The position numbers and the translations under genes are program-made. Below the pieces are notes generated by a model. That model searched no databases, had not been told where the DNA came from, and was given only the letters and a program-made list of their open reading frames with translations. Shown piece after piece: positions 1 to 39,381 of a stretch of DNA of 39,381 bases. The DNA comes from Planctomycetota bacterium (lineage in GTDB: Bacteria > Planctomycetota > MHYJ01 > JACPRB01). Numbering within the stretch: the stretch's first letter is position 1; each line of letters begins with the position of its first letter. The DNA lies in assembly GCA_035574235.1 (NCBI GenBank), contig DATLZA010000061.1, forward strand, positions 1-39,381, read 5' to 3'.

Positions 1-243
1 GCTTTCGGCTTCCCGCCGCAGGCGCTCGTATTCCTCGATCCACTCGGGAGCCGTGACGACGAGTCCCTTGAGCTCCGGGAAGCGCCGCTCCAGCTCGCGC
101 ACGTCCAGGGGATGGCCCGTCGGGAACCCGAAGCTCATCGCCTTGAGGTAGTCGCTCGTGCGGGTGAGAAGCCGGTGGTTGGGAGGGGTTCCGCAGCCCG
201 AAAGGGCGGCCGCCAAAGCCGTCGCCAGGATCGTGGGGCGCAT
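1..243 (-). CDS. putative lipoprotein, N-terminal part (cut by window edge)
   Basis: Only the first 81 codons are inside the window; the gene runs off the left edge. The start ATG (complement of 241-243) is preceded by an AAGGAG ribosome-binding site about 7 bases upstream. The protein opens with a short signal peptide ending in a lipobox L14-S15-G16-C17, so it should be lipidated on C17 and anchored in a membrane. The visible mature part is hydrophilic, with a charged end (EWIEEYERLRREAES), and shows no family motif I recognise. It is divergent from the DUF1549/DUF1553 gene, and the 167-base spacer between them holds a hairpin described separately. Being a lipoprotein is well supported; its function is unknown. 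Confidence 0.75.
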   Translation of the reverse strand, partial: MRPTILATALAAALSGCGTPPNHRLLTRTSDYLKAMSFGFPTGHPLDVRELERRFPELKGLVVTAPEWIEEYERLRREAES

Positions 244-366
244 GGACGCTCCTTGCCTCACCAGGATATATCGACCCGCTTCGCGCCGGGGTTGAGGGGA
301 TCCGGCGGGCGGGAAAAGGTGCGATTCGCGCATCTTCCGGACCCCCGGGAGGGTAATTTCAATGGG

Positions 367-392
367 GACGGGCCGCGCCCCGTCTCTTTTTT
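367..392 (+). terminator. terminator-like hairpin with T-run in the leader of the 411 gene
   Basis: A GACGGG / CCCGTC stem (367-372 with 379-384) and a short GC loop are followed by TCTTTTTT. On the plus strand this has the form of a rho-independent terminator. It ends only 18 bases before the ATG at 411, and no plus-strand gene precedes it in the window. It may therefore act on the leader of the downstream gene (attenuation) or stop antisense or upstream read-through. The stem is only 6 bp. Confidence 0.4.
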
Positions 393-410
393 CCGTCGGA
401 GGCAAGCAGG

Positions 411-3400
411 ATGACCGGGGCGACCCTCTCGAAATTCGCGGCGGCGGCGGTGTTTCTTCTCGGGACGGCGCCGGCGCAGGAAAGAAGCCATGTTCCCCCT
501 GCCGGTCGCGTCGAATTCAACCGCGACATCCGTCCGATCCTCTCGGACATGTGTTTCCGGTGCCACGGGCCGGACAAGGGGTCCAATGCTTCGGGCCTCA
601 GGCTGGATACCCGCGAAGGGCTCTTCGGCGAGCGGCCGGGAGGAGGCCGCGCGGTCGTCCCCGGCAAGCCCGCCGAAAGCGAGCTCTGGAAGCGCATCTC
701 TTCGCGCGACCGCGACGTGGTCATGCCCCCGCCGGACGTGCCCAAAAAGCTCTCGCGCGGCCAGATCGCGCTTCTGAAGCGATGGATCGAGGAAGGGGCG
801 CCCTGGGAGGGACACTGGGCGTACCTGCCGCCGCGGCGGCCGCCGGTTCCCAAGGTCCGGGACGCCTCCTCCGTCCGGAACGCCATCGACGCGTTCATCC
901 TGGCGCGCCTCGAGCGGGAAGGACTCGCGCCCTCGCCGGAAGCCGACCGCGTCACGCTCCTCCGCCGGCTGAGCTTCGACCTCGTCGGGCTGCCGCCGGA
1001 GATCGAGGAGGTGGACGCCTTCCGGGCGGACCGTTCCGAGGACGCGTACGAGAAGCAGGTGGAGCGGCTTCTGGCGAGTCCTCACTACGGCGAGCGCATG
1101 GCGATCTTCTGGCTGGACATCGTCCGCTACGGCAACAGCCGCGGATACCACAGCGACAACCCCCGCCGCGTGGATCCCTACCGGGATTACGTGATCCAGG
1201 CCTTCAACGAGAACATGCCGTTCGACCGGTTCACGGTCGAGCAGCTCGCCGGGGATCTGCTTCCGGAGCCGGCGCTGCGCCAGCGGGTGGCGTCCTGCTT
1301 CAACAAACTCAATCTGACGACCGAGGAGGGCGGCGCCCAGGCCAAGGAATACGAGCACAAGACCAACGCCGACCGCGTCCGCGCCCTCGGCACCGTGTGG
1401 CTCGGGGCCACCCTGGGCTGCGCCGAGTGCCACGACCATAAGTTCGATCCCTTCACCATGAGGGACTTCTACAGCCTGGCCGCCTTCTTCGCGGACATCC
1501 GCGAGGCTCCCATCGGGGACCGGGACGAGGGAATTCTCGTGCCTTCCTCCGAGGAGGAGGCCGAACTGCGCCGCCTGGACGAGGAGATCGCCCGGGCGCG
1601 CCGGGCGCTCGAAACGGTCACTCCGGAGATCGCCGCCGCCCAGGAGGCTTGGGAGAAATCCGCGGGAGCCGCGGATCCGTGGACGGTGCTGCGCCCCTCT
1701 TCTCTGCGCGCGTCCGGCAAGGCGACGCTGACGCTTCGCGAGGACGGGTCCGTGGCCGCCGGCGGCGAGAATCCGGATCGCGATACCTACACCGTGGAGG
1801 TGGAGGTGCCGTTCGAAGGAGCGACGGGCCTGCGGCTGGAAGCTCTGGCCGATCCCTCCCTTCCGGCCTCGGGTCCCGGGCGCGCGGACAACGGCAACTT
1901 CGTCCTGACGCGCTTCTCGGTCCGGGCGGGAGGCAAGGAGATCCCGCTCCGGGAGGCCTCCGCCACGCACGCCCAGGAGGGTTACCCGGTGGCCGGCGCC
2001 CTCGACAAGAAGGCGGGGAGCGGGTGGGCGATCCTTCCGCACGCCGGGCGAAATCACGCGGCGGCGTTCGAATTCAAGGAACCGTTGCCGGCCGGAGTGA
2101 AAAAGCTCACCGTGACGCTCGAATACGCCTCTCCGTTCGCCCGGCACGCGATCGGGCGTTTCCGGCTTTCGGCCACGGCGATCCGTCATCCCGCCCGGGC
2201 GGGATTGCTTCCGGATGCGGTGAAGGCGGCGCTGGCGGTTCCGGCGGCGGCGCGTACCCCCGAACAGAAGGCGCGGGTCGCGGCCCACTACCGCGCGATC
2301 GCCCCCGAGCTGGAGCCGCTTCGCGCGGAGCTGGCGCGGGCGGAGAAGGCCCGCGCGGATTTCGTGAAGAAAATCCCCACGTGTCTCGTGTCCGAGGCCG
2401 CGCCTCCGCGCACGGTCCGGATCCGCCCCCGGGGCAACTGGATGGACGATTCCGGCGAGATCGTGCTTCCGGCGACCCCGAAGTTCCTGCCCCCGCTCGG
2501 CGTCGAGGGCCGCCGGGCCACGCGGCTGGACCTGGCGCGGTGGCTGGTGGCGCCGGAGAATCCCCTCACGGCCCGGGTGTTCGTCAACCGGCTGTGGCGG
2601 CTTTTCTTCGGGATGGGGCTTTCGCGTTCGCTCGACGATCTGGGGGCGCAGAGCGAGTGGCCGGTCCACCCGGAGCTTCTGGACTGGCTGGCGGTGGAGT
2701 TCATGGAAAGCGGCTGGGACGTCAAGCACCTGGTGCGGCTCATAGTCACGTCGCGGACGTACCGGCAGACCTCGGTGCCGAGGCCGGAGCTCAAGGAGCG
2801 GGATCCGTTCAATCGCCTTCTGGCGCGCCAGTCGCGCTGGCGGCTGGACGCGGAGCTGGTGCGGGACAACGCGCTGGCGGTGAGCGGGCTCCTGGTGCGC
2901 CGGATCGGCGGCCCGAGCGTCTTCCCCTATCAGCCCAAGGGGTACTGGGCGTTCCTGAATTTCCCCGCCCGGGAATGGCCGACGTCCACGGGGGCGGATC
3001 TCTGGCGCCGGGGGGTGTACACCTGGTGGCAGCGGACGTTCCCGCATCCGAGCCTGGTGGCGTTCGACGCCCCGCAGCGCGAGGAGTGCTGCGCGGAGCG
3101 GCCGCGCTCGAACATTCCGCAGCAGGCGCTGGCGCTGCTCAATGATCCGACGTACGTGGAAGCGGCGCGGGCGTTTGCGGAACGGATCCTGCGGCGGGGG
3201 GGCTCGGGGGACGAGGATCGCCTGGCCTGGGCGTTCCGGTGCGCGCTTTCGCGCCCGCCCGCGTCCCGGGAGCTCGAAATTATGGCGGGGCTTCTGCGGA
3301 AGCATCGGGCCGAGTACGCGGCGGATCCGAAGGCGGCCGAGAGCCTCATCCGCGCCGGCGCGTCGCCCGTCCCGCGGGATCTTCCGGCGCCGGAGCTGGC

Positions 3401-3461
3401 GGCCTGGACGTCGGTGGCGCGCGCGCTTCTCAACCTGCATGAGACGATTACGAGGAATTAG
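411..3461 (+). CDS. planctomycete cytochrome-like DUF1549/DUF1553 protein
   Basis: A 1016-aa exported protein. An N-terminal hydrophobic signal (about residues 5-23, ending near APAQ) is followed by a cytochrome-like domain with a heme-binding motif C48-F-R-C51-H52. Next is a DUF1549 region carrying the family phrase PFDRFTVEQLAGDLLP and a second CxxCH (C337-A-E-C340-H341). A central beta-rich insert (about 420-600) follows, then a C-terminal DUF1553 region (FVNRLWRLFFGMGL, GWDVKHLVRLIVTSRTYRQT). This architecture is typical of very numerous Planctomycetota/Verrucomicrobiota proteins whose biochemical role is largely unknown; a role in periplasmic polymer degradation or redox chemistry has been proposed. 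The start is chosen for the signal peptide and a GGAGG about 9 bases upstream. It is translationally close to the DUF1501 gene, with only 3 bases between stop and start. Confidence 0.93.
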   Translation: MTGATLSKFAAAAVFLLGTAPAQERSHVPPAGRVEFNRDIRPILSDMCFRCHGPDKGSNASGLRLDTREGLFGERPGGGRAVVPGKPAESELWKRISSRDRDVVMPPPDVPKKLSRGQIALLKRWIEEGAPWEGHWAYLPPRRPPVPKVRDASSVRNAIDAFILARLEREGLAPSPEADRVTLLRRLSFDLVGLPPEIEEVDAFRADRSEDAYEKQVERLLASPHYGERMAIFWLDIVRYGNSRGYHSDNPRRVDPYRDYVIQAFNENMPFDRFTVEQLAGDLLPEPALRQRVASCFNKLNLTTEEGGAQAKEYEHKTNADRVRALGTVWLGATLGCAECHDHKFDPFTMRDFYSLAAFFADIREAPIGDRDEGILVPSSEEEAELRRLDEEIARARRALETVTPEIAAAQEAWEKSAGAADPWTVLRPSSLRASGKATLTLREDGSVAAGGENPDRDTYTVEVEVPFEGATGLRLEALADPSLPASGPGRADNGNFVLTRFSVRAGGKEIPLREASATHAQEGYPVAGALDKKAGSGWAILPHAGRNHAAAFEFKEPLPAGVKKLTVTLEYASPFARHAIGRFRLSATAIRHPARAGLLPDAVKAALAVPAAARTPEQKARVAAHYRAIAPELEPLRAELARAEKARADFVKKIPTCLVSEAAPPRTVRIRPRGNWMDDSGEIVLPATPKFLPPLGVEGRRATRLDLARWLVAPENPLTARVFVNRLWRLFFGMGLSRSLDDLGAQSEWPVHPELLDWLAVEFMESGWDVKHLVRLIVTSRTYRQTSVPRPELKERDPFNRLLARQSRWRLDAELVRDNALAVSGLLVRRIGGPSVFPYQPKGYWAFLNFPAREWPTSTGADLWRRGVYTWWQRTFPHPSLVAFDAPQREECCAERPRSNIPQQALALLNDPTYVEAARAFAERILRRGGSGDEDRLAWAFRCALSRPPASRELEIMAGLLRKHRAEYAADPKAAESLIRAGASPVPRDLPAPELAAWTSVARALLNLHETITRN

Positions 3462-3464
3462 CTC

Positions 3465-4886
3465 ATGAAGCTCGACGAGCGGACCGCGTTTTCGCGGAGG
3501 GCGTTCCTGGGGCGCGCCACGAGCCTCGGGGCGGTGGCGCTGGCCGCGCTCGGGCGGCCGGGGCTTCTCGGGGCCGGCGAAGGGACCGACGCGCGCGGAA
3601 GGGGCGCGGTGTTCCCGTATCATGTTCCGCCCCGGGCCAAGCGGGTCATCTGGCTCTATCAGTCGGGCGGGCCTTCGCACCTGGAAACCTTCGACTACAA
3701 GCCGAAGCTCGCGGAGCTGCACGGGCAGCCGTTTCCGGAATCGATCACGAAAGGGCAGCCGATCGCCCAGCTGCAGGGCGCGAAACTCACCTGCTTCGCC
3801 CCGCAGTGGGGGTTCAAGAGATACGGCCGCTCCGGCCAGCTCATGACGGAGCTTTTCCCGCACCTTGGGGAGGTGGCCGACGATCTCTGCATCATCCGTT
3901 CGATGGTCACCGAGCAGATCAACCACGATCCCGCTCACACGTTCATGAACACGGGGACGTCGATTTCCGGGCGGCCGAGCATGGGATCGTGGCTCTGGTA
4001 CGGCCTGGGGACCGAAAGCGAGAACCTGCCCGGGTTCGTCGTTCTGACGTCCTTCAAGGGGCGCAGCCCCCAGCCGATCGCCACGCGTCACTGGTCGAGC
4101 GGGTTTCTTCCCAGCCGGTACCAGGGGGTTCACTTCCGCTCGCAGGGCGAGCCGGTGCTGTACCTCGGGCGTCCCGACGGCGTCACGCGCGAGCGCCAGC
4201 GGGACGTGGTGGACGCCGTGCGGGGGCTCAACGAGCTTCACGACGCGGTCGTGGACGACCCGGAGATCGCCACGCGGATCGGCCAGTACGAGATGGCCTT
4301 CCGGATGCAGACGAGCGTGCCGGAGCTCATGGACTTCTCGGACGAGCCGCCCGAGATTCTGAAGATGTACGGGACGCAGGGGGCCGACGGCACGTACGCC
4401 GCCAACTGCCTGCTGGCGCGGCGCCTGGCCGAGCGGGGCGTGCGCTTCATCCAGGTGTACAACCGCGACTGGGATTACCACGACGGGATCCGCGACGGCA
4501 TGAAGCTCAAGTGCGAGGAGGCGGACCGTCCCACGGCGGCGCTCCTGCGCGACCTCAAGCAGCGCGGGATGCTGGACGAGACGATCGTGGTGTTCGGCGG
4601 GGAGTTCGGCCGGACGCCGATGGCGCAGGGGAACGGCCGCGACCATCACATCAAGGGATTCTCGATGTTCGTGGCCGGCGGGGGCTTCAAGGGCGGGATG
4701 AGCCTCGGCGCCACGGACGAATTCGGGTACTACGCCGTCGAGGACGTCGTGCACGTGCACGACCTTCACGCCACGATGCTGCATCTCCTCGGCGTGGACC
4801 ACACGCGCCTGACCTACAAGTTCCAGGGGCGCGATTTCCGGCTGACGGACGTTCACGGCAGGATCGTCCGGAAGATTCTCGCCTGA
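3465..4886 (+). CDS. DUF1501 family protein with Tat signal
   Basis: 473 aa. The N-terminus carries a twin-arginine motif (S10-R11-R12-A13-F14-L15) followed by a hydrophobic stretch and an Ala-rich cleavage region, so it should be exported folded by the Tat system. The body matches the DUF1501 family, related to alkaline-phosphatase/sulfatase-like hydrolases; the C-terminal third has the family phrase VVVFGGEFGRTPMAQG followed by GRDHH. The gene starts 3 bases after the DUF1549/DUF1553 stop, with AGGA overlapping that stop, so the two are co-transcribed and probably translationally coupled. This adjacency is the usual one for the two families and suggests they work together in the periplasm, but the substrate is unknown. 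No truncation or missing region is seen. Confidence 0.93.
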   Translation: MKLDERTAFSRRAFLGRATSLGAVALAALGRPGLLGAGEGTDARGRGAVFPYHVPPRAKRVIWLYQSGGPSHLETFDYKPKLAELHGQPFPESITKGQPIAQLQGAKLTCFAPQWGFKRYGRSGQLMTELFPHLGEVADDLCIIRSMVTEQINHDPAHTFMNTGTSISGRPSMGSWLWYGLGTESENLPGFVVLTSFKGRSPQPIATRHWSSGFLPSRYQGVHFRSQGEPVLYLGRPDGVTRERQRDVVDAVRGLNELHDAVVDDPEIATRIGQYEMAFRMQTSVPELMDFSDEPPEILKMYGTQGADGTYAANCLLARRLAERGVRFIQVYNRDWDYHDGIRDGMKLKCEEADRPTAALLRDLKQRGMLDETIVVFGGEFGRTPMAQGNGRDHHIKGFSMFVAGGGFKGGMSLGATDEFGYYAVEDVVHVHDLHATMLHLLGVDHTRLTYKFQGRDFRLTDVHGRIVRKILA

Positions 4887-4901
4887 GGCCGGGATCCGGG
4901 T

Positions 4902-4907
4902 TAGAAT
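4902..4907 (+). promoter_or_regulatory. possible -10 element (TAGAAT) of the peptide gene
   Basis: TAGAAT lies 7 bases before the GTG start of the 51-aa peptide gene, in the 28-base gap after the DUF1501 stop. The surrounding bases resemble the element before the gene at 10337 (TAGAATT, then a G-rich spacer, then GTG). No convincing -35 hexamer is seen at the right distance, so this is tentative. Confidence 0.35.
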
Positions 4908-4914
4908 TAGGCGG

Positions 4915-5070
4915 GTGGAGAAGAAAGAGAAGACCCGGAAGCCCTACGCGCCTCCCCGCATCCGCACGGAGAGGGTCTACGAGCGGCGGAGCCTGGCCTG
5001 TGGAAAGGTGCAACCGCCGTTCGGCCAGCGCCCTCCGGCCTCCTGCATCGGCAACTTCCGCAATTCCTGA
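4915..5070 (+). CDS. candidate RiPP precursor peptide (51 aa, two Cys)
   Basis: A small frame from GTG (4915) to TGA (5068-5070) encodes 51 residues. The N-terminal half is highly charged (KKEKTRK) and contains Y11-A-P-P14-R-I16, a match to the YxxPx[L/I] leader motif bound by PqqD-like recognition elements in lasso peptide precursors. The C-terminal half is less charged and holds the only cysteines, C29 (in SLACGKVQPPFG) and C44 (in PPASCIGNFRNS), with a Pro/Gly/Gln-rich spacer. It lies 5 bases before a PqqD-like gene, which overlaps a radical SAM/SPASM gene. This order of small Cys peptide, recognition protein and radical SAM enzyme is what one expects of a RiPP locus. A likely leader/core boundary is around residues 26-28, but no GG or other protease site is clear. 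The missing protease and transporter and the weak ribosome-binding site leave room for doubt. Confidence 0.65.
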   Translation: MEKKEKTRKPYAPPRIRTERVYERRSLACGKVQPPFGQRPPASCIGNFRNS

Positions 5071-5075
5071 AGCTC

Positions 5076-5339
5076 ATGCACAAGCTGCGCCGCGATTCCC
5101 GCTGGCCGTTCCAGGAGATCGAGGGACAGGTGGTGGTTCTCGTTCCCCCGCGGCGGGAGGTGCACCAGCTCGACGAGGTGGGGACTTTCGTCTGGAAGTG
5201 CCTGGAGGCCGAGCGCACGCTCGAGGAGATCGTGGCCGCCGTGTGCGGGGAATTCGACGTGGAGGAGGAACGGGCCCGCCGGGACGTCGCGGAGTTCCTG
5301 GCGTCCCTGGAAGAAAAGGGCCTCCTCGTCCGGGCATGA
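5076..5339 (+). CDS. PqqD-like peptide-binding (RRE) protein
   Basis: An 87-aa protein of the PqqD superfamily. Its length and pattern fit the fold: a beta-hairpin N-terminal part (EGQVVVLVPPRREVHQLDEVG), then W/C residues and a helical region (TLEEIVAAVCGEF, RRDVAEFLASLEEKGLL). The segment HQLDEVGTFVWKCLE corresponds to the conserved PqqD segment usually written LNETGxxIW. Family members bind a RiPP leader peptide and present it to a modifying enzyme, usually a radical SAM protein. The ATG at 5076 follows the peptide stop by 5 bases, and its stop overlaps the next start as ATGA (5336-5339), so stoichiometric co-expression is expected. It probably binds the peptide encoded at 4915-5070. Because it is a stand-alone domain, other clients are possible. 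Confidence 0.85.
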   Translation: MHKLRRDSRWPFQEIEGQVVVLVPPRREVHQLDEVGTFVWKCLEAERTLEEIVAAVCGEFDVEEERARRDVAEFLASLEEKGLLVRA

Positions 5340-6406
5340 GCGCGCCGGAGTGCGGAGTTCTCGGGCCGCTCCAGGAGCGCGCCTACGAGGCGTGCATTCC
5401 CCTCGGCGTCAGCCTGGAGATCACCCTGCGCTGCAACATCCGCTGCACGCACTGCTACAACTTCGATCGCGGGGTCGCGCGGTCGGCTCCGGCTCCGGAG
5501 CTCGGGATGGAGGAGCTTCGGACGCTCCTGGACGATCTGCGGCGGGCGGGGACGCTTTTTCTGGCGCTGACGGGCGGGGAGGCGCTCGTTCATCCGCGCT
5601 TCTGGGAGATCCTGGACGAGGCGGCGGCGCGGGCGTTCGCCGTCCAGCTTCTGTCCAACGGGACGCTGCTTTCGGAGCGCGTGTGCGACCGTCTGGCGGC
5701 CTACCCGAATTTCTGGGGGGCGAGCCTCAGCCTCTACGGAGCGCGGCCGGCCACGCACGACGCGATTACCCGTTCCCGGGGCTCGCTCGAGCGGACCTGG
5801 GCGGGGGCCGAGCGGTTGCGCGCGCGGGGAGCGGCGGTGTCGCTCAAGTTCATTCTCATGAAGGGGAACGCGGCCGAAACCGCGGAGGTCCTCGAACGGG
5901 CCGCCGCGCGGGGGTTTGCGTGCGACGTGGACGCCACGATCACGGGCCGCTACGACGGGACGCGGGGGAGTCTTTCGGACCGGGTGGACCTGGAGACGCT
6001 GCGGGAGCTTTACGCGGGTCCCCTGCGTTCCCGGGTCGGGGGACGCCGGGCGGTGGGCTCGGACGACGACTTCCGGTGCAATTGCGCGCGGGGGAACGCC
6101 GCGGTTTCGGCTTCGGGGGAGGTGTATCCGTGCATCGCGGCGCCGGTTCCCGCCGGGAACATCCGGGAGCGGTCGTTTCTGGAGATCTGGAAGGAGTCGC
6201 CCGTCTTCCGGTGGATCCGGGGACTGCGGACGCGGGACTTCCAGGCCTGCGCGCCGTGCGCGCTCAAGGAGTGGTGCCGCCGGAGTCCGGGTCCGGCGTA
6301 TCTTCTGCACGGGGACTACACGGGAGTGGATCCCTGGACGTGCGGGGAGGCGGCGATTCTGAAGGAGCTGGAGGAAGCGGACGCCGGACGTCGGGCGCCG
6401 CGGTAG
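5336..6406 (+). CDS. radical SAM/SPASM peptide-modifying enzyme (candidate)
   Basis: 356 aa. The radical SAM core has C33-N-I-R-C37-T-H-C40 (CxxxCxxC, 4Fe-4S and SAM binding) and the glycine-rich TGGE motif. The C-terminal SPASM-like region has C248, C250, C266 in a C-x10-G-x4-C spacing, then C305-x2-C308-x5-C314 and a final C336. The Cys normally expected four residues after C314 is replaced (CRRSP), so one auxiliary-cluster ligand differs from the textbook SPASM pattern. SPASM enzymes typically install C-C, thioether or similar links on ribosomal peptides. The ATG overlaps the PqqD stop and a 51-aa Cys peptide lies just upstream, so that peptide is the obvious substrate, by inference. The reaction cannot be told from sequence: thioether, C-C crosslink or epimerisation are all possible. 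Sulfatase-maturase-type activity is less likely, as no sulfatase is nearby. Confidence 0.88.
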   Translation: MSAPECGVLGPLQERAYEACIPLGVSLEITLRCNIRCTHCYNFDRGVARSAPAPELGMEELRTLLDDLRRAGTLFLALTGGEALVHPRFWEILDEAAARAFAVQLLSNGTLLSERVCDRLAAYPNFWGASLSLYGARPATHDAITRSRGSLERTWAGAERLRARGAAVSLKFILMKGNAAETAEVLERAAARGFACDVDATITGRYDGTRGSLSDRVDLETLRELYAGPLRSRVGGRRAVGSDDDFRCNCARGNAAVSASGEVYPCIAAPVPAGNIRERSFLEIWKESPVFRWIRGLRTRDFQACAPCALKEWCRRSPGPAYLLHGDYTGVDPWTCGEAAILKELEEADAGRRAPR

Positions 6407-6423
6407 GTTCGGGACAGGGGACC

Positions 6424-7812
6424 ATGGCTTCGCTTTCGCTGCTTGTGGTGGACGACGATCCGGCCCACCGGCGGATCTTCACGGACCTCGTGGCGGCGCG
6501 CGAGGAGGTGGAGGTCTTCGAGGCGGCCGACGCCGAGGAGGCGCTGCGGCTTCTGCGGATGCGCGCGTTCGACGTGGCCTTCGTGGACGTCATGATGCCC
6601 CGGGTCGGGGGGATGGATCTCCTGGAACGCCTGAGAAAGGAACGTCCGGGCATGGAGGTCGTCATGGTGACGGCCTACGGGACGATCGAAGGGGCGGTTC
6701 AGGCGATGAAGCTGGGGGCGTCGGACTATCTGCCCAAGCCCTTCAAGCTCGACCAGGTGTCGCTCATCCTGGAGCGCCTCCGGAAGGTGCATCGGCTGCG
6801 CTCCGAGAACGAGCGGCTGCGGCAGGAGCTGCAGGAGCGCTATGCGGCGCGGAACCTCATCGGACTGACGCCGGCGATGGAGCGGTGCAACGAGCTCATC
6901 GACCGCGTGCGGCGGGAGGACTGCACGGTTCTCATTCTCGGCGAAAGCGGCACCGGCAAGGAACTCATCGCGCGGGCGATCCACTACGACGGTCCGCGGC
7001 GGGACCGTCTCTTCGTGCCGATCGACTGCGGCGCGATCCAGCCGGCGCTCCTGGAGAGCGAGCTTTTCGGGCACGAGAAAGGGGCCTTCACGGGGGCGCA
7101 CGCGCGCAAGACCGGGCTTTTCGAAATCGCCCACGGGGGCACGGTTTTCCTCGACGAGGTGGGGGAGATTCCCCTGGAGCTTCAGGCGGCGCTTCTGCGG
7201 GTGCTCCAGGAGCGCAAGATCCGTCCGGTCGGAGCCACGGAGTACCGGGACGTGGACGTGCGGATCGTGGCGGCGACGAACCGCCCGCTGGAGCGCCTGG
7301 TGGCGGAAGGGAAGTTCCGGCAGGATCTCTATTACCGCCTGAACGTCGTCGCCATCCGCGTGCCGCCGCTGCGGGAGCGCAAGGACGACATTCCCCTTCT
7401 CGTCGAGCATTTCCTCCGGCGGTACGAGACGAGGGGCGCGCGCAAGGTGTCCGGGATCTCGCGCGAGGCGCTTCATCTCCTGCAGCGCTACGACTGGCCG
7501 GGGAACGTCCGCGAGCTGGAGCACGCGGTGGAGCGGGCCTGCACGCTGGGGAAGACGGAGCGGATCGAGGTCGAGGATCTTCCGCCGAGCCTCCTGGAGG
7601 CGGTGCGGGCCAAGAGCGAGCCGCCGCCGGGAGGGGGGCAGTCCATCGAGGAAATGGAGGTCGCCGCGATCCGGCGGCTCCTGGCGGAATGCGAGGGGGA
7701 CACCGCCCGCGTGGCCCAGATTCTCAAGATCGACCGAAGCACCCTCTACCGGAAGATCAAGAGGTACGGCCTTCCGCTTCCCCGGTCGCGGGGGGAGCAT
7801 CATCGGGCGTAG
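6424..7812 (+). CDS. NtrC-family sigma-54-dependent response regulator
   Basis: 462 aa in three domains. The receiver (1-120) has the acidic cluster D10-D11-D12, phosphoacceptor D55, T in VTAYG and K in LPKPF. The AAA+ domain (about 145-380) has Walker A GESGTGKE from G173, the sigma-54 contact loop G220-A-F-T-G-A225 and Walker [12 protein letters not shown]. The Fis-type helix-turn-helix is at about 425-455 ([22 protein letters not shown]). It should bind enhancer sites and use ATP to open promoters held by sigma-54 RNA polymerase. It starts 17 bases after the radical SAM gene, with GGGG before the ATG, so it is probably in the same operon. No partner histidine kinase is in the window. A strong sigma-54 promoter lies 1.2 kb downstream at 9014-9029. 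Its last 56 bases overlap tail-to-tail with the SPL-like gene. Confidence 0.95.
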
Positions 7813-8863
7813 GGGCTTCGAAAAGCTCCCGCTGAGGCCCGGGGGGCACGCGAAACGACGCCGTCGAGAGCGCCGGCGCCTCGTCCGAAAGGCCCGCCCG
7901 GCGGCAGGCGGCGCGGAAGAGGGCGTGGATCTGCGCGGCGTAGGGCCCTTCGCCCGTCATGCGGCTTCCGAAGCGGGGGTCGTTGAGCCGTCCTCCGCGC
8001 ACATCCCGGAGGCGCGCCAGGACGCGTCCGCGGCGCCCGGGCCGATGCCGCGCCAGCCATTCCGAAAAGATTTCCGCGACCGCTCCCGGGAGGCGGAGCA
8101 TCGTGTGGCCGGCGAACCCGGCGCCCGCTTCGCGCGCCGCCCGGAGGATGGCGGGGATTTCATGGTCGGTGAGCCCCGGAATGACGGGGGCCACGTTGAC
8201 GCCGACGGGGACGCCCGCGGCGGAGAGCCGGCGGATCGCCTCGAGCCGCCGGGCGGGGATGGACGTGCGGGGTTCCAGCGCCCGGGCGAGATCCGGGTCG
8301 AGGGTGGTGATGGAGAGGATCGCCGCCGCGGCGCCGCGGGCCGCCAGCCGCGCCAGGAGGTCTGCGTCGCGCGTGACGAGGAAGTTCTTGGTGATGACGG
8401 CCACGGGATTTCCGAATTCGGCGAGGACCTCAAGGCACCGGCGCGTGAGCAGAAGCCGCCGTTCCGCGGGCTGGTACGGGTCGGTGACCCCGCTCAAGGC
8501 GAGGGCGCGCGGCTTCCAGCGGGGGGAGGAGAGTTCTTTTCGGAGAAGTTCGGGCGCGTCCTCCTTGACGAGAATTCGGGTTTCGAAATCCAGGCCGGCC
8601 GAGAAGCCCAGGTATTCGTGCGTCGGCCGGGCGTAGCAGTAAGCGCATCCGTGCTCGCAGCCTCGATAAGGGTTGAGGCTGGCCTCCATGCCGATATCGG
8701 GGCTGCTTTGGAGGACGACGACGGAGCGGGCGGTGTCCTTGAGGAATTGGGTTCGAGGGAGGGGCTCTTCGGGATCGGCGGCTTCGGGGTCCGGGACGAA
8801 GGAGCGTCCCTCGAATCGGTTCGGGGGGTTGCCGGCCGCGCCTCGTCCCCTGGGGGGATTCAT
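7757..8863 (-). CDS. SPL-like (PA0069/Rv2578c-type) radical SAM protein
   Basis: 368 aa with the chosen start. The N-terminal third has the hallmark NPYRGCEHGCAYCYARP: a CxxxCxxC cluster flanked by the spore-photoproduct-lyase-like residues. The frame then continues with SGVTDPYQPAERR and a TIM-barrel-like body, as in the PA0069/Rv2578c family, which is widespread outside spore formers and whose substrate is not settled; DNA repair is a common guess. The frame stays open to 9019, but a promoter (TTGCAA-N16-TATAGT) ends 6 bases before the ATG at 8863, and family similarity starts near there. I therefore place the start at 8863 and predict a leaderless mRNA. It is transcribed against the NtrC-type gene, overlapping it by 56 bases, and is divergent from the beta-propeller gene. 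Confidence 0.88.
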   Translation of the reverse strand: MNPPRGRGAAGNPPNRFEGRSFVPDPEAADPEEPLPRTQFLKDTARSVVVLQSSPDIGMEASLNPYRGCEHGCAYCYARPTHEYLGFSAGLDFETRILVKEDAPELLRKELSSPRWKPRALALSGVTDPYQPAERRLLLTRRCLEVLAEFGNPVAVITKNFLVTRDADLLARLAARGAAAAILSITTLDPDLARALEPRTSIPARRLEAIRRLSAAGVPVGVNVAPVIPGLTDHEIPAILRAAREAGAGFAGHTMLRLPGAVAEIFSEWLARHRPGRRGRVLARLRDVRGGRLNDPRFGSRMTGEGPYAAQIHALFRAACRRAGLSDEAPALSTASFRVPPGPQRELFEAPTPDDAPPATGEAEGRTS

Positions 8864-8869
8864 GACCTC

Positions 8870-8897
8870 ACTATAGCCGGCGCGCCGCGAATTGCAA
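8870..8897 (-). promoter_or_regulatory. promoter of the SPL-like gene (leaderless)
   Basis: Read on the minus strand: TTGCAA (8892-8897), 16 bases, TATAGT (8870-8875), then only 6 bases to the ATG at 8863. An inverted repeat (8877-8911) straddles the -35, with one arm inside the spacer, so the promoter is probably regulated. Confidence 0.6.
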
Positions 8898-8911
8898 AAT
8901 TTGCGCGCCGG
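8877..8911. repeat. inverted repeat, possible operator/enhancer site
   Basis: The arms CCGGCGCGC (8877-8885) and GCGCGCCGG (8903-8911) are perfect complements around a 17-base AT-rich centre, which itself contains GCAAA-A-TTTGC. Close by, TTTGCAAA (another perfect palindrome) lies in the AT-rich stretch near 8921-8928. The repeat overlaps the SPL-like promoter and lies about 130-165 bases upstream of the predicted sigma-54 start. That is the usual position of an NtrC-type enhancer. Confidence 0.45.
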
Positions 8912-9013
8912 ATTGGCGGTTTGCAAATAAAAAATGGGTTTACCGAATAATCCATGAAATAGCGGTATAAGACCCTGTTCTCCAGGGGTTTGCGTGTGGA
9001 TCGGCGGAGGGCG

Positions 9014-9029
9014 TGGCACGAAGGTTGCT
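9014..9029 (+). promoter_or_regulatory. sigma-54 (-24/-12) promoter
   Basis: TGGCACG (9014-9020), 4 bases, TTGCT (9025-9029) matches the sigma-54 consensus TGGCACG-N4-TTGCW at every fixed position. The GC of the -12 element (9027-9028) predicts transcription starting near 9040, only 2-5 bases before the start codon of the beta-propeller gene. A sigma-54 activator is encoded 1.2 kb upstream and an AT-rich palindromic stretch lies in between. Confidence 0.8.
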
Positions 9030-9044
9030 TAGGGTTCCTGCGTG

Positions 9045-10247
9045 ATGAAGGACGAAAAAGGCGCCCAGCTGAACCTGAGGGAGGCCTGCGGAGTGGGCGG
9101 GTCTCCGGAGGCGGTCGTGGTCGCTCCGGACGGCTCGAAGCTCTTCGTCCTGGATGCCGAAGAGGGCCGCGTGAGCGTGGTGGGCGTCTCGCGGATGCTC
9201 CTTCTGGGGCGGATTCCGGGCGCCTTGGCTCCCGGCCGGGTCCGGGTTTTGCGCCCGGGCGGTCGCCGGAGCGTTTACTGCGCGGGGGTCGGGGGAGAGC
9301 TGGCGATCTTCGACCTGGAAGGCGAGTCTTCCCGGAAGCTCGTGGATTGCGGAGGCGGCACGTGCGACCTGGGGGTTCTTCCCGGGGAACGGTGGGCGGT
9401 GCTCACCGTCTCCTCGGGCGGGACGGGGGCCGCGGTGAAGGCGAGCGCGAGGGACCTTTCCGCTTCGGACTGGGTGGCGTTTCCGGGCTCGCCCCGGCCG
9501 GGAACGCTCCGCCTGGCTCCGCGGCTGGGTCTGGGGGCGGCCGTTCTCGCCGGCGAAGAGGGCCGACCCGAGATGCTGGCCGTATGGACGCTGGAGCCTT
9601 TCGCCCCTCTTTTCACGCTGCCTCTGGACGGGGAATGCCGCGCGTTGGAGTTCGGGGCCTCCGGGGGGATCCTCTTCGTGGGGGCGACCGGGGAGGAGGA
9701 AGTCCTGGGGGTGGACCTGGGGACCCGCCGGGTCGTCCGCCGGTTCCGGATGGCGGGGCGACCGTTCGGCCTGGCGGCCGACCCGGCCGGGCGGTCCCTG
9801 TGGGCGCTCTGCGAGAACCTGGGGCATCTGGCCGCCCTGGACCTGCGTCGCGGGGTCGTGGCGGCGCGCATCCCCCTGGAAGGCGTCCGGGCGGGGGACA
9901 GCCGCATCCTTCCGAGCCCCGAAGGCCGGCTGGCGCTCGTGGCCGAGCCCGCGGCGGGCAGCGTTTCCCTCGTGGAGCTGCGCCCCGGCGAAGGCCGGCC
10001 GGCGGCGCTGGTGGATCGGCTGGAACTGGGCCGGCAGGTGACCGAAGCGGCGTGGAGCCCCTTCGGGGACGAGGTGTACGTGACGGACCGGGAGCTCGGC
10101 GCGGTCCTGGCCCTCGAGGTCGATCGCTCCGGCCTGCGCCTCAAAGACACGGACGAATACCTGATCGAGCGGCTCCTGGAGACGGAGTCCGAGGACGTCC
10201 CGCTGGACGAGCCGTTCGATCCGAAAAATCCCCTATTCCCTCCTTAG
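9045..10247 (+). CDS. YVTN-type beta-propeller protein, sigma-54 dependent
   Basis: 400 aa from the ATG at 9045; the GTG at 9042 is an equally possible start, adding one residue. The sequence is a run of beta-propeller blades of roughly 40-50 residues, with recurring phrases such as PEAVVVAPDGSKLFVLDAEEG, PFGLAADPAGRSLWALCENLG and ITEAAWSPFGDEVYVTDRELG-like units, resembling YVTN/YncE-type propellers. There is no signal peptide or TM segment, so it should be cytoplasmic, unlike many propellers linked to exported enzymes. Its C-terminus is acidic, then ends FDPKNPLFPP. It is preceded immediately by a consensus sigma-54 promoter and followed by a strong hairpin, so it looks monocistronic. No catalytic residues are recognisable; a scaffold or binding role is the reasonable guess. 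Confidence 0.75.
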   Translation: MKDEKGAQLNLREACGVGGSPEAVVVAPDGSKLFVLDAEEGRVSVVGVSRMLLLGRIPGALAPGRVRVLRPGGRRSVYCAGVGGELAIFDLEGESSRKLVDCGGGTCDLGVLPGERWAVLTVSSGGTGAAVKASARDLSASDWVAFPGSPRPGTLRLAPRLGLGAAVLAGEEGRPEMLAVWTLEPFAPLFTLPLDGECRALEFGASGGILFVGATGEEEVLGVDLGTRRVVRRFRMAGRPFGLAADPAGRSLWALCENLGHLAALDLRRGVVAARIPLEGVRAGDSRILPSPEGRLALVAEPAAGSVSLVELRPGEGRPAALVDRLELGRQVTEAAWSPFGDEVYVTDRELGAVLALEVDRSGLRLKDTDEYLIERLLETESEDVPLDEPFDPKNPLFPP

Positions 10248-10256
10248 TCCTCTGAC

Positions 10257-10296
10257 GCGGCTCCCCCCGCCTCGCACTGGGGCCGGGGGGAGCCGC
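10257..10296 (+). terminator. strong hairpin after the beta-propeller gene
   Basis: A perfect 13-bp stem (10257-10269 pairs with 10284-10296, GC-rich with six consecutive C/G pairs) with a 14-base loop begins 10 bases after the stop. No T-run follows, so it may be a pause or rho-assisted terminator, or an mRNA 3'-end protector. Confidence 0.5.
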
Positions 10297-10324
10297 CAAG
10301 AGGCATTCGCGCGATCCGATCGGA

Positions 10325-10330
10325 TAGAAT
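10325..10330 (+). promoter_or_regulatory. -10 element (TAGAAT) of the nucleotidyltransferase gene
   Basis: TAGAAT ends 6 bases before the GTG at 10337 and follows the hairpin at 10257-10296. It resembles the element before the 51-aa peptide gene. No clear -35 is visible. If used, the mRNA would be leaderless. Confidence 0.4.
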
Positions 10331-10336
10331 TCGGGC

Positions 10337-11335
10337 GTGAGTCTCCTCGGGCGCCTCTCCGTGGTCGGCGCGCGCCGGACGCTTCCCGCTCCGCCGCCCG
10401 CGGGTCTGCTGGATCGCGCCCGCCGCGAGCGCACGCTGCCGGTCGTCTGCCGAAACCTCGGAATCCCGTGTTCGGAGGAATCCTCCATCCTCGCCCGGCA
10501 GCTCTGGGCGGTCCGCCAGGCGCGCGAGATTCTTTCCGAAGTCGAAGCGCTCCCCCTCAAGGGACTTCACCTGGCGCACCGCCTTTATCCTTCGCCCGGC
10601 CTGCGCGACATGGGAGACATCGACCTTCTGGTCCGGCGGGAGACGGTGGTCGAGGCCGACCGGACGCTTCGGCGGCTGGGGTATGTACCCGAGCGCGATC
10701 CGCGTCCGTCTCTTGAGGTCCCGGACGCGTGGGTGAACTCGGTCCTTTACGCCCGCGGGCGCGACCTTCCGGTCCACCTGCATTGGGATGTGCGGAACGG
10801 ATCGCTTCCAGGGTTCATGGTGCGGATCGACCCGGAAGAGATCTGGCGGGAGCGCGACGGCGGCGGGATGGCGCCGCATCACCTGCTGGTGACGCTTTGC
10901 GAGCACGCGCTCAAGCATTCGTACGATGCGCTCGTCCATCTGACGGACATCGAGCTGGCGGCCCGGGCGGTGCGATGGGAGCGCGTGGAAGAGGTCGCGC
11001 GGCGCTGGGGTCTGGAGCGGGCGGTCTACTTCGCGCTTGTCCTGGTCCGGGACCTGCTGGGGGTGGAGACGCCGGGGCTGAAGCGTTTCCGGCCGGCGGG
11101 GGACGGTCCGGCGGCGCAGGCGTTTCTGGCGTCCGCCCGGCGGCGCCGGTGGGTGGGACTTTCGGCGCTGGGCTATCTTCTGCTGGCGGAAGGACCCGCC
11201 GGAAAGATCCGTTTTCTTCGGGAGATGTTTCGTCCGCCGCGGGGCGGTCCGGGATTGCGTTCGCGGACCGCCGGGAGCCGCCTGCGCCGGGCGGTGGAGC
11301 TGGCGTGGCGCGGGCTTACTTCGCCGCCGGGGTAG
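10337..11335 (+). CDS. NTP_transf_5-like nucleotidyltransferase
   Basis: 332 aa. The central motif LKGLHLAHRLYPSPGLRDMGDIDLLV fits the PF14907-type family: the LKG phrase, then a G-D-I-D-L metal-binding pair. H-W-D in HLHWDVRN further on also fits. Family members belong to the Pol-beta-like nucleotidyltransferase fold and are often found in exopolysaccharide and RiPP (including lasso peptide) loci, where they may modify a product or a carrier; the substrate is not defined. The GTG start is supported by TAGAAT six bases upstream and by similarity starting soon after. Its last 20 bases overlap the end of rpsT on the other strand. It lies 4 kb from the PqqD/radical SAM genes, so a link with them is possible but unproven. 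Confidence 0.78.
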   Translation: MSLLGRLSVVGARRTLPAPPPAGLLDRARRERTLPVVCRNLGIPCSEESSILARQLWAVRQAREILSEVEALPLKGLHLAHRLYPSPGLRDMGDIDLLVRRETVVEADRTLRRLGYVPERDPRPSLEVPDAWVNSVLYARGRDLPVHLHWDVRNGSLPGFMVRIDPEEIWRERDGGGMAPHHLLVTLCEHALKHSYDALVHLTDIELAARAVRWERVEEVARRWGLERAVYFALVLVRDLLGVETPGLKRFRPAGDGPAAQAFLASARRRRWVGLSALGYLLLAEGPAGKIRFLREMFRPPRGGPGLRSRTAGSRLRRAVELAWRGLTSPPG

Positions 11336-11600
11336 CCGGCCCGAGCGCGTTCACCCGGGCGGCCAGGCGCGCCTTGTGGCGGTCGGCGTTGTTCCGATGG
11401 ACGACGCCCTTGACCACGGCGCGGTCCAGGAGGCGGTACGCGGTCGAAAGCTGGGCGCGCGCGCCGGCGGCGTCCTTCTTCTCGACGGCCGCCAGCACCT
11501 TCTTCATCTGCGTGCGGAGCGCGCTCTTGATCGAGTGATTGCGCAAACGGCGCTTCTCGCTTTTCTTCCACGCCTTAAGCGCGCTGATCGTATGAGCCAC
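11316..11600 (-). CDS. rpsT: 30S ribosomal protein S20
   Basis: 94 aa. The N-terminus (AHTISALKAWKKSEKRRLRN) and the body (IKSALRTQMKKV, then TAYRLLDRAVVKGVVHRNNADRHKARLA) are the standard S20 pattern. S20 binds 16S rRNA in the small-subunit body. The start is GTG at 11600, with a perfect AGGAGG ribosome-binding site 8 bases upstream; use of GTG/TTG for S20 is known elsewhere. It has its own promoter just downstream of the TPR gene. Tail-to-tail it overlaps the nucleotidyltransferase gene by 20 bases, with no room for a separate terminator. Confidence 0.97.
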   Translation of the reverse strand: MAHTISALKAWKKSEKRRLRNHSIKSALRTQMKKVLAAVEKKDAAGARAQLSTAYRLLDRAVVKGVVHRNNADRHKARLAARVNALGPATPAAK

Positions 11601-11629
11601 TTCGGCGGCCTCCTCAGAACGGGGCAGGA

Positions 11630-11658
11630 AACATAGCGGAAACGGCCGGGAGCGTCAA
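11630..11658 (-). promoter_or_regulatory. rpsT promoter
   Basis: Minus strand: TTGACG (11653-11658), 17 bases, TATGTT (11630-11635), with a leader of about 25 bases that contains AGGAGG. The -35 lies immediately beyond the stop of the TPR gene (11661). Confidence 0.7.
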
Positions 11659-11660
11659 GC

Positions 11661-13010
11661 TTATTTCTTGCCCAGCTCGGCCTGCCACTTTTCCACGAGC
11701 TGGGAGACGTCCTTGTAGGCGATGTCCACCTCGAGGATCTTCTTGCCCAGCTCGACGGCCTCGGCCGGCTTGCCGGCCTCGGCGTTGCAGATCATGCGGT
11801 TGTAAAGGATCGCGAGCTTGCGGTCGTGGGAGAGGACGCCGTCCTCGGCGAGCTGGTACTGCTTGTCGGCCATGTCGTAGAGCTTCTTGCGCTGGAAGCA
11901 CATGCCGAGATAAAGGTGGGAGTCCGCCTTCTTCTTGGGGTCCCGCACGGACTGCTGGAACTCGCCGATGGCCTTGTCCACGAACGCCGGGCCCGCCTGG
12001 TAGTAGGCCCGGCCCAGCTCGTAGCGCAACCCCATGTCCGTGGGGCGGTCCTGCACGCGCCGCTCGAAACTCTGCAGCTTGAACTTGAGCTGGGCCGCCT
12101 GCAGCTCCTTGACCTTGGCGGCGTCTCCCGCCTTCTGAGCGGCCTCGATCTGCTGGTCGTACATCCGCAGCGCGCAGTCGTCCACCTTGTCCCGAAGGAC
12201 GGAGTCCTGGGGATTGATCTGAACCGCCTTCTTGTACCACTCCTGGGCGGTCTTGTAGTCCTTCTTCTTCTCGAAGTAAAGATCGCCGATTTTGCGGGGC
12301 AGGCGCGCGTCGGCCGGATTGAGCGAGAATTCCGACACGAGCCCCTGGACCACGGCCTGGAACTGCTCCTCGGTCTGGATGAGATGCGCCTGCGCCTCGA
12401 GCTTCGACGCCGCATCCTTGTCCTTGATGACGTCGCGGTAGCTCTGAGCGTCCTTGAAGCCGTCCTCCATGGTCTGCTGCGCGGCCAGGTCCCGCTGAAG
12501 CCGCTCGAGGTCGCGGTCTTCCCGGGCGACTCCCTGGAGCTTCTGGAGGATCGTCTGCGCCTCGCGGATCTTGCCCGTCTCCTTGTAGGCGGCGACGAGA
12601 ATCTTGGCGGCGGCGATGTTCTGCGGGTCGTCCCGGAACGCCATTTCGGCCTCGGCCGCGGCGGCGTTGAAATGCTTCTGGCCCAGAAGCGTCTCCGCCA
12701 GGACCGTGCGCACCCGGGAGTTGGTAGGGTCGTCGTTGAGGTATTTCTGGCAGATCTCGATCTTCTTGGCCGGATCCTTGGTCGCTTTGATCTGCAGCTC
12801 GAACTGACCCTTGAGGGCGATGAGCTTGATCCGGCTGGTGGCCCCCAGCTCCTGGAATTTCTTCATGAGCGTCACCCGCAGGGCCTTGCGGGCCTCGGCG
12901 TGGTCCGGATCCAGGAGCAGGATCTGCAGGAAAAGATCGCGGGCGTAGTCGTAGTTGTGTTTCTGGAACGCCTCGTCCGCTCGCTTGTAGAGGGCCTGAA
13001 TGTCGGGCAT
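11661..13010 (-). CDS. TPR-repeat protein, cytoplasmic
   Basis: 449 aa of tetratricopeptide-like helical repeats. It begins YKRADEAFQKHNYDYARDLFLQILLLDPDHAEARKAL and includes units such as GDLYFEKKKDYKTAQEWYKKAVQINPQD and LGMCFQRKKLYDMADKQYQLAE. A charged coiled-coil-like middle (about 155-225) separates two repeat blocks. There is no signal peptide or TM segment, so it is probably a cytoplasmic scaffold. Lys/Gln-rich composition is unlike the Arg/Gly/Ala-rich neighbours, which suggests strong constraint or high expression. A promoter (TTGACA-N18-TAGCAT) lies 24 bases before the ATG; the leader has no obvious Shine-Dalgarno sequence. It is upstream of rpsT on the same strand, but rpsT has its own promoter. 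I do not recognise a named family. Confidence 0.88.
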   Translation of the reverse strand: MPDIQALYKRADEAFQKHNYDYARDLFLQILLLDPDHAEARKALRVTLMKKFQELGATSRIKLIALKGQFELQIKATKDPAKKIEICQKYLNDDPTNSRVRTVLAETLLGQKHFNAAAAEAEMAFRDDPQNIAAAKILVAAYKETGKIREAQTILQKLQGVAREDRDLERLQRDLAAQQTMEDGFKDAQSYRDVIKDKDAASKLEAQAHLIQTEEQFQAVVQGLVSEFSLNPADARLPRKIGDLYFEKKKDYKTAQEWYKKAVQINPQDSVLRDKVDDCALRMYDQQIEAAQKAGDAAKVKELQAAQLKFKLQSFERRVQDRPTDMGLRYELGRAYYQAGPAFVDKAIGEFQQSVRDPKKKADSHLYLGMCFQRKKLYDMADKQYQLAEDGVLSHDRKLAILYNRMICNAEAGKPAEAVELGKKILEVDIAYKDVSQLVEKWQAELGKK

Positions 13011-13034
13011 GGCTCGCGCTCGATTACCCCGGCG

Positions 13035-13064
13035 ATGCTACCCCCGCGGCCGGTTCGATGTCAA
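13035..13064 (-). promoter_or_regulatory. promoter of the TPR gene
   Basis: Minus strand: TTGACA (13059-13064), 18 bases, TAGCAT (13035-13040), 24 bases before the ATG at 13010. It is back-to-back with the def promoter starting at 13095. Confidence 0.6.
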
Positions 13065-13094
13065 CACTTGGGGCTCCCGCCGCCGGGCCAAAGG

Positions 13095-13123
13095 TTGTAA
13101 CCCGCCCCGCGCCGCTCTATAAT
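13095..13123 (+). promoter_or_regulatory. def promoter (leaderless)
   Basis: TTGTAA (13095-13100), 17 bases, TATAAT (13118-13123), then 8 bases to the ATG at 13132. A start about 7 bases after the -10 would put the mRNA 5' end at or next to the ATG. Confidence 0.72.
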
Positions 13124-13131
13124 GAGGCCTG

Positions 13132-13752
13132 ATGGAACTCCTTTACTATCCCGACCCCCGCTTGCGCGAACGCGCTCAACCCGTCGACCGCGTGGACGAC
13201 GAGATTCGCCGCGCCGTTCCCCGCATGTTCGAGATCATGTACCGCGCCCGCGGGATCGGCCTGGCCGGTCCCCAGGTGGCCCTGGCGCGGCGCGTGGTCG
13301 TCGCCAACCTCACCGGCGATCCCAAGGCCAAGGAGGCCGAGCAGGTCTTCCTCAATCCGGAAATTCTCGAGAAGTCCGGACGGATGCGGGAGGAGGAAGG
13401 GTGCCTCTCGCTTCCCGGGATCGCCGTCGTCGTGCCGCGGGCCGAACGGGTCGTGGTGCGCTACCGGACGCTTGAGGAGCGCGTCGTGGAACGCGCCGCC
13501 GAGGGGCTCGAAGCCAAGCTTTTCCAGCACGAGATCGACCACCTGGACGGGATCCTCCTCGTCGACAAGATGACGCCGGCCGACCGGAAGCAATGGGCGC
13601 CGCTTCTGAAGGAGCTGGAGGAGCAGCACCAGGCCCGGGCGCGCCGCACCCGCGGGGGCGGTTCCGCGGCCTCCTCCCCTGGGGCGGGCAACGCCGTCGA
13701 AGCCCGCGGCGCGGCCCGCGAAGGCGGGTCGGGCCGGACCGCCGCCCTCTGA
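13132..13752 (+). CDS. def: peptide deformylase
   Basis: 206 aa. It removes the formyl group from the N-terminal Met of new proteins. All three motifs are present: GIGLAGPQV (motif 1, with G in place of the second A), EEGCLSLPG (metal-binding Cys) and QHEIDHLDGILL (HExxH metal ligands). The N-terminus MELLYYPDPRLRERAQPV is the normal family beginning, which supports the ATG at 13132 although no ribosome-binding site precedes it; the promoter predicts a leaderless message. The last 35 or so residues are a low-complexity Ala/Arg/Gly/Ser tail beyond the usual end. Its stop overlaps the ribF start (TGATG), so it heads an operon def-ribF-DUF58-BatA-like-receiver. Confidence 0.97.
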   Translation: MELLYYPDPRLRERAQPVDRVDDEIRRAVPRMFEIMYRARGIGLAGPQVALARRVVVANLTGDPKAKEAEQVFLNPEILEKSGRMREEEGCLSLPGIAVVVPRAERVVVRYRTLEERVVERAAEGLEAKLFQHEIDHLDGILLVDKMTPADRKQWAPLLKELEEQHQARARRTRGGGSAASSPGAGNAVEARGAAREGGSGRTAAL

Positions 13753-14672
13753 TGGAAATCCTGTCCGGGCTGGAAGCGCTTCCGGATCCCCGCCTGAACG
13801 GGTCCGTGGTGACCTGGGGCGTCTTCGACGGCGTTCACCGCGGGCACCGCCGCGTCCTCGAGACGCTCCGGAACTGGGCGCGCGAAATCTCCGCCCCCTC
13901 CGTCGCGATCACGTTCGACCGGCCCCCTTCGGAAGTCCTGACCGGAAAGCCCGTGCCGCTCCTGGTTCCCCTCGAGGAGCGCCTGCGGCGGATCGGCGAC
14001 ACGGGGGTCGATTTCGCCCTGGTGATCGCCTTCACTCCCGAATTCGCCCGCCTCGGCGCGGACGACTTCGTGCGCGACGTGGTGGCCGGCCGCCTGCGCG
14101 CGCGGGGCATCGTCCTGGGACACGATTCCCGGTTCGGCCGCGGACGGGAAGGGGACCTTGATCTCCTGACGCGCCTGGGGCGCGATCTGGGGATCGAGGT
14201 CCGCCGCTGCGCGCCCGAGCTGCATCAGGGCAAGCCCGTCTCCAGCTCTCTCATCCGGGAGGCCGTCGCGGCCGGACGTCTGGAGGAGGCGACGCTTCTT
14301 CTCGGACGCGCGCCGTCGGTGACCGGAACCGTCGTCCGCGGCGACCGCCGCGGCACCCGGCTGGGTTTTCCCACGGCCAATATCCCTCTGGGCCGCGTCG
14401 TCCATCCGCCCGCGGGCGTCTACGCCGTCGAGGCCTCCCTCGAAGGGCGCGTCTACCGCGGCGTGGCCAATCTGGGAACCCGGCCGACCTTCGAAGCCGG
14501 GGGGCGGGAGGTCCTCGAGGTCCATCTTCTGGACTATCCCGGCGGGGATCTCTACGACCGGGTCGTCGAAGTTCGGTTCCTCCGCCGGCTTCGGGAAGAA
14601 CGCCGGTTCGACGACGCCGAGGCGCTCCGGCGGCAGATCCAAGCCGATATAGAATCCGTGCGGAGCCGCTGA
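13752..14672 (+). CDS. ribF: bifunctional riboflavin kinase / FAD synthetase
   Basis: 306 aa. The N-terminal FAD synthetase (nucleotidyltransferase) domain has GVFDGVHRGHRRVL, the GxFDGxHxGH signature, and later VSSSLIREAVAAG. The C-terminal riboflavin kinase domain has GDRRGTRLGFPTANI and the phrase GVYAVEASLEGRVYRGVANLGTRPTF, with EVHLLDYPGGDLYDR close to the end. The enzyme makes FMN and then FAD from riboflavin in the cytoplasm. The ATG shares its A with the TGA of def (13750-13754), so translation is coupled. FAD made here could serve the acyl-CoA dehydrogenase at the far end of the window, but no specific link is implied. Confidence 0.96.
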   Translation: MEILSGLEALPDPRLNGSVVTWGVFDGVHRGHRRVLETLRNWAREISAPSVAITFDRPPSEVLTGKPVPLLVPLEERLRRIGDTGVDFALVIAFTPEFARLGADDFVRDVVAGRLRARGIVLGHDSRFGRGREGDLDLLTRLGRDLGIEVRRCAPELHQGKPVSSSLIREAVAAGRLEEATLLLGRAPSVTGTVVRGDRRGTRLGFPTANIPLGRVVHPPAGVYAVEASLEGRVYRGVANLGTRPTFEAGGREVLEVHLLDYPGGDLYDRVVEVRFLRRLREERRFDDAEALRRQIQADIESVRSR

Positions 14673-14688
14673 CGGCCGGCGCGGACGA

Positions 14689-15441
14689 ATGATGCTGTTC
14701 GATGAAACGTTCCTGAGGAAGCTCGAGGCCCTCCGGCTGGCGGTCCGCCGCTCCATCGCGGGGCGCCGGGAGGGCGAGCGTCCGACGCGCCGGTCCGGCG
14801 GCGCCTCCGAGTTCGTCTCCTACCGCTCGTATGTCCAGGGCGACGACTTCCGGTCGATCGACTGGAACCTCTACGGAAGGCTCGGCCAGCTCTACGTCAA
14901 GGAGTTCACCCGCGAAGAGGCCCTTCCCGCGCGCGTGTTCGTCGATACGACCTTGTCCATGGCCCCCAAGTTCGACTACGCCCGGCGGCTGGGCGCGGCC
15001 CTGGCGTGGGTGGCCCGCCGGGAATGCCCCGTGCAGTCCCTGGAGGAACTGGAGGCCCTTCGCCTGGGAAGCCCCTTCCACGTCCCGCCTCTGTCCCGCG
15101 GGCTCGTTCTTGTGGTGAGCGATCTGTGGGACGAGAGCCTGCGGCCCAGCCTCAGCCGCATCCGCGCCGAGCGGGTGGTGGTGCACGTGCTTTCTCCCGA
15201 GGAGCTGGAGCCTCCCTTTCGCGGCAAGGTGCGGCTTGTGGACGCCGAAACGGGCGAGAGGCTCGACCGGTTCGTAGGGGAGGAGGAGGCGGCGGCCTAT
15301 CGGCGGGCGCTCGAGGAGCATTGCGAGGCCTGGAAGCGGTGGTGTTTCGACCGGGAGATCAACTACGTGCGCTTCTCGAGCGCCACTCCGCTGGAGGAAG
15401 CGGTGCTCGTTTACCTCCGCCGGGCGGGGGTGCTGGAATGA
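14689..15441 (+). CDS. DUF58 domain protein
   Basis: 250 aa. The hallmark segment RRSGGASEFVSYRSYVQGDDFRSIDWN matches the DUF58 core (GxxxEFxxxRxYxxGDDxRxIDW). A vWA-like fold follows, with D-T-T-L-S in place of DxSxS and VVSDLWD later. No TM segments are present; this is the short soluble form. DUF58 proteins usually work with a MoxR-type AAA+ ATPase and BatA/BatB-like membrane vWA proteins, probably as chaperone or metal-insertion systems. Here the BatA-like gene follows with an ATGA overlap, but no moxR gene is present: ribF lies upstream instead, 16 bases away. The start could be either ATG of the ATGATG at 14689. Confidence 0.9.
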   Translation: MMLFDETFLRKLEALRLAVRRSIAGRREGERPTRRSGGASEFVSYRSYVQGDDFRSIDWNLYGRLGQLYVKEFTREEALPARVFVDTTLSMAPKFDYARRLGAALAWVARRECPVQSLEELEALRLGSPFHVPPLSRGLVLVVSDLWDESLRPSLSRIRAERVVVHVLSPEELEPPFRGKVRLVDAETGERLDRFVGEEEAAAYRRALEEHCEAWKRWCFDREINYVRFSSATPLEEAVLVYLRRAGVLE

Positions 15442-17045
15442 GCTTCGAGACGCCGGGGGCGCTCTGGGGGCTCCTGACGCTGGCGCTCCTGGCGCTTTTC
15501 AGCCTGTGGCGCCAGGCGGCCGCGCGCACCGTGGTCCCGAGCCTTCTGCTCTGGAAGAAGATTCCGGAGCGCAACCCGCCGCTCCGGGCGCTGCGGCGGC
15601 CGCGGTGGCGGATCGATCTCCTCTTTCAGGCGCTCGCGGTGACGTGCCTCGTTCTGGCTCTGGCCGGCCCGTACGTCGCCTCGTCGCGTCCGAAGCCTCG
15701 AAGGGTGGCGCTGGTTCTGGACACGTCGGCCCGGATGCTGGCCGGAGGAAAGTGGGAGCGAGCCCGGCGGGAGGCGGCGCGCTGGGTCGAGGAGAAGCTT
15801 TCGGGCGACGAGGTGGCGTTCTACGCCTCCGATCCTTCTCCGCGCCGCGCGGAGCGCCTCGAGGAGATCCGGCCGGTTCACGCGCACGTCGATCTCGGTC
15901 CGCTCCTGGCGGTGGCGCGTTCGCAGGCCGACGAGGTGGTCGTCTTTTCCGACCGGCCGGTCGAAGGGGCGCATCTGAGGCTCCTGGCCGGTCCCGCGGG
16001 CAATGTGGGGATCGTGGAGTTCACCGCGGCGGAGGACGAGCTTTTTGCGCGCGTGGTCAACCACGGTCCGCCGCGGTCCGTGAGGGTGCGGTGGAGCGTG
16101 GACGGTGAGGCGCGGGAGGAGGAGCGGACGCTCGAGTCGGGCGTCTCGGCGTGGTCGCGGCGGGGCGACTTCCGCAAGGCGCGGCGCGTGTCGATCGAAG
16201 TGCGGGCGGAGGACGGCTTCGCGCTGGACGACCGGGGGGACGCGGTTCGTCTGGAGCCCGATCGAATCGTGGTTTCGCTTTCCGGCCAGCGGGTGCCGCT
16301 TCTGGAGCGCGCCCTTCGGGCGGCGGCGGGGGTGGAGCTCCGGTACGACGGCGGCGCGGGTCAGGTGGCGATCGGCGTGGACGAGGAGCCGCCGGCGGGG
16401 GAGCTTCGCGTGAGGATTCATCCGCCGCGGGGGGCGCTCGAAGGGGAAGCGGTCGTCGCGCGGCATCCTCTCATGGAGGGGCTGGAGCGGCGGGCCGCGG
16501 AGGAACTAGTGCCGGCGGGGGTGGGGGAGCTCCCGGCGGGGGCGCGGGAAGGAGAGCCGCTTCTCGTCGTGGGCGGCCGGCGCGCGGCCGCGATCCGGGG
16601 TCGCGAAGTGCATCTTTCGATCGACTGTGCGCCGGACCGGTGGCCGGCCACGGTCTCGTTTCCCATCTTCTGGGCGAACGTGATAGACTTTGCGAGGCGC
16701 GGCGCCTCGGGCTGGAAGGTGTTCCGTACGGGGCGGCCCGTGGAGCTTCCGGCCAAGGCGCGGATCGTGGACCCTTCCGGCCGCGAGAGCGCGCCCTCGC
16801 GGACCTTTCTCGGGTACGAGGTCGGAGAGTACGTTCTGAGGTTCGCAGACGGCGAACGGAGGATTCGGACGAGCCTCCTGGACGAGCGGGAGTCGGACAC
16901 GGCGGGCGAGGCGCGGGATCTCGATTGGAATCCCGCGGACCCGGCGGGTCGGGAGCCGCTCCGAAGGTCCCTGGCCGGCCTGGGGGCGGCGGCGGCTTTG
17001 GGGTTTCTGGCGCTGGCGTGGCTGGCGCAGGCGCGGGGGGATTGA
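15438..17045 (+). CDS. BatA-like membrane protein with degenerate vWA domain
   Basis: 535 aa. The N-terminal part (LWGLLTLALLALFSLW, then a basic linker with VVPSLLLWKKIPERNPPLRALRRP and a second hydrophobic segment LLFQALAVTCLVLALAGPYV) is the typical BatA-N layout with two TM helices. Then comes a vWA domain with VALVLDTSARMLAG, whose metal site reads D-T-S-A-R instead of DxSxS, so metal binding may be altered. A long extracytoplasmic middle part and a last TM helix (about 509-530, LAGLGAAAALGFLALAWLAQ) follow. It overlaps the DUF58 stop (ATGA) and presumably acts with it at the inner membrane. A receiver-domain gene follows after 14 bases. Confidence 0.87.
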   Translation: MSFETPGALWGLLTLALLALFSLWRQAAARTVVPSLLLWKKIPERNPPLRALRRPRWRIDLLFQALAVTCLVLALAGPYVASSRPKPRRVALVLDTSARMLAGGKWERARREAARWVEEKLSGDEVAFYASDPSPRRAERLEEIRPVHAHVDLGPLLAVARSQADEVVVFSDRPVEGAHLRLLAGPAGNVGIVEFTAAEDELFARVVNHGPPRSVRVRWSVDGEAREEERTLESGVSAWSRRGDFRKARRVSIEVRAEDGFALDDRGDAVRLEPDRIVVSLSGQRVPLLERALRAAAGVELRYDGGAGQVAIGVDEEPPAGELRVRIHPPRGALEGEAVVARHPLMEGLERRAAEELVPAGVGELPAGAREGEPLLVVGGRRAAAIRGREVHLSIDCAPDRWPATVSFPIFWANVIDFARRGASGWKVFRTGRPVELPAKARIVDPSGRESAPSRTFLGYEVGEYVLRFADGERRIRTSLLDERESDTAGEARDLDWNPADPAGREPLRRSLAGLGAAAALGFLALAWLAQARGD

Positions 17046-17059
17046 CGGCGACAGCGTCT

Positions 17060-17515
17060 ATGGGCAAGACCATTCTCGCGATCGACGACTCGAAGAAGAT
17101 CCTCGACATCATCAGGTACTTCCTCGAGCAGGAGGGGTATTCGGTCAAAGCGGTCCAGGATCCGCGGGAGGGGCTAAAGGTCGCCCGCGAGGGGGGGATC
17201 GACCTCATTCTGCTCGACATCATGATGCCCGGGATGGACGGCTACACGGTGTTCGACCGCCTCAAGAAGGATCCGGCGACGCAGGAGATTCCCGTCGTCA
17301 TGTTGACGGCCAAGGCGATCATTCTGCACACCCCGAAGGATTTCTTCTATGGGCTCTATGGATTCCTGGCCAAGCCCTTCTCCAAGCAGCAGCTCGTGAA
17401 GGTCGTGGGGGAGGCGCTCCGGGTGACTCAGGAGGAGCGGGAAGGAGCGGACGGGAAGGGGGAGGCGTCCGATCCCGAGCTTCCGGAATCGGAGACGCCC
17501 AATCACTTGTCCTGA
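17060..17515 (+). CDS. single-domain response regulator (CheY-like)
   Basis: 151 aa: one receiver domain of about 120 residues plus an acidic, low-complexity tail. D9-D10 form the acidic pocket, D53 (LLDIMMPGMDG) is the phosphoacceptor, T in MLTAKA and K in FLAKPF complete the site. There is no output domain, so it either relays phosphate or acts by protein contact. No histidine kinase is nearby. It lies 14 bases after the BatA-like gene and ends just before the aroC promoter, so it is the last gene of the def operon. A functional link with the DUF58/BatA-like pair is possible from position only. Confidence 0.93.
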   Translation: MGKTILAIDDSKKILDIIRYFLEQEGYSVKAVQDPREGLKVAREGGIDLILLDIMMPGMDGYTVFDRLKKDPATQEIPVVMLTAKAIILHTPKDFFYGLYGFLAKPFSKQQLVKVVGEALRVTQEEREGADGKGEASDPELPESETPNHLS

Positions 17516-17547
17516 GGGGAGGCGCGCCTTTCTCCGGGGACCGCGAA

Positions 17548-17576
17548 TTGACCCCCTCTGAGGGCGGTCTTATAAT
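17548..17576 (+). promoter_or_regulatory. aroC promoter (leaderless)
   Basis: TTGACC (17548-17553), 17 bases, a perfect TATAAT (17571-17576), then 9 bases to the ATG at 17586, with no Shine-Dalgarno sequence. The spacer contains a CCCTC/GAGGG inverted repeat that could be an operator or a weak terminator for the upstream gene. Confidence 0.8.
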
Positions 17577-17585
17577 TTCACCCTA

Positions 17586-18716
17586 ATGCTCCGCTACGTG
17601 ACGGCCGGGGAATCTCACGGCAAGTGTCTGATCGCCCTGATCGACGGAGTCCCGTACGGGACGCCGGTGTCTTTGGAGGCGGTCAACGCCGAGCTTCAGC
17701 GTCGCCAGGGGGGATATGGGCGCGGGGCGCGGATGAAGCTGGAGAAGGACGAGGCGGAGATCCTCACGGGGGTACGCAAGGGGCATACGCTCGGAAGTCC
17801 CCTGACCCTGCAGATCGCCAACCGCGTCCAGAACGCGGAGGATCTCAATCCGATCACGCGTCCCCGACCCGGCCATGCGGATCTGGCGGGGGCGATGAAG
17901 TACGGCACGCAGGACGCGCGGGACGTGGCGGAGCGGTCGAGCGCCCGGGAGACGGCGGCGCGGGTGGCGGCCGGGGCGTTCGCCGGGTCCTTTCTGACGC
18001 ACTTCGGCATCCGCGTCCTGGGATACGTGGTCGAGGTCGGCGGGATTTCGAGCGATGCGCGGATCGACGACCCGGACGAGCTTGTGCGGGTGCGGGACGA
18101 GTCGCTCTTCTATACGCTCGACCGGTCGCTGGACGACCGGATCCGGGCGCGGGTGGACGAGGCGCGGGCGGCGGGGGACACGCTGGGGGGCGTCTTCGAG
18201 GTGCGGGTCTTCGGGGCGCCGCCGGGGCTGGGGAGTCACGCCGGGTGGGAGCACAAGCTCGACGGCGCTCTGGCGCGCGCGCTCATGTCGGTGCAGACGG
18301 TGAAGGCGGTCGAAGTGGGGCTGGGGTTCGAGGCCGCGCGCCGGCCGGGTTCCCAGATGCACGACGAAATCGTGATGGGGCCGGACGGCCGGCTGGGGCG
18401 TTCGCGCAACAACGCCGGCGGGATCGAAGGCGGGATGACCAACGGGCAGCCCGTCGTGGTCCGGGCGGCCTGCAAGCCGATTTCCACGCTGCGCAAGCCG
18501 CTTCAGACCGTGGATCTGGCCTCCAAGGAGCAGGCGCAGGCGCTCTATGAGCGGTCGGATGTCTGCGTGGTGCCGGCCGCCAGCGTCATCGGCCAGGCGG
18601 TGGTCGCCTTCGAAATCGCGCGGGCGTTTCTGGACAAGTTCGGCGGCGACACGTTCGAGGAGACCCGCCGGCGCCACGAGGAATACCGCCGGCAGTTGGA
18701 GCGGTACGGGCGATGA
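17586..18716 (+). CDS. aroC: chorismate synthase
   Basis: 376 aa. It makes chorismate from 5-enolpyruvylshikimate-3-phosphate, the last step of the shikimate pathway, using reduced FMN. The sequence begins MLRYVTAGESHGKCL, the invariant start of the family, which fixes the ATG. It continues with RKGHTLGSPLTLQIANR, TRPRPGHADLAGAMKYG and ARDVAERSSARETAARVAAGAFA. The later segments RSRNNAGGIEGGMTNGQP and AKPISTLRKPL-like are also as expected. The length is normal. The stop overlaps the ABC exporter start (ATGA at 18713-18716), so the two are co-transcribed, although their functions seem unrelated. Confidence 0.98.
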   Translation: MLRYVTAGESHGKCLIALIDGVPYGTPVSLEAVNAELQRRQGGYGRGARMKLEKDEAEILTGVRKGHTLGSPLTLQIANRVQNAEDLNPITRPRPGHADLAGAMKYGTQDARDVAERSSARETAARVAAGAFAGSFLTHFGIRVLGYVVEVGGISSDARIDDPDELVRVRDESLFYTLDRSLDDRIRARVDEARAAGDTLGGVFEVRVFGAPPGLGSHAGWEHKLDGALARALMSVQTVKAVEVGLGFEAARRPGSQMHDEIVMGPDGRLGRSRNNAGGIEGGMTNGQPVVVRAACKPISTLRKPLQTVDLASKEQAQALYERSDVCVVPAASVIGQAVVAFEIARAFLDKFGGDTFEETRRRHEEYRRQLERYGR

Positions 18717-20545
18717 AGTCGGGGGCCCCTTCGGAGCCCGGGGAGCCCAGGCCCGCCAACATCTGGGCGCTGACGTGGCGCTTCCTGCGCCGGGCCCGCC
18801 CCTACGCTCCGCGCATCGCCCTGACGCTCGCGGTGGTGCTCGTGGCCAGCGGGGCCAAGACGATCCAGGCCTGGATCGTCAAGCCCGTGATCGACAACGT
18901 CGGGGCCGAGCGTCCCGGCGCGCCGGCCGAGGACACGGGGACCGGAAGCTGGCTCAAGCGTCTCGGGCGGCCTTCGGACTGGGACATCCGGCTCGTGGCC
19001 GGCCTGGCGATCGCGCTTTCCCTCGTCATGTTCGTTTTCGGGTACCTTCGGGACACGATGACGAACTGGCTCACCAACCGCATCGTGGCCGACCTGCGCA
19101 ACGACGTGGCCGAGCACCTGGCCTATCTGCCGCTGAGGTTCCACTACGACCGAAAATCGGGGGATCTCGTGTCCCGGACCACCAACGACGTCGCGGTGGC
19201 GGAGGCCGCGGCGAACTTCTATTTCGACGACGCGATCGTTCATCCGATCATGATCCTGTGGGCGCTGGCGGCGGCGTTCTACACGAACTGGATGCTGGCG
19301 CTGGGAGCGCTGCTGTTTTTCCCGTTCTACGTCGTCGTCCTGGCGCGGGTCGGGCGCCGCATGCGCAAGGCGCGCAAGAAGAGCCTGGAGCATCTGGGGG
19401 ACATGACCGGGACGATGCTTCAGACCTTCGGGGGCATCAAGATCGTCAAGGCCTTCAACACGGAGGCCGACCAGGTGCGGGAATTCCGCCGCCACAACGA
19501 GAATTATTTTCAGAAATACATGGCGAGCCTCCGCCGCAAGGCCATCGGGGAGAACATGAACCAGCTCTTCATGGGGCTGGCGCTCGCGGTGGTGCTGGTG
19601 GTGGGATACCAGCTTCTCGAGCTCGGCCGGATCACGCCGGGGCAGCTCGCCTTCTTCGGGCTGGCGGTGGCGATGATCAATTCCTCGGTCCGGGAGCTGT
19701 CGAAGTCCTACAACCGCCTCGTGGAGGCTTCGGCGGGGTGCGAGCGCGTGTTCGAGATCCTCGACCAGCCGCGCGAGAGCGAACACGCGACGGGCGAGGA
19801 GCTGGGAGGCCGCGTCTCCTCGGTGGAGTTCCGGGGGGTGACCTTCGCCTACGACGGCGTGCCCGTGCTGCGGGACGTGAGCCTCAAGGCGCGGCCGGGC
19901 GAGGTGCTGGCGGTCGTGGGCCGCAGCGGGGCGGGCAAGACCACGCTGGTGGACCTGCTCTGCCGTTTCTATGACCCGCAGGAGGGGGCGGTGTTCGTCA
20001 ACGGCGTGGATCTCCGGCGGGTGCGGCGTTCGTCGCTCCTGGCGCGCGTGGCCGTGGTCACCCAGGAGACCTTCCTCTTCCACGCCACGATCGGGGAGAA
20101 CATCCGTTACGGGCGCCGGGACGCGACGCCGGCGGAGGTGGAAGCGGCGGCGCGCGCGGCCTACATCCACGAGTTCATCGCCTCTCTGGAGCGCGGCTAC
20201 GAGACGCCCGTGGGAGAGCGCGGGGCCAAGCTCTCGGGAGGGCAGCGCCAGCGGATCGCGATCGCCCGGGCGATCCTCCGGGATCCCGACATCCTCATTC
20301 TGGACGAAGCCACCAGCGCCCTGGACGCCGAAAGCGAGCAGGCCGTCCAGGCGGCCCTTCAGAACCTGCTGCGTTCAGACCACCGCATCACCTTCGTCAT
20401 CGCCCACCGCCTGTCCACGGTGCGGGGGGCGGACCGCATTCTCGTGCTCGATCAGGGACGCCTGGCGGAGGAGGGTTCGCACGAGGATCTCCTGGCGCGG
20501 GGGGGCGTCTACGCCGCGCTCTACCGGACGCAGCTGGCCGAGTGA
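18713..20545 (+). CDS. MsbA-like ABC exporter (fused TMD-NBD)
   Basis: 610 aa in the standard half-transporter layout. Six membrane helices (about 25-340) are followed by a nucleotide-binding domain. Motifs seen are Walker A GRSGAGKTTLVDLL, signature LSGGQRQRIAIARAIL, Walker B ILILDEATSALD and the H-loop IAHRLST. It should work as a homodimer exporting a lipid, lipid A-like molecule, drug or peptide; the closest group by eye is MsbA/ABCB-type. There is no peptidase C39 domain, so it is not a bacteriocin-type exporter. It overlaps the end of aroC by 4 bases. Its stop lies 12 bases from the convergent ptsN-like gene, with a small inverted repeat between. Confidence 0.95.
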   Translation: MKSGAPSEPGEPRPANIWALTWRFLRRARPYAPRIALTLAVVLVASGAKTIQAWIVKPVIDNVGAERPGAPAEDTGTGSWLKRLGRPSDWDIRLVAGLAIALSLVMFVFGYLRDTMTNWLTNRIVADLRNDVAEHLAYLPLRFHYDRKSGDLVSRTTNDVAVAEAAANFYFDDAIVHPIMILWALAAAFYTNWMLALGALLFFPFYVVVLARVGRRMRKARKKSLEHLGDMTGTMLQTFGGIKIVKAFNTEADQVREFRRHNENYFQKYMASLRRKAIGENMNQLFMGLALAVVLVVGYQLLELGRITPGQLAFFGLAVAMINSSVRELSKSYNRLVEASAGCERVFEILDQPRESEHATGEELGGRVSSVEFRGVTFAYDGVPVLRDVSLKARPGEVLAVVGRSGAGKTTLVDLLCRFYDPQEGAVFVNGVDLRRVRRSSLLARVAVVTQETFLFHATIGENIRYGRRDATPAEVEAAARAAYIHEFIASLERGYETPVGERGAKLSGGQRQRIAIARAILRDPDILILDEATSALDAESEQAVQAALQNLLRSDHRITFVIAHRLSTVRGADRILVLDQGRLAEEGSHEDLLARGGVYAALYRTQLAE

Positions 20546-20561
20546 CGGGCGCCCGCGTCAC
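20542..20561. terminator. small hairpin at convergent gene ends
   Basis: GTGACG (20542-20547) pairs with CGTCAC (20556-20561) around an 8-base GC loop, exactly at the junction of the ABC exporter and ptsN-like genes. There is no T-run on either side, so a terminator role is only a guess. Confidence 0.25.
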
Positions 20562-21019
20562 CCTTCGTGGGCGCGCACGGCCTGAAGCGCTTCGCCCGGG
20601 GTTCGCGCGTCCAGAAGCGCGGCGCGGAACGCTTCCAGGCTCAGGAGCTTGGCCGCGGCGGCCAGCGCCCGCAGATGCGTCCGGGTCGAGGGCCGCGGGA
20701 TCGTCAGAAGAACGATGAGGCGGGCGGGGCGGCCGTCGACCGATTCGAAGGGCACTCCGCGGGGAGCGACGGCCAGGGCCGCGGCGGGTTCGCGCAGGCC
20801 GTCCACGGCGGCGTGGGGGAACGCGATCCCGTTTTCGAGTCCCGTGGACGCCAGCCGCTCGCGCGCCCGGAGGGCGTCCAGGGCGGCGTCCCGGCGTTCC
20901 CGGGGGAGCCGCGCGCCCGCCACGAGGGCGTCCACGAGCCGGACGATCGTCTCCTCTTTGTCGCGGGCCTGGAAGCCGAGGACGATCTGGTTTTCCCGGA
21001 GGAGATCGCTCAGTTTCAC
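20558..21019 (-). CDS. PTS EIIA (PtsN-type) domain protein
   Basis: 153 aa, a single PTS EIIA type-2 (fructose/nitrogen) domain. The phosphorylated His is H69 in NGIAFPHAAVDG; the start KLSDLLRENQIVLGF and the later VLLTIPRPSTRTHLRALAAAAKLL fit the family. Such stand-alone proteins receive phosphate from HPr or its Ntr paralogue and regulate potassium, nitrogen or stress processes rather than sugar uptake. No HPr, EI or rpoN gene is in the window. The start is GTG at 21019, with AGGGAG 4 bases upstream. It follows valS on the same strand after 27 bases, so it is probably in its operon. Confidence 0.9.
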   Translation of the reverse strand: MKLSDLLRENQIVLGFQARDKEETIVRLVDALVAGARLPRERRDAALDALRARERLASTGLENGIAFPHAAVDGLREPAAALAVAPRGVPFESVDGRPARLIVLLTIPRPSTRTHLRALAAAAKLLSLEAFRAALLDARTPGEALQAVRAHEG

Positions 21020-21046
21020 GACGCTCCCTCCCCGGCCGCCGCCCGG

Positions 21047-23683
21047 TCAGGCGCTCTCGAGATCCCGGAGATGGGCTTCGAGTTCCCTCACCTTGGCCTG
21101 GAGGGCCTCGAGCTTGGCTTCGACCTCCTCGGCGAGTTCCGGCTTGCGGCGGCGGAACTCCTCGTTGGCGAGCTGCCGCTCCAGCTCGGCGGCCTGGCTG
21201 CGCCCCCGTTCGAGCTCCCGCCGCGCGCGTTCCCGCTCGGCGGCCACGTCGATTTTCCCTTCCAGAGGCACATAAACGGTGAAATCGCCGGCCGCCGCCG
21301 TCGCCGAAAGACGCGGCTTGGCCTGATGCGCGCCGATTTCGAGCGCCTCCACGTTGGCCTGGGCGCGAAGGATGGACGCTCCGGCGCGCAGAAGTCCGGC
21401 GGTGCGCTCGTCCCGGGTCGAAAGGACCGCGGCCACGGGGATCTTCGGGGAAATGCCGTTCCGGCCGCGCACGTCGCGCACGAGGCGCACGGCCTCGAAC
21501 ACGAGCTCCAGGCGTTCCTCGATGTCCGGCCGCCGGAGCGACGCGGGCACCTCGGGCCACGGCGCGCCGATGAGGGCGCTCCGGGCTTCTCCGCGGAGGG
21601 CTCCGAGACGCTGCCAGATCTCTTCCGTGACGAAGGGCACGAAGGGGTGAAGCAGCCGCAGCGACGCGTCGAGTACGTAGGCCAGCGTCCGCCGGACGGC
21701 GGGCTCCTCGGCGCGGCGCTTCGAAAGTTCGATGTACCAGTCGCAGAAGTCGTTCCAGACGAACCGGTAGAGAAGCTGGGCGGCCTCGCCGAACTCGTAC
21801 CGGTCCAGGGCGTCGGAAACCCCGGCGGCGGTGGCGGAGAGGCGGCTGAGGATCCAGAGGTCTTCCTCGAGGGCGTCCTTCTCGGGCGGCGAGGCCGGGG
21901 CGTCGCCGATCCTGGAGGCGGCATAGCGGGCGGCGTTCCAGAGCTTGGTGACGAAGTTGCGGGACATCTCCACCCGCTGGACCGAGAGCTTGCTGCCGAA
22001 CTTGATGTCCTGCGCGCCGGTGCAGAGCCACGCGAGGGCGAAACGCAGGGCGTCCGCCCCGTACTCGTCGATGAGGCCCAGCGGGTCGATGCCGGTGCCC
22101 TTGGACTTGGATTGGCGCTGGCCCACGTCGTCCATGATCGAGGCGTGGATGACGACGTCGGAGAAGGGCTTTTCTCCGCGGAATTCGAGACCCGCCATGA
22201 TCATGCGGGCCACCCAGAGGTTGATGATGTCCCGGGCGGTGACGAGGACCTGGGTGGGGTAGAACTTCTCGAGGTCGGGGGTTTCCTCGGGCCAGCCGAG
22301 CGTGGCGAACGGCCAGAGCGCGCTCGAGAACCAGGTGTCCAGGACGTCCTCGTCCTGCCGCAGCGCGCGGTCCCCGCAGGCGGCGCAACGGTCGGGATCC
22401 TCGACGGCGGCGGTCGCGTGTCCGGACCCGCAGTACCAGACGGGAATCCGGTGGCCCCACCAGATCTGTCGGGAGATGCACCAGTCCCGGATGTTTTCCA
22501 TCCAGTCGTAGTAGAGCTTGGACCAGCGTTCGGGGTGGAAGCGCACGTCGCCCGACCGGACGGCCCGGAGGGCGGGGGCGGCCAGGTCCTTCATGCTCAC
22601 GAACCATTGCTCGGAGAGGTAGGGTTCGAGGACGGTTCCGCACCGGTAGCAGGTGCCGAGCGGGACCGCGTAGTCCTCGACCTTTTCGAGGAGTCCGCGC
22701 GCCTCCAGGTCGGCGACGACGCGGGTCCGGCAGGCGAACCGGTCCAGGCCCCGGTAGGCGCCGGCCGCCTCGTTCATGACGCCCTTGGGGTCCATGACCG
22801 TGAGCGCCTTGATGCCGTGGCGGCGGGCGCACTCGAAGTCGTTGGGATCGTGGGCGGGGGTCACCTTGACGGCGCCCGAGCCGAAGGACGGGTCCACGAA
22901 GGCGTCCGCGATCACCGGGATGGGGCGCTCGGCCAGGGGCAGGAGGACGCGGCGGCCCGCGAGATTCTTGTAGCGGGCGTCGTCCGGGTGGACGGCGACC
23001 GCCATGTCGCCGAGCATCGTTTCCGGGCGGGTCGTGGCGACCACGAGGAACCGTCCGGGTTCGCCTTCGACGGGGTAGCGGACGTGCCAGAGTTTTCCCG
23101 GCTCTTCCTTGTGGACGACCTCGAGGTCGGAGAGCGCCGTCAGATCGCGCGGGCACCAGTTGACGATCGCCAGGCCGCGGTAGATGTAGCCCTTTTTGAA
23201 AAGCGAGACGAAGACGTGCCGCACCGCGCGGGTGTAGCCGGCGTCCATCGTGAAGCGCGTGCGGGACCAGTCGCAACTGCATCCCAGCCGGCGGAGCTGG
23301 TAGAGGATGGTATTGCCGTATTGCTCTTTCCACCGCCAGACGCGTTCCAGGAACTTTTCGCGCCCGAGATCCCAGCGGGTCTTCTTCTCGCGGGCGAGTT
23401 CACGCTCCACGACGACCTGGGTGGCGATGCCGGCATGGTCGGTGCCGGGAAGGTAGAGGGTTTCGTACCCTTCCATGCGCTTGCGGCGGGCCAGGATGTC
23501 CTGAAGGGTGTTGTTGAGCGCGTGCCCCATGTGGAGGGAGCCGGTCACGTTGGGCGGGGGGATGACCAGGGTGAAGGGCTCCCGGGGCGAGGCCGGGTCG
23601 GCCCGGAACCACCCTCCCTCTTCCCAGAGGCGGTAGATCCGCTCCTCGGCCTCCTTGGGGTCGAAGCGCGTGGCGAAATCCAT
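21047..23683 (-). CDS. valS: valyl-tRNA synthetase
   Basis: 878 aa with the start at 23683. It charges tRNA-Val and edits misacylated Thr. The class I HIGH motif is in PPNVTGSLHMGHALNNTL. The KMSKS loop reads RQSKSKGTGIDPL, keeping the SKS core but with R-Q in place of K-M. The editing domain carries RPETMLGDMAVAVHPDDARY, and the C-terminal 70 residues form the usual arginine/glutamate-rich coiled-coil arm. The frame is open further upstream to 23884, but an upstream ATG lies inside the TATAAT box and family similarity starts at MDFATRFDPKEAEERIYRLW, so 23683 is preferred. ptsN-like follows; clpC precedes. Confidence 0.97.
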   Translation of the reverse strand: MDFATRFDPKEAEERIYRLWEEGGWFRADPASPREPFTLVIPPPNVTGSLHMGHALNNTLQDILARRKRMEGYETLYLPGTDHAGIATQVVVERELAREKKTRWDLGREKFLERVWRWKEQYGNTILYQLRRLGCSCDWSRTRFTMDAGYTRAVRHVFVSLFKKGYIYRGLAIVNWCPRDLTALSDLEVVHKEEPGKLWHVRYPVEGEPGRFLVVATTRPETMLGDMAVAVHPDDARYKNLAGRRVLLPLAERPIPVIADAFVDPSFGSGAVKVTPAHDPNDFECARRHGIKALTVMDPKGVMNEAAGAYRGLDRFACRTRVVADLEARGLLEKVEDYAVPLGTCYRCGTVLEPYLSEQWFVSMKDLAAPALRAVRSGDVRFHPERWSKLYYDWMENIRDWCISRQIWWGHRIPVWYCGSGHATAAVEDPDRCAACGDRALRQDEDVLDTWFSSALWPFATLGWPEETPDLEKFYPTQVLVTARDIINLWVARMIMAGLEFRGEKPFSDVVIHASIMDDVGQRQSKSKGTGIDPLGLIDEYGADALRFALAWLCTGAQDIKFGSKLSVQRVEMSRNFVTKLWNAARYAASRIGDAPASPPEKDALEEDLWILSRLSATAAGVSDALDRYEFGEAAQLLYRFVWNDFCDWYIELSKRRAEEPAVRRTLAYVLDASLRLLHPFVPFVTEEIWQRLGALRGEARSALIGAPWPEVPASLRRPDIEERLELVFEAVRLVRDVRGRNGISPKIPVAAVLSTRDERTAGLLRAGASILRAQANVEALEIGAHQAKPRLSATAAAGDFTVYVPLEGKIDVAAERERARRELERGRSQAAELERQLANEEFRRRKPELAEEVEAKLEALQAKVRELEAHLRDLESA

Positions 23684-23696
23684 AGGGGAGAGGGCC

Positions 23697-23724
23697 ATTA
23701 TAGGCCGGAGGGGTCCGGTGTCAA
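23697..23724 (-). promoter_or_regulatory. valS promoter
   Basis: Minus strand: TTGACA (23719-23724), 16 bases, TATAAT (23697-23702); both hexamers are perfect consensus. The -10 ends 13 bases before the ATG at 23683, so the 5' leader would be about 6 bases, without a Shine-Dalgarno sequence. Confidence 0.8.
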
Positions 23725-23759
23725 CGCCGCCGGTCGCTCGGAGCGGACGAAGGGGGTCT

Positions 23760-26258
23760 TCAGGCGCTCTTGGACCCGCCGGACGCGTCGGCCGCGGCGC
23801 CCACTTCCTTCTTCTCGCCGGGTTCCTTCGGCTCGAAGAAGAGGTGTCCGTCCTTGAGGCTGATCTTGATCTCCTTGGCCTCACGGAACTCGCCGCGCAG
23901 GAGCCCTTCGGAGAGCGGATCCTCGACGAGCCGCTCGATCGCCCGCTTGAGGGGCCGGGCGCCGAAGTCCGGGTTGTACCCCTGGTCGATGAGGTATTCC
24001 AGCGCCTCCGGGGCCAGCGTGATGCGCAGGCCTTTCTTGGCCACGCGCTGCTCCACCGCCCGCATCTCGAGGTGGATGATCTGCTCGAGGTCCTGGCGGG
24101 TGAGGGGCCGGAACACGATGATGTCGTCCAGGCGGTTGAGGAACTCCGGGCGGAAGTGCTTCTCGACCTCCTTGGAGAGGAGCTCCTTCATCGCCTGGTA
24201 GGTCGTGTCCACCGTCACCTTCTTGAAGCCGAGGGTGGTCTGGTTCTTGAGGACCTCGGCCCCGATGTTGGAGGTCATGATGAGGATCGTGTTCTTGAAG
24301 TCGATGTTGCGCCCGAAGCTGTCGGTGAGGCGTCCCTCCTCCATGATCTGAAGGAGCATGTTGAAGACGTCCGAGTGGGCCTTCTCGATTTCGTCGAAGA
24401 GGACCACCGCGTAAGGCCGGCGGCGGATCTTCTCGGTGAGGTGTCCGCCCTCCTCGTAGCCCACGTAGCCCGGCGGGGCGCCGATGAGGCGCGACACGTT
24501 GTGCTTCTCCATGTACTCGGACATGTCGATCGTGATGAGGGCGCTCTCCTCGCCGAACATGATCCGCGCGAGCGCCTTGGCCATGAGGGTCTTGCCGACG
24601 CCCGTGGGGCCCAGGAAGATAAAGCTTCCGATCGGCCGCTTGGGATCCTTGAGCCCCGCGCGGGACCGGCGGATGGCGCGCGCCACGGCGCTGACCGCCT
24701 CGTCCTGGCTGACGACGATCTTGTGCAGCTCCTCCTCGAGATGGAGCAGCCGCTCCGCCTCTTTCTTCTCGATCCGGGTGAGAGGAATTCCGGTCATCAT
24801 CGAGACGGTCTGGGCGATGACCTCGGCGTCCACGACGCCGTCGAACTCCTTGTTCTGCTCGCGCCACTCGGCGAGGATCTTTTCCTTGGTCTTCTTGAGC
24901 TGCATGGCGCGGTCGCGCATCTGGGCGGCCCGTTCGAACTCCTGCAGCGAGATCGCCTCGTCCTTCTCCTTTTCGAGTTTCTTGATCTCCTCCTCCAGCT
25001 CCTTGATGTTGGGGGGCGAGACCATGGACTGCAGCCGCACCCGCGCGCCGGCCTCGTCCATCACGTCGATCGCTTTGTCGGGCAGGAACCGCCCGTTGAT
25101 GTAGCGCATGGAGAGGTCCACGCAGGCCTCCAGCGCCTCGTCCGTGTAGCGCACCCGGTGGTGCGCCTCGTACTTGTCGCGCAACCCCTTGAGGATCTCC
25201 AGGCTCTCCTCGCGGCCGGGGGGCTCCACGATGATCGTCTGGAACCGCCGCTCGAGCGCGCCGTCCTTCTCGATGTGCTTGCGGTACTCGTCGAGCGTCG
25301 TGGCGCCGATGCACTGGATCTCGCCGCGGGACAGCGAAGGCTTCAGGACGTTCGCCGCGTCGATGGCGCCCTCCGCGCCGCCGGCCCCCACGAGCGTGTG
25401 CAGCTCGTCGATGAAGAGGATGATGTTCTTGGCCCGGCGCACCTCGTTCATGACCGCCTTGATGCGCTCCTCGAACTGGCCGCGGTATTTCGTTCCCGCC
25501 ACCATGAGCGCCAGGTCCAGGACCACGATCCGCTTGTCCTTGAGGACCTCCGGGACGTTGCCGTTGATGATGTCCTGGGCGAGTCCCTCGACGATCGCGG
25601 TCTTGCCCACGCCGGCCTCGCCGAGAAGCACGGGGTTGTTCTTCGTGCGGCGCGAGAGGACCTGCATGACGCGCTCGATCTCCTTGCGCCGGCCGATGAC
25701 CGGATCGAGCTTGCGCTCGCGCGCCAGCTCCATGAGGTCGCGTCCGAAGGCGTCGAGCGCCGGGGTCTTGGACTTCGAGGTCTTGGTGTTGAGCTTGTCG
25801 TCCACATCCTGCTGGACGTCGGCCCCGAGGACCTCGAGCACCATGTCGCGGACCTCGTCGAGCTTGAGCCCGAGGTTGGTGAGGACCTGGGCGGCGATCC
25901 CCTCGTTCTCCTTGAGGAGCCCCAGGAGCAGGTGCTCCGTGCCGATGACGTCGTGGCCCAGCTGGCTGGCGGCCTCGCCGGCCAGCTCGATGACCCGCTT
26001 GGCGCGGGGCGAGAAGGGAAGCTGCCCCAGGGTGACGGTGGGAGAGGTGGAGGGGGTGATGAGCTTCTCGATTTCCTGGCGGATCCGTTTAAGATCCACG
26101 TTGAGGTTCTTGAGCACCTTGGCGGCCACGCCCCCGCCCTCCTGGATGATGCCGAGGAGGATGTGCTCCGTGCCGATGAACTCGCTGTTGAGCCGCTGGG
26201 CTTCCTGGCGCGCCAGGCTCATGACTTTGCGGGCGCGCTCGGTGAATTTCTCGAACAT
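23760..26258 (-). CDS. clpC: ClpC-type AAA+ unfoldase
   Basis: 832 aa. Two Clp-N repeats (GTEHILLG near 29-36 and GTEHLLLG near 106-113) are followed by the first ATPase domain with Walker A G213-EAGVGK-T220 and [24 protein letters not shown] motif region around 420-460 ([21 protein letters not shown]) marks it as ClpC rather than ClpA/ClpB. The second ATPase domain has [15 protein letters not shown] and an LGF loop (NQTTLGFKK), the ClpP-docking tripeptide. It should unfold substrates for ClpP in the cytoplasm. No clpP or mcsAB is in the window. It has its own promoter and a GGGAG ribosome-binding site 9 bases before the ATG, and no CIRCE element is seen. Confidence 0.97.
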
Positions 26259-26301
26259 TCGGTGGATCTCCCGCTAGGATCGAGGAAGGGCCGCCGCGAG
26301 C

Positions 26302-26330
26302 ACTATAGCACCCGGCCCCGGGACCGTCAA
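26302..26330 (-). promoter_or_regulatory. clpC promoter
   Basis: Minus strand: TTGACG (26325-26330), 17 bases, TATAGT (26302-26307). It leaves a leader of about 35 bases with GGGAG before the ATG at 26258. Unlike its neighbours, this gene has a normal leader. Confidence 0.7.
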
Positions 26331-26436
26331 GGCACCCGGCCCGCGGCCCTCCTTCCTAGAACTATGACGTCCGGCGGCCCGCCCCCATTCCCCGGAACCG
26401 CCGCCGGGGCGGCGAACCTTCGCGCCGGCGCTTCGT

Positions 26437-26465
26437 TTGTGTTCCTGGAGGCCCTTTTGTAAAGT
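26437..26465 (+). promoter_or_regulatory. promoter of the 26474 gene (leaderless)
   Basis: TTGTGT (26437-26442), 17 bases, TAAAGT (26460-26465) with a TG one base upstream of the hexamer, then 8 bases to the ATG at 26474. No ribosome-binding site fits in the predicted leader. Confidence 0.55.
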
Positions 26466-26473
26466 AGAAAGCC

Positions 26474-27589
26474 ATGTCCGAACCGATGGCCAACCCGTTC
26501 CGCAAGCCCGGCGCCCCGGGGCCCCGGGTGCCGCCCCCTCCCGGCATGATGCCGCGCGAGTGGGCGCGCCTCTACGTCATGGCGCTCATCCTCCTTCTGG
26601 CCCTGGGCACCATGATCTATATGAAGAAAATGATTCCTTCCGGCGCCCCGCGCCCGGACGGAAAAGAAACGAGCGGCGTGGCCCTGGAATCCCGCCGCCC
26701 GCCGCAGGATTCCGGAGCGGACGAGGCCCGCCCGGAGCCGCCCGCGGGGCGCAAGAAGGAGATTCCCCTCGCTCCCTTGCCGGCCGACGGCGCCGTGCCG
26801 TACCGCGAGCTGGCCGCCCCCTTCCGCGACGGCGACGAGCCGCCCGTCAAGGAAACCCCCGAGTTCGTCAACCTCCTGAACGTCTTCCTGAACGCCGTCC
26901 CCGCGGAAGGCTTTTCCAAAGCCGTGGATCCGCAGGTTCCCGCCGACCGGGCGTTTCTGGAGCCGGATCGATACCGCGGGACCCCTTTGCGCACCTACGG
27001 GCGGCTCATCCGCATCTACACGGAGCCGCTCGACTGCACCACGCCCAACAACGTCGAGCGCGTCTACTTCGGCGTGATGCAGGAGTACAGGACCAACCGC
27101 ACGGTGTGCTTTTATCTGCCGGAGCTTCCGAAGGATCCGGCCACGGGGAAGCCCCTCGCGTTTCGGACCTACCGCAAGGGGGGCGAGGAGTTTTACGAAG
27201 ACTGGGTGGAAGTCGAAGGGATCTTTCTGCGCCGGTACATCTATCCGTCCCGCATGGAAGATCCTCAGGGGCAGCCGGTCTATGCCAAGTCCGCGCTGCT
27301 TTTCGCCAAAAACATCCGTCTGGCGCCCAGGCCGCAGTATTCCGATCACCGGGCCGGATTCATCGCGATGGTGAGCCTGGTGGCGGCCGTGATCGTGGCG
27401 ATCGTGCTTGTCGCGGGGATCGCCAGCCGAAAGTACGGTTCCGGCGACCTGCGGATGAAGCTCCTGGCGCTTAAGCGGGCCAGGAAGGAGACGCCGCCGC
27501 CGGTCGCCGTGGCGCCCCCGGCCCAGGCGCCCTCCGCCGCGCCCAAGGACGAACCTCCGGCCGGAGGCGCGACGCCTCCCGCCGTCTGA
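26474..27589 (+). CDS. two-TM membrane protein of unknown function
   Basis: 371 aa. A short Pro/Arg-rich cytoplasmic N-terminus is followed by a TM helix (about 36-52, LYVMALILLLALGTMIYM). Then comes a large, presumably periplasmic region (about 55-295) with a Pro-rich linker and a folded part containing PEFVNLLNVFLNAV, YFGVMQEYRTNRTVCFYLPELP and EDWVEVEGIFLRRYIYPSR. A second TM helix (about 297-318, IAMVSLVAAVIVAIVLVAGIA) precedes a basic then Pro/Ala-rich cytoplasmic tail. The folded middle, with its repeated Y/F and a short VEVEGIF strand, looks like an OB-like or similar beta domain, but I cannot name the family. It is divergent from clpC and convergent with pnp, with 20 bases between the stops. 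The start fits both the promoter and the TM topology. Confidence 0.8.
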   Translation: MSEPMANPFRKPGAPGPRVPPPPGMMPREWARLYVMALILLLALGTMIYMKKMIPSGAPRPDGKETSGVALESRRPPQDSGADEARPEPPAGRKKEIPLAPLPADGAVPYRELAAPFRDGDEPPVKETPEFVNLLNVFLNAVPAEGFSKAVDPQVPADRAFLEPDRYRGTPLRTYGRLIRIYTEPLDCTTPNNVERVYFGVMQEYRTNRTVCFYLPELPKDPATGKPLAFRTYRKGGEEFYEDWVEVEGIFLRRYIYPSRMEDPQGQPVYAKSALLFAKNIRLAPRPQYSDHRAGFIAMVSLVAAVIVAIVLVAGIASRKYGSGDLRMKLLALKRARKETPPPVAVAPPAQAPSAAPKDEPPAGGATPPAV

Positions 27590-27609
27590 TCCTTTCGGGC
27601 GCTCCCCCT

Positions 27610-29925
27610 TTACGAGTCGCGGCGCGGACCGCGATGCTCCCGCCGGGGCGGTCTCCCGCCGCCTCCTCCACCGCCCCCCGAGGGGCGGGGCGGGCGCGAT
27701 TCGCGGAAGCGCTGTTCGCCGCCGCCGGCGGACCCCGCGGCGCCGGCCGGCGCCGGAGCGCCCGCGGACGAGGGCTGCCCGCCGTTGAGCGGCTGAAGCG
27801 GAGGGAGTCCTTTTTCCGCGCGCGCCGCCTTGATCGAGAAGCGGTTGCGGCCCTGCGGGTCGGCGCTGAGCATCTTGACTTCGACTTCCATGCCGACCTT
27901 CAGGAAGTCGGCCACCTGGATGCCGCGCTGATCGGTGATCTCGGTGACGTGGACCAGACCGTCCTGCCCCGTCCCGGCGATTTCGCAGAAGGCGCCGAAC
28001 TCCTTGAGCGAAACCACGCGGGCCGGGTAGATGGCCCCCACCTTCAGCTCCTGGGTCATCCCCTCGATGATGGCGCGGCAGCGGTCCAGCGCCTCCTTGT
28101 CTTTCGAGGCGATGACGACCTCGCCGGAGTCGTCCTCGCTGATCTCGATGACGCAGCCGGTGCGCGCCTCGATGTCGCGGATGGTCTTTCCTCCGGGGCC
28201 GATCAGGAGCCCGATCTTGTCGGGCGGAATCATGATCCGCACGAGCCGCGGCGCGTGGGCCGAGAGCTCCTTGCGCGGTTCCGCGATCGCTTCGCGCATG
28301 CGCGCCAGGACGAACAGGCGCGCCTCCCGCGCGTCGGCCAGGGCCTGCCGGGTGATCTCCATGGGAATGCCGGCCGCCTTGAGGTCCATCTGCAGGGCCG
28401 TGATCCCTTTCTCGGTGCCGGCCACCTTGAAGTCCATGTCCCCATGGGCGTCCTCGCTGCCCAGGATGTCGGTGAGGATGGCCACCTTGCCCTGTTCGCG
28501 CACGAGCCCCATGGCGATCCCCGCCACGGGGGCCTTGATCGGGACGCCCGCGTCCATGAGCGCCAGGCACCCGCCGCACACGGTCGCCATGGAGGACGAT
28601 CCGTTGGATTCCAGGATGTCGCTCATGACCCGGACGGTGTACGGGAATTCCTCCTCCGGAGGCATGACCGCCTCGAGCGCCCGCTGGGCCAGCGCCCCGT
28701 GGCCGATCTCCCGGCGGCCCGGCCCGCGGATGGGCTTCACCTCGCCCACCGAGAAGCTCGGGAAGTTGTAGTGGAGCATGAAGCGCTCCGAATACTCTTC
28801 CTCGAGGCCCTCGACGATCTGCTCGTCCTGCTTGGTCCCCAGCGTGGTCGTGCAGAGCGCCTGCGTCTCGCCCCGGGTGAAGAGAGCCGAGCCGTGGGTG
28901 CGCGGGAGGAGGCCCAGCTGGATCGAGATCGGCCGGATCTCCTTGAGGCCGCGACCGTCGGCGCGCTTGCCCTCCAGGGCGTAGGAACGGACGAGCTCGT
29001 CGAGCACGCGGTCATAGGCCCGCGTCACGTCCACTTTGGAAGGCGCCTCCGGGAGCGGCTCCCCGCGTTCGTCCCGCGGGATCATCTCCTCGAAGACGCG
29101 CTCCCGGAGCTTCTGGAAGGCCTGGTTCCGGTCGCGTTTGATCTTGATGAAGAAGGCCCGGCGCATCTCCTCGAGGAAGCGTTCCCGGATCCGCGACGCC
29201 AGAGCTTCGGGGAAGGGTTTGATCTCGTATTGCCCGGGCGGGCGACCGGCCAGCTCCCGCAGCCGCAGCTGCGCGTCGATCAGGGCGCGGATGGGGGGCA
29301 TCGCGGCCTCGAAGGCCTGCACCATCTGCTCCTCGGTGACTTCCCGCGCGCCGGCCTCGACCATGATGACTCCGTCCCGGGTGCCGGAGAGGACCAGGTC
29401 GAGCCGGCTTTCCTTGAGCTCCGCCGAGGTGGGGCAGACGACGAACCGATCGCCGATCAGGCCGATGCGGACGGATCCCACGGGTCCCTGGAACGGGAGG
29501 TCCGAGACCATGAGGGCGGCGGACGCGGCGTTCATGGCGACGATGTCGGGATCGTGGATCTGGTCCGCCGAGAAGACGTTGAGATGCACCTGGAGGTCCA
29601 CGAAGAAACCGTCGGGGAAGAGCGGCCGGACGGGGCGGTCGCAGAGGCGCGAGGTGAGGATTTCCTTGGTGGTGGGGCGTCCTTCGCGCTTGATGAACCC
29701 TCCCGGGAACCGACCCGCGGCGGACATCTTTTCGCGGTAGTCCACCGTCAAGGGGAAGAAGTCGATATCCTCACGGGCGGGCGCCGAGACGCAGGCGCCG
29801 AGCACCATGGTTTCCCCCAGGGTGACCATGCAGGCGCCGTTGGCCTGCCGGGCCAGCCCGCCCGCTTCGAAGATAAACTTGCGCCCGTCGCCGAGATCGG
29901 CTTCCACGCGATGGCCGAGAGACAT
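27610..29925 (-). CDS. pnp: polyribonucleotide nucleotidyltransferase (PNPase)
   Basis: 771 aa. It degrades RNA 3'-to-5' by phosphorolysis and is a core degradosome enzyme. Two RNase PH domains are seen (MVTLGETMVLGACVS near the start; RTHGSALFTRGETQALCTTTLG in the second), with an all-helical domain between them. A KH domain (IGLLIGPGGKTIRDIEARTG) and an S1 domain (YPARVVSLKEFGAFCEIAG) follow. The last 60 residues or so are a Gly/Pro/Arg-rich tail beyond the S1 domain, probably RNA-binding or partner-binding. The ATG at 29925 has GGAGG 4-5 bases upstream. It follows rpsO on the same strand, the widespread rpsO-pnp order, but 340 bases of structured spacer separate them. Confidence 0.97.
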   Translation of the reverse strand: MSLGHRVEADLGDGRKFIFEAGGLARQANGACMVTLGETMVLGACVSAPAREDIDFFPLTVDYREKMSAAGRFPGGFIKREGRPTTKEILTSRLCDRPVRPLFPDGFFVDLQVHLNVFSADQIHDPDIVAMNAASAALMVSDLPFQGPVGSVRIGLIGDRFVVCPTSAELKESRLDLVLSGTRDGVIMVEAGAREVTEEQMVQAFEAAMPPIRALIDAQLRLRELAGRPPGQYEIKPFPEALASRIRERFLEEMRRAFFIKIKRDRNQAFQKLRERVFEEMIPRDERGEPLPEAPSKVDVTRAYDRVLDELVRSYALEGKRADGRGLKEIRPISIQLGLLPRTHGSALFTRGETQALCTTTLGTKQDEQIVEGLEEEYSERFMLHYNFPSFSVGEVKPIRGPGRREIGHGALAQRALEAVMPPEEEFPYTVRVMSDILESNGSSSMATVCGGCLALMDAGVPIKAPVAGIAMGLVREQGKVAILTDILGSEDAHGDMDFKVAGTEKGITALQMDLKAAGIPMEITRQALADAREARLFVLARMREAIAEPRKELSAHAPRLVRIMIPPDKIGLLIGPGGKTIRDIEARTGCVIEISEDDSGEVVIASKDKEALDRCRAIIEGMTQELKVGAIYPARVVSLKEFGAFCEIAGTGQDGLVHVTEITDQRGIQVADFLKVGMEVEVKMLSADPQGRNRFSIKAARAEKGLPPLQPLNGGQPSSAGAPAPAGAAGSAGGGEQRFRESRPPRPSGGGGGGGGRPPRREHRGPRRDS

Positions 29926-29979
29926 GGAACCTCCGTTGAGGCATTGCGGGCCCGCGGAGGCCCATCGGAAGGCGGGAAC

Positions 29980-30027
29980 GACGAAAGGCAGGAACCCCGC
30001 GCCCCCGCGGGGGTCTCGTCTTTCGTC
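29980..30027 (-). promoter_or_regulatory. hairpin in the pnp leader
   Basis: GACGAAAG (29980-29987 on the plus strand) pairs with CTTTCGTC (30020-30027). They enclose a GC-rich inner hairpin built on CCCCGCGCCCCCGCGGGGG (plus strand). It lies 54 bases upstream of the pnp ATG, in the transcribed leader. In enteric bacteria a leader hairpin of pnp is the site of RNase III cleavage and PNPase autocontrol; here only the position and shape are similar. Confidence 0.4.
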
Positions 30028-30079
30028 TGACCCTGGACCTTCCGGCCTCCGGGAGTCCCGTGAACCTAAAAAAGTAACC

Positions 30080-30176
30080 GTTCAGGGAACGGAATCAAGA
30101 ATCAAGAATGAAGAATCAAGGGGTGTCTTCTCCCCCTGGATTCTCGATTCCTGATTCGAAACCTGTCCCCCTGAAC
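30080..30176. repeat. heptad-repeat palindrome between rpsO and pnp
   Basis: Four tandem heptads of the form GAATCAA (30092-30119, one with a T-to-G change reading GAATGAA) face three heptads GATTCNN (30139-30159), and the two blocks are near-complementary. Outer arms GTTCAGGG (30080-30087) and CCCTGAAC (30169-30176) also pair. The result is an imperfect hairpin almost 100 bases long. Its base composition is much less GC-rich than the rest of the window, so it looks like an inserted intergenic repeat. It lies in the 340-base gene-free stretch 29926-30265, which otherwise holds the rpsO terminator and the pnp leader. Confidence 0.6.
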
Positions 30177-30186
30177 ACAGACGAAA

Positions 30187-30242
30187 TAAAAAAGCCCGGA
30201 ATTCATGACGCAGCCCCGAAGGGTCCGTGATGAAATCCGGGC
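30187..30242 (-). terminator. rho-independent terminator of rpsO
   Basis: Read on the minus strand, a 17-bp stem (30226-30242 with 30194-30210; two mismatches) closes a short loop containing CCTTCGGGG and is followed by TTTTTTATTT. It lies 24 bases after the rpsO stop. Read-through would be needed for co-transcription with pnp. Confidence 0.88.
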
Positions 30243-30265
30243 CGTGACACACTCAACCAGCTTGC

Positions 30266-30535
30266 TTACTTTCGGATTCCCAGCCGCTTGATCAGCGTCT
30301 GGTACCGTTCCTGATCGGTCGACTGCAGGTACTTCAGGAGCCGCGCCCGCTGGCCCACCATCATGAGGAGGCCTCGGCGGGACGTGAAGTCCTTCTTGTG
30401 GACCTTAAGATGCTCGGTCAGGTGGTTGATCCGCTCGGTGATCAGCGCCACTTGGACCTCAGGGGAACCGGTGTCGCCCTTGTGGAGGGAGAATTCCGTC
30501 AGGAGCGTCTTCTTGCGGTCCGGCGCGACGGCCAT
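30266..30535 (-). CDS. rpsO: 30S ribosomal protein S15
   Basis: 89 aa, the standard length. The segments [37 protein letters not shown] and [24 protein letters not shown] are the S15 pattern; S15 binds the central domain of 16S rRNA. An alternative in-frame GTG at 30541 is rejected: AAGGAG (complement of 30542-30547) would touch it directly, whereas it lies 5 bases before the ATG at 30535. A promoter is visible upstream and a strong terminator downstream. Its leader holds a small GC hairpin that might serve S15 autocontrol. Confidence 0.97.
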
Positions 30536-30589
30536 AGGCACTCCTTATGAGTCATGATCCGGGGCCCCGCGGCCCCTCAAGCAGGGCAA

Positions 30590-30618
30590 ATGATAACAAG
30601 CCGGGGGGAGCACTTCAA
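30590..30618 (-). promoter_or_regulatory. rpsO promoter
   Basis: Minus strand: TTGAAG (30613-30618), 17 bases, TATCAT (30590-30595). The leader is about 45 bases and contains a GGGGCC/GGCCCC hairpin with a 4-base loop ahead of the AAGGAG site. S15 represses its own translation through leader structures in several phyla, so this hairpin is a candidate. Confidence 0.65.
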
Positions 30619-30638
30619 GGAATAGTTCGGCGGGGGCG

Positions 30639-32435
30639 TCACCGGGTGTGAGGAGGCTTGTTGGCCTCGTACCAGGCGCGCAGGGCCGCGGCGCGCGCTT
30701 TCGGGTCCGGCGGGTTTCCTTCGGCGGGCGTGCCCAGGATGACGGCGGCGGCCTCCCATACCTCGGGGGCCGGCTTCGGATTCTCCTCGAGTTCCGCGGC
30801 CAGGGAAGGCGCGATGCGCCGGGCCTGCCGGCGGACCGCTTCGACGGCGGCGCGCCGCGCGGCCTCTTCCGGACGGCCCAGCGGGGCGATGAGCTTCGCC
30901 GTTCCGGTCCGCAACGCCTGCTCCAGGAACCGGCGTCGCTCTTCGGGGTGCGGAGGCGGATTCGTCAAGAGCAGAAGATGCGCTTCCTCGAGGAGAGGCT
31001 CCGGATCGCCCATCCGCTCCAGGACCGAAACGATCGCCCGGCGGTTCTTCCACCACTCCTCCTGTCCCTGAGGAAGCTTGGCGTCGATCTCGCGGAGGGT
31101 CTTGAGGCCGCTTTCGACGTCCTTGAGTTCCAGATAGCAGTCGGCGATCCGGCGCAGGACGTCCAGCCGCTCGGGAGCCTGCTGGGCCATCTGGCGGAAG
31201 TGGGCCAGCGCGCCCTTGGGGTCGCGCGCGGCCATCAAGGCGGCGGCGATGGCGCCTTCCCAATCCAGCGCCCGCGCGGCCAGGCCGGGCGGCGGGACCA
31301 GGGGATGAAGCCGCGTCGAGCAGACGAGCGAAGCCTCCGAAAGGCGGCCGCGCTCCAGGAGCGCCCGGGCAAGCCGTTCGTTGGCCTCGAATCCTTCGCC
31401 CGCCAGGGCGAGCATGGAGGTCCAGAGCGCCCGGCGGACCACTTCCGTTTCTTCCGCGCGCAGGTAGGCCGGCAGGAGAATCGACTCGATGGCCTCCACG
31501 GGGGCCATGAGCCCCAGGGCCGCCGCGGCCGCCTGGCGCAGTTTCTCGTTGGGGTCGTTGCGAAGGATCTCCGCCAGGCGGGGAAGGGCCGCCGCGTCCT
31601 TGAGCTTGCCGAGCGCTTCAATGGCCACCTGTCGCACGTCCGGCGGGTAGGCCGCCTCCACGTAGGGGCGCAGCCGATCGGCGGCGCGCGGATCGCCGAT
31701 CTTTCCCAGGCTGTTGATGCAGGACCACCGGATCGCGTCGCGCGGGGTGCGGTCGAGAAGGCCCAGAAGGCCCTCCACCGCGTCGGGGGCCCCGATGACC
31801 CCGAGGACATCGACGACCTTTTCGAGGACCTGCTCGTCGGTTTCCGTCGCCAGCCGCGCGGTCAAGGGCGCCACGGCGGCCGGCTGTTTGGCGGCGCCGA
31901 GCGCGTCGATGGCGGCGATCCGCGTCTCGCGATCGGGGTCCCGGAGCAGGCGCAGGAGGGCTTCGACGGCACGGGCGCCGGTTCCGCTCTTGAGCGCCGC
32001 GGCGGCGGCGCGGCGGACCGACGGCGAGGGGTCCTCCGCGGCGGCGAGGATCGCGGCTTCGGCCTCCGGAAGCGGCACGCGTCCCAGGAAGGCCACGGCC
32101 TGGACGCGGAAGGGCTCCGCGGCGGCGGGCAGGCGCCGGAGCACGGCGGGCAGGGACGCGCGGCGCCGGTCCTCGGGCAGCGCCGCCAGTTCCCGCAGGG
32201 CCGCCGCCGCGACCTCGGGGAACTCGGAATCGAGCGCGGCCTCGAGGACTTTGAGCTCCTCGGCGGGGGCTGAGGACAGGCGCGCCAGCCGCAGCCTGAG
32301 GTCGAGGTTTTCGAGGCGCGCCTTGAGAAGTTCCTCGCGAAGGCGGCGGGCTTCATCGGCGCCGGGGTCCTGAGCGGGAGAAACCTGGCCGCAGGCCAGA
32401 AGAAAAGCCGCCTGGACGAGAAGGGGCCCTTTCAT
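30639..32435 (-). CDS. HEAT-repeat and TPR-like (lipo)protein
   Basis: 598 aa. An N-terminal hydrophobic signal ends in L-L-A-C15, a slightly off-consensus lipobox, so it is probably an exported lipoprotein. A short coiled coil (ARRLREELLKARLENLDLRLRLARL) leads into a long block of HEAT/armadillo-like repeats (about 65-350). Typical units are VRRAAAAALKSGTGARAVEALLRLLRDPD and VRQVAIEALGKLKDAAALPRLAEILRNDPNEKLRQAAAAALG. Residues from about 400 to 470 look like TPR helices (ALAHFRQMAQQAPERLDVLRRIADCYLEL). Proteins of this kind are frequent in Planctomycetota and serve as scaffolds; no enzymatic motif is seen. A near-perfect promoter lies 26 bases upstream, with no Shine-Dalgarno sequence. Confidence 0.85.
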   Translation of the reverse strand: MKGPLLVQAAFLLACGQVSPAQDPGADEARRLREELLKARLENLDLRLRLARLSSAPAEELKVLEAALDSEFPEVAAAALRELAALPEDRRRASLPAVLRRLPAAAEPFRVQAVAFLGRVPLPEAEAAILAAAEDPSPSVRRAAAAALKSGTGARAVEALLRLLRDPDRETRIAAIDALGAAKQPAAVAPLTARLATETDEQVLEKVVDVLGVIGAPDAVEGLLGLLDRTPRDAIRWSCINSLGKIGDPRAADRLRPYVEAAYPPDVRQVAIEALGKLKDAAALPRLAEILRNDPNEKLRQAAAAALGLMAPVEAIESILLPAYLRAEETEVVRRALWTSMLALAGEGFEANERLARALLERGRLSEASLVCSTRLHPLVPPPGLAARALDWEGAIAAALMAARDPKGALAHFRQMAQQAPERLDVLRRIADCYLELKDVESGLKTLREIDAKLPQGQEEWWKNRRAIVSVLERMGDPEPLLEEAHLLLLTNPPPHPEERRRFLEQALRTGTAKLIAPLGRPEEAARRAAVEAVRRQARRIAPSLAAELEENPKPAPEVWEAAAVILGTPAEGNPPDPKARAAALRAWYEANKPPHTR

Positions 32436-32461
32436 CGCACCGCTCGCGCCGCGCCATTCTG

Positions 32462-32491
32462 ATTATAGGGCCGGGCTTCCGGTCGTGTCAA
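32462..32491 (-). promoter_or_regulatory. promoter of the HEAT-repeat gene
   Basis: Minus strand: TTGACA (32486-32491), 18 bases, TATAAT (32462-32467), both perfect hexamers, 26 bases before the ATG at 32435. It is divergent from the promoter at 32519. Confidence 0.75.
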
Positions 32492-32518
32492 CGCGAAGGT
32501 CCGCGCCTTTGGAAGTGC

Positions 32519-32546
32519 TTGACAGTTTCCGGAGGCGCCTTAAGAT
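32519..32546 (+). promoter_or_regulatory. promoter of the S26-like operon, overlapping its start
   Basis: TTGACA (32519-32524), 16 bases, TAAGAT (32541-32546). A GGAGG (32531-32535) and an ATG (32545) lie inside it. If this promoter is used, translation would begin at the later ATG at 32563 rather than at 32545. Confidence 0.5.
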
Positions 32547-33054
32547 GGCCCGAAGCGTTCTCATGCTCGTCGAACTCGCGCTTCGCTACGTCAAAATGCT
32601 CGTGGCCTTCGCCCTGCTCTGGGCGGGGCTGTGGGCATACAACACGTACGGATGCGTGCGCGTCGAAGGCGGGGAGATGGAGCCCGCCGTCGGCCGCGGG
32701 GCCAACAAGATGATCCGCCCCGGCGTGCGCATTCCTGAGGATCTTCGTCACGACGACTTCATCGTGTACTCGGCCGCCGTTCAGGGGAAGGCCCCGCGCG
32801 TGTTCGCCGGTCGCGTCCTCGGGCTTCCCGGCGACCGGATCCGCATCGAAAACGGAGAGGTCGTCCGCAACGGCACGCGGCTGGCTTCTCCCTACGTTCC
32901 GGCCAACCAGCGCACGCAGGACGATTATCCCGAGATCGTCGTGCCCCGGGACAGCGTCTTCGTCCTGGGGGACAGCCGGCGAACCGCGGCGGCGTCCGAC
33001 AGTCGCGCGGTGGGGCCCGTCGGCCGGTGGGCGATCCTGGGGCGGCTTCCGTAG
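32545..33054 (+). CDS. signal-peptidase-I-like (S26) protein without catalytic residues
   Basis: 169 aa. An N-terminal TM helix (about 8-32) is followed by an S26 peptidase-like domain. Motifs equivalent to signal peptidase boxes are seen: E44-M-E-P47 where active enzymes have S-M-x-P, FAGRVLGLPGDRI (89-99) where they have the catalytic Lys in KRVxGLPGD, and VFVLGDSRRTAAASDSRAVGPV. Thus both the Ser (now E44) and the Lys (now G89) of the catalytic dyad are replaced, while the structural boxes are kept. It is probably a pseudoenzyme that binds or scaffolds rather than cleaves. Starts at 32545 (GGAGG 9 bases upstream) and 32563 (a few bases after the promoter) are both possible. It heads an operon with a TPR membrane protein, a zinc-ribbon protein and a lipoprotein. 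Confidence 0.85.
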   Translation: MARSVLMLVELALRYVKMLVAFALLWAGLWAYNTYGCVRVEGGEMEPAVGRGANKMIRPGVRIPEDLRHDDFIVYSAAVQGKAPRVFAGRVLGLPGDRIRIENGEVVRNGTRLASPYVPANQRTQDDYPEIVVPRDSVFVLGDSRRTAAASDSRAVGPVGRWAILGRLP

Positions 33055-33060
33055 GAGCTC

Positions 33061-34524
33061 ATGAACGACCCCGAGGTTCCGGTTCGGAGATTCGCGCTGA
33101 CGGCGGCGTCGCTGGCGCAATACGCGGCGGCCGCGGTCTTGACTCTCGCGGCCTTCGTCGTGGGGTACCACTCCTTCGCCGCCTGGCGGTTCCGCACGGC
33201 CTTGGAGGAGGCGTACCGCGGGCACGACGCGGGTAACTGGGGCGCCGTGCGCCCCGCGGTCGAGGAGGCCCTCCGGTGGCGCCCGGATTTCGCCGGCGCC
33301 CGGGTCCTTCGGGCCAAGATGCTCTGTGTCACGGGAGAGCTGGAGGCCGCGCGGCAGGAATACGAGCGTCTGAGATCCGAGGGGTATGTCCCCCCGCCCG
33401 TGCGCCTCGGACTGGGCGTCGTTTACCTGCGGCTGGCCGAGCGCGCGGCGGACGGGCGGGCCACGGCGGAGCTGGCGGAGCTCGCGCGCAAGGAGTTTCA
33501 GGCCGCCCGCGGGACCGCCCCGGAGGCGGAGATCGGCCTGGGCCACGTGGAGCTGCTCCTGGCGGCCCGGACGGGGGACGACGCCCGCGCCGCGTCCGCC
33601 CGCGGCATCTTCGGCGCGGTGCGCACGGCGCTCCAGGGAAACGCGGAGGTCGCCCGGCGCATCACGCGGGAGGGCCTTCTCGACTACTACGCCGGGTTGG
33701 GACGTGTGCTGGCTTCCGCGCCGTCGTCCGAAGGCCGGGCGGCGGCGGAAGCGTTCCGCGCCGCCTATCTTCTCTCCCGTCCGCGCTGGGCGCGCCCGCT
33801 GGCCAACCTCCTGGCGATGGAGGCGCGGCGGTTTCTGGAGGGCGGAGCGCGGACGGCGGAGCAGGTCAAGGCCATGGAGGCCGAGGTGACCGCGCTGCGC
33901 CACGAGATGGCCGCGCTCTGGCGGGGGAACCGTCAGGCCCAGGAGGAGATGAAGGAGGCCTGGCTCGCCTATTCCCTGGCGGCGGCGGCCGCGTTCGGCC
34001 GCTCCGGCAACGCGGAGCGGCAGGGCCAACTCATCCGGGAAGTGACCGCCGGCGGCTTCGGGGACCGCCGGGAGCCGTACCTCATGGACGCCCTGATCCG
34101 GACCGAATCCGCGCTGCGCGAGGATCCGAACCCGGCCGTCCGGGATCGCCACGTCGTGGCGGCCATCGCCAGCTGCACGCAGCTTCTCTCCAAGCTCGGC
34201 GCGCCCGCCGACGAGCCGGGGCGCGAACACCGCGCCCGGGCGCTCAACGCTCTGGGATGGCTGGAAGCCTGGCGCGGGACGCTCCAGAAAAGCGAAGCGC
34301 TCATCGTGCGGGGGCTCGGCCGGGTGACGGAGGCCCTGCAGCTCCGGCCCGACGACTACGTGTACAACCGCAACGCCGCGGTGCTCCTCAAGCAGGTCCG
34401 CCGGCCGCCGGCCGCCTGGCAGCCGTACCTGGAGAAGGCGCGCGCCGCCGCCGCGCAGGGTCCCTGGGCCGAGGATTTCGCGGCCGTCGAGCGGTATCTT
34501 GAGGCGGACGGACGTCCTCAATAG
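33061..34524 (+). CDS. membrane-anchored TPR-like protein
   Basis: 487 aa. A short N-terminal tail and one TM helix (about 17-40, QYAAAAVLTLAAFVVGYHSF) precede a long Ala/Arg/Glu-rich helical region. TPR-like units are readable (ALEEAYRGHDAGNWGAVRPAVEEALRWRPDFAGARVLRAKM, GELEAARQEYERLRSEG, ALNALGWLEAWRGTLQKSEALIVRGLG), with other parts degenerate. The orientation fits a periplasmic or extracytoplasmic helical domain. It starts 6 bases after the S26-like gene, with AGGAG overlapping that stop. I do not recognise a named family; a scaffold role in an envelope complex with its neighbours is the likely reading. Confidence 0.82.
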   Translation: MNDPEVPVRRFALTAASLAQYAAAAVLTLAAFVVGYHSFAAWRFRTALEEAYRGHDAGNWGAVRPAVEEALRWRPDFAGARVLRAKMLCVTGELEAARQEYERLRSEGYVPPPVRLGLGVVYLRLAERAADGRATAELAELARKEFQAARGTAPEAEIGLGHVELLLAARTGDDARAASARGIFGAVRTALQGNAEVARRITREGLLDYYAGLGRVLASAPSSEGRAAAEAFRAAYLLSRPRWARPLANLLAMEARRFLEGGARTAEQVKAMEAEVTALRHEMAALWRGNRQAQEEMKEAWLAYSLAAAAAFGRSGNAERQGQLIREVTAGGFGDRREPYLMDALIRTESALREDPNPAVRDRHVVAAIASCTQLLSKLGAPADEPGREHRARALNALGWLEAWRGTLQKSEALIVRGLGRVTEALQLRPDDYVYNRNAAVLLKQVRRPPAAWQPYLEKARAAAAQGPWAEDFAAVERYLEADGRPQ

Positions 34525-34534
34525 AGGTAGATCG

Positions 34535-34879
34535 ATGCGGTGTCCCGCGTGCCGTCACGACAACCCCGCGGCGCTCGCCTTTTGCGGGCGCTGCGGCGTC
34601 CGGCTCGACTTCACCGCCGACGAGATCCAGCACTCGCTGGCGGAAAAGGCGCGCACGGAGGCGGTCCGGGACACGGCGGCGTACGCCCGCCACGCGCTCT
34701 TTCTGGCGGTGGTGCTGCTTCTGGTGGCCGTGACGCTGCGTTTCCTGGCGGGCGGGGCGCCGGAGGAGCCTTACGTCGTGCCGTCCGCCGCGCAGGGGGC
34801 GCGGTATCTGGACGTGGAAGTGCGGCTGGAGCCGGAGCTTCCGAAACTTCTGATCCCCGTGGAGAACCGTCCCCGATGA
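34535..34879 (+). CDS. zinc-ribbon membrane protein
   Basis: 114 aa from the ATG at 34535, preferred over the longer frame because the ribbon begins at once (M-R-C-P-A-C) and GAGGT lies 6 bases upstream. Four Cys, C3-x2-C6-x10-C17-x2-C20, form a rubredoxin-like zinc ribbon, followed by a charged linker and one TM helix (about 54-72). The rest, about 40 residues, is presumably on the far side and ends with ELPKLLIPVENRPR. It starts 10 bases after the TPR gene and overlaps the next gene by 4 bases (ATGA). Cytoplasmic zinc-ribbon plus TM proteins are often small membrane scaffolds or regulators; the role here is unknown. Confidence 0.82.
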   Translation: MRCPACRHDNPAALAFCGRCGVRLDFTADEIQHSLAEKARTEAVRDTAAYARHALFLAVVLLLVAVTLRFLAGGAPEEPYVVPSAAQGARYLDVEVRLEPELPKLLIPVENRPR

Positions 34880-35316
34880 AAATAGCGCCGGCCTGGGCGT
34901 GCCTGATTCTGGCGGGATGCGTGGACACGCCGCATTTCCGCGGTGAAGGATTCTCGCAGTATTACCGCGGTCCGGCCGAGGAAACGCAGGGGCCGCGGCG
35001 CGTCGAAAGTCGGGAGATCCTGCACTGGACCAAGGACCCGCGCGAAAAGAAGAGAATCGGATACCTTCACCGCTACGAAGTCCAGCCCAAGGGGTCCCGC
35101 GACGTGCGCGAGTGCTACTACATCAGCGACGCCACGGGAACCAAGGAAATCGGATTCATCACCGCGGAGGGGGTCTTCTACCGGTTCGACGCCCGCGGCC
35201 GGCTGGCGGAGCCGGCGGTCGGGGCCTACACGATCCTGACGACGGGGCTCAAGGTCTTCTTCGGCCTGCCCCTCTCGGACAACCTGGACGTGGAGCCGAT
35301 CGACCCGTACCGGTAG
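34876..35316 (+). CDS. lipoprotein of unknown function
   Basis: 146 aa. A signal peptide ends with the lipobox L12-A13-G14-C15. The mature part has several charged beta-strand-like segments: YLHRYEVQPKGSRDVRECYYIS, KEIGFITAEGVFYRFDARGRLAEPA. It closes with GAYTILTTGLKVFFGLPLSDNLDVEPID, which includes a mildly hydrophobic stretch. No family is recognised. It overlaps the zinc-ribbon gene by 4 bases and is the last gene of the four-gene unit. It is convergent with the acyl-CoA dehydrogenase, with only 3 bases between the stops. A structural envelope role is a fair guess. Confidence 0.82.
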   Translation: MKIAPAWACLILAGCVDTPHFRGEGFSQYYRGPAEETQGPRRVESREILHWTKDPREKKRIGYLHRYEVQPKGSRDVRECYYISDATGTKEIGFITAEGVFYRFDARGRLAEPAVGAYTILTTGLKVFFGLPLSDNLDVEPIDPYR

Positions 35317-35319
35317 ACT

Positions 35320-36465
35320 CTAGAGGCGTCCCAGGATCTCCCGGGAAATCACGATCCTCTGGATCTCCGACGTGCCCTCGCCGATTTCGCAGAGCTTCGC
35401 GTCTCGATACTGCCGTTCCACGCCGTACTCGGCCATGTATCCGTAGCCCCCGAGGACCTGGATGGCGTTGCGCGTAACGCGCATGGCCATCTCGCTGGCG
35501 AAGAGCTTGGCGATGGAGGCTTCCAGACGGAACGGACGGCCCGCATCCTTGAGCCGGGCGGCGTGATAGATGAGGTGCCGGGCCGCTTCGATTTCGACTT
35601 TCATGTCCGCGAGCATGAACGCCACGGCCTGGTGGGCGCCGATCGGCTTTCCGAACGTGCGCCGCTCGCGGGCGTATTCGAGGGCGCGTTCGTAGGCGCC
35701 CTCCGCCAGGCCGAGCGCCATCGCGCCGATCCCGATCCGCCCCGCGTCCAGAATCTGCATGAAGTACTTCCACCCGTGGCCTCGCTCGCCGAGCAGGTGC
35801 GTTTCCGGGACGAAGACGTCCTCGAAGGTCACGTAACAGGTGTCGCTGGCCCGGCAGCCGAGCTTGTCCTCCTTGCGGGCGACGGTGACGCCCTTCCAGG
35901 AGGGCTCCAGAACGAAGGCGCTGATGCGGGCGTGCTTCTCGGCCTCCCGGTCCGTGACGGCGGTGATCGTCATGACTCCCGCGACGCTCGCGTTGGTCAT
36001 GAAGATCTTCGAGCCGTTGATCTTCCAGCCGCCCGGGACGGGCACCGCCGTGGTCTGCGTTCCGCCGCTGTCGGAGCCGGCCCCGGGTTCGGTGAGGCCG
36101 TACGAGCCGATCGTCTCGCCGCGGGCGTTCGGGGGGACGTAGCGGCGCCGGAGCTCTTCGCTCCCGAAAAGAAAGATCGGCATCGTGCCGAGCGACGTGT
36201 GCGCCGCGAGCGTCAGGCACGTGGAGCCGCAGACCTTGGCGATCTCCTCGAGCGCGAGGACAAAGGAGAGCGTGTCCGCCCCCGCCCCGCCGTACTCCTC
36301 CGGAAGGGGGATGCCCGTGAGCCCCAGCTCCGCCAGGCGCCGGAAATTCTCCCAGGGGAATTCGCCCGTCTCGTCCAGGCGCGCCGCGCGGGGGAGGAAT
36401 TCCTTGCGGGCCAGGTCCCGCACCGTGTCCCGGATCAGGCGCTGCGTTTCGGTCAGCTCGTCCAT
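35320..36465 (-). CDS. acyl-CoA dehydrogenase
   Basis: 381 aa. The FAD-dependent enzyme oxidises an acyl-CoA to the trans-2-enoyl-CoA and passes electrons to ETF. Signatures seen are GSYGLTEPGAGSDSGG, WKINGSKIFMTNA, the C-terminal QVLGGYGYMAEYGVERQYRDAK, and the base E363 in CEIGEGTSEIQR, the position used by short- and medium-chain enzymes. The fit is best to the butyryl/short-chain group, but substrate length cannot be fixed from sequence. The ATG at 36465 has GGGAG just upstream. No ETF or enoyl-CoA hydratase is nearby. It is divergent from the aminotransferase, and the two promoters share their -35 bases. Confidence 0.95.
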   Translation of the reverse strand: MDELTETQRLIRDTVRDLARKEFLPRAARLDETGEFPWENFRRLAELGLTGIPLPEEYGGAGADTLSFVLALEEIAKVCGSTCLTLAAHTSLGTMPIFLFGSEELRRRYVPPNARGETIGSYGLTEPGAGSDSGGTQTTAVPVPGGWKINGSKIFMTNASVAGVMTITAVTDREAEKHARISAFVLEPSWKGVTVARKEDKLGCRASDTCYVTFEDVFVPETHLLGERGHGWKYFMQILDAGRIGIGAMALGLAEGAYERALEYARERRTFGKPIGAHQAVAFMLADMKVEIEAARHLIYHAARLKDAGRPFRLEASIAKLFASEMAMRVTRNAIQVLGGYGYMAEYGVERQYRDAKLCEIGEGTSEIQRIVISREILGRL

Positions 36466-36479
36466 TCGGCTCCCGCCGT

Positions 36480-36531
36480 AGTCTATCCGCCGCCGGGATC
36501 CTTGCCAAGGCCGCCCCGCGGGGGGTAGGAT
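36480..36531. promoter_or_regulatory. divergent promoters with overlapping -35 elements
   Basis: Plus strand: TTGCCA (36502-36507), 18 bases, TAGGAT (36526-36531), then 10 bases to the GTG of the aminotransferase. Minus strand: TTGGCA (36503-36508), 17 bases, TAGACT (36480-36485), then 14 bases to the ATG of the acyl-CoA dehydrogenase. The two -35 hexamers overlap inside CCTTG-C-CAAGG (36500-36510), so only one polymerase can bind at a time. Confidence 0.55.
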
Positions 36532-36541
36532 CCTTCGCACC

Positions 36542-37684
36542 GTGCCGCCCCGAAAAACCGCCCGGCGTCGCTTCGCCCGGCGCCTGGAACGGCTCGAGAT
36601 CTCCGGCATCCGCCGGATGTTCGAGCTGGCCTCCCGCATTCCGGGGGCCGTGGACCTGTCCCTCGGCCAGCCGGACTTTCCTCCGGCGCCCGAGGTGCGC
36701 GAGGCCGCCCTCCGCGCCATCCGGGAGGGCCGGCACGGCTATACCGTCACGCAGGGTCTCCCGGAGCTCCGGGAAAAGATCCGCGCGGAGCTCGTCCGCC
36801 GCGCGGGATTCTCCACCCAGGAGATCCTCGTGACCGCGGGCGTCTCCGGCGCGCTCTTTCTGGCCATGGGCGTGCTCGTCGAAAAAGGCGACGAGGTCGT
36901 GATCCCGGATCCCTATTTCGTCCTCTACCGCAACGTGGTGCGCTTTTTCGGCGGCACGCCCGTCTTTCTGGACACCTACCCGGACGGCTTCCGCATCCGG
37001 CCGGAGAAGCTCGAACGGCTTCTGACTCCGCGGACGAAGCTGATCCTCTTCAACAATCCCGTCAATCCCACGGGCGTGGCCTACCGGCGCGAGGAGGTGG
37101 CGGCGATCGCCGACGTGGCCCGGCGCCGCGGCGTGCTGCTCGTTTCCGACGAGATCTACGCCTCGTACAGCTACGATTTTCCGCACGAGAGCATGATGCT
37201 CCATACGGACGAGGTCGTGCTCCTCGGGGGCTTCGGGAAGGCCTACGGCATCACCGGCTGGCGGCTCGGATTCGCCGCGGGGCCGCCCGACGTGATCGAA
37301 AAGATGACTCAGGTGCAGCAGTTTTCCTTCGTGTGCGCCCCGACGCCGGCGCAGTACGCGGGCGTGGCGGCGCTCGACGTGCACGTTCACGAGAACGTCC
37401 GCGAACACCGGCAGGACTACCGTCGTCGCCGCGACTTTGTCTACGACAGCCTCAAGGACTGTTACGAGATGGTGCGCCCCCAGGGGGCGTTTTACTTTTT
37501 TCCGCGCTGCCCGGGGGGGCTTCGCGACCGCGAGTTCGTGGCGCGCGCGGTCGAGGCGAAGGTTCTCGTTGTCCCCGGGAGCGCCTGTTCGCGGAAAGGA
37601 ACCCATTTCCGGCTTTCCTACGCCGTGCCGGACGCGGTTCTGGAACGCGGCGTCGAGGCGCTACGCCGCCTGGCCCGGAGGTGA
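36542..37684 (+). CDS. class I/II aminotransferase (AspC-like)
   Basis: 380 aa, a fold-type I PLP enzyme. The PLP lysine is K233 in GGFGKAYGITGWRLGF. Other landmarks are LSLGQPDFPPAPEV, NPVNPTGV, SDEIYASYSYD and the C-terminal FRLSYAVPD, whose Arg binds the substrate carboxylate. It is closest to the aspartate/aromatic aminotransferase group; the exact substrate cannot be told. The GTG start follows a TAGGAT element by 10 bases with no ribosome-binding site, suggesting a leaderless mRNA. It is followed by a 2-hydroxyacid dehydrogenase whose perfect ribosome-binding site lies over this gene's stop. Confidence 0.93.
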   Translation: MPPRKTARRRFARRLERLEISGIRRMFELASRIPGAVDLSLGQPDFPPAPEVREAALRAIREGRHGYTVTQGLPELREKIRAELVRRAGFSTQEILVTAGVSGALFLAMGVLVEKGDEVVIPDPYFVLYRNVVRFFGGTPVFLDTYPDGFRIRPEKLERLLTPRTKLILFNNPVNPTGVAYRREEVAAIADVARRRGVLLVSDEIYASYSYDFPHESMMLHTDEVVLLGGFGKAYGITGWRLGFAAGPPDVIEKMTQVQQFSFVCAPTPAQYAGVAALDVHVHENVREHRQDYRRRRDFVYDSLKDCYEMVRPQGAFYFFPRCPGGLRDREFVARAVEAKVLVVPGSACSRKGTHFRLSYAVPDAVLERGVEALRRLARR

Positions 37685-37685
37685 T
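37677..37685 (+). promoter_or_regulatory. perfect Shine-Dalgarno site
   Basis: GGAGGTGAT covers the aminotransferase TGA and lies 6 bases before the GTG at 37692. It is fully complementary to the anti-Shine-Dalgarno core and fixes the start of the downstream dehydrogenase. Confidence 0.85.
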
Positions 37686-37691
37686 GCGACC

Positions 37692-38645
37692 GTGCCCTTC
37701 CGCGTGTATCGCCCGTACGATTTTCCCGATCCGGTGGATCCCGCGCTTCAGGCCGACTTGCGGCGGCTCGGGGTGCGTTTCGAGAAGACCCTTCATCCCG
37801 GGACGGAAGCGATCGTGACGCTTCTGGACCTGCGGGTGGACGAGGCGCTTCTTTCGCGCCTGCCGCGCCTGCGGGCCGTCTGTAACGTGGCGGTCGGGTA
37901 CGACAACATCGACGTCCCCGCCGCCACCCGGCACGGCGTGTGGGTGACCAACACGCCGGACGTCCTGACGGACGCCACGGCGGACCTGGCCTGGGCGCTC
38001 CTTCTGGCGGCGGCGCGGCGCGTGGCGGAGGGGGACCGTTTCGTCCGGGCCGGCCGATGGAAGCGCTGGGACTGGACCATGCTGCGCGGAGTGGATGTCC
38101 ACGGAAAGACGCTCGGGATCGTGGGCGCGGGGCGGATCGGGCAGGCGGTCGCGCGCCGGGCGGTCGGGTTTTCCATGCGGGTGCTCTACGCCTCGCGGGA
38201 ACGCAAGCCCGCCTTCGAGCGGGAAACGGGGGCCCGGCGGGCGCCGCTGGATCGGCTGCTTCGGGAATCGGATTTCGTTTCGATCCACGTGGCTCTGACT
38301 CCCGAGACGAGGGGTCTGATCGGCGCGCGGGAGCTGGGGCTCATGAAACCCACGGCGATTCTCGTCAACACCGCGCGGGGACCGATCGTGGACGAGGCGG
38401 CGCTGGCGAAGGCGCTCCGGTCGGGCGGGATCCGGGCGGCGGGGCTGGACGTTTTCGAGCGCGAGCCGGCGGTCCATCCGGGCCTTCTCGGGCTCGAGAA
38501 CGTCGTTCTCTGTCCGCACATCGGGAGCGCTACGGACGAGACGCGCCGGGCGATGTACGAGACGGCGCTGCGGAACCTGGCGGCGATCGTGGCGGGACGG
38601 CGGCCGCCCCATCCGGTGAACCGTCCGTCGCGGCGGCCGGAGTAG
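37692..38645 (+). CDS. D-2-hydroxyacid dehydrogenase
   Basis: 317 aa. The NAD-binding motif is GIVGAGRIGQAVARR; the catalytic residues are R in NTARGPIVDE, E in DVFEREP and H in CPHIGSAT. The N-terminal substrate part has NVAVGYDNIDVPAATRHGVWVTNTPDVL. The pattern is closest to glyoxylate/hydroxypyruvate reductases (GyaR/GhrB-like); phosphoglycerate dehydrogenase is less likely because there is no regulatory tail. With the preceding aminotransferase it could convert an amino acid or keto acid to the hydroxy acid, for example serine-glyoxylate metabolism, but this is inference. The GTG start is set by the perfect Shine-Dalgarno site at 37677-37685. Confidence 0.93.
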   Translation: MPFRVYRPYDFPDPVDPALQADLRRLGVRFEKTLHPGTEAIVTLLDLRVDEALLSRLPRLRAVCNVAVGYDNIDVPAATRHGVWVTNTPDVLTDATADLAWALLLAAARRVAEGDRFVRAGRWKRWDWTMLRGVDVHGKTLGIVGAGRIGQAVARRAVGFSMRVLYASRERKPAFERETGARRAPLDRLLRESDFVSIHVALTPETRGLIGARELGLMKPTAILVNTARGPIVDEAALAKALRSGGIRAAGLDVFEREPAVHPGLLGLENVVLCPHIGSATDETRRAMYETALRNLAAIVAGRRPPHPVNRPSRRPE

Positions 38646-38654
38646 GGGAACGCC

Positions 38655-39381
38655 GTGTGGCCTTTCCGGATCGGGCTGGGACCGCTGGCGCTGACGCCGG
38701 TGGAGGTGTTCGCGTTTCTCGGAGTGCTTCTGGTGGCGTGGGTTTCGCGCCGCCGGATGGCGGAGCTGGGGGTCCGGGGCGGGACGCTCTGGGATCTGGC
38801 GCTGGCGGCCCTCGTGGGAGGCTCGATCGGGGCGCGGCTTTTCTATTTCCTTCCGCTGTGGGTACGCGGTGTGGAGCCGGGGGCGAACCTGGTCGGCGCG
38901 TGGAGCGAGGGGTCGGGGTTTTTCGGCGGGCTCCTCGGGGGATCGGCGGCGGTGGCGCTCGTGGCGCGCCTGAAGGGGCTTCCCGCGGCGGGAGTTCTGG
39001 ACGCGGCGGCGGCGCCGCTGCCGGTGGGATTTGCGGTGGGAAAGGTGGGTTGCTTCCTGGCGGGCTGCTGCTACGGGCGGCCGTGCGAGGGGTTTCCGGG
39101 CGTGCGTTTCGTCCGGGGATCGCTGGCGGGGGATGCGCGGGCGGTTCATCCCACGCAGCTTTATGAGCTGGCGCTGGCGGTTCTTCTTTTCGGGATTCTT
39201 TCGCGTCTGGCCCGCCGGCCTCATCGGCCGGGGAGCGTCTATGGGGCGCTTCTCGCGGGGTATTCGATCTGGCGGTTCGGGATCGAGTTTCTGCGGGACG
39301 ATCCGGGGCGGCACGGTTTCGGCGCGGCGCTTTCGGATTCGCAGATCGCGGCCCTGGGGGTTCTGGCGGGGGTGGCGGGGG
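38655..39381 (+). CDS. prolipoprotein diacylglyceryl transferase family protein, cut at window end
   Basis: About 242 codons are inside the window; the 3' end is missing. It is a polytopic membrane protein: several hydrophobic segments (TPVEVFAFLGVLLVAWVS, LWDLALAALVGGSIGARLFYFLPL, SGFFGGLLGGSAAVALVARL). It carries the Lgt-like motif GKVGCFLAGCCYGRP, then VHPTQLYELALAVLLFGIL and RFGIEFLRDDP. Lgt attaches diacylglycerol to the lipobox Cys of lipoproteins, several of which are encoded in this window. The motif is the Cys-rich variant seen in many non-enteric Lgt-family proteins, so the function as Lgt is likely but not certain. GTG at 38655 follows AGGGGAA and lies 9 bases after the dehydrogenase stop. 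Confidence 0.87.
   Translation, partial: MWPFRIGLGPLALTPVEVFAFLGVLLVAWVSRRRMAELGVRGGTLWDLALAALVGGSIGARLFYFLPLWVRGVEPGANLVGAWSEGSGFFGGLLGGSAAVALVARLKGLPAAGVLDAAAAPLPVGFAVGKVGCFLAGCCYGRPCEGFPGVRFVRGSLAGDARAVHPTQLYELALAVLLFGILSRLARRPHRPGSVYGALLAGYSIWRFGIEFLRDDPGRHGFGAALSDSQIAALGVLAGVAG

Follow-up and report, generated by a model that had tools for sequence, protein, structure and literature searches.

A putative RiPP system of Planctomycetota that pairs lasso-like recognition and tailoring with a radical SAM/SPASM enzyme

What becomes of a 51-residue peptide whose gene sits directly ahead of those for a PqqD-like protein and a radical SAM/SPASM enzyme, and which other enzymes act on it? The question is raised by a stretch of 39,381 nucleotides from a Planctomycetota bacterium (GenBank assembly GCA_035574235.1, contig DATLZA010000061.1), the whole of which is referred to as the window. 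Based on the comparative evidence presented here, we consider it quite probable that the peptide is the precursor of a RiPP with a lasso-type chassis (YxxP leader, PqqD-like protein, C-terminal Ser kinase), whose Cys-containing core is modified by the radical SAM enzyme in place of a lasso cyclase. What would be new in such a system is that recognition and tailoring of the lasso kind come together with core modification by a radical SAM enzyme. Coordinates are those of the window, and its own genome is labeled G000.

Gene unit and its conservation

The unit consists of three genes, given here with the two predicted parts of the peptide:

4915..5070, + strand: precursor peptide, 51 aa, (M)EKKEKTRKPYAPPRIRTERVYERRSLACGKVQPPFGQRPPASCIGNFRNS (ORF; leave-one-out HMM; conservation beside homologous enzyme)
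4945..4962, + strand: Y11-A-P-P-R-I16, YxxPx[IV] leader motif, predicted to bind PqqD (Y11 and P14 invariant in alignment A1)
4993..5067, + strand: L27-A28-C29-G-K31 to C44 to S51, predicted leader end and core (A28, C29, K31, C44 and S51 invariant in A1)
5076..5339, + strand: PqqD-like leader-binding (RRE) protein, 87 aa (PF05402, E 7e-21)
5336..6406, + strand: radical SAM/SPASM peptide maturase, 356 aa (PF04055, E 1.9e-19; SPASM PF13186, E 2.1e-11)

Five bases separate the stop codon of the peptide from the PqqD gene, and the ATG of the radical SAM gene at 5336 overlaps the PqqD stop codon (TGA, 5337-5339). The tight packing described in a first-pass annotation is thus borne out by the ORF coordinates; its three-gene layout stands, but the start that it gave, 4902, lies 13 bases upstream of the GTG start codon at 4915.

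An HMM built from seven relatives, with the window peptide left out, recovers the 51-aa frame in a six-frame search of the window at E 9.5e-19, the second-ranking ORF reaching only E 0.98. This conservation rules out a spurious ORF. In relatives, homologous enzymes adjoin peptides 39-54% identical to that of the window. No Pfam or NCBIfam family covers the window precursor, and nine relatives' peptides scanned in NCBIfam matched none either, in agreement with the earlier statement that the peptide matches no known RiPP precursor class.

The enzyme was searched in 59 genomes (the window's own and relatives), and 12 of them, including the window's own, contain a strong match. Within the family of the window, G000, G001 and G004 possess the peptide, the enzyme and a kinase discussed below; in G002 and G003 peptide and enzyme are both missing, and the kinase search gave no strong match. 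Loss of the frame alongside retained PqqD and radical SAM genes, the pattern that the first-pass annotation named as speaking against the pathway, was therefore not observed, since the frame is kept with the enzyme in three of these genomes and both are absent from the other two. The conservation that it named as support, that of the frame and of C29 and C44, was recovered. Peptide conservation with the enzyme and their joint absence support the proposed peptide/PqqD/radical SAM pathway, which is, on this comparative evidence, a real and conserved unit of predicted RiPP type.

Precursor family and radical SAM enzyme

The peptide family was found by reading short ORFs around strong enzyme matches, and its core set, alignment A1, comprises eight rows (the window and seven relatives), among them the peptides from L022 (MTEKRKRPYKPPSIRTEKVFERRALACQKVKPPIPIVPPPCRGVYKLS) and L025 (MDKKLKSKKKYQPPRVKTEQVFEQNALACGKTKPQTAGCQRALKTS). 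Besides the residues listed above, T18, E19 and E23 are invariant. The annotation had proposed a possible undescribed RiPP pathway; this holds in that no precursor family is matched, but Y-x-x-P-x-I belongs to a known type of leader motif, read by PqqD-like proteins in lasso and some other systems, W/Y/LxxP recognition sequences being common to those of lasso, PQQ and sactipeptide systems (PMC12710340). The top NCBIfam matches of the PqqD-like protein are lasso models with scores below cut-off, the first being the lasso PqqD model NF033536 (E 1.6e-10).

From C29 on, only Cys, Lys, Cys and Ser are conserved in A1. C29 is preceded in the core set by a small residue, then Leu/Ile, then Ala, a pattern reminiscent of signal-peptidase-type sites and in keeping with the S24/S26-type protease that relatives have; A28/C29 is thus a possible point of leader cleavage. 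The second Cys and a terminal Ser are present in all 14 peptide-model hits outside the training sequences. In 13 of these the scored alignment stops short of the C-terminus, yet all 13 end in Ser, against a background of 11% among six-frame ORFs here; counting one hit per genome (8 genomes), the chance of this is about 3e-8. No family peptide was recognized beside the enzymes of L021, L023 and L030. At L074:7856-8506, a family peptide makes up the C-terminus of an ORF of 212 aa, the N-terminal part of which resembles a retropepsin-type aspartyl protease (DTGSPYTFV); this may be a fusion, or a family peptide with an internal start.

The enzyme carries the radical-cluster motif CX3CX2C (C33/C37/C40) and SPASM cysteines at C248, C250, C266, C305, C308, C314 and C336. 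Combining structure match with sequence profile, the nearest PDB folds to its AlphaFold2 model (pLDDT 87.4) are those of SkfB, PqqE, SuiB and CteB, all RiPP maturases. Alignment A3 reveals two SPASM Cys layouts. The first has Ser317 and is found in the window enzyme, L017, L018, L020 and L021, Bdellovibrionales included; the second has Cys255 and Cys317 (L013, L023-L027, L030). The window enzyme has the C248-x-C250 pair and no Cys255. With Ser317, one site of an auxiliary cluster could stay vacant and so accept a substrate Cys thiolate. A Cys-centered cross-link is the likeliest of the bonds that the enzyme might form. Searched against plasmids, a family peptide and the kinase gave no match, and the enzyme found only matches of 26-27%.

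The kinase and the larger cassette

Two further genes of the window's genome come into consideration:

G000:C130:18876-19643: HprK/PEPCK-type kinase, on another contig than the peptide
10337..11335, + strand, in the window: NTP_transf_5 nucleotidyltransferase (PF14907, E 2.5e-29)

The kinase is 52% identical to its copy in G001, where the gene lies directly upstream of the peptide. In the cassettes of L024-L027, the kinase has a Walker A motif and weak matches to HprK-related, ScmC and PEPCK models, and its AlphaFold2 model (pLDDT 90.8) matches PEPCK structures, a fold also shared by HPr kinase. The kinases of this group keep H117, K134 and D149, the latter followed by E150. Compared by description of the set, this is H-K-D then Glu, where the lasso kinases have H-K-D-D and act on a C-terminal Ser (PMC9266682). 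PadeK, ThcoK, SyanK and PsmK phosphorylate this residue in lasso precursors, and PsmN, an annotated nucleotidyltransferase, is needed for placing a hexose on the phospho-Ser (PMC9266682); an HPr kinase gene has also been noted in lasso clusters (PMC4289311).

Across 392 Planctomycetota genomes, the peptide model (E<1e-3) and the kinase model (E<1e-35, a cut picked after the ranking was known) each find 12 genomes, of which 11 are shared (Fisher p 2e-19). When the genomes that trained either model are set aside, four genomes with the kinase and five with the peptide remain, and the four are all contained in the five (p 5.6e-9); these p-values are indicative, because the genomes are related. In six draft assemblies (G000, G004, G006, G180, G193, G262) kinase and peptide lie on different contigs, so their co-occurrence is not simply a by-product of neighborhood. 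In G269, next in the kinase ranking, the cassette is complete, and its YxxP peptide, though more divergent, likewise ends in Ser (L122). The co-occurrence also suggests that tailoring kinases of the lasso type exist outside lasso clusters. The retention of the terminal Ser, together with the action of lasso kinases at this position, is the main ground for the phosphorylation proposed here.

The three genes put forward as the pathway thus belong to it, but they are not its full extent: the kinase belongs too, joined in many relatives by a protease and a nucleotidyltransferase, and the window triple is, as far as gene content indicates, the minimal version, with its genes dispersed, of a larger system. 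In L024-L027 the genes run in the order peptide, kinase, protease, PqqD, radical SAM. The protease of the relatives matches Peptidase_S24 and signal-peptidase models (S24/S26-type); none was found at E 1e-5 in G000, G001 and G004. The more distant cassettes L119, L120 and L122 contain PqqD, kinase, radical SAM and PF14907-like genes. Outside Planctomycetota, the members found are two Bdellovibrionales loci (L017, L018) with PqqD, protease, radical SAM, kinase, PF14907-like, methyltransferase and ABC transporter genes, and with a Ser-ending peptide adjoining the kinase. PF14907-like genes also lie in or by the cassettes of L025 and L027. The window nucleotidyltransferase is a possible tailoring enzyme of the unit, the link being uncertain; the PF14907 family is widespread in the class.

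Several other genes recur around these loci. In the window, the nucleotidyltransferase gene lies about 4 kb downstream of the radical SAM gene and is preceded by a YVTN-like propeller gene (9042-10247). SAM-dependent methyltransferase genes in or by the cassette (L020:7020-8090, PRMT-like; L017:3383-4162; L018:3262-4134) suggest a further modification in some members. An apparent PqqD fusion of 402 aa in L020, to which a 412-aa ORF in L028 is similar, is a frame artifact, the likely true upstream ORF being the PRMT-like methyltransferase. Upstream of the precursor in L025 (4390-5097), L026 (3385-4080) and L027 (9707-10348) is a gene whose product has HEAT repeats and, at its N-terminus, a hydrophobic segment. 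Giant secreted proteins are encoded directly upstream of precursors, or flanking them, at L020:2-7017, L072:3833-6713, L073:7973-10987, L074:7856-13999, L121:7819-11959 and L076:85-4458. Two of these proteins (L121:8540-11959, L072:4008-6713) end in a Gly-rich stretch, a Cys, a hydrophobic segment and Arg (..SGGGCFVREIGRQGPFGVVFLWVAGLLLWVGRRR in L121), an arrangement like a C-terminal protein-sorting signal.

Known systems, alternative readings and the proposed pathway

The closest likeness is to lasso systems with a tailoring kinase (paeninodin PadeK, ThcoK, SyanK, pseudomycoidin PsmK/PsmN), with which the unit has in common a YxxP-type leader, a stand-alone PqqD/B1-like protein, a PEPCK/HprK-type kinase, a conserved C-terminal Ser and a nearby annotated nucleotidyltransferase. 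It differs in having a radical SAM/SPASM enzyme instead and, in relatives, also the S24/S26-type protease. A lasso peptide proper is ruled out, the transglutaminase-like B2 leader peptidase (PF13471) having no match in the whole window genome; no asparagine-synthetase-like cyclase was recognized among the neighboring genes read.

Among the uncharacterized cassettes, SynChlorMet (NCBIfam ScmC, ScmD, ScmE, ScmF) likewise combines PqqD, radical SAM/SPASM and HprK-like proteins. Membership is ruled out, as ScmD (E 4.6e-8, 33.2 bits against a cut-off of 100) and ScmE (E 1.6e-28, 99.6 against 400) score far below their curated cut-offs; the L024 kinase reaches 25.9 of 125 bits with ScmC (E 5.6e-6). 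The HPr-rel-A system (HprK-related kinase A, PqqD_rel_X), uncharacterized in NCBIfam, has similar kinase and PqqD types, with scores below the cut-offs, and no radical SAM model of that system matched. GeoRSP is ruled out as well (PqqD 37.6 of 100 bits, radical SAM 69.6 of 400).

Could this be an ordinary sactipeptide or ranthipeptide-type system, with Cys thioethers as the product of the enzyme, and with a kinase and a nucleotidyltransferase whose roles lie elsewhere? Such systems (SkfB, CteB, AlbA) have in common with the unit the maturase fold and a Cys-bearing core, the thioether being only predicted here. The two invariant Cys, the sactisynthases SkfB and CteB among the nearest solved folds, and Ser317, which could open the auxiliary cluster to a substrate thiolate in the window's clade, all fit this reading. 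However, the kinase tracks the peptide across the 392 genomes even when unlinked, and a pure thioether peptide would not need the invariant terminal Ser; we therefore regard this alternative as improbable, though the strongest of those considered. The AlbA and StsB models score far below cut-off against the window enzyme. A C-terminal Ser kinase is, to our knowledge, not part of sactipeptide or ranthipeptide systems.

Alternatively, the modified peptide might associate, as a small partner, with a giant surface protein such as a secreted beta-propeller; the cross-linked gamma subunit of quinohemoprotein amine dehydrogenase would be a loose parallel. Precursors are located directly downstream of giant propeller/NHL/PQQ_2/PKD/FN3 genes in L020, L072, L073, L074 and L121, and a functional link to giant secreted proteins is possible on this gene order. 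Yet the window peptide follows a gene whose 473-aa product is of another kind, the precursors of G193 and G180 do without the pattern, and neighborhood alone cannot show interaction; as a general account, this reading is distinctly unlikely.

Least probable, to the point that we give it little credence, is the reading in which the peptide is turned into a small redox cofactor, in the manner of PQQ or mycofactocin: the PqqD and PqqE-like radical SAM pair and the presence of PqqE among the closest structures speak for it, but there is no conserved Glu-Tyr or Val-Tyr pair after C29, all PQQ and mycofactocin models are under cut-off, and the several diverse precursors per genome in G004, G006 and G193 are a poor fit to a single cofactor. 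Membership in the PQQ system (PqqE 78.4 of 381.35 bits, PqqD 37.2 of 46, no Glu-Tyr core) and in that of mycofactocin (radical SAM 105.5 of 265 bits) is ruled out; the peptide ends in RNS, and the missing PqqA core and mycofactocin VY end had been correctly read in the first-pass annotation.

For the RiPP with a lasso-type chassis that we favor, the following scheme is proposed. The PqqD-like protein would grip the Y-x-x-P-x-I leader and present the C-terminal part of the peptide to the radical SAM/SPASM enzyme, which would act on it close to or at the two conserved Cys, most likely by forming a thioether or another Cys-centered cross-link. By analogy to PadeK-type kinases on lasso precursors, the HprK/PEPCK-fold kinase would phosphorylate Ser51, and the PF14907 nucleotidyltransferase may then decorate this phosphate. 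In relatives the cassette is completed by the S24/S26-type protease, probably the leader peptidase, of which the window's genome has no clear copy. In the open-access literature searched, no paper was found to describe a family of RiPPs in which radical SAM chemistry goes together with a C-terminal Ser kinase. More tentatively, and with doubt outweighing confidence, these loci may represent a distinct RiPP class of Planctomycetota and Bdellovibrionales, namely radical-SAM-modified Cys peptides with a phosphorylated, possibly nucleotidylated or glycosylated C-terminal Ser, whose precursors would be matured in trans and are in several cases encoded beside giant beta-propeller proteins, their possible partners.

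With more than 25 sequences and a clear motif, the precursor family makes this chemistry open to direct test. If true, the proposed pathway would bring together radical SAM core chemistry and lasso-type phosphorylation of a C-terminal Ser, two RiPP toolkits so far encountered apart from each other, in a phylum with few characterized peptides.
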